Source: Fodinibius roseus (lineage in GTDB: Bacteria > Bacteroidota > Rhodothermia > Balneolales > Balneolaceae). Taken from it: a DNA stretch of 64,000 bases. The stretch lies in contig NZ_FQUS01000001.1 of NCBI RefSeq assembly GCF_900129315.1, forward strand, positions 248,001 to 312,000, written 5' to 3'. Numbering within the stretch: position 1 is the stretch's first letter; every line of letters starts with the position of its first letter. Positions 1-64,000 of this stretch are shown here, in pieces. The notes under the pieces are model-generated. The model made no database searches and had not been told where the DNA came from. It was given only the letters and a program-made list of their open reading frames with translations. Made by a program: the position numbers and the translations under genes.

Positions 1-295
1 TTAACACTTGCCCTTTCTTATTTTTGAGCAGCATAAGATTTTAGAAAACTTTCGAAGCTCTCCTACCTCCTTTTTTCTCCCTCTTTTAAGGCAAATTATC
101 CGCATTTTCCTTTCGTTTTAAAAAGGAATAAATAGGCTCATTTCGGCGAAAAAATGCCGTTTATACGCTCAGGACTTGCTTTTTGCCTTTGTTTTAGTAA
201 TTATGCAGAGAGTCATTTACCGCTCGTTGGCTTTTCCTGGGAGCGGCAGCGGTAAGAGAGCGCAAAGAAGAAAGGGGTTGGCTGTGTATGTTATA

Positions 296-1285
296 ATGAA
301 ACAAGCCGTATTCATATCATTACTGTTGGCATTCATTTCTTGTGGAGTGATGGGAAGCGGGGACGACCGCCCGGATATTCCCGGCAAAATTGTTTTTTCC
401 GCCAAAGACGGGGAAGGGACCTCTCAGATTTACACGATGAACGCAGACGGATCGGACCTGGAGCAGTTAACCCATTTTGGTCCGGAAGGCGGAGCCACAG
501 ATCCGGCCTGGAGCCCGGATGGGAAGCTAATCGTCTTTGAGAATTACACCGGGGCGACGACGTTGGGCCCGTACTTGTATGTGATGGATTCGGATGGTAC
601 CAATATGCGTCCCCTTAAAAAACGACAACGCGAATCGATTTCTGCCCTGATCGGATCGGCCCCGGCGTGGAGTCCCGACGGGACGAACATTGCCTACCAG
701 GTATGTACGAATTGTGAGCTCGGCGGAAGGGACTATGAAATTGTCGTGGTAGAGGTTGCCGGCAAAGATTACGATCCGGACCAGATTCATGCAATTACTG
801 ACCATCCTGCAAGTGATATGAAACCCACCTGGAGTCCGGACGGACAGCGGATTGCCTTTGTCTCAGACCGGGATTATGTGGATGCGGATACGCTGCGGTT
901 CAGAAAGGATTTATATGTGGTGGATACAGATGGGTCGAATCAAAGAAGAATGACGGAAACTGGTTTTGCTAGAGATCCGGTTTGGAATCCAGATAGTAAT
1001 ACCATCGGATTCAGATCTAGTAGCTCATCACTGGGACTTTTCCTAGTGAGTGTACAATCAGGGGTTATCTTTAAAGTTGAGGAAGATTTCTCGACGTCCA
1101 TCCAACTTTTCCCTGTGGCTTGGTGTCCTGATGGACAGAAATTACTGATAACCGCAAGAGATCAGTCGGAGCCCAGAGATTATTCGCTTTATATAATTGA
1201 TACTGAAAAGAATGAAACCATTTTAATTCCTTTTGGGCCGACAAATATTGGCGACGCCGACTGGATCGTCCGAACAACCAAATGA
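296..1285 (+). CDS. TolB-like beta-propeller lipoprotein
   Basis: Predicted exported lipoprotein of about 329 residues. I chose the ATG at 296, not the in-frame ATG at 176, because the protein then begins with a typical lipoprotein signal (MKQAVFISLLLAFISC) with the lipobox cysteine at residue 16. The rest is a series of PD40/TolB-type blades, each with a recognisable core such as DPAWSPDGK, APAWSPDGT and KPTWSPDGQ, separated by strands like IYTMNADGSDLEQLT and LYVVDTDGSNQRRMT. Such propellers usually bind proteins or glycans in the periplasm or at the surface; no catalytic site is visible. It stands alone, followed by a 195-base leader for a broken protease gene. The fold is clear; the ligand is unknown. 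Confidence 0.8.
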   Translation: MKQAVFISLLLAFISCGVMGSGDDRPDIPGKIVFSAKDGEGTSQIYTMNADGSDLEQLTHFGPEGGATDPAWSPDGKLIVFENYTGATTLGPYLYVMDSDGTNMRPLKKRQRESISALIGSAPAWSPDGTNIAYQVCTNCELGGRDYEIVVVEVAGKDYDPDQIHAITDHPASDMKPTWSPDGQRIAFVSDRDYVDADTLRFRKDLYVVDTDGSNQRRMTETGFARDPVWNPDSNTIGFRSSSSSLGLFLVSVQSGVIFKVEEDFSTSIQLFPVAWCPDGQKLLITARDQSEPRDYSLYIIDTEKNETILIPFGPTNIGDADWIVRTTK

Positions 1286-1410
1286 GCATACGACAAATAT
1301 GGTAAAAGAATATGCTTTCCATGAAGCATAAATCACAACAATAAATAAGCCCCCACAATTGCTCCGTCTCCGGGAAGAGTCCAAGAGCAATGCTGCAGGG
1401 GCCGGTGTGA

Positions 1411-1474
1411 TCGTGCTGACCCGCTGCTGCAGGTTAGCACGACACACCTCCAATATACAAAAACAATTGGAGGT
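1411..1474 (+). promoter_or_regulatory. Two-hairpin leader that hides the ribosome binding site
   Basis: Two inverted repeats lie just before the ATG at 1481. The first pairs 1411-1421 with 1432-1442 (11 pairs including one G-T). The second is a perfect 9-bp stem: ACCTCCAAT (1446-1454) with ATTGGAGGT (1466-1474) around an 11-base loop. The right arm contains the only good Shine-Dalgarno sequence (GGAGG), so the folded RNA would mask it. The gene it controls is now a pseudogene. The rest of the 1286-1480 spacer holds nothing else that I recognise. Confidence 0.6.
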
Positions 1475-1480
1475 ATCATC

Positions 1481-2349
1481 ATGAAACGACTCATTACCTT
1501 ACTCGTCCTTTTAGGTTTATCCTTTTCATCCTGCGACTCACCGGTGAGCGATTTAAGCAGTGATCCACAGTCCTCATCCGATGCTGTTGACATCATATCT
1601 CAAATACCATCCGGTACGCCCCCGGCAAAGGCTGATTCCATTCGCAAGGCGATCTGGAAGCAATTTAAAGAACAGCACGGTTCCGAATGGAGCATCCGCT
1701 GGAGTAAAGATACTGATCTGCCGGCTGCCGGCTTCCGTCTTTTCCGGACAGACCAAGGAAACTTATCCCGGCAAGTCCCAACAAGCGGCCCGGTCTTTTT
1801 TAACCCGATACGGGGCGTTGTTTGGGATATCGGATATAAACCAACTGGGTTATACTAAAACCCAAACGCACCGGGGCATACAGCATGTTACCTTTCAACA
1901 AACTGTTCAAGGTATTCCAGTGTATGAGGCCGAGTACAAAGTGCATCTGCGCTCTGATGGCCGGGTAGATATGGTCAATGGAAATGGCTGCCGATGATGC
2001 GGCTTTTGGAGGTAACCATAACAACCTGATCCAGAATACTTTCGCTGCCCGTGGCGTGGGCAGTTTTGTGCCGCTGGCTGTATCTATGACCGGCCCGGGA
2101 ATAATTGAGACAGGAGAGCAGGGAACCTGGAACGCCAGTGTAAGCAATGGCAATAGTCCCTACAACTATACATGGCACCGTAGAAAACCCAGAAGTGGTC
2201 CCTACCAACAGGTTGGTACCGGGAGTTCCTATTCGGGCTCAGGGAATGGTGACCAGGATTTCGAATTAAAGGTTGTGGTCACCGACTCGGATACAAGATC
2301 CGGAACGTCAATGAGGAGGGTAATTGTTGGTGGTATAGATCATCCTTAA
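1481..2349 (+). pseudogene. Remnant of secreted M4/M36-type metalloprotease
   Basis: Three overlapping frames together read as one decayed protein. Frame 1 (1481 to about 1760) gives a lipoprotein signal (MKRLITLLVLLGLSFSSC) and the start of a propeptide. Frame 2 (about 1760 to 1997) continues into a fungalysin/thermolysin propeptide (FTP) domain, with ARSFLTRYGALFGISD, HVTFQQTVQGIPVYEAEY and the closing GRVDMVNG. Frame 3 (about 1985 to 2349) gives a segment resembling the last helix of an M4 catalytic domain (LIQNTFAARGVG) and then a PKD/Ig-like C-terminal domain. The catalytic domain with HExxH is missing, so a frameshift in the propeptide and a large internal deletion near 1980-2000 have killed the gene. 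Parentage in M4 versus M36 is not resolved. Confidence 0.75.
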
Positions 2350-2424
2350 TACCATTTTTTACCACGGCAAGTCTTCAAGGCTTATCAGGTTTTTTTCTAA
2401 ACGAATAACTTTTTAAAACCAATT

Positions 2425-2462
2425 AAGCCTGGCAGGGGTCGAAACCTGTCAGGCTTTTTTTA
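2425..2462 (+). terminator. Intrinsic terminator
   Basis: An 11-bp stem (AGCCTGGCAGG at 2426-2436 with CCTGTCAGGCT at 2445-2455, one G-T pair) is followed by a run of T. It ends the pseudogene transcript. The spacer 2350-2715 otherwise contains only this and the menB fragment. Confidence 0.8.
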
Positions 2463-2467
2463 TATGC

Positions 2468-2624
2468 CTACCCAATCCAGGGATACTCATCCCACTCCGG
2501 TTTGCACTTCTCCAGGAAGGCATCGCGGCCCTTTTCGGCTTCGTCGGTCATATAGACCAGGCGCGTGGCTTCGCCGGAGAAGATCTGTGTCCAACCATGC
2601 CGTCACCCACCAGAACTTGATCAT
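2468..2624 (-). pseudogene. Duplicated 3' fragment of menB
   Basis: Positions 2468-2624 match 3328-3495, the 3' end of the intact menB, at roughly nine bases in ten over the first 125 bases. The minus-strand reading still ends in [16 protein letters not shown] and a stop, against [16 protein letters not shown] in menB. Further in, the copy has a net loss of 11 bases, which destroys the frame, and similarity ends after 2624. No start or catalytic part exists. The fragment and the real menB are in the same orientation and bracket the DUF6883/DUF4926 pair. Confidence 0.85.
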
Positions 2625-2715
2625 GCAGAATGATAGGAGCTTAATGAGTTGATTATTCCAGAAGCAGATTTTTATTGGTCCAGATCAGATTCAAACAGGA
2701 TAAAGAAAATGACAT

Positions 2716-2928
2716 TCAGGCCGAGACAGGTTCGAAGCGTAAAAGAATAAGATCTCTTTTTTTAACGGGTATGGTTAAGATCGTTTCTCCTTTGGCATTA
2801 GAAAACTCGATTTCAAAAGTATTGCTATCCAGCTTTTCTACAACCGTCCCCACTTGGCCCTTTGATAGATTTTTTTTAGGGATATTTTTTAAAAGAGCTA
2901 CTGTATCTAATTCTTTTATTTTTTTCAT
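2716..2928 (-). CDS. DUF4926 family protein
   Basis: A 70-residue protein beginning MKKIKELDTVALLKNIP, with KGQVGTVVEKLD in the middle and a closing KKRDLILLRF. This is the DUF4926 pattern (ELDTVVLLKDIP ... KGDVGTVVE ... FEVEF). It lies 13 bases downstream of the DUF6883 gene on the same strand, so the two are probably co-transcribed. Small proteins of this family are often found beside DUF6883 proteins, an arrangement that resembles toxin-antitoxin or toxin-immunity pairs; that role is an inference. No signal peptide or membrane segment is visible, so it should be cytoplasmic. Confidence 0.75.
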   Translation of the reverse strand: MKKIKELDTVALLKNIPKKNLSKGQVGTVVEKLDSNTFEIEFSNAKGETILTIPVKKRDLILLRFEPVSA

Positions 2929-2941
2929 CTGTTAGGGGGTC

Positions 2942-3217
2942 CTATGTGTTAACATAACAGGTTATCAAGCGGGGATAATTTTCATCGGATCGTATAATCC
3001 AGCCAGTGGTTAAGACACTCTCTTTGCCAAATATACGAATTTTTAGATTGACTGTATATCTTGTGCCGTATTTATCACTAAAGTTAATTTCTGCCAGGCT
3101 ATCTGGCAGAGAAGAAAGAATTAAATCCTTTAGCAACTCCGCGTCATTTTGTTCTATCCCGAGTTCCGATTTAAAAATACGTGCTTTATGCTTTCCCATC
3201 GGATGGGTGGGATTCAA
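2942..3217 (-). CDS. DUF6883 protein with disrupted N-terminus
   Basis: The 91 residues from the ATG at 3217 begin MNPTHPMGKHKARIFKSELG and end WIIRSDENYPRLITCYV, which fits DUF6883. Family members usually begin further upstream. Here the missing part is present in frame as LPNVENAVIDIRKLRDYCL (3271 down to 3218), and a plausible ATG lies at 3281-3279. However, the run of A between them has 7 bases (3278-3272), which puts the ATG out of frame; with 6 it would read MKKLPNVENAVIDIRKL. So either the gene is frameshifted, expression depends on slippage or a weak internal start, or the base run was miscalled. The family has been linked to toxin domains of polymorphic toxins; its biochemical activity is not known to me. 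Confidence 0.65.
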   Translation of the reverse strand: MNPTHPMGKHKARIFKSELGIEQNDAELLKDLILSSLPDSLAEINFSDKYGTRYTVNLKIRIFGKESVLTTGWIIRSDENYPRLITCYVNT

Positions 3218-3327
3218 ACAGTAATCCCTCAGCTTACGGATGTCTATGACAGCATTTTCAACGTTAGGGAGTTTTTTTCATAGATTTCCATAAGTAAACA
3301 AATCAAATTTGGAGCACCTGCATCCGG

Positions 3328-4161
3328 TTACCCAATCCAGGGATACTCATCCCAGTTCGGTTTGCGCTTTTCCAGGAAGGCATCGCGGCCCTCTTCGGCT
3401 TCGTCGGTCATATAGGCCAGGCGCGTGGCTTCTCCGGAGAAGACCTGTTGTCCCACCATCCCGTCATCTACTAAATTAAAAGCGTACTTGATCATCCGGA
3501 TGGCGGTGGGACTTTTCTCCAGGATCTCCTGCGCCCACCGGTAGGCGGTTTCTTCCAGCTCGTCGTGCGGCACCACCTTGTTGACCATGCCCATCTCGAA
3601 AGCTTCCCGGGCGGAGTAATCTCTGCCCAGGAAAAAGATTTCACGGGCTTTCTTTTGTCCCACCTGCCGGGCCAGCAGGGCGGAGCCGAACCCGCCGTCG
3701 AAGCTGGCCACATCGGCGTCGGTCTGCTTGAAAATAGCGTGTTCTTTGCTGGCAATCGTCAGATCGCAGACCACGTGCAGGCTGTGTCCCCCGCCCACGG
3801 CCCAGCCGGGCACCATGGCAATGACTACCTTGCCCATGAAGCGTATCAGTCGCTGCAGGTCGAGCACGTTGAGGCGCGGTGTTCCGGCATCATCCCTGTA
3901 ACCGGCCCTGCCCCGCACGTTTTGATCGCCGCCGGAGCAGAAGGCCCACTTGCCGTCCCTGGGCGAGGGACCTTCGCCCGTTAGCAGTACGACCCCGATG
4001 GCCTGGTCCTCCCGTACATTCAAAAATGCTTCCTGTAATTCAAATAAGGTCTTGGGACGAAATGCATTGCGGATTTCCGGGCGGTTGATGGCGATGCGTG
4101 CTACGCCGTTGGACTTTTTAAAGGTGATGTCTTCGTATTCTTTGACGGTTGTCCAGTTCAT
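3328..4161 (-). CDS. menB: 1,4-dihydroxy-2-naphthoyl-CoA synthase
   Basis: Crotonase-fold enzyme of 277 residues that closes the second ring of menaquinone by a Dieckmann-type condensation of o-succinylbenzoyl-CoA. Visible motifs are [13 protein letters not shown], the oxyanion-hole segment [18 protein letters not shown], and [19 protein letters not shown]. The Asp in QTDADV places it with the MenB type that carries its own acidic residue (as in mycobacteria), not the bicarbonate-dependent type that has Gly there. The C-terminus ends WDEYPWIG. The start codon overlaps the menH stop as ATGA, so it is the last gene of menF-menD-menH-menB. A broken copy of its 3' end lies about 860 bases downstream. 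Confidence 0.95.
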
Positions 4162-4988
4162 AATAATAGAAATGATTTTATTTCGGTTATAAACTTATCG
4201 GGATTATCGAGGTGAACGCGGTGTCCCGCTTTGAGCGTTGAAAAACGGGCAGCGGGCAGCCGCTGTTCCAGGCGGCGGTTGATTTGACGGTATTTTTCAT
4301 CATTGGTTCCGGCCATCAACAGCACTGGTCGGTTTAACGAGGGAAGCTCATCGCAACAGGGACGCATGCTCCCGGTCCCGAAGCCGCGCAGGGAGGCCGC
4401 CAGTGCTTCCGGGGACTGACCGCGCTGTATGGCCCTGTATTTCCTATGGAGTTGTTCTTTATTATTGGTTTCGGGGGACGCAAACAGCGGGAGCTGCTGC
4501 CAGTGCGTTAAAAACCGGTCAAGATCGGTGGTGATGTCCCGCGCCCGCTGCTCGTCGGTTTGGCGCCGCCGGCTGCGTTGGCGCTCATCGGGAATGCCGC
4601 AGTTCGTACTTTCGAGAATGAGTCCCCCGACCAATGCCGGATCCGCCAGGGCGATCTTTAACGCCAGGCGTCCGCCCATGCTGTAGCCGTGCAGAAACCG
4701 TCCGTCGTCGACGTCCATATCTGTACTCAGCCGGCGGATGAATGTCCGGATATCCGCCACCTGTTGCTCTTCGCGATAGTCGCCGGGGTCGTCGGACTTC
4801 GATGATTGCCCGTGTCCCAACAGATCAATGGTCACCGGATTGCAAAAATCGGCCAATCCGTCGAGAAGATGATCAAACACGCGCTGGTCGCCCATAAATC
4901 CATGCAGCAGGAGCAAAAGGGGGAGGCCCGACTGTTGCCTGTGTATCCGGTAGGCGTAGCTGTGATGATTTATTTCGGCAAACATCAT
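4158..4988 (-). CDS. menH: MenH-like SHCHC synthase
   Basis: Alpha/beta-hydrolase-fold enzyme of about 276 residues, expected to eliminate pyruvate from the MenD product to give SHCHC in menaquinone synthesis. Motifs are [10 protein letters not shown], the nucleophile elbow [11 protein letters not shown] (Ser), GTNDEKY (acid) and [13 protein letters not shown] (His). I chose the ATG at 4988 because it overlaps the menD stop as ATGA and starts just before [13 protein letters not shown]; the longer frame to 5084 would run far into menD. It overlaps menB by 4 bases. Its place in a men operon makes MenH much more likely than a generic hydrolase. Confidence 0.9.
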
Positions 4989-6694
4989 GGCGAATAACTC
5001 CAGCAGGTTTTGCGCAGCTCCATCGAAGCGTCGGCATTGGTCCGGCATTCGATCACCGATAGCCCGCGGTGCTGCTTTTGCCATTGTTTTAGGTCAAATT
5101 GGCGGATCTGCTCAAGGGTTTGAATCCGGTGGCAGGGAATATGAAACGAGGCGGCCAGTCGCTGAACGTCAGCTGACTGCGGGGTTTCGAAGTAGTTTTC
5201 AAAATAGGTGTCATGCTGCTCGATCGGCAGCATACGGAAAATCGAGCCCCCGACGTTGTTAATTACAATTACCGTCAGATCCTGGGTCACCGTCTCCCGG
5301 TTTAGCAGCGCATTGGCGTCATGCAGGAAGGCGAGGTCCCCGGTAACGAGCACACCCGGCCGGTCGATTCCCAGACTGATGCCCATCGCGGTGGAGGTCA
5401 CCCCGTCAATGCCGCTTGCCCCCCGGTTTAATAACAGCGGGTGCCGGGTGACCCGGCCTCCGAAAAGTTGGACATCCCGGGCGGGGAAAGAGTTGGAGAC
5501 GGCGACAAAATGATCATCGGGACATTGAGGCAGCAAGTGATGGTAAATGTGTCCGTCCGTCAGCGCTTCCGGCCCGTTCATTGCCACCTGCAGGTGCTCT
5601 TCGGCAAGCAGTTCCTGTCTTTTCCACTTCTTCAGCCACGAATCCCCGCCGGAATCGGGGAGACCGCCCAGCGACAGGGGACGTCCCCCCCAGGGGAGAT
5701 GCTCGCTTTCGGAGAAGGTGGCGTCCTGCCAGTCGGAGGTGCTCGCAAAGTGTAAGTGATGCCCGGGCTGCCAGTCCCCAAGCGCCTTCTCCAGGCTTTT
5801 GGCTGTCGGCTGGAATCCAAACCGCAGCAGCAGATCCGGCTGCAGCTGTTCCCGGACATGTTTATTGCGCAGGAATATTGCAAAGCCGTGGCTAACATGC
5901 TGCTGGTCCGGCATGGTGGATTCCGTCAGCACCGGAGCGTTCAGCTTTTTGGCCAGCCCTGCAATGGACCCGGTATCATCGCCCGGGGCAGTGGGACCCA
6001 CGACGATGAGCGGGCGCCGGGCGGATCGCATTGCCTGCTGTATTTTGTCAGAAAGATGAAAAGAACCATCCTGCCGCCATTCGCTGTTGCCGGACAGGGG
6101 TTTATCGCTGTTTTCATCTGATATCTTTTTTACAAAGCCGGGTTCCGGCTCCAGCGGTTTGCGAAAAGGAAAATTGAGATGTACAGGCCCCCGTTTTTGT
6201 TGCGATAGACCAACGGCCTGCCGGGACAGCATGGCAAGCCGCTTGAGATCATCATCTCCCAGCCCCGGCTCCCCGACCTCATGAAAGAAGACCGGGTAGC
6301 CGCCAAACAGCTTCAGCTGGTCGATCGCCTGGTTGGCGCCGGTCGACCGCAGGTGGGGGGGGCGGTCGGCCGTGGCCAGAATCATCGGCACGCCCGATTG
6401 TCGGGCTTCGATGACGGCCGGGAAGTAGTTGGCCGTGGCGGTGCCCGAAGTGCACACAAGCACGGCGGGATGCCCGGTCGCTTTGCCTACCCCCAGGGCC
6501 GTAAAAGCAGCGGATCGTTCATCGAGGATAACCTGTTTCCGCAGGCGGGATTGGGCCGCTGCGGCCATGGTCAGGGGAGTGGAACGGGATCCCGGTGAAA
6601 TAATAACATGGCGCACCCCGGCTTTTAAAAGCCTGCGAAAGAAGATCGTTGCCCAGTAAAAAGGGATGTTTTGAACAGCTATATCAGTCTTCAT
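4985..6694 (-). CDS. menD: SEPHCHC synthase
   Basis: Thiamine-diphosphate enzyme of 569 residues that adds the succinyl semialdehyde unit from 2-oxoglutarate to isochorismate, the committed step to menaquinone. Near the start are HVIISPGSRSTPLT and LDERSAAFTALG (the Glu that activates ThDP), then GTATANYFPAVIEA. The C-terminal ThDP domain shows RGASGIDGVTSTAMG, VTGDLAFLHDANALL and INNVGGSIFRMLP. Length is normal for the family. It overlaps menF by 11 bases at its start and menH by 4 at its end, so translation is probably coupled. Confidence 0.95.
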   Translation of the reverse strand: MKTDIAVQNIPFYWATIFFRRLLKAGVRHVIISPGSRSTPLTMAAAAQSRLRKQVILDERSAAFTALGVGKATGHPAVLVCTSGTATANYFPAVIEARQSGVPMILATADRPPHLRSTGANQAIDQLKLFGGYPVFFHEVGEPGLGDDDLKRLAMLSRQAVGLSQQKRGPVHLNFPFRKPLEPEPGFVKKISDENSDKPLSGNSEWRQDGSFHLSDKIQQAMRSARRPLIVVGPTAPGDDTGSIAGLAKKLNAPVLTESTMPDQQHVSHGFAIFLRNKHVREQLQPDLLLRFGFQPTAKSLEKALGDWQPGHHLHFASTSDWQDATFSESEHLPWGGRPLSLGGLPDSGGDSWLKKWKRQELLAEEHLQVAMNGPEALTDGHIYHHLLPQCPDDHFVAVSNSFPARDVQLFGGRVTRHPLLLNRGASGIDGVTSTAMGISLGIDRPGVLVTGDLAFLHDANALLNRETVTQDLTVIVINNVGGSIFRMLPIEQHDTYFENYFETPQSADVQRLAASFHIPCHRIQTLEQIRQFDLKQWQKQHRGLSVIECRTNADASMELRKTCWSYSP

Positions 6695-8141
6695 ACCGGA
6701 GTGCGGAAAGCATCGGCTTTAACTTGAGATTCGTCTCTTCCCACTCGGACTGCGGGTCGGAATTGGCTACGATGCCGCACCCGGCGAAAAAATGGGCTTG
6801 TGTGTCACTGAGGAGTCCGCTCCTGATCCCCACGGCAAATTCTCCGCTTCCGGAGGCGCTAAGCCATCCTACGGGACCTGCATACCAGCCGCGCTCAAAA
6901 TCTTCCAGCTCCCGGATAAAGGGCGCCGCCTGTTCCCAGGGATACCCCCCGACCGCCGGGGTGGGGTGAAGCTGGCCAAGAATGGACAACACCGTGGCCT
7001 CTGGCTTTAAGTCCGCCTGGATCGGTGTATAAAGATGCTGAACGTTTAACAGCTTTTTAACCCGGGGCCGGTCACTGCGATGAATGCTGCGGGCAAAGGG
7101 CTGCAGTCGCTGTTCGATATCCCGGACGACAAATTGATGCTCATGCTGGTTTTTGGCACTTACGGAAAGATCGTTCTCCAGGTCGATATCTTCCATCGCT
7201 GTCTCCCCGCGTTCCATGCTGCCGGCCAAGGCTTCTGTCCGCAAAAAGTCATGCTGAAAGGCAACCAGTTGTTCAGGAGTAGCTCCCAGGAAACTGTCGC
7301 CGCAGGGCGGATGAATTAAAAAACAGCAGCAGTTTTGATACTGGCGGCGCAGCCGGTGCAGCAGTGCGGTGGGGCGGACTGATTCGCCGCGGGGGACCGA
7401 CAGCCGCCGGGCCAGCACAATCTTTTTAAAAGTTTTCTTGCGAATCTGTTCCCTGGCTTCCTGGACGGATGACATCCAGGCTTCAGAGTCCCGCTTTAAC
7501 GGGCCGGTGGAAGCAGGGTCTGCGGTCACTGCACCGGGGGATGAATATTGCTTTGATGTGTTGCTCAGTATCCGGTCGATATGATGAAGCTGCTTGATAA
7601 CTTCTGTATATAACGCATCGGTGGTCTGATGGGGTCTCACATCCAGGGCCACAGTGGCGGAAAGATGATTACCGTCCTGCAGGATAAGCCATCGGGGCAC
7701 CGTCAGGGATGCCGCTTCAAACGAATGCCAGTCCGCATGATCCAGCTCGTCAAAAAACGAAAAGCCTCCCAGGAACATTAATCCCGCACAGGGGTGGAAT
7801 ACCGAAGAAAAGGAGGCCGTGGCTTCCCGGACGGACTGTTGCCGGCGATGCATATCCGCAAAGCGGTCGGTCCCCCGGGCGGACAGCTGCAGCAGTTGTC
7901 CGCTGGCGGCCATGGCAAAATGATCAGAAGGTTTTTCCCAGTAATATTGAAAGGTCTTGCTATCCCAGTTTCGCTCGAGGAAAGAGAGCGGATCAATGGT
8001 TCCGACCGGTACTGAAAACGTAGCATAGGAGTTGTTCTCCCGGCGGACTAACTCCTCGATGAACGTTTTGAGTTGCTCATCGGTTTCCCGGTCGAGTTGC
8101 AGGGGAAGCTCCATCTTATCTGATAGCAAGTCGGTATCCAT
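6684..8141 (-). CDS. menF: Isochorismate synthase
   Basis: Chorismate-binding enzyme of 485 residues, converting chorismate to isochorismate, the first gene of the men operon. The chorismate-binding core is C-terminal: FKKIVLARRLSVPRG (catalytic Lys), FLGATPEQLVAF, LRTEALAGSMERG (catalytic Glu), HQFVVRDIEQRL, LHPTPAVGGYPW, and the closing FERGWYAGPVGW / GCGIVANSDPQSEWEE. The N-terminal third is poorly conserved, as usual. menC, menE, menA and the final methyltransferase gene are not in this window. Confidence 0.93.
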   Translation of the reverse strand: MDTDLLSDKMELPLQLDRETDEQLKTFIEELVRRENNSYATFSVPVGTIDPLSFLERNWDSKTFQYYWEKPSDHFAMAASGQLLQLSARGTDRFADMHRRQQSVREATASFSSVFHPCAGLMFLGGFSFFDELDHADWHSFEAASLTVPRWLILQDGNHLSATVALDVRPHQTTDALYTEVIKQLHHIDRILSNTSKQYSSPGAVTADPASTGPLKRDSEAWMSSVQEAREQIRKKTFKKIVLARRLSVPRGESVRPTALLHRLRRQYQNCCCFLIHPPCGDSFLGATPEQLVAFQHDFLRTEALAGSMERGETAMEDIDLENDLSVSAKNQHEHQFVVRDIEQRLQPFARSIHRSDRPRVKKLLNVQHLYTPIQADLKPEATVLSILGQLHPTPAVGGYPWEQAAPFIRELEDFERGWYAGPVGWLSASGSGEFAVGIRSGLLSDTQAHFFAGCGIVANSDPQSEWEETNLKLKPMLSALRYED

Positions 8142-8187
8142 AACATGAATTATAAAAAGGAAGTAACTTTCAGAACTTTCAATATAA

Positions 8188-8337
8188 ATTGAAAATAAGT
8201 TATTCCATAATCAAATTCACGCACAATTATGGGTTCGGGGCTATGCCGGTTCCGGCATGCTGAAAGATAGTGAGTACGATGCATATCCGGGAAACCCCGC
8301 CATCAGGATCAGGCGTGAGGAAGATACTAAAAACTGA
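8188..8337 (+). pseudogene. Possible orphan C-terminal coding remnant
   Basis: Between menF and the DUF4290 gene there is an open stretch of 49 codons with no start before its internal ATG near 8256. It reads HAQLWVRGYAGSGMLKDSEY, then DAYPGNPAIRIRREEDTKN and a stop. The composition is richer in G+C than the AT-rich flanks and looks protein-like. I do not recognise the family; it could be chance. The remainder of 8142-8431 contains nothing else that I can name. Confidence 0.2.
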
Positions 8338-8431
8338 TAACCGAAAACTCTACCCAAAATTAATCCCCGAAAGGAAGGTTGGAATTCACCAGCTTTTTAT
8401 CTGAAAACAAATATAATATTTGTGATCCGCT

Positions 8432-8707
8432 TTAATCGTCAGATTCGAAAGGATTATATATGCCGTATTCCGTGGGGTCATACTCGGCGAGGACGAAAAA
8501 GTGTTTCCAGGCCTCCCTGCTATCCCCGTTTTCATCCACCCAGTTCGGGTGACTCTGTTTAATGAGTCCCACTGCGCGTTCGGCATATTCAATGCGCTCT
8601 TCTTCCTCCTTAATGCGGGGGAGGGAGGCAATCATCCGGTCTAAATTGTAGCCGCAGTCAAAATCTTTAGGCTTTTTCTGTTTTACAAACATTGCGTTAT
8701 CTGTCAT
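8432..8707 (-). CDS. DUF4290-like protein
   Basis: Small acidic protein of about 91 residues. It follows the DUF4290 pattern of Bacteroidota: a YNLDRMIASLP start helix, EEERIEYAERAVGLIKQSHPNW in the middle (two adjoining helices), WKHFFVLAEYD, and a terminal YGIYNPF. I favour the ATG at 8707 over the longer frame from 8827, which would leave only about 34 bases to the divergent gene and adds residues unlike the family. No signal or membrane segment is seen. Function unknown. Confidence 0.6.
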   Translation of the reverse strand: MTDNAMFVKQKKPKDFDCGYNLDRMIASLPRIKEEEERIEYAERAVGLIKQSHPNWVDENGDSREAWKHFFVLAEYDPTEYGIYNPFESDD

Positions 8708-8921
8708 AGGTTTTATGTTATCGTACAGAAGATAACAGCCTTGGAGATCGGAATAAAGGAGGGAAGCCATTTTTTTAAAATTACCAACAATAAAAGAGGA
8801 AATATCATTATTATAAGCTGTTGACAACGGTTTCCCGGCATATTCGGCGAGCTAATACAAAATGCCTATATTATGGGATATTGGTTTAATTTTAATGTTA
8901 AAGAACGATCCACATTTTTTA

Positions 8922-9911
8922 ATGTATTACAACTCTATTTTAGAAACGATCGGTGATACCCCACTCATAAGGTTAAATACTCTGGCGGATGACCTGGAGG
9001 GTACGATTCTCGTGAAGGTGGAATATTTTAATCCCGGTCAAAGTGTTAAAGATCGAATCGGGCTGAAAATGATAGAAGATGCCGAGGAAAAAGGACTTAT
9101 TGAGCCCGGGGGGACGATCATTGAGGGGACATCCGGCAATACCGGCATGGGGTTGGCCCTGGCAGCCGCTATCAAGGGCTATGACTGTATTTTTACCACC
9201 ACGGATAAACAGAGTAAGTCGAAAATTGATATTCTCCGGGCCATGGGGGCGGAAGTGAGGGTTTGTCCCACAAATGTAGAACCGGACGATCCGCGGAGCT
9301 ACTATTCCGTAGCCAAACGTCTCAGTGAAGAGATTCCCAATTCGTACTATCCCAACCAGTATGATAATCCCAGTAACACCCAGGCGCATTATGAAACTAC
9401 CGGTCCCGAAATATGGGATCAAACCGGGGGAGCCATTACTCATTATGTTGCCGGTATGGGGACCGGCGGCACCATTTCCGGGGTCTCCAGATATTTGAAA
9501 GAGCAAAACGAAAAGACCCAAACGATTGGTGTGGATAGTGACGGCTCGGTGTATAAAAAATATTTTGAAACCGGGGAGTTTGATAAAGAGGAGATTCATC
9601 CCTATCTAACAGAAGGAATAGGGGAGGATATTATTCCAGGCAATATGGATTTTGATCTGGTGGATAAGGTCATGCAGGTTAGTGACAAGGATGCCTTTTT
9701 AATGACCCGCGCTCTCGCAGAGAAAGAGGGGCTGTTTGTCGGCGGTTCATGTGGGGCAGCGGTTTACGGGGCCCTGGAGTATGCGAGGGATAACGACTTT
9801 GGGAAAGATGATCTGATGGTTATTATTCTTCCCGACAGCGGTGCCCGATATGTGTCCAAGATCTTTAACGATGAATGGATGAGCGAACACGGATTTTTAG
9901 ATGCTGAATAA
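8922..9911 (+). CDS. Cystathionine beta-synthase/cysteine synthase-like enzyme
   Basis: PLP enzyme of the beta-substituting family, about 330 residues. Motifs are ILETIGDTPLIRLN, the PLP lysine in FNPGQSVKDRIG, the phosphate loop EGTSGNTGMGLALA, and GMGTGGTISGVSRYL. The second half (TEGIGEDIIPGNMDFDLVDK, EGLFVGGSCGAAV, ILPDSGARYVSKIFNDEWM) is closer to the catalytic core of cystathionine beta-synthase than to CysK, but the C-terminal CBS regulatory domain is absent. Start chosen at ATG 8922 (MYYNSILETIG), matching family members; an extension to 8862 is possible. It leads a plus-strand run that continues into the ATP synthase genes. Cysteine synthase or transsulfuration cannot be decided here. 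Confidence 0.85.
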   Translation: MYYNSILETIGDTPLIRLNTLADDLEGTILVKVEYFNPGQSVKDRIGLKMIEDAEEKGLIEPGGTIIEGTSGNTGMGLALAAAIKGYDCIFTTTDKQSKSKIDILRAMGAEVRVCPTNVEPDDPRSYYSVAKRLSEEIPNSYYPNQYDNPSNTQAHYETTGPEIWDQTGGAITHYVAGMGTGGTISGVSRYLKEQNEKTQTIGVDSDGSVYKKYFETGEFDKEEIHPYLTEGIGEDIIPGNMDFDLVDKVMQVSDKDAFLMTRALAEKEGLFVGGSCGAAVYGALEYARDNDFGKDDLMVIILPDSGARYVSKIFNDEWMSEHGFLDAE

Positions 9912-9957
9912 AGAGTAAATTCACTTAATCTTAAAAAGAACAGGCAATAGATATATT

Positions 9958-10278
9958 ATGGCAGATCAAACACAGGATATGAAGCAGGGACAGGTAGAGA
10001 TTGAACTTCCCGAAGAGGAGGCCTCCGGTACCTATTCGAACCTGGTCATGATTTCGCACTCTGCATCTGAATTTATCCTGGATTTCATCTCGGTCATGCC
10101 CGGTCGCCCCAAGGCGAAAGTGGTGAAACGGATGGTACTCACCCCGGATCATGCCAAACGGCTGGCCAATGCACTATCGGAAAATATCAGACGTTTTGAG
10201 AATGAAAATGGTCCGATCAGCAGCAACGACCAGTTGGATGTTCCGTTTAACTATCGGGGTCCCACACCAGAAGCGTAG
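9958..10278 (+). CDS. DUF3467 family protein
   Basis: A 106-residue acidic protein. The core, VEIELPEEEASGTYSNLV then HSASEFILDFISVMPG and VVKRMVLTPDHAKRL, is the DUF3467 signature, widespread as a single small cytoplasmic protein. It starts 46 bases after the PLP enzyme and ends 15 bases before the M23 peptidase. No biochemical function is established. Confidence 0.85.
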   Translation: MADQTQDMKQGQVEIELPEEEASGTYSNLVMISHSASEFILDFISVMPGRPKAKVVKRMVLTPDHAKRLANALSENIRRFENENGPISSNDQLDVPFNYRGPTPEA

Positions 10279-10293
10279 AAACACCTCCTGAAT

Positions 10294-11157
10294 ATGTTCG
10301 ATTTTCTCAAACAGCTTTTTAATAAACAGGATCGGGGACTAACCTTTGTGATCTTTGATGATCAGGAGCCCGAACCTTCGAACAGTTATCGCTTCAAGCC
10401 GGCCAGGTTATTATATCTTTTCTATGGCTCACTGGCTGTAACGGCCCTGTTTGTATTCGTGCTCCTTAAGTTTACCCCGGTATCGGAACTGTTTGCTTCG
10501 CAGGCTGAAAAGAACCTCCGGGAGCAGGCGATTGCCATTTCGGAGCAGGTACGAATGCTGCAGGATTCGCTGCAGGCACGCGATGCACAGCTTAACCAAA
10601 TGAAGCGGGCTATATCTACCGGGAACGATACGGTATTTTCGGTTGACCAGGCGGAACAGGGAGTGCCGAATAACGACTCGAAAAAAAACTGGGAACATGA
10701 ATCATTTTATGCAGTAGATACTATATCGGATACTGTATTATTGAAGAATGAGATAGTATTTTCCGATCTGTTTGAAAAAGAGCCTGTGTTTCCCACCAGC
10801 TACCCGCTGGATGGTACCCTCACACGGGGGTTTAATCCTGAGAAAGGACATTATGGGGTTGACATTGCTACTGAAAGGGGCACCCCTTTTAAAGCGATGG
10901 CTGACGGGGCCGTTGTTAACCAAAACTGGTCCGTAAATTATGGCTGGATTTTATATATTCAGCACAGTGGTAATATGGTTTCCATATATAAACATGCGGA
11001 GGACCTTTCAAAATCGATCGGTGATATTGTATCAAAAGGTGATATTTTGGGAACCGCCGGAAATACAGGTATCATGAGTTCGGGACCTCATTTGCATGTG
11101 GAAATATGGAAGAACGGTATTCCGCAAAATCCTAATTTATATCTCATCAAATCGTAA
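10294..11157 (+). CDS. M23 (LytM-type) metallopeptidase
   Basis: Membrane-anchored peptidase of 287 residues. Layout: a short cytoplasmic segment, one membrane helix at about 46-62 (LFYGSLAVTALFVFVLLKF), a coiled coil (LREQAIAISEQVRMLQDSL), and a C-terminal LytM domain. Zinc ligands are visible in GHYGVDIA (HxxxD) and HLHVE (HxH), so it should be an active peptidoglycan endopeptidase. It stands immediately before a bactofilin gene, a well-known pairing in which bactofilin localises an M23 enzyme for cell-shape control. Confidence 0.9.
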   Translation: MFDFLKQLFNKQDRGLTFVIFDDQEPEPSNSYRFKPARLLYLFYGSLAVTALFVFVLLKFTPVSELFASQAEKNLREQAIAISEQVRMLQDSLQARDAQLNQMKRAISTGNDTVFSVDQAEQGVPNNDSKKNWEHESFYAVDTISDTVLLKNEIVFSDLFEKEPVFPTSYPLDGTLTRGFNPEKGHYGVDIATERGTPFKAMADGAVVNQNWSVNYGWILYIQHSGNMVSIYKHAEDLSKSIGDIVSKGDILGTAGNTGIMSSGPHLHVEIWKNGIPQNPNLYLIKS

Positions 11158-11169
11158 AACTGTAGCTAT

Positions 11170-11679
11170 ATGTTCAATAACAATAAGGATAAAAAGGACA
11201 AGACCAATAAAAAACCTATGAGTTCAAATAACAGTGATAAAAACTTACCCTCAGTCAATATGATTAGTGAAGGCACTACTTTGGAAGGAGTACTCAAAAC
11301 GGAAAGTGATATTCGCGTTGCAGGTACAGTAGACGGCGAAGCAAATGCCAAAGGCAAAGTAATTGTCTCCTCAACCGGAGAAATCAAAGGCAATATCAAA
11401 GCGGCGGATGCAGATGTTGCCGGGAAGGTAGATGGGGAAATTAAGGTTACGAATAAATTGATCCTGCGCGAATCGGCATTAGTTGAAGGTGATATCTATA
11501 CCAAAACTCTGCTGGTTGAAGAAGGAGCACAGATCAATGGCGGCTTCAATATGACGGAAGACAAATCGAATTCCGGTAGCAAAAAGAAAAAAACAAACGG
11601 ATTGTCGGGTTCCTTCAATAAAAAGACCGACAAAAAAGACACCGGAAAAAAGAAGACAAAGGAAACGGATAATAAGTAG
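11170..11679 (+). CDS. Bactofilin
   Basis: Polymer-forming cytoskeletal protein of 169 residues. A polar N-terminal tail (about 1-30) precedes the bactofilin beta-helix (about 31-130) with its repeated strand pattern: ISEGTTLEGVLKTESDIRV, GTVDGEANAKGKVIVSSTGE, GEIKVTNKLILRESALVEGD. The C-terminal tail is Lys-rich (SKKKKTNG to the end). It lies 12 bases after the M23 gene and 9 before an AtpI-like gene. Confidence 0.9.
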   Translation: MFNNNKDKKDKTNKKPMSSNNSDKNLPSVNMISEGTTLEGVLKTESDIRVAGTVDGEANAKGKVIVSSTGEIKGNIKAADADVAGKVDGEIKVTNKLILRESALVEGDIYTKTLLVEEGAQINGGFNMTEDKSNSGSKKKKTNGLSGSFNKKTDKKDTGKKKTKETDNK

Positions 11680-11688
11680 CATAGCTGA

Positions 11689-11901
11689 TTGAGCGATCAA
11701 AATAAGCTTTCGGAATACTTACCTTACCTTTCATTAGGGTTGGAGATTGCTGCAGCCCTGGCATTTCCCATTCTGTTGGGATTCTGGCTGGATAGCTATC
11801 TCGGTTGGCAACCCTGGTTGCTCTTGACAGGTTGTCTGGTGGGTATTGTCAATATTTTTCTGCTCATTTTCAGATTAAACGAACGGCTCAATCAAGATTG
11901 A
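11689..11901 (+). CDS. AtpZ/AtpI-like ATP synthase accessory protein
   Basis: A 70-residue protein with two membrane helices: LSLGLEIAAALAFPILLGFW and PWLLLTGCLVGIVNIFLLIF. It starts with TTG at 11689, right after the bactofilin stop. The AtpZ/AtpI family assists rotor-ring assembly or magnesium handling of the F-type ATPase, and the gene leads the ATP synthase block, which supports the call. Confidence 0.8.
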   Translation: MSDQNKLSEYLPYLSLGLEIAAALAFPILLGFWLDSYLGWQPWLLLTGCLVGIVNIFLLIFRLNERLNQD

Positions 11902-11902
11902 G

Positions 11903-12295
11903 GTGGTGGAGGAGCGTTACCGTTATAGGAATATTGTATACACATTCCTTCGATGGAGTATCCTGACACTGGCAGGCACACTGTGTTACTCCTTCCTGTG
12001 GGCTCCCTCGCATATGGGGGAGATGGCACTGGCTTATCTGTTGAGTTTCCTTTTTGTAGCATCCTACTATCCTGTCCTCCGGAATTTCCGGGAAGCAAGG
12101 CACAAAATATTTTACCGGCGGTTTTTGACAGTTCTGGCTCTTCGTTTCGTCTTCGTTTTGATTATGCTGGTGGTTATTTTGATGGTGACAAAATTCCACC
12201 AAATTTATTTTACAGTTAGTTTCATAATTTTGTATATTCTCCATTCTGTAATTGAGATCATTTTAATCAACAAAGTACTGCAAACTGACAACTAA
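11903..12295 (+). CDS. ATP synthase subunit I-like membrane protein
   Basis: A 130-residue protein with about four membrane helices: FLRWSILTLAGTLCYSFLW, ALAYLLSFLFVASYYPVL, LALRFVFVLIMLVVILMV and FIILYILHSVIEIILI. It starts with GTG one base after the preceding gene's stop and ends 7 bases before atpB. Position and topology match the poorly conserved I-type subunit (AtpI) seen before atpB in Bacteroidota-related operons. Sequence alone would not identify it. Confidence 0.6.
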   Translation: MVEERYRYRNIVYTFLRWSILTLAGTLCYSFLWAPSHMGEMALAYLLSFLFVASYYPVLRNFREARHKIFYRRFLTVLALRFVFVLIMLVVILMVTKFHQIYFTVSFIILYILHSVIEIILINKVLQTDN

Positions 12296-12302
12296 AAAGT
12301 AA

Positions 12303-13337
12303 ATGCTACAGGCCTTTCGGCGCGTTTTCGTTTCCTTACTGATTTTCTTTTGTGTTACACCTTTTGTAAAAGCTGCAGAGACCGGCGAACAAAGTTCGGA
12401 TTCTCCCATCGATGTTATAGGAAAGGTCGTAGACCATCATTATTTGGCTTTGCCGGGTTATGAATTGCATCTCCCCCGCATTCTGCTGGTTGATGGAGAG
12501 TGGTATTTCTATGCAAGTACCCAGGCAGCCCTGGACTCAGGAGCGTTTGTTGAAGAAGATGGAGCGCTGGTTCCCGCCGGCGGCAGTGAGATTTCCCTGG
12601 ATATGTCCATAACCTCTCATCTTATGTATGTATGGTTTGGTGTACTGTTGACCCTTTGGCTGACGATCGCGATGGCCCGCCGATATAAGAGGGGAACAGG
12701 ACGGAAAACAGAACCCATAGGATGGTTTCAGAACCTTTTTGAGATCACCTTTGTGTTTGTGCAGGATGAAATTGCACAAAAAAACATTCCGGACGACAAG
12801 TACCGTAAATTTGTCCCCTATCTTTTCGCGGTTTTTGTAGCTATTACATTTATGAACTTATTTGGTTTAATGCCCTGGGGCGTTACGGCAACAGCTGATA
12901 TTACGGTAACGGCTATTTTGGCTTTTTTCACCTTTGTGATCACACAGTGGAACGGATCAAAAGATCACTGGGAGCATGTGTTTTGGTTTCCGGGCGTGCC
13001 TCCGCTGATGCGTGTTATTCTTACGCCCATTGAAATTATCGGGCTTTTTACCAAGCCTTTTGCCCTGGCTGTACGTTTGTTTGCAAATATGCTCTCGGGC
13101 AAAATTATGATCATCTGTATTTTGGGACTGATCTTTATTTTTACGGATCTTTTCGGAGCGGCTGCGGGCGTGGGCGTGAGTTTCTTGTCCGTTCCCCTGA
13201 CGGCTGCCCTGTATATATTAAAAGCTTTTATCGGAGTTTTGCAGGCTTATATATTTACGCTGCTTTCCGCCGTGTTTATCGGGATGGCAGCGGAAGAGCA
13301 TGAGCATCATGAAGAAGGAATTGAAGCTCATGCTTGA
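12303..13337 (+). CDS. atpB: ATP synthase F0 subunit a
   Basis: Subunit a of the membrane sector, 344 residues, which forms the two proton half-channels beside the c-ring. A signal-like N-terminus and a periplasmic insert of about 80 residues precede the helices. The key helix reads FALAVRLFANMLSGK and carries the essential arginine. The C-terminus ends in a His/Glu tail (EEHEHHEEGIEAHA). It is longer than the E. coli protein because of the N-terminal insert, as is common in Bacteroidota. Confidence 0.95.
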   Translation: MLQAFRRVFVSLLIFFCVTPFVKAAETGEQSSDSPIDVIGKVVDHHYLALPGYELHLPRILLVDGEWYFYASTQAALDSGAFVEEDGALVPAGGSEISLDMSITSHLMYVWFGVLLTLWLTIAMARRYKRGTGRKTEPIGWFQNLFEITFVFVQDEIAQKNIPDDKYRKFVPYLFAVFVAITFMNLFGLMPWGVTATADITVTAILAFFTFVITQWNGSKDHWEHVFWFPGVPPLMRVILTPIEIIGLFTKPFALAVRLFANMLSGKIMIICILGLIFIFTDLFGAAAGVGVSFLSVPLTAALYILKAFIGVLQAYIFTLLSAVFIGMAAEEHEHHEEGIEAHA

Positions 13338-13385
13338 TTTCACTTTTTACTCATACGCAATAATCTAAACATCAACAAAACATAA

Positions 13386-13613
<228 letters not shown>

Positions 13614-13653
13614 GTGGTAAATAAATAACAGATAATCTTACAAACACCGAATC

Positions 13654-14169
13654 ATGACGCTATTATTAGCAGGTGGAGGCGGAATACTCTCCTTTAACGG
13701 GGGGTTTGCTATCTGGGTTCTTATTACTATGATCCTCTTTTTGTGGATCATGGGAAAATATGCCGTGCCTCTCATTATGGATGCACTCGAGGAACGGGAA
13801 GGTCGCATCAAAGATTCTTTGGAGTCGGCTGAAAAGGCTCTCAACCGGGCTGAAAAGCTTTCCAAAGATAATGAGAAGGCGCTGAGAGAAGCGGAGCGGA
13901 AAGCTCAGCAAATTCGAAAGGAGGCAATCGAGGAAGCTGAAATGCTCCGTGCCGAGCGGATTGAGAAGTCTAAAGAAGAGGCTGCCCAACTGATTAGCCA
14001 GGCTAAAGAAACGATTGAACAGGAAAAGAAACGCGCGCTCATGGAGCTTCGCGATGAAGTCGTTCATCTTGCCATGCAGTCTGCCTCCAAAATAATCGAT
14101 GCTGAATTGGATACCCGGAAAAACAGCGAGTTAGTGGATAACTTTATCGAAGACGTCTCTAAAAACTAA
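13654..14169 (+). CDS. atpF: ATP synthase F0 subunit b
   Basis: Peripheral stalk subunit of 171 residues. One N-terminal membrane helix (GFAIWVLITMILFLWIMGK) is followed by a long charged coiled coil with Ala/Glu/Lys heptads (LNRAEKLSKDNEKALREAER). Position between atpE and atpH and the length are standard. Confidence 0.95.
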   Translation: MTLLLAGGGGILSFNGGFAIWVLITMILFLWIMGKYAVPLIMDALEEREGRIKDSLESAEKALNRAEKLSKDNEKALREAERKAQQIRKEAIEEAEMLRAERIEKSKEEAAQLISQAKETIEQEKKRALMELRDEVVHLAMQSASKIIDAELDTRKNSELVDNFIEDVSKN

Positions 14170-14183
14170 GGTTTATAAGGCAG

Positions 14184-14732
14184 ATGCATTCAACCAAAGC
14201 GGCCAGAAGATATGCCACGGCTCTTTTAGAGGTGGCAAAAGAGCGGAATGAGCTTGATGAAATTCTCGATGATATTACCCTCATCCGGAATACCATGGAG
14301 GACTCAAAAGAGCTTGGAACGTTTTTGAAAAGTCCGATCATCAAATTTGATGACAAGGTAGCGGTACTCGATGAGCTTTTTTTTGACAACTTGCAGGAAG
14401 CTACCCGGCTTTTTATCAAATTGCTGGCACGCAAAGACCGAATAAACCTGTTGGAGGATGTCGTGAATGCTTTCGTCGCCAAATATAAAGAGCATGCCGG
14501 CATTATTACCATTGACGTGTTTGTCGCTGAGGAGCTGAATGAAGAGCAGCGGGAATCCCTGCACCGCACGCTGGAGAAAAAAACGCAGAAGAACGTTGAC
14601 CTCAACCTTACCCTTGATGAATCACTGAAGGGGGGGATGGCTGTCCGGATTGACGACACGGTCATAGATGGTACGGTTAAACATCAATTGGCCAAGCTTG
14701 AAGAATCCCTGCTTTCAACTGCTGTAGAATAG
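14184..14732 (+). CDS. atpH: ATP synthase F1 subunit delta
   Basis: A 182-residue subunit that joins the peripheral stalk to F1. The N-terminal helical domain begins KAARRYATALLEVAKE, and the C-terminal domain has the family signature LKGGMAVRIDDTVIDGTVKHQL. It lies 14 bases after atpF and 33 before atpA. Confidence 0.95.
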   Translation: MHSTKAARRYATALLEVAKERNELDEILDDITLIRNTMEDSKELGTFLKSPIIKFDDKVAVLDELFFDNLQEATRLFIKLLARKDRINLLEDVVNAFVAKYKEHAGIITIDVFVAEELNEEQRESLHRTLEKKTQKNVDLNLTLDESLKGGMAVRIDDTVIDGTVKHQLAKLEESLLSTAVE

Positions 14733-14765
14733 AAATTAAATACGTTTTAAATCACATTAAAACCA

Positions 14766-16382
14766 ATGAGTCAAGTTAGACCAGACGAAGTTTCAGCAAT
14801 ATTACGAAAACAATTGTCCGGCTTCGACAGCGAAGCGGACGTCTATGACGTGGGAACAGTCCTCGAAGTAGGGGACGGCATCGCCCGCGTATACGGTTTG
14901 TCTAAAGTACAGGCCGGAGAGCTTGTGGATTTACCGGATTCAAAGGATAAGGACGGAAATTCTGTACGCGGAATGGTGCTGAATCTCGAAGAAGATAATG
15001 TGGGTATCGTGCTCTTCGGATCGATAAGTGCTGTTGAAGAAGGGGATACGGTACGTAGGACCAAGGATATTGCATCCATCAATGTAGGCGATGGCCTGCT
15101 GGGTCGTGTGATCGATCCGCTGGGACGACCGCTTGACGGCAAGGGACCCATCTCCGGGGATACGATACGTATTCCGCTGGAGCGAAAGGCCCCCGGTGTA
15201 ATTTACAGAGAGCCGGTAACACAGCCGGTTCAGACCGGGATTAAAGCGATCGATTCGCTGATTCCCATCGGACGGGGTCAGCGGGAGCTGATTATCGGGG
15301 ATCGCCAGACGGGGAAAACATCCGTAGCTGTCGATACGATTATTAACCAGCGGGAAACCCAGGACACTGATAAGCCTGTTCATTGTATTTATGTAGCTGT
15401 GGGTCAAAAAGGATCTACCGTAGCAGGCATCGCAAAAGCCCTTGAAGACAACAATGCGATCGATTATTCGACCATTGTTTCGGCTCCTGCCAGCTCCAGT
15501 GCACCTATGCGCTTCATTGCACCTTTTGCAGGTGCGGCGATCGGGGAGTACTTCCGGGATACCGGCCGGCACTCACTTGTAATCTATGATGACCTTTCGA
15601 AACAGGCTGTTGCTTATCGCGAGCTTTCATTACTATTGAGGCGACCTCCGGGACGTGAAGCCTATCCGGGCGATGTGTTTTATCTTCACAGTCGCCTGCT
15701 GGAACGTGCGGCTAAAATTATTGAGGATGATGAGATTGCAAAACAGATGAATAATGTGCCCGAACAGCTAAAGCCTCTGATGAAAGGCGGCGGATCAATG
15801 ACCGCCCTGCCTATCATTGAAACACAGGCCGGGGATGTCTCCGCATATATCCCGACGAACGTAATTTCGATTACGGATGGACAGATTTTCCTGGATACCG
15901 ACCTGTTTAACTCGGGCGTTCGTCCCGCCATCGATGTGGGTACCTCGGTATCGCGCGTGGGGGGATCGGCACAGGTTAAATCGATGAAAAAGCTGGCCGG
16001 CACCATGAAGCTTGATCTGGCGCAATACCGCGAGCTTGAGGCATTTGCCAAATTTGGTTCTGATCTGGATCCTTCCACACAGCGACAGTTGAAAAGGGGG
16101 GAGCGTACCGTTGAGCTCCTGAAACAGGATATCTACCAACCGCTTGCGGTTCAGGAGCAGATTGCCCTGTTGAAAATAAACAGCGAGGGCTTACTGGAAG
16201 ACCTGGCTGTGGATCAAATTCAGGAATTTGAAGAAAACTATCTTGAGACGGTTAATGTGAAGTTTGATGATGAGATGGCAGACCTGGCAAAATCCGGTAA
16301 ACTGGATGATGAGTTCGGGGAAAAACTCATGAAAACAGCCCGAACGATAATCGATCAAATGACAGTCTCTGACGACTCCTAA
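14766..16382 (+). CDS. atpA: ATP synthase F1 subunit alpha
   Basis: Non-catalytic nucleotide-binding subunit, 538 residues. Walker A is GDRQTGKT at about 178-185, Walker B is in SLVIYDDL, and the family block [20 protein letters not shown] is intact. It contains the alpha-specific [14 protein letters not shown]. Length is slightly above the usual 500-510 because of a longer C-terminus. Confidence 0.97.
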
Positions 16383-16385
16383 CTT

Positions 16386-17276
16386 ATGGCTAACCTTCGA
16401 GACATACGAAACCGTATTGAATCGGTAAAAAATACGCGTCAGATAACCAAGGCCATGAAAATGGTTGCGGCCGCGAAATTGCGGAAGGCTCAGGATCGTA
16501 TCATTGCTACCCGGCCCTATGCCGGTAAAATGAAGGAAATTGTGGCGCGATTGGTTACCGATGCCTCCGAGGAGTACCAGTTGCTGAGAGAGCCGGAAAC
16601 TACCGATAAAGTACTTCTTATTATTATCAGTTCGGATCGGGGGCTATGTGGAGCGTTTAATAACAATTTGTTTAAAATGGTCGAAAAAACCATTGAAAAG
16701 GATTATTTGGAATATAAGAAAGAGGGAACGCTTTCGCTTGCGTGCGTCGGGAGAAAAGCAATCAAGCATTTTGGGAAAAGAAATTACAACATTGTTGCCG
16801 AATACCCGAACTTTTTTGACGAAGTGAAGTTTCCCAAAGTATCCGCAATTATGCGGAAAGTGATCGGGCAGTTTAATGACGGAGTATATGACGAGGTAAA
16901 ACTTGCTTACAACGAGTTTAAATCCGTGATTGCCCAGAATCGAATTGTAGAATCTGTGTTACCCATTGAACCGGAGTCTCTGGTAAACAAAGAGGAAGAG
17001 GTTGCTAAGCAAAGGGAGTATATTTATGAGCCGAATGTAGATGAAATTCTTAAGAAACTATTACCTTCTCACTTGAATTTACAGTTTTGGAAGGCTGTCC
17101 TTGAATCGAATGCGGCTGAACAGGGCGCACGAATGACGGCCATGGATAACGCAACGGAGAACGCAAACGAGCTTCAGGAAGATCTTGAGCTCGAATACAA
17201 CCGGGCTCGTCAAAGTGCTATTACTACGGAAATTTCAGAAATTATTTCGGGTGCACAGGCGCTTGAAGATACCTAA
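16386..17276 (+). CDS. atpG: ATP synthase F1 subunit gamma
   Basis: Central rotor shaft, 296 residues. The N-terminal coil starts RDIRNRIESVKNTRQITKAM, the core has SSDRGLCGAFNNNLFK, and the C-terminus has ARMTAMDNATENANEL. It starts 3 bases after atpA. The operon ends here: no atpD or atpC follows, and these must lie elsewhere, an arrangement common in Bacteroidota-related genomes. Confidence 0.96.
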   Translation: MANLRDIRNRIESVKNTRQITKAMKMVAAAKLRKAQDRIIATRPYAGKMKEIVARLVTDASEEYQLLREPETTDKVLLIIISSDRGLCGAFNNNLFKMVEKTIEKDYLEYKKEGTLSLACVGRKAIKHFGKRNYNIVAEYPNFFDEVKFPKVSAIMRKVIGQFNDGVYDEVKLAYNEFKSVIAQNRIVESVLPIEPESLVNKEEEVAKQREYIYEPNVDEILKKLLPSHLNLQFWKAVLESNAAEQGARMTAMDNATENANELQEDLELEYNRARQSAITTEISEIISGAQALEDT

Positions 17277-17313
17277 TTGAGGTAAACTTCTTTTCTTAAT
17301 TTATTAATGAATA

Positions 17314-17400
17314 GGAGGGATGGCAGAGTGGTCGAATGCGGCGGTCTTGAAAACCGTTGAGGCCTTATGGTCTCCGGGGGTTCGAATCCCTCTCCCTCCG
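17314..17400 (+). tRNA. tRNA-Ser (UGA anticodon)
   Basis: A class II tRNA of 87 bases. The acceptor stem pairs GGAGGGA (17314-17320) with TCCCTCC (17393-17399), with G as the discriminator. The anticodon loop CTTGAAA carries TGA at 17348-17350, which reads UCA and related serine codons. A long variable arm (near GGCCTTATGGTCTCC) and the T-loop GGTTCGAATCC are visible. CCA is not encoded. Confidence 0.97.
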
Positions 17401-17405
17401 CATTC

Positions 17406-17440
17406 AAGCCCTTCAGAAATGACTGAAGGGCTTTTTTTTT
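17406..17440 (+). terminator. Terminator after tRNA-Ser
   Basis: A perfect 10-bp stem, AGCCCTTCAG (17407-17416) with CTGAAGGGCT (17423-17432), is followed by a run of T. It begins only seven bases after the tRNA. Confidence 0.92.
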
Positions 17441-17499
17441 AAATAAACGAGACGGTTGGACGTTAATCACCCAAATGCTATTGAATAAGTTTCATTGCC

Positions 17500-18882
17500 A
17501 TGAAAAAATATATCGTTGTCTTATCACTGTTTCTACTGGGTTGTCCGCTGGGAACCTATGCACAGGATACGGTCCGGGTATCGTTGCAAGAGTTTATTGA
17601 CCGGGGAATGAAAAATGCGGGACAGTTGAAATATGAGCGTCAAAAAGTCAATATTGCGGAAAACCAGGTTTCCCAGGCAAATGCAAAAAGATATTTACCT
17701 GAATTCAATCTGAGCACGCAGCATGGGGTGGTCCCGGGGGTGACAAGTAATACCGATCTCTCTGAGGATGAATATTACCTGGATCCAGACCTGGAAAATG
17801 ACTGGGAGAACTGGGCTGTCTTTACCCGGGCAGAGGTGAATGCTGTTCAGCCACTCTTTACCTGGGGAGCACTGAGCAACGCCGTTAAAGCAGCTGAATC
17901 GGCCGCTGTAGCAGCCAAAGAACAATTTGAGCAGCAGCAGGCCGATCTTAAAGTACGATTGATTGAACTGTATCAAAGTCATTTGCTGACTCAAGAAATC
18001 ATGCGTCTTCTTGATGAAGCGACGGGTACCATCAACGATATTGAAAAACAGCTGGAGGAAAAAGAGAAGGAGGGAGCAGAAGATTTTGATGAATCAGACT
18101 TTTTCAAGTTTAAAATTTTTAAATCCGAGTTTGCAACGCGGGCCACAGAGGTTCAGGAGAGCGCGGCTATGACTCGCCGCATCTGGGATTACGTCATGCA
18201 GTCGGAAGAAGGCACGGTTTATTTGCCGGAAACGCGGTTTTTGGATCCCGTTCCTGAGGAACTGAAAGAGATCGATTTCTACCGGATGAATGCCATCAAG
18301 CAGCGATCGGAAGTTAAGGCGATAGAAGCGGGTATCGATGCGGCGGAGTACGGGCTAAGAGCCCAGAAAAGTCAGACCCTGCCTGCCCTGGTGCTCGGAC
18401 TGAGAGGAAGCTTTGCCAACACGCCCAACCGTCCCCGGCAGAGTAATCCTTTTATTATCAATAATTCCAACTATCTGTCTGCATCATTCGGCCTGGTTAT
18501 TCGCCAGAATCTGGACTTTTTAAGCATCAACGCTGACATTGAGAGAAGGCAGCTGCAACACCGGCAGGCAAAATATTTAAAGGAGGCAGCCGTTGATGGT
18601 ATCGTATTGGAAATCAATGAAGCCTATAAAAAGGCTTCTTTGTCGAAGGTAAAGGTGGAGAATACCGACGATGCTCTTGTTACCAGCAAAAAATGGTTGC
18701 GGCAGGAACAATTGGACTACGACTTTGGTATAGGAGACACAAAAGATCTGATTGACGCCATGCAGAAAGAGCTTGAGCTGCGTGTAAAAAAGAAGCGCGA
18801 TATCTTTGAGCTCAACAAAAATATGATTCAACTATATCGGAAATCTGGATTACCGATAACGCAAATATTTAATAATGAATAG
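17500..18882 (+). CDS. TolC-family outer membrane efflux protein
   Basis: Outer membrane channel of 460 residues with a signal peptide ending TYAQ. The start resembles other OEPs (LQEFIDRGMKNAGQLKYERQ) and the long helical repeats include ENQVSQANAKRYLPEFNLS and a second copy around EAGIDAAEYGLRAQKSQTLP. It overlaps the next gene by 8 bases, and that gene is MlaC-like, so the pair may serve lipid or substrate export and not drug efflux. No inner membrane pump gene is adjacent. Confidence 0.88.
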   Translation: MKKYIVVLSLFLLGCPLGTYAQDTVRVSLQEFIDRGMKNAGQLKYERQKVNIAENQVSQANAKRYLPEFNLSTQHGVVPGVTSNTDLSEDEYYLDPDLENDWENWAVFTRAEVNAVQPLFTWGALSNAVKAAESAAVAAKEQFEQQQADLKVRLIELYQSHLLTQEIMRLLDEATGTINDIEKQLEEKEKEGAEDFDESDFFKFKIFKSEFATRATEVQESAAMTRRIWDYVMQSEEGTVYLPETRFLDPVPEELKEIDFYRMNAIKQRSEVKAIEAGIDAAEYGLRAQKSQTLPALVLGLRGSFANTPNRPRQSNPFIINNSNYLSASFGLVIRQNLDFLSINADIERRQLQHRQAKYLKEAAVDGIVLEINEAYKKASLSKVKVENTDDALVTSKKWLRQEQLDYDFGIGDTKDLIDAMQKELELRVKKKRDIFELNKNMIQLYRKSGLPITQIFNNE

Positions 18883-19495
18883 TGATATGAATTATTTTTA
18901 TACCTTTCCCCTCGTATTTTTAATGGCCCTGTTCAGTTTCCTGCTCATCCGACCGGCAGAAAGCGTTGCCCAGAAAAGTGAAGCTGCTGTCAAGCAATTG
19001 CTGGAAGATCGCGACGAGGAAATAAAGGAGCTCCTGGGTCCCAAAGGCACTGAATACACCCAGGGGCAGCGCGAAAAGCTTAAAAATATTATAAACGGAA
19101 TTATCGACTACCGGGCCATGGCTCAGTTCGCACTGCAGGACACCTATGATACGCTTTCGGAAGAAGAGCGGGAAGAATTTGTAGATCTTTTCTCAACGAT
19201 TATCCGGGATCAATCCCTGAATAAACTGGATATTTACCGGGCAGAGGTCAAATATGAGGAAGTATCGGTTGAGGGAGACAAAGCCGAGGTACGGACCATG
19301 GCCCATCTGGAGGACGTTCGTACCCCCGTAGGATATACGATGAAATATACCGATAACAACGAGTGGGTGATGACCGACATGATCATTGATGATGTTTCCA
19401 CGGCAGCGTCATATCGCCGACAGTTTCAAAACATTATCCGAAAAAAAGGATTTGATTCACTCCTCGAAACCCTCCGAAAACGGGCAGCCAAATAA
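18875..19495 (+). CDS. MlaC/Ttg2D-like phospholipid-binding protein
   Basis: Periplasmic protein of 206 residues with a signal peptide (FPLVFLMALFSFLLIRPAES). It fits the Tol_Tol_Ttg2 (MlaC) fold: IINGIIDYRAMAQFALQDTY, LSEEEREEFVDLFSTIIR, EVRTMAHLEDVRTPVGYTM, MIIDDVSTAASYRRQFQNII. MlaC proteins carry phospholipid between the membranes. The start overlaps the TolC-like stop; ATG 18887 is an alternative. mlaE/F/D partners are not in the window. Confidence 0.88.
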   Translation: MNSDMNYFYTFPLVFLMALFSFLLIRPAESVAQKSEAAVKQLLEDRDEEIKELLGPKGTEYTQGQREKLKNIINGIIDYRAMAQFALQDTYDTLSEEEREEFVDLFSTIIRDQSLNKLDIYRAEVKYEEVSVEGDKAEVRTMAHLEDVRTPVGYTMKYTDNNEWVMTDMIIDDVSTAASYRRQFQNIIRKKGFDSLLETLRKRAAK

Positions 19496-19556
19496 ATAGG
19501 TTTATTAATACGCAATATTACTTGTATATTTGCTCAAAATAAGATAAACAGAGCTT

Positions 19557-20579
19557 ATGCTGCGATCGATTCAACAAAAAAAATTAGCCCCGGAGGGATA
19601 TGTCTATACGACTTACGGCCATCCCCGGTATCTTAAACACGCCGTCGCATCGGTTGTATCGCTGCGCCGGTACGACGAAGAGCGTCCCGTCGCCCTGGTC
19701 TGCGAAGAGAAGCATAAAAAGATTCTTGATGAATTTAATCTGAACAGTATTTTTGATGTCATTCATGTGATGTCGCCAGACCGGGCTTCCATCGTGGGGT
19801 TTAAACATAACATCCACGAATACATGTTTTTCGAGAAGAATATTTTTCTCGACAGTGATATCATATGGTGTAAAGATCCCGACAATCTGTGGAAGTCATT
19901 TGAACCGTATCCCTTTACAATAACGGGTACCCAGGTTTCCGATAATTTTTTTGGGGGGCCCAAAAATATCGGTATCCTGAGAGATATTATTTTGCGGCGT
20001 CGCCAGCATACCCTCAATCACTTTGGGCTAACCTACCTCAGTCGTGTACAGACGGGTATAATTTATGCACAGGACTATAGCCTAACCAGGAAAGTGTGTG
20101 AATTTTCCCAGAAAATGCTCGACCGAAAAGAGGAAACGCACTTCAGAAGCCGGACACTCGAACAGGGACGAAGTGAAGAATCGTGCGAGTGGAGTATGGC
20201 AATGGCTATGTCGAAGCTCGATTTGCCCGTTTACCCCTGGCTACAGGGACACACCAGTCCCCAGTTGGATTATATCGATGACTTGACCTCCCACGATGCT
20301 GATTTCGAATATGTGGTGTGCAAGTATTATTGTGATCAGTTTGTATATAACCTGCGTGGGTTAAAAATTAAGTGGATCCGAAAGTTTCTGATTAAGCTAC
20401 TGGGTTTTATTCCCGGGAAGGGGGACTATTTGAAAACGACTCCGTACTGCCTTCATTTTGGATGGTATCACCAGAAACAGCCGTTCCACGAGTTTTCCGA
20501 ACGAACCTGGAATGCCTTGAAAAAAGAAAAATTCAGCCAGCTGTTGGATAGTAAAAATCGATTAGCAGAAAATATATAG
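19557..20579 (+). CDS. Putative GT-A fold glycosyltransferase
   Basis: A 340-residue cytoplasmic protein with a nucleotide-diphospho-sugar transferase outline: YVYTTYGHPRYLKHAVASVV near the start, RPVALVCEE, and a DXD-type metal site in NIFLDSDIIWCKDP at about residue 101. The second half (FGLTYLSRVQTGIIYA, SEESCEWSMAMAMSKLDLP) resembles acceptor-binding parts of GT8-like enzymes. The gene precedes a Wzi-like barrel, so it may act on a surface polysaccharide. The sugar is unknown. Confidence 0.65.
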   Translation: MLRSIQQKKLAPEGYVYTTYGHPRYLKHAVASVVSLRRYDEERPVALVCEEKHKKILDEFNLNSIFDVIHVMSPDRASIVGFKHNIHEYMFFEKNIFLDSDIIWCKDPDNLWKSFEPYPFTITGTQVSDNFFGGPKNIGILRDIILRRRQHTLNHFGLTYLSRVQTGIIYAQDYSLTRKVCEFSQKMLDRKEETHFRSRTLEQGRSEESCEWSMAMAMSKLDLPVYPWLQGHTSPQLDYIDDLTSHDADFEYVVCKYYCDQFVYNLRGLKIKWIRKFLIKLLGFIPGKGDYLKTTPYCLHFGWYHQKQPFHEFSERTWNALKKEKFSQLLDSKNRLAENI

Positions 20580-20589
20580 TGATACCGGT

Positions 20590-22029
20590 ATGCCTGAACT
20601 CTTTTACCGAATACCGGGAATCGGCATTTTTACTTTCCTGTTGCTGTTTCAGATAAATGCGGAAGCCCAGCTTCGGTATGGAGGGTCGTCAACGGTTTAC
20701 GCCGGGAAAGAGGGCAATCTGCCCTTCTGGTTTTATGCGAATAGCGACGGCATCGTGGAGCCTTCTTCGACAAACCTCGTTAATGGTTTTTATGCATATG
20801 CTACAAAGCGTGATACTACCATCGATTTGCTATTTACCGGTGGATTTGATGCTCACGGTCGTCTGTCGGCGGATAACGCGCTGGTGTTCACGCAATTGTT
20901 TGGTAATGTCACCTATCGTGGGATAAGGGTAACGGCGGGACGGTTTTATGACCCTGTGGGACTTAATGACGATGATTTGTCGATGGGATCAATGCTCATT
21001 AGTCGTAATGCTACGCCGGTCCCCAAAATACGGGTGGGCAGCGACGGCTTTGTAAGGGTTCCGAAGACCGGCGGGCGTTTACAATTCAATACTATGCTAT
21101 CCCATGGCTGGTTCACGGACAACCGTTATATTGATGATTCTTATCTGCATCAGAAATTTTTATACCTGAAGTATAATCACAGGCGTTTTGATGTCACGGC
21201 TGGGATGGCGCATAATACGATGTGGGGGGGGACCCATCCGGGATTTGGCGGGGGACCGTTTGATTTGCCTTCTTCCCTCTCGGATTATTTTAAGGTTGTA
21301 TTCGGTCAGTCTGCCTCCGGCGATAAGGTTCCTCAGAATGAAATAACCAACGCTGTAGGTAATTCTGTTGCGGCGTATGAAGCTAAATTAGGCCTCAAAT
21401 TCGATCATTTTCGTATTAAAGCATACCGTTTATTTTACCTGGAGGACAAGGTTGCCCTCCGTTTTCGAAGCCCCTGGGACGGCCTGTGGGGGGCGGGCAT
21501 CGAGCTGGCTGATGATCAGCGAATAGTAACGGAGTTGTTGTGGGAGCATATGAACACCAAACGCCAAAATGCCTGGATTGATACACCTTTGGGACGAAAT
21601 AGTTATTATAACAACGGGGTCTATCTTTCCGGGTGGTCGTATGAGGGAGCGGTTCTGGGGAATCCCCTTCTGATTTATGGGCCCACTTCCGATTTTGACG
21701 GGGGACTGTATCCGATATCCAATAATATTATTGTTGCTCATCACATAGGTATTCAGGGAAAACCGACAGATCGCCTTTCTTATAAGATATTTTTAACCTA
21801 TTCCCGGAATTACGGTACTTATGTCGACCAGGGAGAGGGCCCCCCATACATCCCGCTTGATGAGATTCGCGTGGATGAATATTCCTCTCTTCTTCAGCTT
21901 GAATATCATGTTGCCCCGGCCCATGGGCTAAGCGTGACGGGTGCGTTCGCTTTCGACACCGGCGCACTTTATGAAGAGGACCGGCTCGGTTTACAGGTAG
22001 GGGTGAGCTGGGACCGGATAGCCGATTAG
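20590..22029 (+). CDS. Wzi-like capsule assembly outer membrane protein
   Basis: A 479-residue exported protein with a signal peptide ending NAEAQ, predicted to form a large outer membrane beta-barrel. It matches the capsule assembly Wzi family in its start (YGGSSTVYAGKEGNLPFWFY), the conserved GRFYDPVGLND and HNTMWGGTHPGFG, and alternating aromatic strands to the end (LGLQVGVSWDRIAD). Wzi proteins anchor or organise polysaccharide at the surface. It lies 10 bases after the glycosyltransferase gene. Confidence 0.85.
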   Translation: MPELFYRIPGIGIFTFLLLFQINAEAQLRYGGSSTVYAGKEGNLPFWFYANSDGIVEPSSTNLVNGFYAYATKRDTTIDLLFTGGFDAHGRLSADNALVFTQLFGNVTYRGIRVTAGRFYDPVGLNDDDLSMGSMLISRNATPVPKIRVGSDGFVRVPKTGGRLQFNTMLSHGWFTDNRYIDDSYLHQKFLYLKYNHRRFDVTAGMAHNTMWGGTHPGFGGGPFDLPSSLSDYFKVVFGQSASGDKVPQNEITNAVGNSVAAYEAKLGLKFDHFRIKAYRLFYLEDKVALRFRSPWDGLWGAGIELADDQRIVTELLWEHMNTKRQNAWIDTPLGRNSYYNNGVYLSGWSYEGAVLGNPLLIYGPTSDFDGGLYPISNNIIVAHHIGIQGKPTDRLSYKIFLTYSRNYGTYVDQGEGPPYIPLDEIRVDEYSSLLQLEYHVAPAHGLSVTGAFAFDTGALYEEDRLGLQVGVSWDRIAD

Positions 22030-22136
22030 CTTTGCTAAAAGGTCATACAAGAGTACGGTTTTAGTTGCAAAAAGACGGACGAATAGATCGGCAGAAATAT
22101 TATTTTAATCGGGACAAGCTCCTATAACGGCACATA

Positions 22137-23108
22137 ATGAACGAGCAGCAGGAAGAACAAGAATGGAAAGCGTATCTGAAAAAGGGGATACGCTATACCT
22201 TGCAGGTCGGAATTATCGGGTACCTTGCCTATAAGCTCTATGATATAGGTCTTGCCAGGGTGGTTGAATCGCTGCCACTTAATCCGTTTTTTTACCTGCT
22301 TTTTTTTGTGATCTATTTTTCGCTGCCTTTGTCCGAAATTTATATCTATGGGGTAAAATGGAACTTCAGGGGATACCGCGCATTTCTTGTCTTTGTTCAA
22401 AAAAAAGTACTCAATACGGATGTGCTGGGATATTCGGGTGAATTTTATCTCTTCTACTGGGCCAAAGAGAAGCTGAAGATACCAGCGGTAGAGGCGATGA
22501 AATTTGTCAAGGACAATAATATCCTGTCCTCGCTTTCCTCCACTTTCATATCGGTTATCCTGCTGATATTCTTCCTGACACAGGGATACATCAATCCCGA
22601 AGATTATCTCCCCCAGATCGAAAATAAGCTAACCTATTTGTGGATTGGTCTCGCGCTTATCGTGGTAGTGTTTGTCGCATATAAATTCCGAGGCTATATA
22701 CTTAGCATCAGCATTGTAGATGCGGCAAAAATTTCGGCTGTTTATACCGGGCGACTGATTTTTACAAATTTGATTCAGATTATTCAGTATAAAATTGCTG
22801 AACCCTCCATACCCTGGGCGGTTTGGTTCAGCCTGATGGCCGTTCAGATCATGTCTACCCGTATCCCTTTTTTACCAAGTCGAGATGTGTTATATGTGAG
22901 CGTTGCTCTTGAAATGTCGGTCGTGTTGAATGTGCCTGAAGCCCAGCTGGTGGGGGTTTTGACCGCTAATTTGATATTAAAGAAACTGATTGGGGCCGTC
23001 TCTTTTATCCTCACCTCTTTTACCCAGGCCCAGCTGCCCGTAAATCCCGGGTCCGTCGACACGGATGAACTGGAAGAGTTCCAACCAACATCACAGGAGA
23101 AACAATAG
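22137..23108 (+). CDS. Multi-pass inner membrane protein
   Basis: A 323-residue protein with about seven or eight hydrophobic segments, among them PFFYLLFFVIYFSLPLSEIY, FISVILLIFFLTQGY and YLWIGLALIVVVFVAYKF. The general outline recalls the YbhN/LPG-synthase transmembrane family, which transports or flips lipid-linked molecules, but the match is weak. It follows the Wzi-like gene by about 107 bases, so a role in surface glycan or lipid assembly is possible. I do not recognise a specific function. Confidence 0.5.
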   Translation: MNEQQEEQEWKAYLKKGIRYTLQVGIIGYLAYKLYDIGLARVVESLPLNPFFYLLFFVIYFSLPLSEIYIYGVKWNFRGYRAFLVFVQKKVLNTDVLGYSGEFYLFYWAKEKLKIPAVEAMKFVKDNNILSSLSSTFISVILLIFFLTQGYINPEDYLPQIENKLTYLWIGLALIVVVFVAYKFRGYILSISIVDAAKISAVYTGRLIFTNLIQIIQYKIAEPSIPWAVWFSLMAVQIMSTRIPFLPSRDVLYVSVALEMSVVLNVPEAQLVGVLTANLILKKLIGAVSFILTSFTQAQLPVNPGSVDTDELEEFQPTSQEKQ

Positions 23109-23341
23109 CGCGAATGTTTGTGATCCCGAGAAGCACGGGACTCCGCGGTCGTTATCGGATACTGAGTTGTCATTCAAAAAATCTTATACCGGCGTGTACT
23201 GTAGCCGTGATTTTCAGACGGTTACCTGCTTTGAAGCAGTCTTCGATAAAGAGAAGGAATGGAATGTTTGATTACTTTTGAATGCATCGGAAGATCAATT
23301 CGTTTCCGGGAAAAGGCTGATAAATTGGTAAACAAGCCATC

Positions 23342-24199
23342 CTAATGGTAGAATTGTTTGAGATCGACATCCAGGAGGTGACTTGTAATATAATCGATCT
23401 CGGAAGCATTAAAATGTTGTTGGAGCTTATTGCTTCTGTCCAGTGATCTGTTCCTGTTTTGGTTTTTCCACTTTTCCTCTTCCTGGGTCAGTGACCCCGC
23501 GGTCCGGTGAAAATCCCGGAGCATCGCCTGCTGGTAATCAAGTCTCAAAAAAGCACATATGGCTTTCAACACGATTTTGGGATCCTCAATAAGCTGTTCG
23601 TATACGACAAAACAGTGATTAGACTGCTGCCGGTATTCCAGGGATACGCGTATGCTGCTGTTCCACCAGTTGATACACTTTTTGACCGAACGCTCGCTCC
23701 CCCACTGGTCGGGGTATCGCTTGGTGGCCAGGTGAAGGCTTGCAACCACATCTGTGCCGCTTCGCAATATATGAAGAAACTTACTGGGAGCGGGGGACTG
23801 CCCGATAGATGATATGTAATGCAGGTGACGCGGGGTTTTTTCCAATCCCCAAACCGGCTCTTCAATATTCTTTTTTACTGCTTCACGGCTGATCATCTGG
23901 TCCAGGGTATCAATCAGTTTATGGCACCAGTCCCGGTACGTATAGAACTTGTAGGCGGATATACCGGCAAAGGGATGGAGACCTTCATAATTATTATTTT
24001 TGAGAAACCGGGTGACGGTTTTACGGCTTTTAGGTCCGTGCAGCTTGAGTTTCCGCAGGAACGGATTGATCGGCAGAGTTTTCGAAAAGAAATGGGTCTC
24101 CGGAAAGGAGATCACCTTGGGATGACTGGCGATCATGCTTTGCAGCAGGGTCGTCCCTGAGCGGGGACAACCGACTAAAAAAACTCGTTTTGGGTTCAC
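23342..24199 (-). CDS. Sulfotransferase family protein
   Basis: A 285-residue PAPS-dependent sulfotransferase. The 5'-phosphosulfate loop is VFLVGCPRSGTTLLQSMIAS at the start, and the 3'-phosphate site is HILRSGTDVVASLHLATKR. The remainder (GLEKTPRHLHYI, WWNSSIRVSLEYRQ, VVYEQLIEDP) follows Sulfotransfer_3 enzymes. It lies 5 bases downstream of a GT2 gene on the same strand, which suggests sulfation of a glycan or glycolipid. Confidence 0.85.
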   Translation of the reverse strand: MNPKRVFLVGCPRSGTTLLQSMIASHPKVISFPETHFFSKTLPINPFLRKLKLHGPKSRKTVTRFLKNNNYEGLHPFAGISAYKFYTYRDWCHKLIDTLDQMISREAVKKNIEEPVWGLEKTPRHLHYISSIGQSPAPSKFLHILRSGTDVVASLHLATKRYPDQWGSERSVKKCINWWNSSIRVSLEYRQQSNHCFVVYEQLIEDPKIVLKAICAFLRLDYQQAMLRDFHRTAGSLTQEEEKWKNQNRNRSLDRSNKLQQHFNASEIDYITSHLLDVDLKQFYH

Positions 24200-24204
24200 A
24201 ATAA

Positions 24205-25011
24205 TTAGTTTTCAGAGGGAAGTAAATCTAATTCCCGGGAATCTTCCAGATACATCCTGAAGGCTTCACGCTGTTCACTTGTCAGCTGAAACTTCGGATG
24301 ATCAAAAAGTTTTCCCTTTATCATCTTGTGCCAGAAATACAACAGGGCGTCTTTTGGATTGTTGCGTATACGCCGCAGGAAATGATCTTTTTCCCAGGTG
24401 TTCGAACCATGGTAACAGCGAATAAAAAGGTGCGAATATTTATCGGGAAGCTGAAGGTATCGCCGATCCATCCATTCTTTCAGGTATACGGTGTCTTCGG
24501 CCCGGCGGGTATGTGGGTACCGTATCCTTTCGTCAGCCCGGTGCATAATACTGCCGGGGATGCCATCGGGGAGATATCCCACATAGGGATACTGCATATA
24601 CGGTCGTTCGTCCAGGTGCATGAGCGCTCCCGAAAGACAGCAGGCATCGTAGCCATCCACAAGCGTTTGCGCCTGGATGGCAATCCGCTCGGGATGATAC
24701 CAGTCATCGTCGTCCCATTGTACTAAAAAGTCGCCGTTGGCTTCTTCCAGCGACCGGTTGCGGAGTTTTCCCAGCGTATTTTCGGGCTTTTTTTCCAGTT
24801 TCACATAATGGATCTGATTAGTGGGTAGTGGAGCAAGCACCTCATCCAGATCTTCGTCACCATCATCGACAATGACTAATTCCTTATTCTGATACGTTTG
24901 GTTTCGGAAGCATCGGACTGCACGCTTCATCAGGTGTTTACGGTTAGCGGTGACCGTCAGACAGCTGACTTTGGGGAGACTACTATCCATCGGCTGTGAT
25001 GATTCAGGCAT
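24205..25011 (-). CDS. Family 2 glycosyltransferase
   Basis: A 268-residue GT-A enzyme. The N-terminal GT2 signature is VSCLTVTANRKHLMKRAV, then RNQTYQNKELVIVDDGD and the metal site DFLVQWDDDDWYHPER. The C-terminal half is less typical. It begins about 90 bases upstream of the hydrolase stop and runs into the sulfotransferase gene, with which it probably shares a transcript. Confidence 0.85.
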   Translation of the reverse strand: MPESSQPMDSSLPKVSCLTVTANRKHLMKRAVRCFRNQTYQNKELVIVDDGDEDLDEVLAPLPTNQIHYVKLEKKPENTLGKLRNRSLEEANGDFLVQWDDDDWYHPERIAIQAQTLVDGYDACCLSGALMHLDERPYMQYPYVGYLPDGIPGSIMHRADERIRYPHTRRAEDTVYLKEWMDRRYLQLPDKYSHLFIRCYHGSNTWEKDHFLRRIRNNPKDALLYFWHKMIKGKLFDHPKFQLTSEQREAFRMYLEDSRELDLLPSEN

Positions 25012-25100
25012 AAAAGACTAACTATTCGAAATGAGATTATTTTTCAGAAGTGCTAATATTAAAGAAATATTTGTGAAGCTCCTAAGTTCCGGATGAGTTT

Positions 25101-27368
25101 TCATTTCTTTATCCATTCCCTGAGTAGCTCATGTCTGTGCTCTATAGATTGGTTGGGGGCAGCAATCTGCAGGTGTCCCCCGGCTTCTTCCCGCCCGTAG
25201 GCGGCCCGCACCACTTCCATGTGTTCGGTGATCTCATCGGCACCCAGGAGGTTGCCTGCCCCGTCGGTCAGCCCGGCCATCAGCAGCTTGCGGGGCGCCA
25301 GCCCGGCGGCCAGGTCCGGCAGGTCGTAGGCCGTCAGCGCCCCGGGCACCGCGCTGACATGCAGGGAGGGATCATAGAAACGGTTGGTCACCAGCGAGCG
25401 GTAGGAGGCATACGGGCCCAGCAGGGCGACCCCGCGGAGGGACGGCTCAAAGGCTGCTGCGTGCAGCAATGCCGGCCCCATGGCTTCCCGGGCCACCCCA
25501 TAGACCTGGTCCGTTTCGGCTTGCCGCTTTAGCAGCCGGGCCAGCCGGACCGCATCGCCGGCCCGCAGGCCGGTAACGCTGCGGCCGATCAGCACCGAGG
25601 TGGTCCACACGTCAAAAGAGGTGGCCGCAAAATCCTTAACCTGGGTGGTATAGTTGGCCAACTCGCCCGGACCCATTTCCCCGACTCCAAGCAGATCAGG
25701 GGCCAGCACGGTATGCCCGGACCGGGCCAGCCGTCCCAGCTCGCCGTCTTTGCCGGCCTCAGCGGCTTTCCCCTCGGGATGCAGGTAGAGGACCGCCTTG
25801 CCGGTGGGCTGGTCCGGTCGAAACAGCAGGTAGGGGATCGGGTAGCCGCCCTCGCCCCGCGCAAAATACTTCTCGATGGCATAGCCCTCCCGCGGGATGC
25901 GCCCGGTAAACACCGGCTCCGGCACGCTCCCCGGCTCGCGGTAGCCCGAGAGCCGGCGGGCGGATCTCAGCACCTCCGGCAGGTGACGCTCCAGGTCGGT
26001 TCTGGAAGATTCCAGTTCCCTGACCTGCCGGGCGGCCCGCCGGCGGTTCAGGCTGAAGACCGTCTCCGCGTCCTCCCGGGATGTAGCCACCTGGCCGGTG
26101 GGGGTCACCCGCAGCTCCTCTTCGCTCAAGACCTCTACCTCCAGGTCTCCGGCGCTGCCGGGGTTGTCGAGGTGCTCCTGGAAGAAGGCGTACATCGCCT
26201 CCCGGTTCTTCCGGGTAGAGCCGTGGTCCCCGCCGTCTTCGGCCATGGCAAAGTTCCCGGGCTCCCCGTAGGCCTCGTAGATCCCGGACACCTCCCGGGC
26301 GGTCTCCCGGGCCCCCTGGATACTGAAAAAATCCTCGGTGGTCGTAATCATCAGGGTGGGCCGGGGGGCGCGAACCTCCAGCAGGTCCGCGTGATCCAGC
26401 CCGGCGGCAATCCCCCCGAAGAAGTTCTGTTCGGCGTCCTGGGGACCGATGGACTGCAGCAGGCGCGTGAAGCTGGTAATATACGCTTCGGGGGCAGCAG
26501 CATGGATCCGCTCGTCAAATGCCGCAATATAGGCTGTCTGAGTCCCCCCGCCCGATCGGCCGGTCATCCCGATGCGATCGTTGTCGACTTCCTCCCTGGA
26601 AAACAGATAATCGACGGCCCGGATGCCGTCCCAGATCATATACCGGGCCAGGGAGCTGCCGGTGATAAAAGCCTGGGCGCCAGCGTAGGAGTGCTCGCGC
26701 GTAGAACTGCCGACGATCGATTGTCCGCTCTCCGGGTCGTAGTACTGCAGGCGCTCTCCCTGGCTCACCGGATCAATGGCAAAGACGATAAATCCCTTGT
26801 GTACCAAATTCAGGATCTTGTGCTGATAAGTTTCGCTGCGGTAGCCGTTGTCCGTGTGACCGCTCAGGTAAATGACTGCCGGACCTTTGTCCTGCAGTCC
26901 ATCGGGAATAAACAGTGAAGAGGTGACATGGAAGCCGGGCTGGGACTCGTATACGATATGCTCGACGCGGTAGCCCTCTTTGTCCAGGGTGCCCACCACC
27001 TCGGCGTTCAGCGGGGTTTTGGCGGGAAAAGGTCCCACGATCTCCCGCAGCCGCCCCCGCACGTCCCGCTGGCGCTGCTGCCAGTCCGACAAGCCCCGGA
27101 GCCCGGCAATGGTCTCGGCCCGCTGGTCCAGCAGCTCATAGGCCTGCCCGCTCAGGTGATGGTATAGCGCATTCGGGGCATCGCTGAAGGCAATCCAGCT
27201 GTTGTTCGAGGAGGAACCCCGGATGACCTTCAATTCATCCTGGCCGTACAGCGGACTATTGATACCGGTCCACATAAAAAGAATCACGAATAGTGCGGTG
27301 AACCGATAGGAATTAAGAGCAGGAGTAAGGCCGGAGTTAACTTTTTGAGTGGTTGCCGAATTGTTCAT
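25101..27368 (-). CDS. Two-module alpha/beta hydrolase, probably secreted esterase
   Basis: A 755-residue exported protein with a signal peptide ending SPLYGQ. The first hydrolase module (about 80-400) shows PAVIYLSGHTDNG, FVIFAIDPVSQGER-like strand FIVFAIDPVSQGER, the nucleophile GMTGRSGGGTQTAY, an acidic strand PTLMITTTEDFF, and GGDHGSTRKNREAMYAFF as the probable catalytic His. The second module (about 490-750) has AVLYLHPEGKAAE and VLAPDLLGVGEMG, but no clear Ser elbow, so it may be inactive. This layout is seen in acetyl-xylan-esterase-like and uncharacterised peptidase-like proteins. G+C is markedly higher than in both neighbours (39 of 60 bases at 25201-25260, against about 28 of 60 at 24241-24300), which suggests recent acquisition. 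Confidence 0.75.
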   Translation of the reverse strand: MNNSATTQKVNSGLTPALNSYRFTALFVILFMWTGINSPLYGQDELKVIRGSSSNNSWIAFSDAPNALYHHLSGQAYELLDQRAETIAGLRGLSDWQQRQRDVRGRLREIVGPFPAKTPLNAEVVGTLDKEGYRVEHIVYESQPGFHVTSSLFIPDGLQDKGPAVIYLSGHTDNGYRSETYQHKILNLVHKGFIVFAIDPVSQGERLQYYDPESGQSIVGSSTREHSYAGAQAFITGSSLARYMIWDGIRAVDYLFSREEVDNDRIGMTGRSGGGTQTAYIAAFDERIHAAAPEAYITSFTRLLQSIGPQDAEQNFFGGIAAGLDHADLLEVRAPRPTLMITTTEDFFSIQGARETAREVSGIYEAYGEPGNFAMAEDGGDHGSTRKNREAMYAFFQEHLDNPGSAGDLEVEVLSEEELRVTPTGQVATSREDAETVFSLNRRRAARQVRELESSRTDLERHLPEVLRSARRLSGYREPGSVPEPVFTGRIPREGYAIEKYFARGEGGYPIPYLLFRPDQPTGKAVLYLHPEGKAAEAGKDGELGRLARSGHTVLAPDLLGVGEMGPGELANYTTQVKDFAATSFDVWTTSVLIGRSVTGLRAGDAVRLARLLKRQAETDQVYGVAREAMGPALLHAAAFEPSLRGVALLGPYASYRSLVTNRFYDPSLHVSAVPGALTAYDLPDLAAGLAPRKLLMAGLTDGAGNLLGADEITEHMEVVRAAYGREEAGGHLQIAAPNQSIEHRHELLREWIKK

Positions 27369-27628
27369 GAAGTGTCTTTGTTTATGTATTACGTTTCGCT
27401 ACCTGACAGCAAAGGGATAAATAGCTATTCCCACGGGTAATTTCAACTGCGGTTTTACTCACGTTTATTTTATTCACCGCAGTATGGGTACCATGGTCAC
27501 TGGATCGCAGGAGAACCATGGAGCTCGTGATCCTGTAAGTGCTCATGCTATGCCGGAAACGCTGCCAGATATAGCCAAATAGTACTTACCTGCTGAAAAA
27601 TGGTCCGTCTGATTCTGATGGGTTTTTA

Positions 27629-27865
27629 GACTGGATTTTATTACCTGTGAATTTGTACTTCAGCAAGACGAAGGAATAATGGCAGCGCAGGACCTACCCG
27701 CTGCGCCCGGCACGCTTTTGTTTACCTTCAACGCCGTTGATGGGCAGCGTTCGCAGTACATTGCACGCTGGTGCAATTTTTTTGGCGTCAAATATAGACA
27801 TAAGTTAATCTGTGTCATAAGGTTATGACAATATGCCAAACATCTTTGTGGAAACATACGGGTTA
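27629..27865 (+). repeat. R1 dispersed repeat, copy a
   Basis: About 237 bp without a gene. The core (TTTGTACTTCAGCAAG, then GCGCCCGGCACGC, CTTCAACGCCGTTGA, CATAAGGTTATGACAAT) and the right terminus (CATCTTTGTG ... ACGGGTTA) are shared with the copies at 46186 and 48822. The left terminus is worn. A 65-codon frame inside it is not a gene. The spacer 27369-27628 to its left shows nothing that I recognise. Confidence 0.8.
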
Positions 27866-27880
27866 AAGCCCGTTACATAA

Positions 27881-27917
27881 AAAAAACACGCACCGAATAA
27901 GGATCGGTGCGTGTTTT
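27881..27917 (-). terminator. Terminator of the small barrel gene
   Basis: A perfect 11-bp stem (27886-27896 with 27904-27914) reads on the minus strand into a run of T. It sits about 20 bases past the stop of the gene at 27938. Confidence 0.9.
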
Positions 27918-27937
27918 CAGCGGGGGACACAGAGCCG

Positions 27938-28426
27938 TTAGAAATAAAACGTGCCGATGATAGCAGCAGCGGTATAGATGCTGTTATCATCATGTTCCTC
28001 AAACATAAAGTTAAGCTGTCCCTCTACCCCCAGGCTAAAATGTTCGTCAAGGAAATATTCTCCACCACCGGACGCGCCGATTAGAAAATCTGAGCTGTCA
28101 TCTCCTGTGCCATCTACCGAGGTATGCTGCAGGATCCCCTGAGCCCCGATATAGGTGGCAAAGTCGTTGCCCAGAGACTGATAAAAACGCGGGTTTAGCC
28201 CGATGTTAAAAGCAGTGTAGTTATCATCCTGGTGGGTGAGGCCAAACACCGGTGCAATAACAATATTGTCGGAGGCCCAGATCGGTACTTTCAGGTTTGT
28301 TTGGCTGCTTTGCAGGGAAGCAGACAAACCGACCGTACCTGTATCCGGTCTGTTTTGAGCATAAGCCGTTGATGTAGCTAAAAATATAGTAGCGAGAAGT
28401 AATAATGTTTTTGTAGCTGTTTTCAT
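27938..28426 (-). CDS. Small outer membrane beta-barrel protein
   Basis: About 162 residues with a clear signal peptide (MKTATKTLLLLATIFL, cleaved after AYA). The mature part alternates polar and hydrophobic residues in short strands (TVGLSASLQSSQTNLKVPIW, IVIAPVFGL, FNIGLNPRFYQSLG, FSLGVEGQLNFMF) and ends in aromatic IIGTFYF, typical of 8-stranded OmpW/OmpA-like barrels. ATG 28426 chosen; ATG 28435 is also possible. Monocistronic. Function unknown. Confidence 0.8.
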   Translation of the reverse strand: MKTATKTLLLLATIFLATSTAYAQNRPDTGTVGLSASLQSSQTNLKVPIWASDNIVIAPVFGLTHQDDNYTAFNIGLNPRFYQSLGNDFATYIGAQGILQHTSVDGTGDDSSDFLIGASGGGEYFLDEHFSLGVEGQLNFMFEEHDDNSIYTAAAIIGTFYF

Positions 28427-28757
28427 AAGAATCATAGGATTGATTAATAATTAACAGCACCTTATAGACCGGAATAACAGGTTATGTTCCCACTCACCTT
28501 CTTTGTGATTATATAACAAATATATTTATATTAACCTATTGTACTGCAATAGACTATATCTATCATATAAATTAATTATTGAATGAAGGAACTCTGCATT
28601 CGTGATGTTCTCCAGATCTGCTCATCCGGTCCTGACCGGCCTTGACCGATTCTCACCGTTCCCTTAAAGGGCAGGGACGAAGGCGGCAAACTAAGGGGGC
28701 AGGCATTTTCAGTATCAATCCGGTGCAGCAATAAATGCGTTTAAAAGAGAAACCAGC
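28427..28757. other. Intergenic stretch without recognised gene
   Basis: The left 150 bases are AT-rich and should carry the promoter of the small barrel gene. Around 28622-28690 it is richer in G+C, with short inverted repeats (CCGGTC/GACCGG near 28626) and no open frame of note. Nothing else recognised. Confidence 0.5.
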
Positions 28758-29384
28758 TCAGGATTGCTGTAGCGCTTTTCGGCAGGCGTCCAGGTCTTGT
28801 CGGGCAGGTTCATAATCGGGAGAAATTTCCAGGCACTGCTCAAAATATGAGATCGCCTCCTCATATTGTTCGATGTGTTTGAGCATGTAGCCGATATTGT
28901 TGTAGGCTTCGTAGAAATCCGGATTCAGCTCTATTGCTTTTTTGTAACAGTGTCCGGCTTCAACCGTATTGTTAGCGCGGAGGTGATGGTTCCCCAGGTT
29001 GAAGTAGCCCATCGCATCATCCGGTTTGATTTTGGTGATATGTTCAAAAAGCTCTTGTGCTTTTTCCGTCTCACCGGCCAGCTCATAGATATCGGCCAGG
29101 TTGTTCAGGGCGGGGACATAGTCGGGCTGAATATCGATCGCATCCAAATAGTGAGTGACTGCCCGTTCAATTTGATTGAGCTCAAAAAAAGTATTGGCGA
29201 GGTTGAAATGCGTTTTAAAGTTCCCGGGGTCGGCAGCGAGGGAACGCTGATAGGCTTCTGCAGCCTGGTCATATTCTCCCAGCATATGATAGCCGACGCC
29301 CAGTTCATTGAGCAAAGCTGCGTCGCCGGGCGATTCCCTGAGCTCTTCTTTTATCTCTGTAATCTGTTGTTCTATCTGCTCCAT
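28758..29384 (-). CDS. Tetratricopeptide repeat protein
   Basis: A 208-residue protein made of about five TPR units: ALLNELGVGYHMLGEYDQAA, THFNLANTFFELNQIERAV, ALNNLADIYELAGETEKAQ, GYFNLGNHHLRANNTVEAG and AYNNIGYMLKHIEQYEEAI. There is no signal peptide. It is the third gene on the btaA-btaB strand, 61 bases after btaB, and may be co-transcribed; a link to lipid synthesis is not shown by the sequence. Confidence 0.9.
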   Translation of the reverse strand: MEQIEQQITEIKEELRESPGDAALLNELGVGYHMLGEYDQAAEAYQRSLAADPGNFKTHFNLANTFFELNQIERAVTHYLDAIDIQPDYVPALNNLADIYELAGETEKAQELFEHITKIKPDDAMGYFNLGNHHLRANNTVEAGHCYKKAIELNPDFYEAYNNIGYMLKHIEQYEEAISYFEQCLEISPDYEPARQDLDACRKALQQS

Positions 29385-29445
29385 AGCGCCACAAAATACG
29401 AAAAGCCTGTGTTCTTCTCACAGAAAAATAGCTGTCGAGAATTAC

Positions 29446-30075
29446 TTACGGTTTACCGATAAACTGGAAGTAGGTCCACAATCCCCAATAGGCTTTTTTG
29501 ACGGTAATGTCAGCCGGATGAAAATACTTTTTGAGCAAGGGTAAGAGGTGTCCGCTGAAGTTGACATGATTATACTCCATCCACCGTCTAAACCAGGCGA
29601 ACGGACTGGTATTAAAATCAACGACAGCGATATATCCATTCGGTTTCAGATCTTCCAAAAGGTGATTGAAGATAGGGTCTGTATGGGGACCAAACATCGT
29701 CAGCGAATAGGAAAGCAGGATCAGATCAAAAGAATTATAGTCAAAGCTATCGCCCTGGTAACGGCCCAGTTTCAGTTCTATCTGTGTCGAATGGTTAAGG
29801 CGTTCCCCGGCTTTTCTCAGCATTTCGGGCGAGAGGTCGAGTCCCGTTATCCGGGCATCGGGAAAATGAAATTCCAGTCGTTCCATATTAGTCCCGGTAC
29901 CACAACCTATTTCCAGGATTTGCGGCTGCGACGGCAGATCCGGGATCATATCGAGCAGGCCTGACCGCCCGAAGAGGAAACTCCAGCGGGTGGCATCGTA
30001 GAGAGGAGCATGAAATCGGTAGTATCGCTCTACTTCGGGTTCCCGGGTGGTATGGGAGGAGGCCGGGTCCATCAT
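29446..30075 (-). CDS. btaB: BtaB-like N-methyltransferase for betaine lipid
   Basis: A class I SAM methyltransferase of about 209 residues. Motif I is ILEIGCGTGTNMERL, followed by ITGLDLSPEMLRKA and DLILLSYSLTMFG. I chose ATG 30075 since it overlaps the btaA stop as ATGA; the longer frame to 30261 would run into btaA. Next to btaA the likely job is three-step N-methylation of diacylglyceryl-homoserine to the betaine lipid DGTS. On sequence alone it would be a generic methyltransferase, so the specific call rests on context. Confidence 0.8.
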   Translation of the reverse strand: MMDPASSHTTREPEVERYYRFHAPLYDATRWSFLFGRSGLLDMIPDLPSQPQILEIGCGTGTNMERLEFHFPDARITGLDLSPEMLRKAGERLNHSTQIELKLGRYQGDSFDYNSFDLILLSYSLTMFGPHTDPIFNHLLEDLKPNGYIAVVDFNTSPFAWFRRWMEYNHVNFSGHLLPLLKKYFHPADITVKKAYWGLWTYFQFIGKP

Positions 30076-31238
30076 TGTACGAGCCCCAGATGCGTGCTTT
30101 CGTAGGTTCCGACCCGGTCCCTGGCCTGGAGGCTGCTGGTCAGTTCCGGCTGGAAATAGACCCGGTCCCTGACAAAGGCGGGCAGAAAATCGACCGAGGT
30201 CCCGGCAGAACGAAATAATATGCGCGTACCGGCTTTGGAGTTGTCCAGGATGTACCGCCACTCGCGGGCAAGCAGCTCCGGTTTGGAGTTCGCCATCCAG
30301 TCCTGATGGTCAAGCAGTACAAAATGCGTATAGGGGCCGGGATGGTTCCTGAGAAATTGCAACAGGGTAGACGTATGCGTTTCAATCTTGTGTTCCCGCC
30401 TTCGCAGCAGCTGAAAATAATCTTTGCGCAGGTAGTTGGGACAACAGTCCCGCCGGTATGATCCTGTTAAATATACGCGCCAGAAATAGTTGTCATGAAT
30501 GGGACGCCGGGTGAATACGCGCCGCAGGGCTTGCTGAATAAAATCAAACATGCCCCCATCGTATTTTCGGGCAATAATATTACGCTGGGTTGCCGGGACG
30601 CCTATCATACTGGTGAGCGCATGCTGGCCTGCCAGCCATTTGTGAAAACCGTTCCAGAGCAGTGGCTCGATCTCATTAAAATAATAGGTTTGTTCTTTAA
30701 TAGTATGTGCATCAAGGAGTTTCCGTATTATTGAAGAGAGCCCCTTGCGTTGTATCCTCTTGTATATCAGCAGGGCAACCTTCCCTGACGTGCCATTGAA
30801 ATAAAAGCTCGGCTGGGTGGGGGAGGGAATGAAATAGTCGATATGGTTATCCCAGAACCGCCGGCTGGGAGAAGATAAAAAACACCTTAGGTTTTGACGG
30901 TAAATAAATGCTGCGCCTTCTCTTTTGCCCTCTCCGAGGAAATCCCATAAAAGAGAAAAGTCCCCGTTTTTGAAAAGCGATTGTTTCAGATCCATCAGTG
31001 CATTTTGTGCGGGATTGACGTCTACACAATGGATACGCTGAGGACCATCAAGCAGATAATCGAGCGCATTGCAACCGGCACTGGTGAGCATAACGACCCT
31101 GCTTTGCCGGTCGAGCTGCAGCATTTGGCGATCCAGTCGTGGATCCTCCCAGCAGGTATTATATACCAGATTATTGGATACAACTGTATTAAACAGCCAT
31201 TCCTGGAAATTTTCAGCTATGTTTGAGAGTTTTCTCAT
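30072..31238 (-). CDS. btaA: BtaA-like diacylglycerol 3-amino-3-carboxypropyl transferase
   Basis: A 388-residue DUF3419/BtaA protein. Diagnostic parts are NLVYNTCWEDPRLDRQML near the start, VVMLTSAGCNALDYLLDGP (SAM site), IHCVDVNPAQNALMDLK, and FVLLDHQDWM. BtaA moves the homoserine part of SAM onto diacylglycerol, the first step to the phosphorus-free lipid DGTS. With btaB it forms an ATGA-coupled pair. A three-repeat Pho-box-like site lies 35-62 bases upstream, which fits the known role of betaine lipids in phosphate saving. Confidence 0.88.
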   Translation of the reverse strand: MRKLSNIAENFQEWLFNTVVSNNLVYNTCWEDPRLDRQMLQLDRQSRVVMLTSAGCNALDYLLDGPQRIHCVDVNPAQNALMDLKQSLFKNGDFSLLWDFLGEGKREGAAFIYRQNLRCFLSSPSRRFWDNHIDYFIPSPTQPSFYFNGTSGKVALLIYKRIQRKGLSSIIRKLLDAHTIKEQTYYFNEIEPLLWNGFHKWLAGQHALTSMIGVPATQRNIIARKYDGGMFDFIQQALRRVFTRRPIHDNYFWRVYLTGSYRRDCCPNYLRKDYFQLLRRREHKIETHTSTLLQFLRNHPGPYTHFVLLDHQDWMANSKPELLAREWRYILDNSKAGTRILFRSAGTSVDFLPAFVRDRVYFQPELTSSLQARDRVGTYESTHLGLVQ

Positions 31239-31272
31239 TACCTTTTAATCTAAAGGACTGATATGTATCAGG

Positions 31273-31300
31273 TGTGAAAGAATTGTAATGTTATTGTAAA
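31273..31300 (-). promoter_or_regulatory. Pho-box-like site upstream of btaA
   Basis: Three hexamers repeat with exact 11-base spacing: TGTGAA (31273), TGTAAT (31284) and TGTAAA (31295). Read toward btaA they are TTTACA, ATTACA and TTCACA. PhoB/PhoP-type regulators bind direct repeats with an 11-base period, and TTNACA is the half-site of the Bacillus PhoP box. The site lies 35-62 bases before the btaA start. The match is by eye. Confidence 0.65.
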
Positions 31301-31474
31301 GAAATGCGGGCGAATCCACCAGCGGAATTGTTAATGGCAGGTAATACCAAGATATTTGCCCTGTAAAATTGTTGAACGGGGAAGAGATGTCTGCAGGGGT
31401 CTCTCAAAAAATATCCATGCAATCCTCAGTGAAATTTGTATCTTTCAGGAGAATAGGAATAAAACGATATTGTT

Positions 31475-31702
31475 ATGGCTAATGATAACAAAAGCGATGC
31501 ATCGATGACGGAAGTAAAAACAGAGAAATATGAAAAGCTTATCGATCGATTGAAGGAGGAACGCAAGGCGGTGGAAAATATGCTGGATAAAGATTACCGG
31601 GAAGCACGCCGGTATGTCCGTTCACACCCGGAGGAGGGCGTATTTGCAGCTTTTGCAGGCGGTATTGCTTTGGGTTTTATCCTTGGAAGAATAAGTAAGT
31701 AA
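31475..31702 (+). CDS. Small DUF883/ElaB-like membrane-anchored protein
   Basis: A 75-residue protein: a charged helical part (KYEKLIDRLKEERKAVENML), then ARRYVRSHPEEGVFAAFAGG and one C-terminal membrane segment (GGIALGFILGRISK). The helix plus HPE...AAFAGGIALG tail is the pattern of ElaB/YqjD/DUF883 proteins, which tether to the inner membrane and can associate with ribosomes. It lies 34 bases before prfB. Confidence 0.7.
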   Translation: MANDNKSDASMTEVKTEKYEKLIDRLKEERKAVENMLDKDYREARRYVRSHPEEGVFAAFAGGIALGFILGRISK

Positions 31703-31736
31703 GAAATAAGTTTAACTTCTAAATTATAGTAAGACT

Positions 31737-32871
31737 GTGGATTTAACGACGATTAATACCGATCATTTGAATGAATTGTTTGAGCGCGTGGATGCGCTCA
31801 GGGGGTATCTTTGACTATGATCAGCGAAAAGTTAGGATAATAGAGCTCCAGGAGCAGACGCAGGACCCCCATTTCTGGGACGATCCGGAAGAGGCTCGTC
31901 GCATTATGAAAAAACTGGATCATGAGAAGACCATGGTAGCTCAGTGGGATGAGCTGGATGAGCTTTGCGACAGCATCCAGGTATACCAGGAATTTCTGGA
32001 GGAAGGGGAAAATATCAGGGGAGAACTTGAAGAGGAAGCAAAAAGGCTTGAGCGTAAGCTTGAGGCCCTGGAACTGAAGAATATGCTTCGGGGCGAAGAT
32101 GACCACCGGGATGCCATTCTAACCTTTAACCCGGGGGCCGGGGGGACCGAAAGCCAGGACTGGGCCGAAATGCTGTACCGGATGTATACACGCTGGGCCA
32201 AGAAAAATGATTTTGAACTTTCAATTATCGAATACCAGGATGGCGATGTGGCCGGAATCAAAAGTGCGACAGTGGAAGTCAGCGGTGAGTTTGCTTATGG
32301 CTACCTGAAGGCGGAAAGCGGGGTGCACCGGCTGGTGCGCATCTCGCCGTTCGACAGTAACTCACGCCGCCATACCTCTTTTTGTTCCGTTTTTGTATCG
32401 CCCGTCATTGACGATACCATCGAAATAGATATCACCGAAAGCGATGTGGAACTGCAACGATTTCATTCCAGTGGGGCCGGGGGACAAAATGTAAATAAGG
32501 TGGAAACGGGGGTTCGCCTGATTTGGGAAGGGGAGCTTTCCGACGGATCCCGGGAGCGGGTCGTGGCCGAGTGCCAGCAGGAGCGCTCGCAGCTGCAGAA
32601 CCGCGAAAAGGCAATGGTACTGCTTAAGTCAAAGATCTATGAGCTGGAAAAGCAGATCAAGGAGCGTGAAAAACAGAAATTAGAGGACTCCAAGAGCAAA
32701 ATTGAGTGGGGGTCCCAGATCCGATCCTATGTCTTCCATCCCTATAATATGGTAAAAGATCATCGCACGGATTTTGAAACCTCCGACGTCGAGGGGGTGA
32801 TGGATGGGGAGATTGATGAGTTTATTAATGAATACCTGCTCTCCATCTCAGCCACGGATAGGACAGAATAA
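31737..32871 (+). CDS. prfB: Peptide chain release factor 2, programmed +1 frameshift
   Basis: RF2 reads UGA and UAA stop codons. The gene starts in one frame with GTG at 31737 (VDLTTINTDHLNELFERVDA, then LRGYL), meets an in-frame TGA at 31812-31814, and continues in the +1 frame from 31813 as DYDQRKVRIIELQ. The slip site is the classic CTT TGA C preceded by the SD-like AGGGGG at 31800-31805. So the correct product joins 31737-31811 with 31813-32871, about 377 residues; starting at ATG 31771 would give a wrong N-terminus. Functional parts are the stop-reading tripeptide SPF in RISPFDSN and the catalytic GGQ in SSGAGGQNVNKVETG. Its stop overlaps the coaE start by one base. Confidence 0.96.
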
Positions 32872-33464
32872 TGGTAACAGTCGGCATTACAGGAGGTATA
32901 GGCAGTGGTAAATCCGCGGTCTGTGAAGTTTGGACCCGGATGGGAGGATATGTGCTGAATGCAGACGACTTGGCTAAAGAACTGATGGTCAGGGATGCCG
33001 ATATCCGCCGGCAGCTGGTCGAGACCTTCGGCGAGTGTACGTTCCGGGGGGATGGTAGCCTGAACCGCGCATACCTGGCTGAAGAAGCTTTTCAAAAAGG
33101 ACGGGTAGGTGAACTTAACGCGATTGTGCATCCTAAACTGCCGGATGCGGTAAAACAGCGCATGCAGGCGGCCGCCCATAAAGGATTCAGGGTGGGCATT
33201 TATGAGGCCGCTTTGCTGCTCGAAAGCGATCATCTCGGTTTCTTTGATCACGTGGTCCTGGTCCTTGCCGATGAAGAAAAGCGTCTGGAGTGGGTCCGGG
33301 AGCGGGATAATGCCAGCCGCCGTGATATTAAAAGCCGGATGGATAAGCAGCGAAATTTTGATAATGCAACCCACCGGGCCGATATTGTCATCCGTAATGA
33401 GGGTACGCTTGAAGAGTTAAAGGAGAAAGCGAAACGGGTGTTTAACACCTTTTTGGACACTTGA
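32871..33464 (+). CDS. coaE: Dephospho-CoA kinase
   Basis: A 197-residue kinase for the last step of coenzyme A synthesis. P-loop GITGGIGSGKS at residues 5-15, then YVLNADDLAKELM, IVHPKLPD and the lid region RDNASRRDIKSRMDKQ. The start overlaps the prfB stop as TAATG, so the two genes are translationally coupled. Confidence 0.93.
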   Translation: MVTVGITGGIGSGKSAVCEVWTRMGGYVLNADDLAKELMVRDADIRRQLVETFGECTFRGDGSLNRAYLAEEAFQKGRVGELNAIVHPKLPDAVKQRMQAAAHKGFRVGIYEAALLLESDHLGFFDHVVLVLADEEKRLEWVRERDNASRRDIKSRMDKQRNFDNATHRADIVIRNEGTLEELKEKAKRVFNTFLDT

Positions 33465-33681
33465 TATTATTATAGTTGTACTGGTAAGAGGATATTCAGT
33501 CCGGCTCGGTAAAAAGGGAGAGAGTTCTTTTTTTGATAACTGCTTTACTGCCTGGATCGGTTGGTGTAATATGTACGCTTATTTGCTTCTGAGACAGCAA
33601 TTATAAAAATTTACCGGTTAATTTTGCAAAGTTGTCAATTGTAAAAAAATTAGAATATGATTAGTTGAAAAGCGGGATTTT

Positions 33682-34713
33682 ATGGCAGATCAAAATAAGA
33701 AAGGCGTTATTACTCTGGAAGAATATATTATCCAGGCTCAAAACAAATTTCCCGGGGCGACCGGAGAATTATCACAACTACTCAGGGATATCGGTTTGGC
33801 TGCGAAGATTATTTCAAGAGAAGTAAACAAGGCAGGTATCACAAACATCCTTGGAGAGGACGGCAGCACGAATGTGCACGGGGAGTCGGTAAAAAAGCTG
33901 GACCTTTTTGCCGATGAACAGCTTATCTCCGCACTCAATCGCTCAGAAATTACCTGTATGGTGATTTCCGAGGAAAATGACGGCATTGTGGAGTTGGATA
34001 ATGACGGGGGCAAATATATTGTCTACCTGGATCCGCTGGACGGTTCCTCCAATATCGATGTCAATGTATCGGTCGGTAGTATCTTTTCCATCTATATGCG
34101 GGAGCATCCCGGCTCTGACAAGCTTTCCGAAACAGAAGCACTTCAGCCCGGGATCAAGCAGGTGGCGGCTGGTTATGTGCTTTACGGATCCAGTACGATG
34201 CTGGCGTATACCACCGGACTGGGGGTTTCAGTCTTTACGCTGGATCCGAGTATCGGTGAGTTTATCCTGTCGGATGATGATTTGAAAATACCGGAGCACG
34301 GGACGATCTACAGTGTAAACGAGGGCAGCTATCATTCATGGAACCAGGGACTCAAACAGTATGTAAAATACTGCCAGATTGATGATCCCGAAACCGAGCG
34401 GCCCTATAAGGCACGTTATATCGGATCGATGGTGGCTGACGTCCACCGCACACTGATTACCGGCGGTATTTTTATATATCCCGACAGCAGCTTCTACCCG
34501 AGCGGTAAGCTGCGTCTGATGTACGAATGTAATCCTCTCAGCTTCGTCATAGAGCAGGCGGGGGGCATGGCGATCGACGGTGGGGGACGAATCCTGGAAA
34601 TTGAACCCGTGTCTATTCACCAGCAGACCCCCATCTATATAGGATCGGCTAAAAATGTATTGAAAGTTAAAGAATTTTTGGATAACTATGCTTCTGAATC
34701 AATCACAGCTTAA
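33682..34713 (+). CDS. fbp: Class I fructose-1,6-bisphosphatase
   Basis: A 343-residue gluconeogenic phosphatase. The metal and substrate sites are clear: VISEENDG, YIVYLDPLDGSSNIDVNVSV, GSIFSIY, ARYIGSMVADVHRTL and GKLRLMYECNPLSFVIEQAG. The 217-base spacer before it is AT-rich and should carry its promoter. It ends 9 bases before the SGNH hydrolase gene. Confidence 0.95.
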   Translation: MADQNKKGVITLEEYIIQAQNKFPGATGELSQLLRDIGLAAKIISREVNKAGITNILGEDGSTNVHGESVKKLDLFADEQLISALNRSEITCMVISEENDGIVELDNDGGKYIVYLDPLDGSSNIDVNVSVGSIFSIYMREHPGSDKLSETEALQPGIKQVAAGYVLYGSSTMLAYTTGLGVSVFTLDPSIGEFILSDDDLKIPEHGTIYSVNEGSYHSWNQGLKQYVKYCQIDDPETERPYKARYIGSMVADVHRTLITGGIFIYPDSSFYPSGKLRLMYECNPLSFVIEQAGGMAIDGGGRILEIEPVSIHQQTPIYIGSAKNVLKVKEFLDNYASESITA

Positions 34714-34722
34714 CCTCTTCTT

Positions 34723-35472
34723 ATGAATTATAGCCGACGGAGTTTTTTGCGTAGTATAACAACCGCCACCCTGGGCGCTGCCGGAGCGTACTGGCTGCCT
34801 TCAACTACAGAAAAAAACGATGAGGAATTCTCCGCTATACCCCGGGATGGAATCATTCTCTTTCAGGGGGACTCCATCACCGACGCGGGACGGAATAGGA
34901 ATGACGAGGGACCCAATACGGGGTTGGGTGGGGGATACGCTTTTCTGGCGACGGCCGAACTCAGAAAATCGCTTGCCGCCCGAAACATAAGCTGTTATAA
35001 CCGGGGCATCAGCGGGAATAAAGTATTTCAACTGTCTGGACGATGGCAGGAGGACGCTCTTTCCCTGGCACCCGACCTGCTGAGTATACTGATAGGCGTT
35101 AATGATTACTGGCATACGCTGAATGATTATGACGGCACCGTTGAAGTGTATAAGCAGGATTTCAGAAAGTTGCTCAGGCGGACCAAAGAACAGCTACCGG
35201 AGGTCACCCTGGTGATCGGGGAGCCCTTTGTCGTGCTGGAAGGATCTTCCGTGAACAGGGAGCAGTGGATGCCTGACTTCAGAGCGTATCAAAAAGCGGC
35301 AAGGGAAATAGCCCGGGAGTTCGATGCCGGTTTTATTCCTTACCAGTCAGTCTTTGACGAGGCGTCCAAAGCAGTAGCCCCCACCTACTGGACGGCCGAT
35401 GGCGTGCACCCGACGCTGGCAGGCTCCCAGCTGATGGCCGAAGCATGGCTGCAAACCGTTAAACGCATGTGA
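34723..35472 (+). CDS. Tat-exported SGNH/GDSL hydrolase
   Basis: A 249-residue hydrolase with a twin-arginine signal (SRRSFLRSITTATLGAAGAY). The four SGNH blocks are visible: ILFQGDSITDAGR (Ser), NRGISGNKV (Gly), LIGVNDYW (Asn), and ADGVHPTLAG (Asp and His). Such enzymes are often deacetylases of carbohydrates or esterases; the substrate is not evident. It probably shares the fbp transcript by position only. Confidence 0.88.
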   Translation: MNYSRRSFLRSITTATLGAAGAYWLPSTTEKNDEEFSAIPRDGIILFQGDSITDAGRNRNDEGPNTGLGGGYAFLATAELRKSLAARNISCYNRGISGNKVFQLSGRWQEDALSLAPDLLSILIGVNDYWHTLNDYDGTVEVYKQDFRKLLRRTKEQLPEVTLVIGEPFVVLEGSSVNREQWMPDFRAYQKAAREIAREFDAGFIPYQSVFDEASKAVAPTYWTADGVHPTLAGSQLMAEAWLQTVKRM

Positions 35473-35481
35473 TCAGGCTGT

Positions 35482-35982
35482 TTAAAAATCCACCTTCATC
35501 CCTTCCTGGATATCGTGGGATACGCAATACCCGGCATTGGTTTCGATAACATACCGGGCGGGCTGTTCCGAGGTCAGGTTTTTTTCTGAAAAGGGCTGTG
35601 TGCTGTGGTGGATGCGAATAATCGTTTTATCGGCATTGACGAAGATAATATCCAGCGGGAGGGGGGTGTTGGCCATCCAAAAACTGCGGGGTTTATTTTC
35701 CTCGAAAATGAACAGCATTCCTTTGTCGGCAGGCAGTTCCTCAACATCCATTAATCCCTGGCTACGCTCTTCATCATCATCCGCAATAGCAGCCTCGATA
35801 GTTGAAACCGTATCTCCCGGGGCCGACAAAAAGGATATGGGTTGTACATAGTCGAGCGATCGGCTTCGAGGGGTATCGGCCGCGGCTTTTGAATGTGGTT
35901 TTTCCGAGGATTGGGAACAGGCCGCTGCCATTAACAGCATAGCAGCAGTGATAAGCATGTGCAGTGGTAACGCTTTTTTCAT
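35482..35982 (-). CDS. DUF192 family lipoprotein
   Basis: A 166-residue protein with a lipoprotein signal (LITAAMLLMAAAC). The DUF192 core includes EERSQGLMDVEELPADKGML, PRSFWMANTPLPLDIIFV and ARYVIETNAGYC. The family is widespread and its function is poorly understood. It is convergent with the SGNH hydrolase gene, with 9 bases between their stops. Confidence 0.88.
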   Translation of the reverse strand: MKKALPLHMLITAAMLLMAAACSQSSEKPHSKAAADTPRSRSLDYVQPISFLSAPGDTVSTIEAAIADDDEERSQGLMDVEELPADKGMLFIFEENKPRSFWMANTPLPLDIIFVNADKTIIRIHHSTQPFSEKNLTSEQPARYVIETNAGYCVSHDIQEGMKVDF

Positions 35983-36001
35983 CAGTTAATTTATTGGTAA
36001 A

Positions 36002-36142
36002 GCGCTTTGCAAAACTGTTCTTTCGGCCAATCTCTGCATGTTTGTGAATTCAACATCCTCACATAGGTCTTATATGTTGCGGTATTATTGAATTCGCTCA
36101 GGCTTTGATGTTGATCAAAACTCCTGTTTTTTCAAAGCGCTC
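36002..36142 (+). repeat. R2 dispersed repeat, copy a
   Basis: About 140 bp between the DUF192 and rimP promoters' sides. The ends are inverted (AGCGCTTTGCAAAAC at the left, GTTTTTTCAAAGCGCT at the right). Inner blocks shared with copies at 42303 and 61058 are GGCCAAT, ATTCAACATC, ACATA and CTCAGG. It contains TTGATGTTGATCAA at 36105-36118, a TTGAT-N4-ATCAA palindrome of FNR type. Confidence 0.75.
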
Positions 36143-36204
36143 TGATATTGAAATTTTATAAAAACCGAATAAACTAATATAAAATATTTTTTTAAAAAGG
36201 AATA

Positions 36205-36410
36205 GTTTGGGTGCTGGAGCATGAGCGCTCGTATCCGGGAAAGAGTCCTGACAAATTATTATCCGGCCCTCCCGCCCGGGGGCGCCCGCCATGCCCACTT
36301 GTCGGGCCGTCTGTGACAGACGCAGGCTGCCGATCGGCCCTGGGCCTCTGAGAAAGAGTGGAGCAGGCAGAACGGGAAGGGCATAAGAAGTGCAGGGTTG
36401 TTTTTTTAGC
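36205..36410 (+). other. G+C-rich structured non-coding stretch upstream of rimP
   Basis: This part of the spacer 35983-36489 has high G+C in an AT-rich setting and several self-complementary parts: GTCTG-TGA-CAGAC at 36309-36321, enclosed by GGGCC (36304-36308) and GGCCC (36336-36340). It ends near a run of T (36401-36407). I checked for RNase P, SRP and 6S core motifs and saw none. It may be the 5' leader of rimP or an RNA gene. Confidence 0.35.
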
Positions 36411-36437
36411 GGATTAACGGTATCTTTGATTGCTTCG

Positions 36438-36468
36438 AGTGAGCGCCGAAAGGTACTCACTTTTTTTT
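36438..36468 (+). terminator. Attenuator-like terminator in front of rimP
   Basis: A stem AGTGAG/CTCACT (36438-36443 with 36456-36461) is topped by GCC-GAAA-GGT with a GNRA loop, and eight T follow. It ends about 22 bases before the rimP start. The gene to its left (DUF192) is on the other strand, so this terminator can only affect the transcript entering rimP-nusA-infB, which makes it an attenuator candidate. Confidence 0.7.
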
Positions 36469-36489
36469 GTACCTGTAATCACGGAAACA

Positions 36490-36951
36490 GTGTCGAATAA
36501 ACTTATAAATAAAATATCAGAGCTGGCAGAATCGGTGCTTGTTACGACCGATTTTTTTCTTGTTGATGTCGAAATAAAGGGTGGAGATATCCCTGAAATA
36601 TGGGTCTCCGTGGATGGAGAAGACCGCGACATCAATATGGATGAATGTGCTGAAATAAGCAATGAGCTTAGCTTTTTAATGGATGCTTATGAGCTGTTTT
36701 CGGGCCGTTATCGCATGAATGTATCGTCCCCGGGTTTAGATCGGCCGTTAGTTGATCGACGGCAATATCCTAAAAACAAGGGACGCAAAGTTAAGGTAAA
36801 ATATAAGCAGGACGGAAAAGACCTCAAGGTCGAAGGAATCTTGCAGAATGTTTCCGAAAAAGGCATCGTCGTTGAGATCAATGAACAGACGACGGTGAGA
36901 TTGCCTTTTGATGATGTGGTAGAAACCAAAATTATACCTTCTTTCAAATAA
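36490..36951 (+). CDS. rimP: Ribosome maturation factor RimP
   Basis: A 153-residue factor for 30S assembly. I chose GTG at 36490 (SNKLINKISELAESVLV...), since the longer frame from 36430 would include the terminator hairpin. Family parts are DFFLVDVEIKGG, NMDECAEISNELSFLMD, and YRMNVSSPGLDRPL. It begins the rimP-nusA-infB block and ends 24 bases before nusA. Confidence 0.92.
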   Translation: MSNKLINKISELAESVLVTTDFFLVDVEIKGGDIPEIWVSVDGEDRDINMDECAEISNELSFLMDAYELFSGRYRMNVSSPGLDRPLVDRRQYPKNKGRKVKVKYKQDGKDLKVEGILQNVSEKGIVVEINEQTTVRLPFDDVVETKIIPSFK

Positions 36952-36975
36952 TTTTAAGCAGACAGGAGCTTACTG

Positions 36976-38229
36976 ATGTCAAACGATGTATCAAAACAAA
37001 TTATTCAATCCTTTGCTGAAATTGCCAAGGATAAAGACATAGATAAAGATCTGTTGTTGTCCATACTCGAGGATGTTTTTCGAACGATGATCCGTAAAAA
37101 GTATGGCTCCGACGATGCCTTTGAGGTTATTTTAAATGCGGATCGCGGAGAGATTCAGATCCTGCATATCCGGGAGGTGGTGCCCGAAGAAGAACTGACG
37201 GATGAAGTACAGGAAATTCCGATAGAAGAGGCCCGGAAACATGATCCGGATCTGGAGTTGTACGATGAATTTGCCCAGGAGCTTTCCATTCAGGATTTTG
37301 GTCGACGGGCCGTGATGATGGCGCGCCAGCAGCTGGCACAGCGCATCCGTGAGATCGAGAAGGATAATATTTTTGAAGAATACTCCGACCGGGTGGGCGA
37401 AATAGTGCTTGGGGACGTATACCAGATCAGAAGCCGTGAAATGCTGATTAACCACAATGGTGTAGAGTTGGTACTGCCCAAGAAAGAACAGATATATAAA
37501 GACAGGTATCGCAAAGGCGATACTATTCGTGCAGTGGTCAAGGAGGTTAAACGCTATAACAGCAACCCATCTGTTATTATTTCCCGGACTTCGCCGCTGT
37601 TTTTGGAGCGTTTGTTTGAAAATGAAATCCCGGAAGTTTTTGATGGCATTATTGAATTGGTTCGCATTGCACGAGAACCCGGTGATCGTTCCAAAGTGGC
37701 TGTGATGTCGCATGATGAGCGGGTCGACCCGGTAGGGGCTTGCGTGGGAATGAAGGGAATTCGCATTCACGCTATCGTACGCGAGCTGCAGAACGAAAAC
37801 ATTGATGTTATTAACTATACAGATGACAAACATGAATTTATTAAGCGGGCCCTGCAACCGGCCCAGGTGCTGAGCGTCGATCTCAGCGAGGATGGAAGCC
37901 TGGCAAAAGTACTGGTGCCGGCAGATGAGGTGTCCAAGGCCATCGGAAAGGGAGGGGTGAACATTCGCCTGGCCTCTAAACTGACAAATTGCGAAATTGA
38001 TGTCTATCGCGAAGTGGAAGAAGAGGATGATATTGACCTGCAGGAGTTCGAAATTGATTTCGGTCCCGAGGTCATTCAGCTGCTCCACGACATCGGTTGC
38101 GACACGGCTCGCCAGGTCCTGGAGCTGGATGAAGAAGAAATTGTCCGCCGGACAGACGGAGCTATTACCGAAGACCAGGCAGAACGTATCATCGATATTA
38201 TTGCTTATGAGTTTGAAGATGAGGAATAA
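36976..38229 (+). CDS. nusA: Transcription termination/antitermination factor NusA
   Basis: A 417-residue protein. N-terminal RNA polymerase-binding domain (about 1-130; FAEIAKDKDIDKDLLLSILE), S1 domain (about 135-200; GEIVLGDVYQIRSREMLINH), KH1 and KH2 (VDPVGACVGMKGIRIHAIV; KAIGKGGVNIRLASKL), and an acidic C-terminal helix-hairpin region (QLLHDIGCDTARQVLEL). It may autoregulate the operon through the upstream hairpin; that is an inference. Confidence 0.96.
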   Translation: MSNDVSKQIIQSFAEIAKDKDIDKDLLLSILEDVFRTMIRKKYGSDDAFEVILNADRGEIQILHIREVVPEEELTDEVQEIPIEEARKHDPDLELYDEFAQELSIQDFGRRAVMMARQQLAQRIREIEKDNIFEEYSDRVGEIVLGDVYQIRSREMLINHNGVELVLPKKEQIYKDRYRKGDTIRAVVKEVKRYNSNPSVIISRTSPLFLERLFENEIPEVFDGIIELVRIAREPGDRSKVAVMSHDERVDPVGACVGMKGIRIHAIVRELQNENIDVINYTDDKHEFIKRALQPAQVLSVDLSEDGSLAKVLVPADEVSKAIGKGGVNIRLASKLTNCEIDVYREVEEEDDIDLQEFEIDFGPEVIQLLHDIGCDTARQVLELDEEEIVRRTDGAITEDQAERIIDIIAYEFEDEE

Positions 38230-38234
38230 TAGAG

Positions 38235-38324
38235 AACTCTAAAATAAGGGGGAAACTTAGATTTCCCTTCAGCGAGTTTTCCCTTATACTTAATAGGGTA
38301 AGATTAAACGGCTGTTTTAGAGTT
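38235..38324 (+). repeat. Nested inverted repeats between nusA and infB
   Basis: An outer 10-bp pair AACTCTAAAA (38235-38244) with TTTTAGAGTT (38315-38324) encloses an inner pair, about TAAGGGGGAAAC (38245-38256) with GTTTTCCCTTA (38276-38286, some G-T pairs). The structure fills most of the 130-base nusA-infB spacer. There is no T run after it, so it is not a normal terminator. It could be a processing site or a small mobile-type palindrome. Confidence 0.6.
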
Positions 38325-38359
38325 AACATCAGAAACATACTTTACAGAAATACATTTAT

Positions 38360-41329
38360 ATGTCGCCTAAGGATAGACCAAAACGGTTATTTAAAGTTGC
38401 TTCCGAATTCAACGTTTCTACGACTTCGATTGTAGGTTCGCTTTCGGATGAAGGCTTTGAAGTGGCCAATAAGCCTAATACCAAGATCACACCCGAAATG
38501 TACGAGGTGCTGGAAGAGGTATATGGTACAGATAAAGCCAACAGCCAGCAACATGCGAAAGCCAAAGAGGAGTATGCCAGCAGACGCGACCAGATTCGCT
38601 CCAGCCGAAATGAAAGTATTTCTATTGAGGATACTCTTGAACCGTTGGAAGATGAATTGCCGCTGGAGCCGGAAGAGGATGATGAGCCGGAAGAGATTGC
38701 AGGGCTGACTCCGATTGAGGAAGAAGAGGGGGAAAGTGAAGACGCACCGGAAGAAGCAGCGGCATCCGCGGGGGAGGAAGAAAAAGAAATTTCCGGTGAG
38801 GCAGAACCCGAAGAGGAGCCGCCGGCCGAAGAGGAAAGCGAAGGGCCCGAACCCGTTGAGGCTGAAGAACAGCCGGAAGATGCAGAGGAAGCGGAAGATG
38901 AGGCATATGAAGCAGATGAAGAAGTACCGGAAGAGGTAACGGCATCCGCGGGGGACGAAGAAAAAGAAATTTCCGGCGAGACAGAACCCGAAGAGGAGGA
39001 GCCGCCGGCCGAAGAGGAAAGCGAGGAGCCCGAACCCGTTGAGGCTGAAGAACAGCCGGAAGATACAGAGGAAGCGGAAGATGAGGCATATGAAGCAGAT
39101 GAAGAAGTACCGGAAGAGGTAACGGCATCCGCGGGGGAGGATGAGGAAGGGGTAGAAGACGAGTATGATGAAGAGGAAGAGGAGTCCGAAGAAGAAGGAG
39201 TTATCCGTGGCCGTGCCGGTCGGCTGAAGGGCACGAAGGTTGTAGGGAAAGTAAAAATAGACGAAAGCAAGCCCAAACGGCGTAAAAAACGGAAACGGAA
39301 AAAAGATCGCCTTGGTGATGATTCCAGCTCTACCAAGAAAAAATCTAAAAAACAGGACAAGAAGAAAAAGAAAAAATCCCGCCGCCGGGGTAAGCGCGTA
39401 GATGAGGAGGACGTCGAGCAAAAAATGAAAGAGACGCTGCGTAAGATGCAGTCGTCCGAAACGGTGGGAAGCCGGCGCCAGAAACGACGTCGACAGCGCA
39501 AGGAGGAACGAGAAGAGGAGGAGCAGTTACAGGCCGAATTAGAAGAGCTGGAAGAACAGATACTTGAGGTGACCGAATTCATTACGGTCAGTGATTTAGC
39601 TGATCTGATGGGCGTGAAAGCCAACGAGGTGATTACAACCTGTATGAATCTGGGCATGATGGTCTCTATCAACCAGCGCCTGGACGCCAGTACGATCGAA
39701 CTGGTGGCAGAAGAGTTCGGTTATGAAGTGGAATTTGTAGATGCCGAAGAGGCGATCGAAGAGATTCAGCTGGAAGAAGACGACCCGGAAGATCTGGAGC
39801 CGCGGGCGCCTATTATTACCGTAATGGGTCACGTCGACCATGGTAAAACGTCTCTGCTCGACTATATACGTAAGTCGCACGTAGCAGAAGGCGAGGCCGG
39901 TGGAATTACCCAGCACGTGGGGGCCTACGAGGTTCAAACAGACGATGACCGGCCTATTACCTTCCTGGATACACCCGGTCACGAAGCTTTTACGGCCATG
40001 CGTTCACGCGGGGCCAAGGCTACGGACATAGTTATTCTGGTTGTGGCAGCGGATGATGCCGTGATGCCCCAGACCATAGAGGCTATCAATCATGCCAAAG
40101 CAGGTGGTGTGCCGATTATTGTGGCGATTAACAAGATGGATAAGCCGGGGGCCGATCCCGATAAGATTAAACAACAGCTGGCCGAGTATGATGTTATTGT
40201 AGAGGAGTACGGCGGCACCAACCAGGCTGCTGAAGTATCGGCCATGACGGGCGACGGTATTCCCGAACTGTTAGACAAGGTGCTGATAGAGGCCGAACTG
40301 ATGGAACTCAAAGCCAATCCCGATCGTACCGCGGATGGCGTTGTTCTGGAAGCCCGGGTGGATAAGGGAAAAGGCATCGTAGCGAATATCCTGGTACAAA
40401 ATGGTACCCTCGAAGTCGGTGATGCTTTTGTTGCGGGACCCTGCTTCGGACGTGTCCGGGCGATGGAGAATGAGCACGGTAATCGCGTGGAATCGGCCGG
40501 GCCTTCGGTACCGGTTCAGCTGACCGGTTTTGATGACATCCCACAGGCGGGAGACAAACTTGTGGTGCTGGAAGATGAAAAGAAGGCCAAGGATATAGCC
40601 AATCAGCGGCAACAGATTCGCCGCGAGCAGGAGTTGCGCAAATCCAAGCACTTGACGCTTGATGACCTTTCCCGGCGCCTTGCGCTCGGTGAGGTATCGG
40701 ATCTTAATATTATCATCAAGGCTGATGTGGATGGTTCCATTGAAGCGTTGTCGGGCTCACTGCAGAAGCTGAGCAATGAGGAGGTTTCTGTAAATATTAT
40801 CCACACGGCCGCCGGAGCCATTACAGAATCCGACGTACTGCTGGCCTCCGCCTCCGATGCCATTATTATTGGATTTCAGGTTCGTCCGACCACCAATGCA
40901 CGGGCGGTAGCAGAAGAGGAGGAGATTGACATACGACTCTTCAGCGTGATTTATGATGCCGTGGACGAGGTTAAGGATGCCATGGAAGGCATGCTTTCTC
41001 CCGAAATAAGCGAAAAACTGTATGGTAATGCTGAAGTGCGGGAGATATTCAAGGTTTCTAACGTGGGGACCATCGCCGGTTGTTACGTAACTGATGGCAA
41101 GATCAACCGTAATAACCCGGTGCGCGTGGTGCGTGAGGGTGTGGTGATATATGATGGTGAAATAGATGCCCTCAAACGTTTCAAGGATGATGTCAAGGAG
41201 GTACAGACCGGCTATGAGTGTGGTATAAGCATCGTCAATTATAATGACATAAAAGTCGGTGATGTCATTGAAAACTACGAAATCGTCGAAGAGCGTCGTA
41301 GTCTCGAGGATGTGCAGGATAATAGTTAA
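38360..41329 (+). CDS. infB: Translation initiation factor IF-2
   Basis: A 989-residue GTPase that brings initiator tRNA to the ribosome. An N-terminal IF2_N region ([20 protein letters not shown]) is followed by about 250 very acidic residues and a basic stretch rich in Lys/Arg. The second IF2_N ([20 protein letters not shown]) precedes the GTPase with GHVDHGKTS (about 490), [10 protein letters not shown] and [11 protein letters not shown]; the C-terminal domains ([36 protein letters not shown]) are complete. The acidic part contains a tandem duplication. Confidence 0.96.
38762..39124 (+). repeat. Tandem 60/61-codon duplication inside infB
   Basis: Two in-frame units, 38762-38941 (180 bp) and 38942-39124 (183 bp), are nearly identical; each begins GCATCCGCGGGGGA and encodes [12 protein letters not shown] ... 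ending [13 protein letters not shown] third unit starts at 39125 and stops after about 20 bases. It lies in the acidic linker of IF-2. Confidence 0.9.
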
Positions 41330-41339
41330 TCACTCCATC

Positions 41340-41571
41340 TAAAACCGGATTTCTCACAAGCATATTACTGTATACATTACAGCCTTTTGCAAAGCAATAA
41401 GTTGCATCAATATTTAATCTTTTAAAAAAAACTAGGTGTTTTTTCTGCGAAATTTATCCGTCAGCTGCATTAAAGATAAAATGGTGTGCTCAATGTACCC
41501 AGGTACATTTCCGCGATCATTGTATCTTCGCCTTGCTGACGAAAAAATTTCTTGGTGAGAAAACCGGTTAA
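41340..41571 (-). repeat. R1 dispersed repeat, copy d (inverted)
   Basis: About 232 bp between infB and rbfA. Ends are inverted (AAAACCGGATTTCTCACAAG at 41341-41360; CTTGGTGAGAAAACCGGTTA at 41551-41570). Read on the minus strand, the core CAGCAAGGCGAAG and GCGGAAATGT match copies a-c. It fills the entire infB-rbfA spacer. Confidence 0.75.
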
Positions 41572-41592
41572 ACCGTTAATAATTTTGGTGTT

Positions 41593-41967
41593 ATGAGCAT
41601 TCGGACCGAGCGATTGGGTGCCGTTATCCAGCGGGATCTCGGCAAGATTATTCAGAAGAGCTATCAGGCCAGTGGATCGTTTATAACGGTTACGAAAGTG
41701 GAGGTTACGCCTGATCTCCTGATTGCAAAAGTACATCTCAGCGTCTATGCACCCGGGAAGGATGAAGATGCTATTTTTGAACACCTGCAGGAGCAAAAAG
41801 TTAATATCCGGAAAACGCTGGCCGAAAAAATTCGTCATCAGGTGCGGCGGATCCCGGAGTTGCACTTCATCAATGATCAGACCGCCGAATATGTTGAAAA
41901 AATGGAAGGCCTTTTTCAGAAAATCCGCAGGGAACGGGAAGAACGTCACGGGGACGCCGAAGAATAG
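41593..41967 (+). CDS. rbfA: Ribosome-binding factor A
   Basis: A 124-residue cold-shock and 30S maturation factor. Family parts are RTERLGAVIQRDLGKIIQKS, FITVTKVEVTPDLLIAKVHL and IRHQVRRIPELHFINDQT. It sits in its usual place after infB, but is separated by repeats on both sides, and truB does not follow. Confidence 0.9.
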   Translation: MSIRTERLGAVIQRDLGKIIQKSYQASGSFITVTKVEVTPDLLIAKVHLSVYAPGKDEDAIFEHLQEQKVNIRKTLAEKIRHQVRRIPELHFINDQTAEYVEKMEGLFQKIRREREERHGDAEE

Positions 41968-42064
41968 ATTCCAAGGGGGGTAATGGGTAAGGCGAAGGCG
42001 AACAGATCATATAATGAGTGGATCGTCAATTGTTTTTTGATCCGTTTTAAGTTTTCCATAGTTT

Positions 42065-42300
42065 CTTACCCTGGATTATTCATAAAAATAATATGGAATG
42101 ATTCCTTATCCTGTTATTTTCTAAAGCCTTAGAATCTAATAAGGTCTTTTTAAGAACTATTGAAATAAGGGCTGCGAAATTTGCTCCTGTGCTGCGTTGG
42201 ACTGAAAATGGCTTGCTCAAGGTACGAGAGTACCTCTCCGCCTCCATTTTCATTCCGCCTTGCCCAAAACCAAATTTCTTTGTGAATAATCCAGGTTAGA
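42065..42300 (-). repeat. R1 dispersed repeat, copy e (inverted, variant ends)
   Basis: About 236 bp. Inverted ends TACCCTGGATTATTCATAAA (42067) and TTTGTGAATAATCCAGGTTA (42279-42298). The right part (TGCTCAA-GTAC...GTAC, TCCGC, CGCCTTG, AAATTTCTTTGTGA) aligns with copy d. It abuts R2 copy b, and together they occupy most of the 521-base rbfA-ribF spacer; I found no trace of truB in it. Confidence 0.7.
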
Positions 42301-42302
42301 GG

Positions 42303-42440
42303 GTTTTAAAAAATCAGGAATTTTGATCAAGGTCAAGACCAAAGGGAGGTTGCCCTCGCAGCATATTGCCCATATGTGAGCATTTCAACCGACCGATAAC
42401 ACCGACATTGGGCAAAAGGCCGGTTTTGCAAAGCTCTCTC
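42303..42440 (-). repeat. R2 dispersed repeat, copy b (inverted)
   Basis: About 138 bp immediately after R1 copy e. On the minus strand it reads GAGCTTTGCAAAACCGG, then CCCAATGTCGG, GCTCACATATGGG, and TTGACCTTGATCAAAATTCC, in line with R2 copies a and c. The palindrome is a near match to TTGAT-N4-ATCAA. Confidence 0.7.
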
Positions 42441-42488
42441 TTAATTTTGACGGCAGGATCTGTAAATAGCTAAAGATGTAATATAGTA

Positions 42489-43424
42489 ATGGCTGAGCTC
42501 ATTTTATTGGAGGAGGTTGAACGTGTCCCACGGACGGTATTGACCGTAGGTACATTTGACGGGGTGCATGCCGGGCATCGTGCCATTCTGGACACAGTCG
42601 TTGAGGAAGCCCGGAAACAATCGGCACGCAGCGTACTGGTGACCTTCGATCCCCATCCCAGGGATATTATTAATCCGGGAGACGCCGGTATCAAACTGTT
42701 GACTACCATCCAGGAACGCTCTGAAATTTTAAATGAGCTGGGCATCGATGAGATGGTGGTTATTCCCTTTGACCGGGATTTTTCGCTGCTGAGCTCCGAA
42801 GAATTTGTGCGGAAAATAATTTATGAAAAGATTGGCGTCAGTCAATTTGTGATTGGATATGACCATCAGTTCGGGCGTAACCGGGAAGGGACGATTGAAA
42901 CGATTGAAAGACTGGGCAAAGAGCTTGGATTCGAAGCCTATGTTGTTTCAAAGAGGGAAATAGGGGAGCAGACGGTAAGCAGCACCGCCATCCGGAAAGC
43001 GATAAGCGAGGAGGGAGATGTAGAAAAGGCTGCCCGGTTTTTGCAGCGTCCCTACCGGTTGAATGGCACGGTTATCCACGGTGAAAAACGAGGCAAGGAA
43101 ATCGGCTATCCGACCGCCAATATCAAACCGGAACATCCACAGAAGGTTATTCCAAGGGACGGTGTGTATGCCGTCCGACTCCGGGTCATGGGACACTGGT
43201 TTAAAGGGATGATGAATATCGGAACCCGCCCTACTTTTCACGAGAAGAAAAGGGCCCTCGAGGTGAATCTCTTCGACTTTGACGAGGATATTTACGGAAA
43301 GGAGGTTCAGGTGCGGTTCTTTTACCGCATTCGGGATGAAGTTGAATTCGAAGGAATCAACGAACTTATTCAACAGCTTCAGAAGGATGAAAAAAGGGCC
43401 AGGGAATTACTCTCGATGCATTAA
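42489..43424 (+). CDS. ribF: Bifunctional riboflavin kinase/FAD synthetase
   Basis: A 311-residue enzyme making FMN and FAD. The N-terminal adenylyltransferase shows TVGTFDGVHAGHRAIL (HxGH) and VIGYDHQFGRNREG; ISSTAIRK-type motif is VSSTAIRKAISEG-like (TVSSTAIRKAISEE). The C-terminal kinase shows GTVIHGEKRGKEIGYPTANI and GMMNIGTRPTF. It usually lies next to truB and rpsO; here rpsO follows, 97 bases on. Confidence 0.94.
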   Translation: MAELILLEEVERVPRTVLTVGTFDGVHAGHRAILDTVVEEARKQSARSVLVTFDPHPRDIINPGDAGIKLLTTIQERSEILNELGIDEMVVIPFDRDFSLLSSEEFVRKIIYEKIGVSQFVIGYDHQFGRNREGTIETIERLGKELGFEAYVVSKREIGEQTVSSTAIRKAISEEGDVEKAARFLQRPYRLNGTVIHGEKRGKEIGYPTANIKPEHPQKVIPRDGVYAVRLRVMGHWFKGMMNIGTRPTFHEKKRALEVNLFDFDEDIYGKEVQVRFFYRIRDEVEFEGINELIQQLQKDEKRARELLSMH

Positions 43425-43521
43425 ATATTGCATAGGATTACTGAATAACTTATCTTTGACCGCTATTAAGTTTATAAAAACGTGTACTTTGAAGTAAAGC
43501 AAATCAGAACACAATTATCAC

Positions 43522-43791
43522 ATGGCGATAACAAAAGAACGCAAAGAAGAAATTGTCGAAAAGTTTGGCGGATCCGGTAAAAATACAGGATCTTCGGAAG
43601 CTCAGATAGCTATTTTTACCGAGCGAATTAACGACTTGACGGAGCATCTTAAAGATCACAAGCAGGATCACGCTTCAAGGCGGGGATTGTTGAAGCTGGT
43701 AGGAAAGCGAAGAAAATTGCTAAACTATCTTAAGAAGAAAGATATTGAAAGATATCGTGAGCTTATTAGTGAGTTAGGAATTCGTAAGTAA
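43522..43791 (+). CDS. rpsO: 30S ribosomal protein S15
   Basis: An 89-residue protein binding the 16S rRNA central domain. Typical parts are [20 protein letters not shown]-like ([20 protein letters not shown]), [19 protein letters not shown], and [16 protein letters not shown]. It precedes pnp, the conserved rpsO-pnp order, with a terminator in between. Confidence 0.97.
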
Positions 43792-43794
43792 GCA

Positions 43795-43828
43795 GGAGGC
43801 ACGTTTTTTAGAAGACGTGCCTCTTTGT
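43795..43828 (+). terminator. Terminator between rpsO and pnp
   Basis: A 9-bp stem, GAGGCACGT (43796-43804) with ACGTGCCTC (43815-43823), then TTTG. The short T run suggests partial termination, or a site for processing of the rpsO-pnp message. Confidence 0.75.
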
Positions 43829-43964
43829 TATATGTATATACTTCATTTTGCATTTCGTGTGGCAGTAGCAGAGCCCATCCCATTATATTTATATAGATGC
43901 AGCAAGTCTCACATTGAAAAGGAATGACAGCATTCATGAAAATTTAAATTGAATTAAGATTATA

Positions 43965-46082
43965 ATGAAAGAAGATTTTAGAAGTGTCGAATTTGCACCC
44001 GGAAAATCGCTATCTGTCGAAACCGGACGTATAGCCAAGCAAGCCGACGGGGCAGTGGTCGTTCGCATGGGCGATACCATGGTCCTTTGTACTGCAGTAA
44101 GTTCAAAAGAACCCACGGACAAACCTTTTTTCCCTTTAACGGTAGATTTGCGCGAGAGTTTTTCCGCAGGCGGCAAGTTCCCGGGTGGATTTATCAAGCG
44201 GGAAGGTCGCCCGAATGACAAAGAAGTCCTTTCCAGCCGGTTGATCGACCGAAGCTTGCGCCCTCTTTTCCCGGACGGTTATCGCTTTGATACCCAAATC
44301 ATCTGCTCGGTGCTGTCTTCCGACGGCGAGCACAATGGGGATGTTCTGGGCGGAGTAGGAGCGTCAGCTGCTCTCCATATCTCGGATGTACCGTTTGCGG
44401 GCCCCATTGCTGAAGTGCGAGTTGGCCGTGTAGACGGGGAATTTATCATCAATCCGACGCTCAGTGAAATGGAAGCCAGCGACATCGATATGATTATCGG
44501 TGGCACGGCGGAAAGTGTTATTATGATGGAAGGCGAGATGGAAGAAATCTCGGAAAAAGAGATGCTTAATGCTATTAAAGAGGCCCACAAGTCGATTAAA
44601 AAATTATGCGCTTTCCAGGAGGAACTGCGTGAAGAATTTGGTAAGCCCAAGCGGGAGTTTGAGCCTGTACCCGTCGATGAAGATCTGCAATCAAAAGTTC
44701 ATGAGTTGGCTGAGCAGAGGGTCCGTGAAGTAGTAGGCACCGGGCTCGGTAAAGAATCATACAGCGAACAACTGGATGAAGTTAAAAATGATGTGGTTGA
44801 AGAGCTGACGGATACAGATGAATATGCTGAGGAAAAAGGTACGATCAAGGATATCCTAAGTAAGATAGAAAAGCATGAACTCCGGAAATTGATCCTCGAA
44901 AAAAAGCGGCGTATAGACGGACGTGCGCCCGGGGATATCCGGGATATATGGACACAGGTTGATTACCTGGCGCGTACTCACGGTTCGGCTATCTTTACCC
45001 GTGGTGAAACGCAGGCACTGGTATCGGTAACACTGGGCACGAAGCAGGATGCCCAGGCCGTGGATACCCTGCTGACCGAGGAAGACAAGACATTTTTCCT
45101 GCACTATAACTTCCCGAACTACAGCGTTGGAGAAGCCGGATTTATGCGGGGACCCGGTCGCCGAGAAATCGGTCACGGCCACCTGGCCGAACGCTCGATC
45201 GGCAAACTGATGCCTACTTTTGATGAGTTCGGATACGTTATTCGCGTTATCTCCGATATTACAGAATCTAACGGCTCTTCTTCAATGGCTTCGGTGTGCG
45301 GTGGCTCCATGGCTCTTATGGATGCCGGCGTACCGCTGAAAAAACCCGTGGCCGGAATTGCCATGGGGATGATCGTCGGCGACGATGAGTCAGTCGTACT
45401 TTCCGATATCCGCGGGGAAGAGGATTTCATGGGAGATATGGACTTTAAAACGGCCGGCAGCCGCGACGGTATAACGGCCTGCCAGATGGATATGAAGGTG
45501 AGCGGCATCTCGTACGAGAAGCTTGAAGAAGCCCTGGAGCAGGCCCGACAGGGACGCCTGCACATTCTGGATAAAATGGCCGAGTCTATTTCAGAGCCGA
45601 GGGAACATATCTCGGAATTTGCTCCACAATTTATCAATATGGAGATCGACGCTGACGAAATCGGTTCGGTTATTGGTCCCGGAGGAAAAGTAATCCAGAC
45701 GCTGCAAAAAGAGACCGACACCGAAATTTGGGTAGAGGAAGATGAAGAGCGCAGCGTAGGCAAAATAACGATTACGGCTGATGCCCTTTCAAAAGCAGAA
45801 GAAGCAAAAAAACGCATCGAAGGTATTGTGGGACATCTTGAAGAAGGAGCAACCTACCACGGTACGGTAAAAGCAATCAAAGATTATGGCGCTTTTGTCG
45901 AGATTGTCCCCGGCAAGGACGGTCTGTTGCATGTGTCTGAAATAAATCACAGTCATGTGGACAATGTAAGTGATGTGCTGTCGGTAGGCGATGAACTGGA
46001 TGTGAAGCTGCTCAAGGTAGAGCATGGTAACAAGCTTCGTCTCTCGCGTAAAGCATTACTTCCGAAAGAAGGGGAAGAGTAA
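43965..46082 (+). CDS. pnp: Polyribonucleotide nucleotidyltransferase
   Basis: A 705-residue 3'-5' exoribonuclease. Two RNase PH domains (about 1-225: VVVRMGDTMVLCTAVSSKE; about 320-540: FTRGETQALVSVTLGTKQ and FMGDMDFKTAGSRDGITACQ) flank a helical linker. A KH domain (IGSVIGPGGKVIQTLQKE) and an S1 domain (HGTVKAIKDYGAFVEIVPGK) close the protein. Length is standard. Confidence 0.97.
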   Translation: MKEDFRSVEFAPGKSLSVETGRIAKQADGAVVVRMGDTMVLCTAVSSKEPTDKPFFPLTVDLRESFSAGGKFPGGFIKREGRPNDKEVLSSRLIDRSLRPLFPDGYRFDTQIICSVLSSDGEHNGDVLGGVGASAALHISDVPFAGPIAEVRVGRVDGEFIINPTLSEMEASDIDMIIGGTAESVIMMEGEMEEISEKEMLNAIKEAHKSIKKLCAFQEELREEFGKPKREFEPVPVDEDLQSKVHELAEQRVREVVGTGLGKESYSEQLDEVKNDVVEELTDTDEYAEEKGTIKDILSKIEKHELRKLILEKKRRIDGRAPGDIRDIWTQVDYLARTHGSAIFTRGETQALVSVTLGTKQDAQAVDTLLTEEDKTFFLHYNFPNYSVGEAGFMRGPGRREIGHGHLAERSIGKLMPTFDEFGYVIRVISDITESNGSSSMASVCGGSMALMDAGVPLKKPVAGIAMGMIVGDDESVVLSDIRGEEDFMGDMDFKTAGSRDGITACQMDMKVSGISYEKLEEALEQARQGRLHILDKMAESISEPREHISEFAPQFINMEIDADEIGSVIGPGGKVIQTLQKETDTEIWVEEDEERSVGKITITADALSKAEEAKKRIEGIVGHLEEGATYHGTVKAIKDYGAFVEIVPGKDGLLHVSEINHSHVDNVSDVLSVGDELDVKLLKVEHGNKLRLSRKALLPKEGEE

Positions 46083-46116
46083 TATTCCGATTGCTTTTCC
46101 CGAAACGTATTACATG

Positions 46117-46148
46117 AAACGCCATCTCGTTTTCGGGGTGGCGTTTTT
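46117..46148 (+). terminator. Terminator after pnp
   Basis: A stem AAACGCCA (46117-46124) with TGGCGTTT (46139-46146), followed by T residues. Confidence 0.85.
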
Positions 46149-46185
46149 CTATAAAAAGCATTGAAAACGTGTTGAACGGCTTATT

Positions 46186-46418
46186 TTACCCGGATTTCCC
46201 GCCAAAGAATTTGTACTTCAGCAAGGCGAGGGAAATAGCAGCGGAGATGTGTCCCGGTACGCCCGGCACGCTATTTTTATCTTCAACGCCACTGACGGGC
46301 AACTTTCGCAGTATGTTACATGTCGTTATAATTTTTTGGCCTCAAAAATCGATAGAAATTTATCTGTATCATAAGGTTATAACAATACACCATACATCTT
46401 TGTGAGAAATACGGGTTA
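46186..46418 (+). repeat. R1 dispersed repeat, copy b
   Basis: About 233 bp, nearly complete. Left end TTACCCGGATTTCCCGCCAA, right end TCTTTGTGAGAAATACGGGT, inverted to one another. It shares GTACTTCAGCAAGGCGA, GCCCGGCACGC, CTTCAACGCC and ATAAGGTTATAACAAT with copies a and c. It occupies over half of the pnp to M16 spacer (46083-46518); the remaining 100 bases should hold the M16 promoter. Confidence 0.82.
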
Positions 46419-46518
46419 GCCTCCGACGAGTGTTTAAGCACGGCTGACTGCAGCACGAGTTCAGTAACGGGCGGTATTATAAAGGTTTCTTTAAATCAAA
46501 GTTTAGGTTATATCAATT

Positions 46519-47778
46519 ATGAAACAAGCAACTCAGAAGCAGGACCTGGTAAATAAAACCATACTGGATAACGGACTTACTATTGTTACCGAGCATTTTG
46601 AAGGCGTCAAAAGTGTGGCCGTTGGCATATGGGTAAAGACCGGTAGCCGGAACGAGCGCAAGCAGCAGGCGGGAGTGACTCACTTTTTAGAGCATATGTT
46701 GTTTAAAGGCACCGACTCGCGCTCATCTTACGACATTGCCATGAGCATGGAATCGGTGGGAGGCTACCTGAATGCGTTTACCTCTTCGGAGTACACGTGC
46801 TACTACTCGCGCTGCCTCAATACGCAGCTTGACCGGGCGCTGGATGTGCTTTCCGATATGATACTGCACCCCTTATTTCCGGAAGAGGAGATACGGAAAG
46901 AAAAAAAAGTGGTCATTGAAGAGATGAAAATGTACCGCGACAGTCCTAATGATTATCTTCTTGAGCAGTTTGTTGCCCATGCTTTCAAGGGGCACCCGCT
47001 GGGACAGTCGACCCTTGGGTATGAAAATACGGTCTCTTCTTTTGACCGGCAGGATCTGTATGAATATATGGAAGACCGCTACCAGCCGTCCAATTTACTG
47101 GTGGCCGTGGCGGGAAATACAGATCATGAAAAAGTGGTCAATTTGGTATCCGGTTTTTTTGCCGACGTATCATCAAAAGGAGTGAAGGAGCTGGATCAGA
47201 CGCTTCCAAACTATGAGATTGACCAGCTTAAGCTTACCAAACCGATAGAACAGACCCATTTGGTTACCGGGCGCCGGGGACTGGATTACGATCATGAGGA
47301 CAAGTATCGGCTGTTATTGGCAAACACTGTACTGGGAGGAGGGATGAGCTCCCGTCTGCATCAAAACGTACGGGAAAAATACGGCTATTGCTATACTATT
47401 ACCTCCTTTAACCAGTCGTATCAGGATACCGGTTTGTATGGCATTTATGTGGGCACCGATGAGGAGTATGTTGATCATGTGCGGGAGCTTATACAGCAGG
47501 AGCTGGACAAGCTGAAGCAGGATCCCATCCCGGAGAAAGAACTCGCGGAGGCGAAGTCGCAGCTCAAGGGCAAGTTGCTGTTATCCCTGGAGAGCATGAG
47601 TAACCGGATGACCCGTTTGGCGAAAAGCGAGATTTATTTTAACCGTTTTGTAACGATGGATGAACTGGTTCAAAAAATTGACGAGGTACAGGCGGAAGAG
47701 ATACAGGAGTTTGCCCGGGGATTTTATGACAGCAAGATATTTTCTGAAGCACTCCTGACGCCCGAACATGCCGGCTAA
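46519..47778 (+). CDS. M16 family zinc metallopeptidase
   Basis: A 419-residue insulinase-type peptidase. The inverted zinc motif is VTHFLEHMLFKGT (HxxEH), and the distal Glu lies in KKVVIEEMKMYRDSPNDYLL. The C-terminal non-catalytic half has RRGLDYDHEDKYRLLLANTV and GGGMSSRLHQNVREKYGYCY, which complete the clam-shell. There is no signal peptide, so it is cytoplasmic or processing-type. It lies alone between two R1 repeats. Confidence 0.93.
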   Translation: MKQATQKQDLVNKTILDNGLTIVTEHFEGVKSVAVGIWVKTGSRNERKQQAGVTHFLEHMLFKGTDSRSSYDIAMSMESVGGYLNAFTSSEYTCYYSRCLNTQLDRALDVLSDMILHPLFPEEEIRKEKKVVIEEMKMYRDSPNDYLLEQFVAHAFKGHPLGQSTLGYENTVSSFDRQDLYEYMEDRYQPSNLLVAVAGNTDHEKVVNLVSGFFADVSSKGVKELDQTLPNYEIDQLKLTKPIEQTHLVTGRRGLDYDHEDKYRLLLANTVLGGGMSSRLHQNVREKYGYCYTITSFNQSYQDTGLYGIYVGTDEEYVDHVRELIQQELDKLKQDPIPEKELAEAKSQLKGKLLLSLESMSNRMTRLAKSEIYFNRFVTMDELVQKIDEVQAEEIQEFARGFYDSKIFSEALLTPEHAG

Positions 47779-47887
47779 AGGGTGTTATAAAACAAACCCT
47801 GCCGTTATATTAATTCGGGCGTGGAGACTATATAAAATTCGTCGGTTTATACGGATGAAAAGAATTGTTTTTTTTCTTGCTGGTCCC

Positions 47888-48619
47888 TTATAAGCTCAGG
47901 CCTACTACAATGTAAAACTGTTCCGTATCCGGGTTGAGTATAGCCGCTCCGCTGAAGGGCAGGCTAAAGGTTTCAGTGACTTCAATTTCTTTACTTGCAC
48001 CGATCCCTACATTTACTATTTTGAAGTCTCCATCCGTGGAGTGCCATCCGTCACCACCCCCGATAAACAGTTCAGCGGCTCCGGCCGCATACCCAAGCTG
48101 ATAGTACATATCACCGCCGGCCGAACCCGCGCCTTCGGGGGATTCATTGACGATATAGTTTGCTGCAAGGGAGAGATTTTCAATTGTGTAACCGCCGTTG
48201 AACTCAATAGCATGACTTGAAAAATCACCGTTTTCCGGATCACTTTTATAGGAGAAATACGGAGTGCCGGGATAATAGTAGTCGGTAATTCCGAGGCTTA
48301 ATCCGAAGTCAAAGCTGTAGCTTGCGTACAGATCCATTTCCTGGAAACCGACCGATTCATCCGCAATGGAACCGTCAATTCCCTGTGATCCCCATGCTCC
48401 TATAGCAAAGCCACCACTACTTAACTCAATATACGGTTGTACGGAGGGACCCGAGTAGGCCACGCCGCGCCATACGTAGGTGCTGTAGAGATCTACTCCC
48501 GGACTAATACTGACTTCCTGGGCCTGAGCTGAATCTGCCTGGATTTGCAGGGCAAATGGTACAATGAATATTGAACTTATTATGTATTTGAAGTATTTCA
48601 TGGTCGTAGTGTTCATCAT
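47888..48619 (-). CDS. TorF-like putative porin
   Basis: A 243-residue outer membrane barrel with a signal peptide (YIISSIFIVPFALQIQ, ending AQAQ). It matches TorF-type barrels in LYSTYVWRGVAYSGPSVQPY, MDLYASYSFDFGLSLGITDY and the final FYIVVGLSL. In many bacteria such genes lie by amtB; here amtB is upstream on the same strand, with an R1 repeat between them. It may help ammonium or small solutes cross the outer membrane; that is an inference. A start at 48601 is also possible. Confidence 0.8.
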   Translation of the reverse strand: MMNTTTMKYFKYIISSIFIVPFALQIQADSAQAQEVSISPGVDLYSTYVWRGVAYSGPSVQPYIELSSGGFAIGAWGSQGIDGSIADESVGFQEMDLYASYSFDFGLSLGITDYYYPGTPYFSYKSDPENGDFSSHAIEFNGGYTIENLSLAANYIVNESPEGAGSAGGDMYYQLGYAAGAAELFIGGGDGWHSTDGDFKIVNVGIGASKEIEVTETFSLPFSGAAILNPDTEQFYIVVGLSL

Positions 48620-48821
48620 AATCCTTGTTTATAAATTTAATAAATCCCTGTTTTCAGTTAATTAACCATTTTATTATTCAGACCGGCGGGATTTTATTTC
48701 TGTTTTAAACCCGCCAGTCTGATAATATGGCTATGTTTGTTATTGTTTTGGTTATAAAGGTGTGGTTTAAAGCGCCTCTGCTAAAATGAAGAAGGAATAG
48801 TTTGTAAGAAAAAATTAATGA

Positions 48822-49033
48822 TTAGCCCGGATTTCTCACCGGGGAAATTTGTTGTACTTCAGCAAGGTGAAGGAAAAATAGCAGCGGAGACCTGTCCCGC
48901 TGCGCCCGGCACGCTGTTGTTATCTTCAACGTGGTTGACGACAGGCATCCGTCGCAGTATATGTTATAGGCTGTTATAAACCTTGGCCTCACAATAGATT
49001 ACCATAACCCTTTTTGTTAGGACTACGGGTTAG
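48822..49033 (+). repeat. R1 dispersed repeat, copy c
   Basis: About 212 bp between amtB and the porin-like gene. Left end TTAGCCCGGATTTCTCACC, right end TTTTTGTTAGGACTACGGGT then TAG. The core GTACTTCAGCAAGGTGAAGG and CGCTGCGCCCGGCACGC-type block match copies a and b. The right terminus overlaps the amtB stop codon (49030-49032). Confidence 0.82.
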
Positions 49034-50373
49034 ACCTCTCCAGGTATGAATTCGTCAGTGCCGACAAATTCCGGATAAGCCCGGTTGTCATGTTCGTGCA
49101 GGTCAAGTCCTTTTGCTTCGAGCTGACCATTGACACGAAGTCCCACGGTATTTTTAATGATGCTGAACAGTACATAGCTGACACCAAAGGTCCATATAAA
49201 GGCGGCAGCAATACCCAGAACCTGGACTCCCAGCACAGAAGGATCAAAGCCACCGGTTCCGAAAATACCGCTGGTGGTGTCAAAGAGGCCGGCAGCGAAT
49301 GTTCCCCAGGCCCCACAGACTCCATGAACGGCAACGGCTCCAACCGGGTCGTCAACGAACTTATCTAAAAATTCGGTAGCATATACGACTACAATACCGG
49401 CAAGAGCCCCGGTTACAATTGCAAGTCCGGGGGTCAGGGTTGCACAACCCGCAGTAATAGCCACAAGGCCGCCAAGCACCCCATTCAGCGTCATAGGGGC
49501 GTCGGGCTTGCCGAACTGTAGCCATGTCACAACCATGGCCAGTGTAGCCCCTGCACCGGCGGCTAAAAAGGTATTGATAGCAATCAATGCGATATCGGTG
49601 TTACCGGTGGTGGTTGAACCCGCATTAAAACCGAACCATCCGAACCAGAGAATAAACACGCCGAGAGCCGCCAGAGGCAAACTGTGACCGGGTATATGAT
49701 TTGGTTTACCTTCCTCGTCGTACTTTCCTACACGGGGACCAACAACCAGAGCACCCGCGAGAGCCGCCCATCCGCCCACAGAGTGTACAACCGTTGAACC
49801 GGCAAAATCGATAAAGCCGAGATTTTCCAACCATCCGCTTCCGTTAAATAGCCCGCCCCATGCCCAGGATCCGAATACGGGGTAGATGACAGCAGTAATC
49901 ACAATAGAAAAGATCAGATAACCGGTAAACTTGGTCCGTTCTGCTACGGCCCCGGATACAATAGTTGCCGCCGTGGCGGCAAAGACTGCCTGAAAAATAA
50001 AGAATGCCCAGATCCAGGTCGTATCCTGACCTTCGATTCCACTTAAAAAGAAACCGTCGGTCCCGATCCATCCGCCGGCAGTAGTCCCGAACATCAGTCC
50101 GAAGCCGAGAGCGAAGAAAACAAGTCCCCCGGCCCCGACATCCATGAAATTTTTCATGATGATGTTTACGGCATTCTTGGATCGCGTAAAACCGGTCTCA
50201 AGCAATGCAAAGCCGGCTTGCATAAAAAAGACAAGAATAGCGGCAAAAATAGTCCATACGTAGTTTAGATTTGTCTGGGTTGCCGCATCCTGAATAGCTG
50301 CAGGATCAATTGCGAATCCATTTATCGTTCCGGTAAAAAGAAAAGCCAAAGTGATAATGTAATATTTAATCAT
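49030..50373 (-). CDS. amtB: Ammonium transporter
   Basis: A 447-residue Amt-family channel with a signal-like N-terminus and eleven hydrophobic segments. Signatures are NYVWTIFAAILVFFMQAGFA, FDFAGSTVVHSVGGWAALAG-like (IDFAGSTVVHSVGGWAALAG, the first pore His) and DPVGAVAVHGVCGAWGTFAA (second pore His). No glnK/glnB gene is adjacent. The stop codon is supplied by the end of an R1 repeat. Confidence 0.96.
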   Translation of the reverse strand: MIKYYIITLAFLFTGTINGFAIDPAAIQDAATQTNLNYVWTIFAAILVFFMQAGFALLETGFTRSKNAVNIIMKNFMDVGAGGLVFFALGFGLMFGTTAGGWIGTDGFFLSGIEGQDTTWIWAFFIFQAVFAATAATIVSGAVAERTKFTGYLIFSIVITAVIYPVFGSWAWGGLFNGSGWLENLGFIDFAGSTVVHSVGGWAALAGALVVGPRVGKYDEEGKPNHIPGHSLPLAALGVFILWFGWFGFNAGSTTTGNTDIALIAINTFLAAGAGATLAMVVTWLQFGKPDAPMTLNGVLGGLVAITAGCATLTPGLAIVTGALAGIVVVYATEFLDKFVDDPVGAVAVHGVCGAWGTFAAGLFDTTSGIFGTGGFDPSVLGVQVLGIAAAFIWTFGVSYVLFSIIKNTVGLRVNGQLEAKGLDLHEHDNRAYPEFVGTDEFIPGEV

Positions 50374-50685
50374 TTGGGTATCCCTGAATATTAATTTTAA
50401 GTTAAATATAAAAAGAGCCTAAATAAATTACTCTTTAATGAACGTTGATAAAATATTTTACGGTTAGGTAACAATCAAATTAAATAATTATGTTTATATT
50501 AATTATTACCTAAATTAATAATGTTTTATTATTAAATATATAAATAATATATAGTTTATGTTTTTTATAACTTATTAATAAAAGTTCTTCTTTATAGTTT
50601 GGACGCCAGGAGGGGAGGGGGGAACATTGGGAGAACCTGAGTTATGAGAGGGCGCCGTCGCGCATCCTCCCATAATCATCGGCTC
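50374..50685. other. AT-rich intergenic stretch between amtB and aminotransferase
   Basis: From about 50400 to 50600 the sequence is nearly pure A and T with many TTAATAA/TTATTAA palindromes. It must contain the amtB promoter. No open frame and no known riboswitch seen. A sigma-54 type site (TGGC-N-TTGC) was looked for and not found. Confidence 0.55.
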
Positions 50686-51999
50686 TCAGGAGGTGATATA
50701 ACTTGTTATACTTTCGGCAATAGTTTGACAGGTCTGCCGTCTTTTGGGATCATCTGTTTCAAGGAGAGTCATTCGAAAACCATTTCGTTCACTGGCAAAA
50801 CCGGTGAGAGGCACAACACAAATTCCGGTAGCAGCAAGCAGATAATAGACGAACCGTTTATCGAGAGATACCTCTTCAATATTTTTTTCCAGCAGATCAC
50901 GGATGGATTTTTGTTCAACAGGGAGTTCCTGGCGTTCATTGAGGATTCCTTCCTCAAAGAGTACAGTCAGGTAAAAAGCACCCTGTGGCTTAGTGACACG
51001 GATACCATCGACCTCGGATAACAGCTGGTAAGCTTCTTCAGCACGATCCCCAAAAACGGTTTTTCGTGATTCCAGATGCTGTTTATAGCGGGGATCACCC
51101 ATCACCAGGGGGATGGAAAGCTGAGGCAGATTGGTAGAACTGACCTCCAGCATTTTTGCATTGATAAGGGTATCGATATAGGTTTTGAAGGCGGGATAAA
51201 GATCCTGGTTATACACTTCCATCCAGCCGCAACGGGCACCGGGCCAGGGATATTCCTTGGAAATCCCCCGTAACGCTATGCCGGGGACATCGCCAATGAC
51301 CTGGTTCAAAGCGGCCGTGTCGGAACCGTTGTAAATAATATTGGCGTAAATTTCATCACAAATCATAAAAAGCTTATGTTCACGGGCAATACTCACCATC
51401 TCTTTCAGAATCTTACGGGGATATACGGCGCCGGTGGGGTTGTCGGGATTGATTAAAAGTAATCCCGCAATAGAATCGTTGTATTTGACTTTTTTTCGCA
51501 AGTCTTCAATGTCAGGCATCCAGTTGTTTTCGGGGTCCAGATTGTACGTAAGATGTTTATACCCTGAATGAGCCGCTTCGGCCGAGGAGTGTGTTGAGTA
51601 GGCCGGAGAGGGACCGATGACACGGGCTTCTTTTTTCAGGTATCCGAAAACTTTACCGACAGCATCTCCCAGGCCGTTGAAAAAGGTAATGTCATCCGCA
51701 GAAATTTGGCAGCCACCTCGTTTATTAGCCAGACTTGCAAGGAACTCGCGGGCCTCGAGATTGCCCTGTGTGGTGCTATAGCTGTAGCTGTAATCCTCTG
51801 CCACTAATTGAATAATGATGTCTTTAATCCAGCCTGCCATTTCTTCGCCTTTTTCTATCGGGTCGCCAATGTTTTCCCAGATGACAGGCATGCCCAGCTC
51901 TTGAAACTGCCGGGCAAGGCTCACGATTTCGCGTATTTCATAGGTGAGCTGGCCTGAACCGTCGTGTAAGAATTTTCGTCGTAATTTTCTGTCCTTCAT
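50686..51999 (-). CDS. PLP-dependent class I/II aminotransferase
   Basis: A 437-residue fold-type I aminotransferase. The PLP lysine is in ALRGISKEYPWPGARCGWME. Also seen are NIGDPIEKGEEM near the start, LLLINPDNPTGAVYPRKILK, MICDEIYANIIYNG, and the distal arginine in NGFRMTLLETDD. It resembles the AlaA/aspartate aminotransferase branch; the amino acid is not determined. Monocistronic. Confidence 0.88.
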   Translation of the reverse strand: MKDRKLRRKFLHDGSGQLTYEIREIVSLARQFQELGMPVIWENIGDPIEKGEEMAGWIKDIIIQLVAEDYSYSYSTTQGNLEAREFLASLANKRGGCQISADDITFFNGLGDAVGKVFGYLKKEARVIGPSPAYSTHSSAEAAHSGYKHLTYNLDPENNWMPDIEDLRKKVKYNDSIAGLLLINPDNPTGAVYPRKILKEMVSIAREHKLFMICDEIYANIIYNGSDTAALNQVIGDVPGIALRGISKEYPWPGARCGWMEVYNQDLYPAFKTYIDTLINAKMLEVSSTNLPQLSIPLVMGDPRYKQHLESRKTVFGDRAEEAYQLLSEVDGIRVTKPQGAFYLTVLFEEGILNERQELPVEQKSIRDLLEKNIEEVSLDKRFVYYLLAATGICVVPLTGFASERNGFRMTLLETDDPKRRQTCQTIAESITSYITS

Positions 52000-52166
52000 T
52001 CTTTATCTACAGATCTTTTTTCCGAATTCATAAATAAGTTGCAAGGTTACTAAGTATGATGCGTAATTAAAAGCGAAAAATGTTTTTTTGTCAGTTGACC
52101 CGGTATTTTATTTCTTCACCGAAACGGACCCGTATCCCCCTCATTTATTGGAGCGGCCGGTACTGC

Positions 52167-52268
52167 ATGATTTTTGCAAAAGTCTCTTTGACTGTATTTG
52201 TAATAACCGCTATCCTTGGGTACACTTTTCTGATGCGCCCATGGTATGAGAGGCAGTGTCTGAGTTAA
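52167..52268 (+). CDS. Possible small membrane peptide or gene remnant
   Basis: Within the 319-base spacer before asnS is a 33-codon frame encoding one hydrophobic helix (MIFAKVSLTVFVITAILG) and then YTFLMRPWYERQCLS. The RPWYER motif after one helix recalls the N-terminus of larger membrane proteins in which RPW(Y/H)xRWGA follows, so this could be the start of a lost gene. GGAG is 13 bases upstream, which is far. The rest of 52000-52318 has nothing recognised. Confidence 0.2.
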   Translation: MIFAKVSLTVFVITAILGYTFLMRPWYERQCLS

Positions 52269-52318
52269 CGTCCCTGGGGTGTAAGAGGCCGTGAACAATC
52301 ATCAAAAATGCAGTGTTA

Positions 52319-53815
52319 ATGGTTTATATAGCGAATCTTGCCGAGCATAAGGATCAGCAGGTAACACTTAAAGGTTGGATTTATAATTTTCGAAGCAGCA
52401 AGAATCTTTATTTCCTGGAAGTCCGGGATGGGTCGGGTATCTGCCAGTGCGTGGTGGCCAAAGACAGCGTATCCGAAGAAGCCTGGGATGCGGCGGAAAC
52501 GCTGCGCCAGGAAAGCTCGCTGGAAATAACCGGCACGGTTGTCGAAGATGAGCGCAGTATTGGCGGCTATGAGCTGCAGGTTTCTGATCTGGATGTCATA
52601 CAAATTGCGAAAGACTATCCCATTACCCTTAAAGAGCACGGGGTCGATTTCCTGATGGAAAACCGGCACCTCTGGCTGCGAAGCCGGCGGCAGTGGGCAG
52701 CCATGCGCGTGCGCAATGAAATTATTTATGCGATCCACACCTTTTTTCAGGAGCGTGGTTTTATACAGATGGATGCTCCTATATTTACAGGCAATGCCGC
52801 GGAGGGCACAACCAATCTTTTTGAGACCGAATATTTTGATGAGCAGGCCTACCTGACCCAGTCGGGACAGCTCTATGGGGAGGCCCTGGCGATGGCGCAT
52901 GGCCTTATTTATACCTTTGGGCCCACCTTCCGCGCAGAGAAAAGCAAGACCCGCCGGCACCTGACCGAGTTCTGGATGATAGAACCGGAAATGGCGTTTT
53001 ATGATCTGGAGATGAATATGGAGCTGGCCGAGGATTTTATCCGATTTGTCGTAAAGCGGGTGCTTGACCGGCGTCCCGATGAGCTGGACATTCTTCAGCG
53101 TGATACTTCAATACTGAAGAAGACTGTGTCGGAGGACTTTCCCCGTATTTCCTATGGCGAGGCGGTAGAAACCCTCAAAAGTGAGGAGATGGCTGATATG
53201 CTCGATCAGATGGTTGAAGATCGCAGGGCGGAGGAGGCAACCCTTCGGGAAGAGCGCCGGGAGATCAAAAAAGAACGGGGACAAGCTAAAAAGTGGCGCA
53301 AGGCCCAGATTGACCAGCGTATCAAAGATATTGCGGCCCGTATAGATCAGATCGAAGAGGATCTTCGAAATATACCCGACTGGCGCGCATCGGCCCTGAA
53401 CTTCAAGTGGGGAGAGGATTTCGGAGGCAGTGACGAAACATTGCTCACCATGCAATACGACACCCCCATCCTGGTACACCGGTACCCGGCCGACATCAAA
53501 GCTTTTTACATGAAGCGTGATCCCGAAGACGAGAAGCTGGCCCTGGCCGTTGATATGCTGGCCCCGGAAGGGTATGGAGAAATTATCGGGGGGAGTGAGC
53601 GTGAAGCGGACCTCGACACCTTAAAAAAACGGCTGGCCGAGCATGATCTGTCCGAGGAGGTCTTCAGCTGGTATCTGGATTTACGCAAGTATGGAACCGT
53701 GCCCCATTCCGGTTTTGGACTGGGATTAGAACGGACTGTTGCCTGGTTGTGCGGGCTCGATCACGTCCGTGAAACCATTCCTTTCCCCCGTATGATGGGA
53801 CGCCTTACACCTTAG
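52319..53815 (+). CDS. asnS: Asparaginyl-tRNA synthetase
   Basis: A class II synthetase of 498 residues, starting at ATG 52319 (GTG 52313 is two codons upstream). N-terminal OB domain ([20 protein letters not shown]), motif 2 in [20 protein letters not shown], and motif 3 in [18 protein letters not shown]. It is longer than the usual 430-465 residues because of a charged helical insert at about residues 290-360 ([35 protein letters not shown]). The insert probably forms a coiled-coil hairpin. Confidence 0.94.
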
Positions 53816-54245
53816 TTTTTGATCATTACTGGTTGTCTGCTGTTTGTTTGTTCCCTCAGCAGTCGCAGGTAAACGACGAACAAATCAAAAAGAAATTTAG
53901 CATGAAAAATTAAAAACAGGGGAATCTTTGCAATCCCCTGTCCCCATTACCCGTCTCCCCAAAATACAAGCAGTATCTAAGATACCATGAAATGGAGATG
54001 GGAGTCCGGAGTCTCGTGAATATGATATGGATTAAAAATGAAAAGATGACTAACAACCAACTATTTCCCGAGGGCTTTGAAAAACCGGGGGCTTTGTTCT
54101 ACAGCAAGCCCTGAGTGATTTTAAATCCGCAGTATACAGACGATACATGAGTATTTTGAAATCGAGAAATGTAGATATTTGACAAACCAACGGTTATGCA
54201 AAGGCTTCTTCTAATAACAAATAATAAATAACTAACAACTAAAAC
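53816..54245. other. Intergenic stretch between asnS and holA
   Basis: Contains two stem-loops: ACAGGGGA/TCCCCTGT near 53916-53942, and AGGGCTT/AAGCCCT near 54071-54112. The first is not followed by T on the plus strand but by TTTTTAATTTTT on the minus strand, so it is not a clean asnS terminator. No open frame worth naming. Confidence 0.5.
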
Positions 54246-55310
54246 GTGGCCAAAAAAACCAGCATAGAGCGTTATTCCGAAATACTGAAGGAATTGAAGT
54301 CAGGAGAGCGGAAGCCCGTTTATTTTTTCCATGGGGAGGAGGAGTTCTTCCTGGATAAACTGCAGGAGGCAGTTGAAACGCTGGTACCCGAAGACCAAAA
54401 GGATTTTAATTTTGACCTGTTGTATGGCCGTGATATTACGGTGGAAAAGCTACTGTCGATTATCCGTAGTTTTCCCATGATGGCCGACCGCCGCGTCGTC
54501 ATCCTCCGGGATTTCAAACAGCTGGGAGATTATGCTGAAATCAGTGGAGGCGACGGGGGAGATGTCAATGAGCTGATTCCCTATCTGAAACAACCCAACC
54601 CCAGCACGCTGTTGGTCTGCATTGATGCAAAAAAGCCTTCCGGGAACACTAAAGTCGGAAAAGCACTTAAAACAAGTAAGCATACCGGCGTTCATGAATT
54701 CAAGGAAGTGCCCGACTACCGGTTGCCGGACTGGATCATAACATGGGCGCGCAGTGAATATGAAAAACAAATAGAGCCGCCGGCCGCACAAATGCTGGCC
54801 CAATATGTGGGCAACAGCCTGCAGTTACTGTCCACAGAAATAGATAAGGTGTGTACTTTTGTAGACACTTCTGAAATCATTCAAGAGAGTGACATAAAAA
54901 AAATAATAGGCTTTTATCGTGAGTATTCGGTGTTTGAGCTCAAAGATGCCCTTATTTCACGTAACCTGGACAAATCCCTGTTTATTGCGGAACAGATGTT
55001 GCAGCATTCTAAGTCCAACACGGGAGAAATTATTCGTTCCGTGGGGTTCTTTTATAATCTGTTTTCGAATATCTGGCAGATCAAGCGTCTGTCCGCACAG
55101 GGTAATACGAAAAAACAAGTTCAAAACACCTTGGGTATTAGCAGTAGCTGGTATTTCAATAAGCTGTGGAAAGACGCTTCAGCTTTTGAGCTGGCAGAGA
55201 TGTCCAGAATATTTGAAACACTGTTGGATGCCGACCGAGCAGCAAAAGGCTTTTCAACGATGGACCCTGCGACGATTCTTCTCCTTATGATTAAAAGGAT
55301 CATCAACTAA
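54246..55310 (+). CDS. holA: DNA polymerase III delta subunit
   Basis: A 354-residue clamp-loader wrench subunit, starting with GTG at 54246. It shows KPVYFFHGEEEFFLDKLQEA, RSFPMMADRRVVILRDFKQL, PSTLLVCIDAKKPSGNTK, and VGNSLQLLSTEIDKVCTFVD, all usual HolA landmarks. It precedes the ECF sigma factor gene by 62 bases. Confidence 0.9.
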   Translation: MAKKTSIERYSEILKELKSGERKPVYFFHGEEEFFLDKLQEAVETLVPEDQKDFNFDLLYGRDITVEKLLSIIRSFPMMADRRVVILRDFKQLGDYAEISGGDGGDVNELIPYLKQPNPSTLLVCIDAKKPSGNTKVGKALKTSKHTGVHEFKEVPDYRLPDWIITWARSEYEKQIEPPAAQMLAQYVGNSLQLLSTEIDKVCTFVDTSEIIQESDIKKIIGFYREYSVFELKDALISRNLDKSLFIAEQMLQHSKSNTGEIIRSVGFFYNLFSNIWQIKRLSAQGNTKKQVQNTLGISSSWYFNKLWKDASAFELAEMSRIFETLLDADRAAKGFSTMDPATILLLMIKRIIN

Positions 55311-55372
55311 TACCCATAGCGGTTGTTGATGAAAATCAGAATTGTCATTTGCAACAAATTTAGGGTCAAAAT

Positions 55373-55987
55373 ATGGAAGCGATGTCCAGAGCAAAACTTC
55401 AACAGATGTCTGATGAAGATTTAATGGAACATTTTCAATCTGGTTATGAAGAAGCTTTTAACCTGTTAGTGGATCGGTACCAGGACCGGTTGCATAATTT
55501 TCTTTATCGATACACCCATAATCACCAGGATTGCGAGGATTTGGTGCAGGAGACATTTTTCAGAGTATTCCGGAGCCGCCATTCTTATGAACGAATAGCA
55601 AAATTTTCTACCTGGATGTACACGATCGCCATTAACCTGGCAAAGAGTTTATATAAAAAGAAAAAAAGAATGACAACAGTAACCATTCACAAGGATCCGG
55701 ATGATTCAGAAGATCGTCCTATGAAACTGGAAGACACCGGCATCCTTCCAGACGACTCACTGCATGAGAAAATGTGCATGGATGAGCTCGAAAAGGCGCT
55801 TATGGAGCTCAGCGAAGATTTCCGCGAGGTTGTGGTACTGCGGGATATTCAGCAGCTTACCTACGAAGAAATAGCTGAGATTGCGGATCTTCCGATGGGT
55901 ACGGTGAAGTCACGCATTAACCGGGGACGCGCACATCTGCAAGAGTTATTAGAAAATCACGTTTATCCGGGAACAATTTCTGCATAG
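55373..55987 (+). CDS. ECF-type RNA polymerase sigma factor
   Basis: A 204-residue extracytoplasmic-function sigma factor. Region 2 (FNLLVDRYQDRLHNFLYRYT, DLVQETFFRVFRSRHSY, FSTWMYTIAINLAKSLYKKK) and region 4 (LSEDFREVVVLRDIQQLTYE, IADLPMGTVKSRINRGRAHL) are complete. The next gene probably encodes its regulator. A likely start is also ATG 55382 (second Met). Confidence 0.92.
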   Translation: MEAMSRAKLQQMSDEDLMEHFQSGYEEAFNLLVDRYQDRLHNFLYRYTHNHQDCEDLVQETFFRVFRSRHSYERIAKFSTWMYTIAINLAKSLYKKKKRMTTVTIHKDPDDSEDRPMKLEDTGILPDDSLHEKMCMDELEKALMELSEDFREVVVLRDIQQLTYEEIAEIADLPMGTVKSRINRGRAHLQELLENHVYPGTISA

Positions 55988-56039
55988 CAGGGTATGAGGG
56001 TAATAGATGGACTTGTTTAACATTTATTACCCTCTTTTT

Positions 56040-56285
56040 ATGGATATTACCGAGTTTGATCGTGATAATATACTCACGGAGTTCCTCACAGATTACCTGG
56101 ATGGAAAGCTGGGGCGAGCTGAGCACCGTTCTTTTGAAGAATATCTGGCCAGAAATAAAAAAGAACGTGAATTCGTTCGGAAAGCCATGATGGGCAAAAA
56201 AGCGTTGTCGCGCATGGCTGCCCAGTTTGAATTACCGGTCGGAGAGAAGGACACGTCTTCACTTACTGCTACCGATAATCACTGA
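56040..56285 (+). CDS. Small putative anti-sigma factor
   Basis: About 81 residues, immediately after an ECF sigma gene. The start at 56040 gives MDITEFDRDNILTEFLTDYL, then DGKLGRAEHRSFEEYLARN; this LTDYLDGxL...R.FE.YLA pattern is the anti-sigma N-terminal domain. The His/Cys residues of zinc-type versions are lacking, and there is no membrane segment, so it would be a soluble, zinc-free regulator. Its last 17 bases overlap the 3' end of purC on the other strand. Role inferred from context. Confidence 0.6.
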   Translation: MDITEFDRDNILTEFLTDYLDGKLGRAEHRSFEEYLARNKKEREFVRKAMMGKKALSRMAAQFELPVGEKDTSSLTATDNH

Positions 56286-57237
56286 ATATGGATCGCAGCT
56301 TTTCATTGAGCTCATCAACCTGGACAGGGGTGGGATCGAATGCGTTCCCTGTGAGTTTTTTAAAAAGTTCTGCATACCGTTCAAACACTTTTTTTCTGAA
56401 TGAATCAGGAAGATCGGGAAGTGTTTGTCCCTCTTTTCCCTGAAACCCCTGCTCCATCAGCCATTCCCGCAAGAACTCTTTGGACAGCTGTTTCTGTGGC
56501 TTTCCTTCCCTTAGCCTCTCTTCATACTCGTCCGCATAAAAGTAACGCGAGGAATCGGCCGTATGAACCTCGTCAATGAGTGTTACTTCTCCGTCGTATA
56601 GTCCGAATTCGTATTTTGTATCTACCAGAATCAATCCCTGACTCCGGGCGATCTTCTGTCCCCGCTCAAATACCCGGAATGCCTTTACTCTTATTTCTTT
56701 CCAGAGGTCGGAATCCACTATATTGCGTTCCAGAATTTCCTGCTCTGAAATATCCTCATCGTGACCCTCTTCGGCTTTTGTTGCGGGTGTTAAAATAGGC
56801 TCCTCAAATTGTTGGTTCTCTCTCATTCCATCCGGAAGTTCCACCCCGCAAAGCGTTCGTCTGCCTGATTTATATACCCGGGCGGCATGTCCTGTCAGAC
56901 AGGCCCGAATGACAACCTCAATAGGTATAGGGGCACATTTTTTGGCAATCGTCACATTGGGATGGGGCACATCAATAATATGAGTAGCCACCAGATCCTC
57001 TACTTTACTGAAAGAAAAAGCAGCGAGGGCATTGAGAATCTGCCCTTTATAGGGGATGGCTTGCTTCATAATGTGATCAAAAGCCGAAATGCGGTCGCTG
57101 GCCACAATACCCAGTTTGTCGTCCCCCAGGGAGTAGACATCCCGTACCTTGCCGCGATAGGGAGGGGCTGTCCCCGGTACGTCTGTTTTGGTTATGCAGT
57201 TGTCAAGCACTTGGGGGGTAATAGATGAGTTATCCAC
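56269..57237 (-). CDS. purC: SAICAR synthetase
   Basis: A 322-residue enzyme of purine synthesis joining aspartate to CAIR. Landmarks are YRGKVRDVYSLGDDKLGIVA, SDRISAFDHIMKQAIPYKG, FSKVEDLVATHIIDVPHPN, RACLTGHAARVYKSG, and LVDTKYEFGLYDGEVTLID. It is of the longer ~300-residue type. The 185-base spacer after its start (57238-57422) shows nothing notable. Confidence 0.95.
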   Translation of the reverse strand: MDNSSITPQVLDNCITKTDVPGTAPPYRGKVRDVYSLGDDKLGIVASDRISAFDHIMKQAIPYKGQILNALAAFSFSKVEDLVATHIIDVPHPNVTIAKKCAPIPIEVVIRACLTGHAARVYKSGRRTLCGVELPDGMRENQQFEEPILTPATKAEEGHDEDISEQEILERNIVDSDLWKEIRVKAFRVFERGQKIARSQGLILVDTKYEFGLYDGEVTLIDEVHTADSSRYFYADEYEERLREGKPQKQLSKEFLREWLMEQGFQGKEGQTLPDLPDSFRKKVFERYAELFKKLTGNAFDPTPVQVDELNEKLRSIFSDYR

Positions 57238-57422
57238 GATAAAAACTTAGCTTTATGTAGTTAGATAGTCCGATCACCCAACCTGTTGAGCCGGAAATAC
57301 CAAATACCGTTTGCAGGGTAAAGTCGATATAACACCCCAATGGCTTGGTATCGGGGTTGGGGGCGTTGAATTATAATTGGCCGAATAGAAAATCGGAAAA
57401 GTTCATAAGAATTGAAATTAAA

Positions 57423-58283
57423 TTATCGGCCGACAGGTATTTTGCCTGAGCGATTCAAATGAAGGTTTGTGCTTCCCAGTAGTTCGTGCAGGGCATTAAC
57501 TTTAAAATGCCCTTTCAGCTGGTAATCCAGGGGTTCCGATCCGGATAAAATGCGGTAGGCTGACATGCCTATCTTGCTGATATTCAATGAAATGGGAATA
57601 TCCAGTTCTGTAATTCCGTTTTCCCTGATAGTGACATCCTGCAGCGCCGTACCATCCGCCCACTGGTCGCCATTAACCTGCAAGTCATAGGTCAGCTGGT
57701 TGATGTCCAGCCCAAAGCCGTTGGGATTATTAAAAGCCAGTTTTAGGACCACATCGGCACCGCTGAGGCTTAAATTCTTGATTTCAAGATTTTGAACATC
57801 CAGTTTTGGCCTTTTGAGCAGGGGGATGGAGCCTTGCTTTCGGACCGGAATTTCGGTAGCACCCAATACAGGCAGGTCAAACCGAAGGTGGCTTAAAAAA
57901 TGGTAAGAGGTTTCATCCTGATCGGATAATTCCGATACCGTGCGATAGACATCCGAGAAGTTGAGCGTCATGGGCACCTGGAAAATACTCTCGCCGGAAG
58001 CTTCAATTTCTGTTTTTTGCGACTGATTACCACTGATGAAGGCATTATCGTTCAGGTCCAGGTTATAATCGTATCCCAGCATTCGTACGGCTACAGAGTT
58101 GGGATTTTCGACTTTGATGTCATATGTCAACTCCATCTGCTGAAAATTAAATCCCGTAACCCGTACGTTCTCTACGGACAATCGGGGTTCCCGGATGCTG
58201 TTGGCAAAGTCCTGCAGAGTCCTGCAGCCACCGATTAGCAGCAGCGACAGCAGCAAAAGGGAGATATATGTTTTTATCTTCAT
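57423..58283 (-). CDS. LEA2-like lipoprotein
   Basis: About 286 residues with a lipoprotein signal (MKIKTYISLLLLSLLLIGGC). Two tandem LEA_2-type domains follow: first LSVENVRVTGFNFQQMELTY with VENPNSVAVRMLGYDYNL, second LDVQNLEIKNLSLSGADVVL with FNNPNGFGLDINQLTYDL. The N-P-N-(S/G) turn in each domain is diagnostic. Such lipoproteins occur widely; their function is not settled. Confidence 0.85.
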   Translation of the reverse strand: MKIKTYISLLLLSLLLIGGCRTLQDFANSIREPRLSVENVRVTGFNFQQMELTYDIKVENPNSVAVRMLGYDYNLDLNDNAFISGNQSQKTEIEASGESIFQVPMTLNFSDVYRTVSELSDQDETSYHFLSHLRFDLPVLGATEIPVRKQGSIPLLKRPKLDVQNLEIKNLSLSGADVVLKLAFNNPNGFGLDINQLTYDLQVNGDQWADGTALQDVTIRENGITELDIPISLNISKIGMSAYRILSGSEPLDYQLKGHFKVNALHELLGSTNLHLNRSGKIPVGR

Positions 58284-58436
58284 AGCACCGTCATTCATTT
58301 AAGTAGGTAAATTAGTTATATATAACCGCTTGTCGGTTAAATTTCTAAGGAAGAGGAACAAAAAAGATTCTGCTGTAAAGAGACCATTTGTGTTTTCATT
58401 GGTAAAAGGATAAAAAAGTTGATTGATCAATAGATG

Positions 58437-58471
58437 TTAACCCGGATTTCTCACCAAGAAATCCGGGTTAA
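58437..58471. repeat. Minimal R1 element: perfect 15-bp hairpin
   Basis: A perfect 15-bp inverted repeat, TTAACCCGGATTTCT (58437-58451) with AGAAATCCGGGTTAA (58457-58471), separated by CACCA. The arms equal the terminus of the R1 family, so this looks like an R1 element reduced to its two ends. It lies in the 298-base spacer between the LEA2-like and first TonB receptor genes. No other features seen in the spacer. Confidence 0.85.
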
Positions 58472-58581
58472 AGCAGGATGAAAAGTACATAAATCTGTTC
58501 TCCGAACAAACCGGTCATGCATTTACCCGGGATCACCCTCCATTACAGGAAAAGAAACGGGCAGGGTTTGAACGGAGCCCA

Positions 58582-60987
58582 TTATAGCACGGGAAATGGA
58601 ATTTTAATCCTGAGCCTGATATCCCGTCCCGGGCTCAATGCATATCCTTTATAGGTATCGAGAAAATCCCGGTAGGCGGTATTCAGCAGGTTGTTGGCCG
58701 ACAGTTGCAGCGAAACCGGTCGATTCCATAACGGAATGTCGCTTCCCAGGGTGGCATTAAACAAAGTATAGGCATCGGTCGAGGCTACCCCGAAATCACT
58801 GAATTCCGGGGAATTCCCGAATTGCCAGAACGGTTCATAGCGTCCCGCCGCCTCTTTGGATGAGGTATACTGCACACCCAGACTCAGGAAAAGATTTTCT
58901 GCTTGGCCCAGTGATGAGCGTATGATGCTCACTTTTCCGCTAAGCCTGGTGGGAGGTAACAGGGGCAGATCGTCAATTTCGGAAATATCGTCCTCCACGT
59001 TCTCCCCCTTAACGGTTTCAAAGGTACCGGAAAGCTGCAGCCAGGGAAGCAGCCGGGCGCTAATATCGGCATTGCCTCCCACCAGTCGGGCATCACCCTG
59101 CACAAATTCCAAAATCGGGGGTCCCTCATTATCAGGATCGGCAAACTCCCCGGTATTGACGAGAAACATATAGTTGTCAATGGCGTTGCGGTAGACCGTG
59201 GCCCTGGCCTGCACCTTGTTCGATCGCCAGCGCAGGGAGAAATCGGTACTGAGCGAGTACTCGGAATCCAGGTAGGGGTTGCCCCGCTGGTATGCTGCAA
59301 TTCCCCCGTGCACGCCATCCGCGTGCAGGTTAAAGAGGCTGGGTGCGCGGAATCCGCGTCCGATATTGGCAGCGATAGCCAGCTGTTTGGTGAACTGGTA
59401 GGTGGCACCCAGCGACCCGCTGAATTCAAAAAAGGATTGGTCCAGCACCTCATCGGTTTCCCCGGCATTATAGTCAGGCAAATTCAGGTCTGGATGAGGT
59501 TGCGCCTGCTGGTTCCGTGCATCGAACCGCGCCCCGAATGAGAGGGTAAGGTTATCCAGTTCGGCCTGCTCGAATACAAAGGCGGCTATATTATGTATTT
59601 TGGCGGAAGGCACCAGGGGCTCAGCGCCTCTGGTCTCCTGGTCCTGGTATTTATACTCCAGACCGAGCATCCCGGAAAAAGACCCTAATCCCGGGTGTTT
59701 GAGTTCGGTCCTGGCAGTATAGCTGTCGAGCAGAACATCAAGATGGGCATATCCGTCGTCGGGCAGCCCGCTGCGCGGCTCGGCTTGGTCACCGCCTGGA
59801 TTGGACTGGCGTAAATTCGTTGAATAAGTAAGCTGCGGGCTGAGCGTAAAATCGTGTCCCAGGTCGAGATCCCCCTCAATTTGGAGCGTGTTGTTTTCAA
59901 GGTTTTGTCCCAGTCCTCTTCCGTTGGGCAACAAAAAATTATGCTCATTCTGCCATCGGGTATACTCGGCGGACAGTTGTCCTATTCCGGTTTGATAGCC
60001 GATGCCCAGGCTGCCGTTGAGTTGGTCGTAGTCGGTATGGTCGAGTTCACCTGAAAACTTGGGAGCGGAAGTATCGTCACTCTCCCGGAAGGTGGGCACG
60101 TCCGGGGCGGTCATATTACCGGCAGTGCGACGAATAATCGTGCCGGTAAAACCCCAGCGGTTAACGGCCCCGTTCAGGTGCACCCCGCCCACGAGTTCAT
60201 CGTTATTGGACGAAAACTCTCCCAGGGTTTCTCCCTGCAAAAAGGGGGCCTCGTCAGTCGCATCGGGCAGTGCATTAGAGATCACATTAACCGCCCCGCC
60301 AAGGGCGTCAGAACCGTACTGAACACTGGCGGCTCCGCGAACCACTTCGATGCGTTCAGACGTAAAGGGATCCACATTGGGTCCGTGGCGCACGCCGTAC
60401 TGCTGGTAATCCATGGCCGTGCCGTCATCAAGCACGCGCACGCGGCTTCCGCTGAGTCCGCGAATGACCGGTTTTCCCGTCTGGCTTCCGGTGGAAATGG
60501 TTGAAACGCCGGCCAATTCATCAAGGGAGGCCCCCAGCGATGTTTGCTGGCGGGAAAATTTCGTGTCTCCGGTCAACACATCCACATCGGCGGGGGTGGT
60601 CAGCGGGTCTGATTCATAGGGCGTCCCGGTGACTGTGACCGTTTCGGTCTGTAACGTTTCCCGGGTCAGTGTGACATCCAGCGTCTGCACTTCCCCGTCG
60701 TCAAGCGATAGTTGCAGGGTGTGCGTATTATATCCCACAAAAGAATATGTGATAGCATGGGAGCCCGCAGGAAGATCGGTAATTCGGTATGTGCCGTCTG
60801 CATTGGTGGAGGTTCCTTTCCTAAGATCCGGCAAAGCCACATTGACCCCCGCAAGTGGCTTCCCGGCGGGATCCCTAACGGTGCCTTCGACCGAGGCCGT
60901 TTGGGCCAGTACGGGGGGGACGGTTAATCCTATAAGGCCGATTGTTATAAGTGCAAGAAGTAGAATAGGTCGATATAGGTTTTTCAT
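58582..60987 (-). CDS. TonB-dependent outer membrane receptor
   Basis: An 801-residue receptor. Signal peptide (LIGLTVPPVLAQ), carboxypeptidase-regulatory-like domain (about 30-115: VEGTVRDPAGKPLAGVNVAL, GSHAITYSFVGYNTHTLQLS), plug domain (VRVLDDGTAMDYQQYGVRHG, RIEVVRGAASVQYGSDALGG), then a 22-stranded barrel ending FRIRIKIPF-like (RLRIKIPFPVL). The ligand is not clear; it shares plug features with copper/zinc-type receptors. R2 copy c lies upstream, where its promoter should be. Confidence 0.92.
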   Translation of the reverse strand: MKNLYRPILLLALITIGLIGLTVPPVLAQTASVEGTVRDPAGKPLAGVNVALPDLRKGTSTNADGTYRITDLPAGSHAITYSFVGYNTHTLQLSLDDGEVQTLDVTLTRETLQTETVTVTGTPYESDPLTTPADVDVLTGDTKFSRQQTSLGASLDELAGVSTISTGSQTGKPVIRGLSGSRVRVLDDGTAMDYQQYGVRHGPNVDPFTSERIEVVRGAASVQYGSDALGGAVNVISNALPDATDEAPFLQGETLGEFSSNNDELVGGVHLNGAVNRWGFTGTIIRRTAGNMTAPDVPTFRESDDTSAPKFSGELDHTDYDQLNGSLGIGYQTGIGQLSAEYTRWQNEHNFLLPNGRGLGQNLENNTLQIEGDLDLGHDFTLSPQLTYSTNLRQSNPGGDQAEPRSGLPDDGYAHLDVLLDSYTARTELKHPGLGSFSGMLGLEYKYQDQETRGAEPLVPSAKIHNIAAFVFEQAELDNLTLSFGARFDARNQQAQPHPDLNLPDYNAGETDEVLDQSFFEFSGSLGATYQFTKQLAIAANIGRGFRAPSLFNLHADGVHGGIAAYQRGNPYLDSEYSLSTDFSLRWRSNKVQARATVYRNAIDNYMFLVNTGEFADPDNEGPPILEFVQGDARLVGGNADISARLLPWLQLSGTFETVKGENVEDDISEIDDLPLLPPTRLSGKVSIIRSSLGQAENLFLSLGVQYTSSKEAAGRYEPFWQFGNSPEFSDFGVASTDAYTLFNATLGSDIPLWNRPVSLQLSANNLLNTAYRDFLDTYKGYALSPGRDIRLRIKIPFPVL

Positions 60988-61057
60988 AATTTACGGGTCA
61001 GCTGTAAATCGGGAGCTGAATTTAGTTAACATTTAAAATCTTAATTGTAACAGAATT

Positions 61058-61190
61058 CATTGCGAAACCGTCTTTGGCCAATATCGGCATCATCGTACAT
61101 TCAACATCTTTACATATGCTTTATATGCTATGTTTTAAATGCACTCAGGGGTTGAACCTGATTAAAATTGCTGGTTTTAAAAGGCTTATA
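61058..61190 (+). repeat. R2 dispersed repeat, copy c
   Basis: About 133 bp in the 273-base gap between the two receptor genes. It shares TTTGGCCAATATCGGCAT, ACATTCAACATCTTTACATA, ACTCAGG and TTGAACCTGATTAAAAT with R2 copies a and b. The palindrome is a degenerate TTGAA-N4-ATTAA. It sits just upstream of the first receptor gene (minus strand). Confidence 0.7.
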
Positions 61191-61260
61191 ACAGGTAGTC
61201 ATGTTGTGTTCCATGGTTTGCTAAATTTCTTTGAATATCAGATTGCAGAGGTTTAATTCA

Positions 61261-63543
61261 TCAGAAATAGGTGCGATATAAAAGGGAGATATTTCTCCCG
61301 GGAGCCGGCATGAGATTCTTGATACGGGACAGATGATTACGATAGGTGGTGTCGAATATATTTTCGGCATTAAGGGCAATGGTATGTAGTGTTCTTCCTG
61401 TCTGGAAGCGGTATTGGCCGAACATATTCCAGGTGTGGTACCCATCCGTCGGCGTTTCAAAGTCGCCCGTCCGGTCCTGGTTGGCGGCTATCCGCAGCTT
61501 CCCACCCATCTGAAATCCCCCTCGAGCGTAGGTAAGTCCGACCGTCGTTTTCAAAGGCGGGATCATAGGCAGGGGCTGGACCCCGGGGGTTTCGGGATTT
61601 AGTTCCTGTTCCTGCGGGGTCAGGTCACGTTCCCCATGGGTGTAACTGAATATCCCGTTGAAAGCTATACCGGAGAAGAGCTGAATTTCTGTGGACGCTT
61701 CCGCTCCATAGATCCGCGCGGCCGCCCCCTCGAACTGGTAATCGTTGAGGGAGGGAAACCGGGTATTCTGCCGGCCGGTATTACGGGGATAAATATAGTT
61801 GGCAAAGGCATTGTGATAACCCGTAATCTCGACTGAAATATCGTCCCCCCGATATCGCAGGAAGAGCTCTTTGCCCAGTCCGCGCTCGGGATCGAGATCC
61901 GGGTTTCCGATTTCATAGGAATAGGACGCCAGGTGCGGTCCTTCCGAGTAGAGCTCTTCCTGTGACGGGGGACGGTAGGAGTGCATAAAGGTGCTCCCGA
62001 TGTAATAGCCCCTTCCTGCGTGATAAATAGCAGACAGGGAACTGGCCAGGGCCTGGAACGTGCGGCTGCGGATATGTCCGATATCCGAGTCGGGGTCCTC
62101 CTCAGCGGGAACCATGCGGTTGAAATCGTATCGAAGCCCGGCTTCCAGATGAAGCTCACCCCAATCGGCTTCTTCTACGACAAAAGCGGAAAAGCTATTT
62201 GCATCCGAATCGGGGGTACGGGCCCCGCTTACGGCGTAGTCTTTGGTCTCGGCCCAGATACCCATGGTTCCTTTGGAGAACACGCCAAGCTCCCGGTGAT
62301 GCGCTTTCACCGAAGCATTGGTCGTGAGCACACCGAATTCCGTACCGGTGATACCCCCGGATTCAATTTCTTTGTGAAAATAATGCTTGTAGGAAAGGTT
62401 GGCGGTAACAGAGCGAAAAGCGCTGTTGGAGAGGTACAGTTCCGAGGCTCCTTCAAGCTGATATTTCTCCATCTCGATGTCCACGCCGCTGGCATGGCCC
62501 CCCTCGGGATCAGGCGGGATGCCATAGTTGTTCAGGTACATGCTGGTAGCGCCCCCGAGGTATCCCCAGGGACGAATATAGCTGATACCGAGGGCGTTGT
62601 TTGTGGATGTGAGATCTGAATTTTCCAGGGTTCCGGCAGGCGTCTCCGTATCGCCGGTCGTCCGGTAATTCAAATCGGCCTGCACGGCAAAGCTTCCGAC
62701 GGGTATACCCGCTTCCACTGCGGCATTTCCCCCGGTATTGACGGTCTCTCCCTGAAGCGTAGCGGTGCCGTGGATATGATCTGGCATGCTTCGGGATATC
62801 TGATTGCGCACTACATTGACCACCCCGCCGATAGCGTTAGAGCCGTAGATGAGGGCAGCGGGACCCCGGGCAATTTCGATCTCTTCGGCGGCCATGGGAT
62901 CGATCGTCACGGCATGGTCGGCCGACTGGGAAGAGACGTCCCCGGTGCGTTCGCCGTCCTGCAAAATGAGCACACGCTCGCCTCCCAGTCCACGGATGAC
63001 CGGTCGCGCCGGAGCGGCTCCCATTGAGCGGGAGCTGATGCCGGCCGACTCATCGAGGGTGGCAGATAGGGTAGAGCCAAGGTTCTGGCGCAGCTGGGTC
63101 CCCGAAATCGTTTGGGAAGCGTGTTCGAGATTTGCCCCCCTGCCATTACCCTGTGTGCCGACCACTTCAACCGCCCCGGAACTGAATACGGTGGGATTCA
63201 GGCTAATCTTCACTTCCGTGGTATCATCCGCTGTTACCTCAACGGGCCGGGTGGACGTTCGATAGCCGATTCGTGTGGTACGCAGGGTATAGCTGCCGGC
63301 AGGAATATTGGAAAAAGCGAACGTCCCATCGCTGTGGGCCGTGATCGTGCGATTGGCTTCTTCAAGATACAGATAGGCAAAACTAATCGGTTCGGAGGTC
63401 TCGCGGTCCATAACCGTTCCGACAAGAGTGCCGGTCTGTAGTTCCGGTTCGGGGAGGGGAAGGGGAGCAGCAAAGGCAATACCTGCAGACAAGACCATTC
63501 CGAAACAGCATATTGACAGTAATAAATATTTTGTTAAGTGCAT
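61261..63543 (-). CDS. ZnuD-like TonB-dependent receptor
   Basis: A 760-residue receptor from ATG 63543, which gives a clean signal peptide (MHLTKYLLLSICCFGMVLSA, then GIAFA); a longer frame to 63660 lacks this. A carboxypeptidase-regulatory-like domain (about 36-120: LVGTVMDRETSEPISFAYL) precedes the plug (RVLILQDGERTGDVSSQSAD, then HAVTIDPMAAEEIEIARGPA). GDVSSxSxDHA is the pattern of ZnuD, a zinc receptor of Neisseria. The barrel ends NISLLYRTYF. The neighbouring His-rich protein fits a divalent metal role. Confidence 0.88.
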   Translation of the reverse strand: MHLTKYLLLSICCFGMVLSAGIAFAAPLPLPEPELQTGTLVGTVMDRETSEPISFAYLYLEEANRTITAHSDGTFAFSNIPAGSYTLRTTRIGYRTSTRPVEVTADDTTEVKISLNPTVFSSGAVEVVGTQGNGRGANLEHASQTISGTQLRQNLGSTLSATLDESAGISSRSMGAAPARPVIRGLGGERVLILQDGERTGDVSSQSADHAVTIDPMAAEEIEIARGPAALIYGSNAIGGVVNVVRNQISRSMPDHIHGTATLQGETVNTGGNAAVEAGIPVGSFAVQADLNYRTTGDTETPAGTLENSDLTSTNNALGISYIRPWGYLGGATSMYLNNYGIPPDPEGGHASGVDIEMEKYQLEGASELYLSNSAFRSVTANLSYKHYFHKEIESGGITGTEFGVLTTNASVKAHHRELGVFSKGTMGIWAETKDYAVSGARTPDSDANSFSAFVVEEADWGELHLEAGLRYDFNRMVPAEEDPDSDIGHIRSRTFQALASSLSAIYHAGRGYYIGSTFMHSYRPPSQEELYSEGPHLASYSYEIGNPDLDPERGLGKELFLRYRGDDISVEITGYHNAFANYIYPRNTGRQNTRFPSLNDYQFEGAAARIYGAEASTEIQLFSGIAFNGIFSYTHGERDLTPQEQELNPETPGVQPLPMIPPLKTTVGLTYARGGFQMGGKLRIAANQDRTGDFETPTDGYHTWNMFGQYRFQTGRTLHTIALNAENIFDTTYRNHLSRIKNLMPAPGRNISLLYRTYF

Positions 63544-63681
63544 GGATTCAGGGAAATATGTTATCGGTGATAAAATTGTTCGAATCAGAATAGCGATTCG
63601 GAAAGATGACCGGTTGGAATAAATTATATGATGCGGCTGGCGCTGGAATGCGCCAACCACATCATGGAAATCGGCCGGGGA

Positions 63682-64000
63682 TTAGTGCTCGTGCTCGCCA
63701 GTATCAACGGCATCGATATGGAATTCAATGGCGTTTTCATGCTCCACGGGAAATGTTTGGAAGTCTCCATGATCGTCACCATGCATGAGCTTGAATTGTA
63801 CTTTTGAGCCTCCTTCTTCTAACCCCTCCAAATAAAAACTCCATCGCCCGTCTTCTTCGTGTTGTTCAATGGCTAAGACGTTATTATTTTCGATGTCCCA
63901 TCCCAGGGAATACTCCTCGCCGAGATCTTCATCGTGGACATGGCCGCCCTTCTCATCGAGGAAATGTACCTCAAAAAGGTATTCCTCGCCGACAAGATAG
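63682..64000 (-). CDS. His-rich metal-associated protein (partial)
   Basis: The gene begins beyond position 64000; the last 105 codons are here, ending TAA at 63684-63682. The visible protein reads YLVGEEYLFEVHFLDEKGG, HVHDEDLGEEYSLGWDIENN, then KLMHGDDHGDFQTFPVEHEN and a DTGEHEH end. Many His and acidic residues suggest a metal-binding periplasmic or lipoprotein. It lies 138 bases upstream of the ZnuD-like receptor gene on the same strand, so it probably works with it in zinc or other metal uptake. The N-terminus is not visible. Confidence 0.75.
   Translation of the reverse strand, partial: YLVGEEYLFEVHFLDEKGGHVHDEDLGEEYSLGWDIENNNVLAIEQHEEDGRWSFYLEGLEEGGSKVQFKLMHGDDHGDFQTFPVEHENAIEFHIDAVDTGEHEH

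Follow-up and report, generated by a model that had tools for sequence, protein, structure and literature searches.

A putative PhoB-type operator-promoter of four direct repeats upstream of the betaine-lipid genes btaAB in Fodinibius roseus

Among the systems closest to the one described here, Sinorhizobium meliloti switches on btaAB, and with it DGTS synthesis, through PhoB in phosphate starvation, as summarized in PMC3972451 (citing Geiger et al. 1999). Control of this lipid pathway by PhoB is already known in Alphaproteobacteria, and an earlier note on this DNA had referred to Pho control of btaAB in other phyla. Pho boxes are also described at the type 1 plcP-btaAB clusters of Phaeobacter and other marine bacteria (PMC4796936). 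As regards the boxes themselves, PMC4415409 describes 11-nucleotide direct repeats that are bound in tandem in E. coli, with similar features in B. subtilis. Phosphate-responsive regulons in a neighbouring phylum provide a further likeness, these being the PhoB regulon of Bacteroides fragilis (PMC3547664) and the rise of plcP and a glycosyltransferase in phosphate-depleted Flavobacterium johnsoniae (PMC8115612), though the excerpts of these two accounts give neither a box sequence nor btaA. Likewise, in the portions of the open-licence literature that our search returned, there was no Pho box for Balneolota or Bacteroidota and there were no betaine lipids for Fodinibius. For the lipids of the genus, the description of Fodinibius alkaliphilus reports phosphatidylcholine together with unidentified aminolipids and glycolipids on thin-layer plates, using cells from MB medium (PMC12260241). 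The word "betaine" is missing from the main text of that description (PMC12260241), and, with phosphatidylcholine and unidentified aminolipids both present, DGTS could have been overlooked.

In the window (the whole stretch of 64,000 nucleotides of F. roseus DNA that was analysed), btaA lies at 30072..31238 on the minus strand and encodes a protein of 388 residues that matches PF11899 (DUF3419) with an E-value of 6.7e-105. The gene btaB (29446..30075, minus strand), which has a 4-base overlap with btaA, encodes a 209-residue homologue of SAM-dependent N-methyltransferases (PF13649, E 3.2e-17), with the name btaB being assigned from its position adjoining btaA. Together, these two are the predicted BtaA/BtaB combination of a DUF3419 protein and an adjacent SAM methyltransferase. 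No solved structure was found to be similar to BtaA by sequence at E 0.001. Within the order, btaA is present in 44 of 128 genomes, including all 12 of the genus (F. roseus among them), and the nearest named loci belong to Fodinibius salsisoli (65% identity) and F. halophilus (60% identity). Unlike in the Phaeobacter-type clusters, we recognised by eye no plcP in the open reading frames neighbouring F. roseus btaAB, which is transcribed divergently from prfB and from the gene of a small protein; in rhizobia, it is plcP that feeds diacylglycerol to BtaA. Several side observations concern these neighbours. Located 61 bases past btaB on the same strand is a gene for a TPR-repeat protein (28758-29384, minus strand), which is possibly a third member of the btaAB operon. 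The small protein divergent from btaA (31475-31699, plus strand) has 75 residues, a hydrophobic and glycine-rich C-terminus, and no Pfam family, and a divergent gene whose promoter carries a AAAGATACAAATTT-like block is found again, as judged by eye, 5' of many btaA loci. For prfB (release factor 2), a short GTG-start frame (31737-31815) ends by eye in GGG TAT CTT TGA C, presumably the classical RF2 +1 frameshift site, and the gene appears to continue from there into the frame at 31771-32871.

Direct reading of the sequence places the 28-mer TTTACAATAACATTACAATTCTTTCACA at 31300..31273 of the minus strand. As the earlier note had stated, it holds three half-sites at exact 11-base steps, 62 to 35 bases 5' of the btaA ATG (minus strand), and all three were located: TTTACA (half-site 1, 31295..31300), ATTACA (half-site 2, 31284..31289), and TTCACA (half-site 3, 31273..31278). 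Moreover, two elements that the earlier note lacked lie further towards the gene. One is a fourth unit, TACATA (half-site 4, 31267..31262), that keeps the 11-base step, and the other is TAGATT (31252..31247), exactly 9 bases past half-site 4, which we take to be a TAnnTT element resembling the -7 element of Bacteroidota promoters and so the predicted -10 (-7) element of btaA. Thus, where a PHO box has at least two direct repeats at an 11-base step, the btaA site has four, and the start-proximal repeat sits just upstream of the -10 element; here, the E. coli spacing between PHO box and -10 element serves as the yardstick for the 9-base gap. When set beside S. meliloti and its relatives, the likeness is a PhoB-driven btaAB, which in F. 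roseus is a prediction only, while the differences are the phylum, the half-sites (TTNACA/TTCAYA versus the E. coli-like CTGTCAT type), and the Bacteroidota-like TAnnTT. With the Phaeobacter-type clusters, the locus shares a predicted Pho box in front of lipid-remodelling genes. The PhoP box of Bacillus subtilis is built on a TTAACA-type hexamer, and the btaA site resembles it in hexamer type and in the use of direct repeats, though it belongs to another phylum and another promoter type.

To compare the site among relatives, we aligned 14 btaA promoters (L046-L059), which come from the 12 genomes of the genus and from two allied genera (G034 and G074). All 14 have half-sites 3 and 4 and, after the 9-base gap, TAnnTT. 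Half-site 3 reads TTCAYA in 13 promoters and TTTATA in the remaining one, half-site 4 reads TACAYA in every one, and these two are the most conserved units of the site. Half-sites 1 (TTWACA-like) and 2 are recognisable in 10 of the 14 and unrecognisable in G013, G018, G019, and G009. In fact, the half-sites carry a mean information of 1.36 bits per base versus 0.52 in the spacers, which differ among the 14 promoters. Altogether, btaA matches in 44 genomes yielded 30 loci that could be read (14 genomes gave no locus), and the 16 distant ones (L060-L075, from other genera of the family, 36-45% identity) had no triple at up to three mismatches, so the site is shown only for the genus and the two allied genera.

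Related repeats were found at the phosphate genes, before which the earlier note had expected the same pattern. This expectation largely held, with the pair present before pstS (12/12 genomes), the phoB-phoR-like operon (12/12), and glpQ (2/2 that have the gene). No tandem pair was seen at the alkaline phosphatases of F. roseus (G000), G015, and G016. The letters of the half-sites differ, being of the TTAACA type at pst and phoB and TTTACA/TTCAYA/TACAYA at btaA. In the pst operon, for which pstB, pstS, and phoU were matched by search and pstC and pstA recognised from place and sequence, a motif kindred to a PHO box precedes pstS. Outside F. roseus, all 11 genomes of the genus have it as TTAAYA N5 TTAACA N20 TAnnTT. 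In F. roseus, it is TTAACA N5 TTAATA N20 TATATT, 268 bases before the gene (L010:8460-8520, G000:C15), and the orthologous place holds the degenerate pair ATACTA N5 TTAACA. With the relocated pair in full register and the orthologous one degenerate, the pst operator of F. roseus has apparently been turned over. The distance from TTAACA to TAnnTT at pstS equals that from half-site 3 to TAnnTT at btaA; since 20 is 9 plus 11, the pstS pairs stand in the same register to TAnnTT as btaA units 2 and 3. At pst, spacers and half-sites are equally well conserved (1.22 and 1.24 bits), so conservation alone does not mark out the units there. A second pstS-like gene in G010 (L088) had no pair. The regulator's own operon likewise has a kindred pair in all 12 genomes, with the strict pattern ATAACA N5 TTAAYR matching in 11 and GTAACA N5 TTAACA recognised by eye in the twelfth. 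This pair is not in the 9/20/31 register to TAnnTT, and most of these promoters have an element resembling TAGTATT or TACTATT 32 bases further along. As for glpQ (PF03009, E 1e-20 or better), it was found in just 2 of the 12 genomes, and in both the pair lies 31 bases (9+22) before TATATT. In one of them, G009, glpQ is followed by a phoA-like alkaline phosphatase gene, forming a glpQ-phoA gene pair.

An unbiased scan of the 12 genomes for exact WTAACA N5 TTAAYA gave 84 matches, all inspected by script, versus 61 for the reversed pattern. Nineteen of the 84 lie before phosphate genes (10 before phoB, seven before pstS, and two before glpQ), which is about the excess of 23 over the reversed pattern. 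TAnnTT follows at exactly 20 bases in seven pairs, every one of them at pstS. Five have it 31 bases on, comprising the two at glpQ and three that show no phosphate link and were not counted as Pho sites: two in F. roseus that fall within or across other frames (C23, antisense to a gene, and C34, at the end of an ankyrin-like frame) and one in G015, which stands before a sigma-factor-like gene. Also not counted were the single pair at 9 bases (G014), for which the stretch read showed no gene on the same strand, and a G015 pair before another OmpR-type regulator (L212). Alkaline phosphatase (PF00245) is encoded in five of the 12 genomes. There is no tandem pair in the upstream regions of those in G000, G015, and G016, the pair at the phoA of G013 is in phase but weak (ATAACA N5 TTAAAA N20 TACTTT), and the phoA of G009 is located behind glpQ.

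The candidate regulator is an OmpR-family response regulator at G000:C34:8002-8685, which, with about 238 bits (237.6-238.1), is the best PhoB match of the F. roseus genome and has both the receiver and the winged-helix domains. It scores below the PhoB equivalog cut-off (238.1 versus 296.2 bits), a threshold passed in just two of 14 control genomes, and judged by its sequence it is PhoB-like. Adjoining it is a PnpS/PhoR-like kinase that is also below the equivalog cut-offs (264 versus 400 for PnpS and 243 versus 334.2 for PhoR).

Could the btaA site have arisen by chance? In the 5.08-Mb genome, TTTACAATAACATTACAATTCTTTCACA has its only exact match here, and when TTWACA N5 WTTACA N5 TTWACA is searched genome-wide with up to three mismatches, the btaA site is the best (one mismatch), with the next ones having two. 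What could speak for chance is that this degenerate triple is not clearly enriched, with 52 sites in the whole genome versus 46 when the pattern is reversed; on its own, it is therefore no proof. Fifteen of these 52 were inspected; five fall in reading frames of at least 100 residues, and the rest precede either no gene or genes with no visible phosphate link, and all were taken as chance matches. Across the genus, the literal triple is not enriched either (seven matches versus 10 reversed), with four of the seven being btaA. With three TT[ACT]ACA units at 11-base steps and at most one mismatch in total, none of 3000 dinucleotide shuffles of the 210-base btaA upstream region (both strands) qualified, nor did any of 1028 genome tiles, these being overlapping, mostly non-coding, 210-base pieces from twenty 20-kb stretches of the F. 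roseus genome. When three units were scored with a half-site matrix built solely from the pst and phoB promoters of other genomes, the btaA score was reached by eight of the 3000 shuffles and by none of the 1028 tiles. Over 928,000 positions (the stretches plus the window, coding included), three others score at least as high as the btaA triple with this matrix: one in L144 and two in the window, 43506-43533 (plus strand) and 35457-35484 (minus strand), both of which outscore it. Applied to the 14 btaA regions, the matrix put its best triple at the site in nine; in L059 that triple kept the register but lay one step upstream, and in L054, L055, L057, and L058 it lay away from the site. A two-unit pst/phoB model does not single out btaA, with the best regional pair being elsewhere and 42 background positions scoring as high, because the btaA letters differ from the pst/phoB type. 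Judged from these scores, the evidence for the btaA site resides in three or four units jointly, and with the fixed spacing conserved in 14 of 14 promoters and the shuffles so seldom reaching the site, a chance resemblance is scarcely credible.

A less far-fetched, though still very improbable, explanation is that of an ordinary constitutive promoter, in which unit 3 would serve as the -35 hexamer, with the remainder being no more than an A+T-rich flank. TTCACA does resemble TTGACA, 20 bases separate its end from TAnnTT, near the -33/-7 element spacing of Bacteroidota promoters, and units 3 and 4 are the most conserved. Yet among 21 other TAnnTTTG candidates before F. roseus genes, a small set that may include false promoters, none has TTNACA or TTNAYA at that distance; moreover, units 1 and 2, at exact 11-base steps in 10 of the 14 promoters, would be superfluous for a -35 element, and the pair recurs before phosphate genes. 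Somewhat more plausible, but still unlikely, is that the four repeats bind some other OmpR-family regulator, responding to envelope or osmotic stress, and that btaAB is not phosphate-controlled. Eight full-length regulators of this family in the genome match the PhoB model over almost all of its length, and the half-site letters at btaA are unlike those at pst and phoB. Moreover, a genus-wide search for units 2-4 plus TAnnTT at up to two mismatches gave 16 matches and none for the reversed pattern, of which nine are at btaA, five at mnmA-like genes, and one each at an acetyl-CoA hydrolase-like and a phoH-like gene, the latter three kinds being our naming by eye (for mnmA, from the full reading frame in three cases and identical start letters in the other two). 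These five congeners (L099, L100, L101, L103, and L104) have TTCAYA N5 TACATA N9 TAnnTT, with units 3-4 and the same 9-base spacing, before their mnmA-like genes, so a promoter with units 3-4 alone may be of a type without phosphate specificity. Against another regulator, the btaA site has the 11-base step, the TTNACA-like units, and the TAnnTT register in common with pst and glpQ, and the three-unit pst/phoB matrix recognises it.

Our preferred reading, to which we give a probability of roughly 0.82, is that the site upstream of btaA is a PhoB-type operator-promoter for the btaAB operon. In this mechanism, phosphate starvation would lead to phosphorylation of the C34 regulator, and the phosphorylated PhoB-like protein would bind, as two dimers in head-to-tail arrangement, to the four 11-base direct repeats. 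Because the start-proximal repeat ends 9 bases before TAnnTT, PhoB bound there would cover the -35 region and bring in RNA polymerase, thereby activating btaAB. BtaA and BtaB, once induced, would convert diacylglycerol to the phosphorus-free betaine lipid DGTS, sparing phospholipid. A wider proposal, for which we see the odds as evenly balanced, is that Balneolota have a Pho box of their own, with TTNACA/TTCAYA half-sites at 11-base steps and the last strong unit 9, 20, or 31 bases (9+11k) before TAnnTT, so that PhoB would act from successive helical turns. Betaine-lipid synthesis of the genus would then belong to that regulon through its most complete, four-unit operator, and the pst operator of F. 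roseus would have moved to a new upstream promoter with its register kept.

Although PhoB control of DGTS synthesis has precedents, the operator layout at btaA is possibly new. It would provide a concrete Pho-box definition for a phylum with none in the open-licence literature found, and it predicts a phosphate-driven exchange of phospholipid for betaine lipid in halophilic bacteria of soils and salterns. For the salt-loving F. roseus itself, the prediction is that DGTS is produced under phosphate control, and that the membrane lipids would be swapped when phosphate is short.
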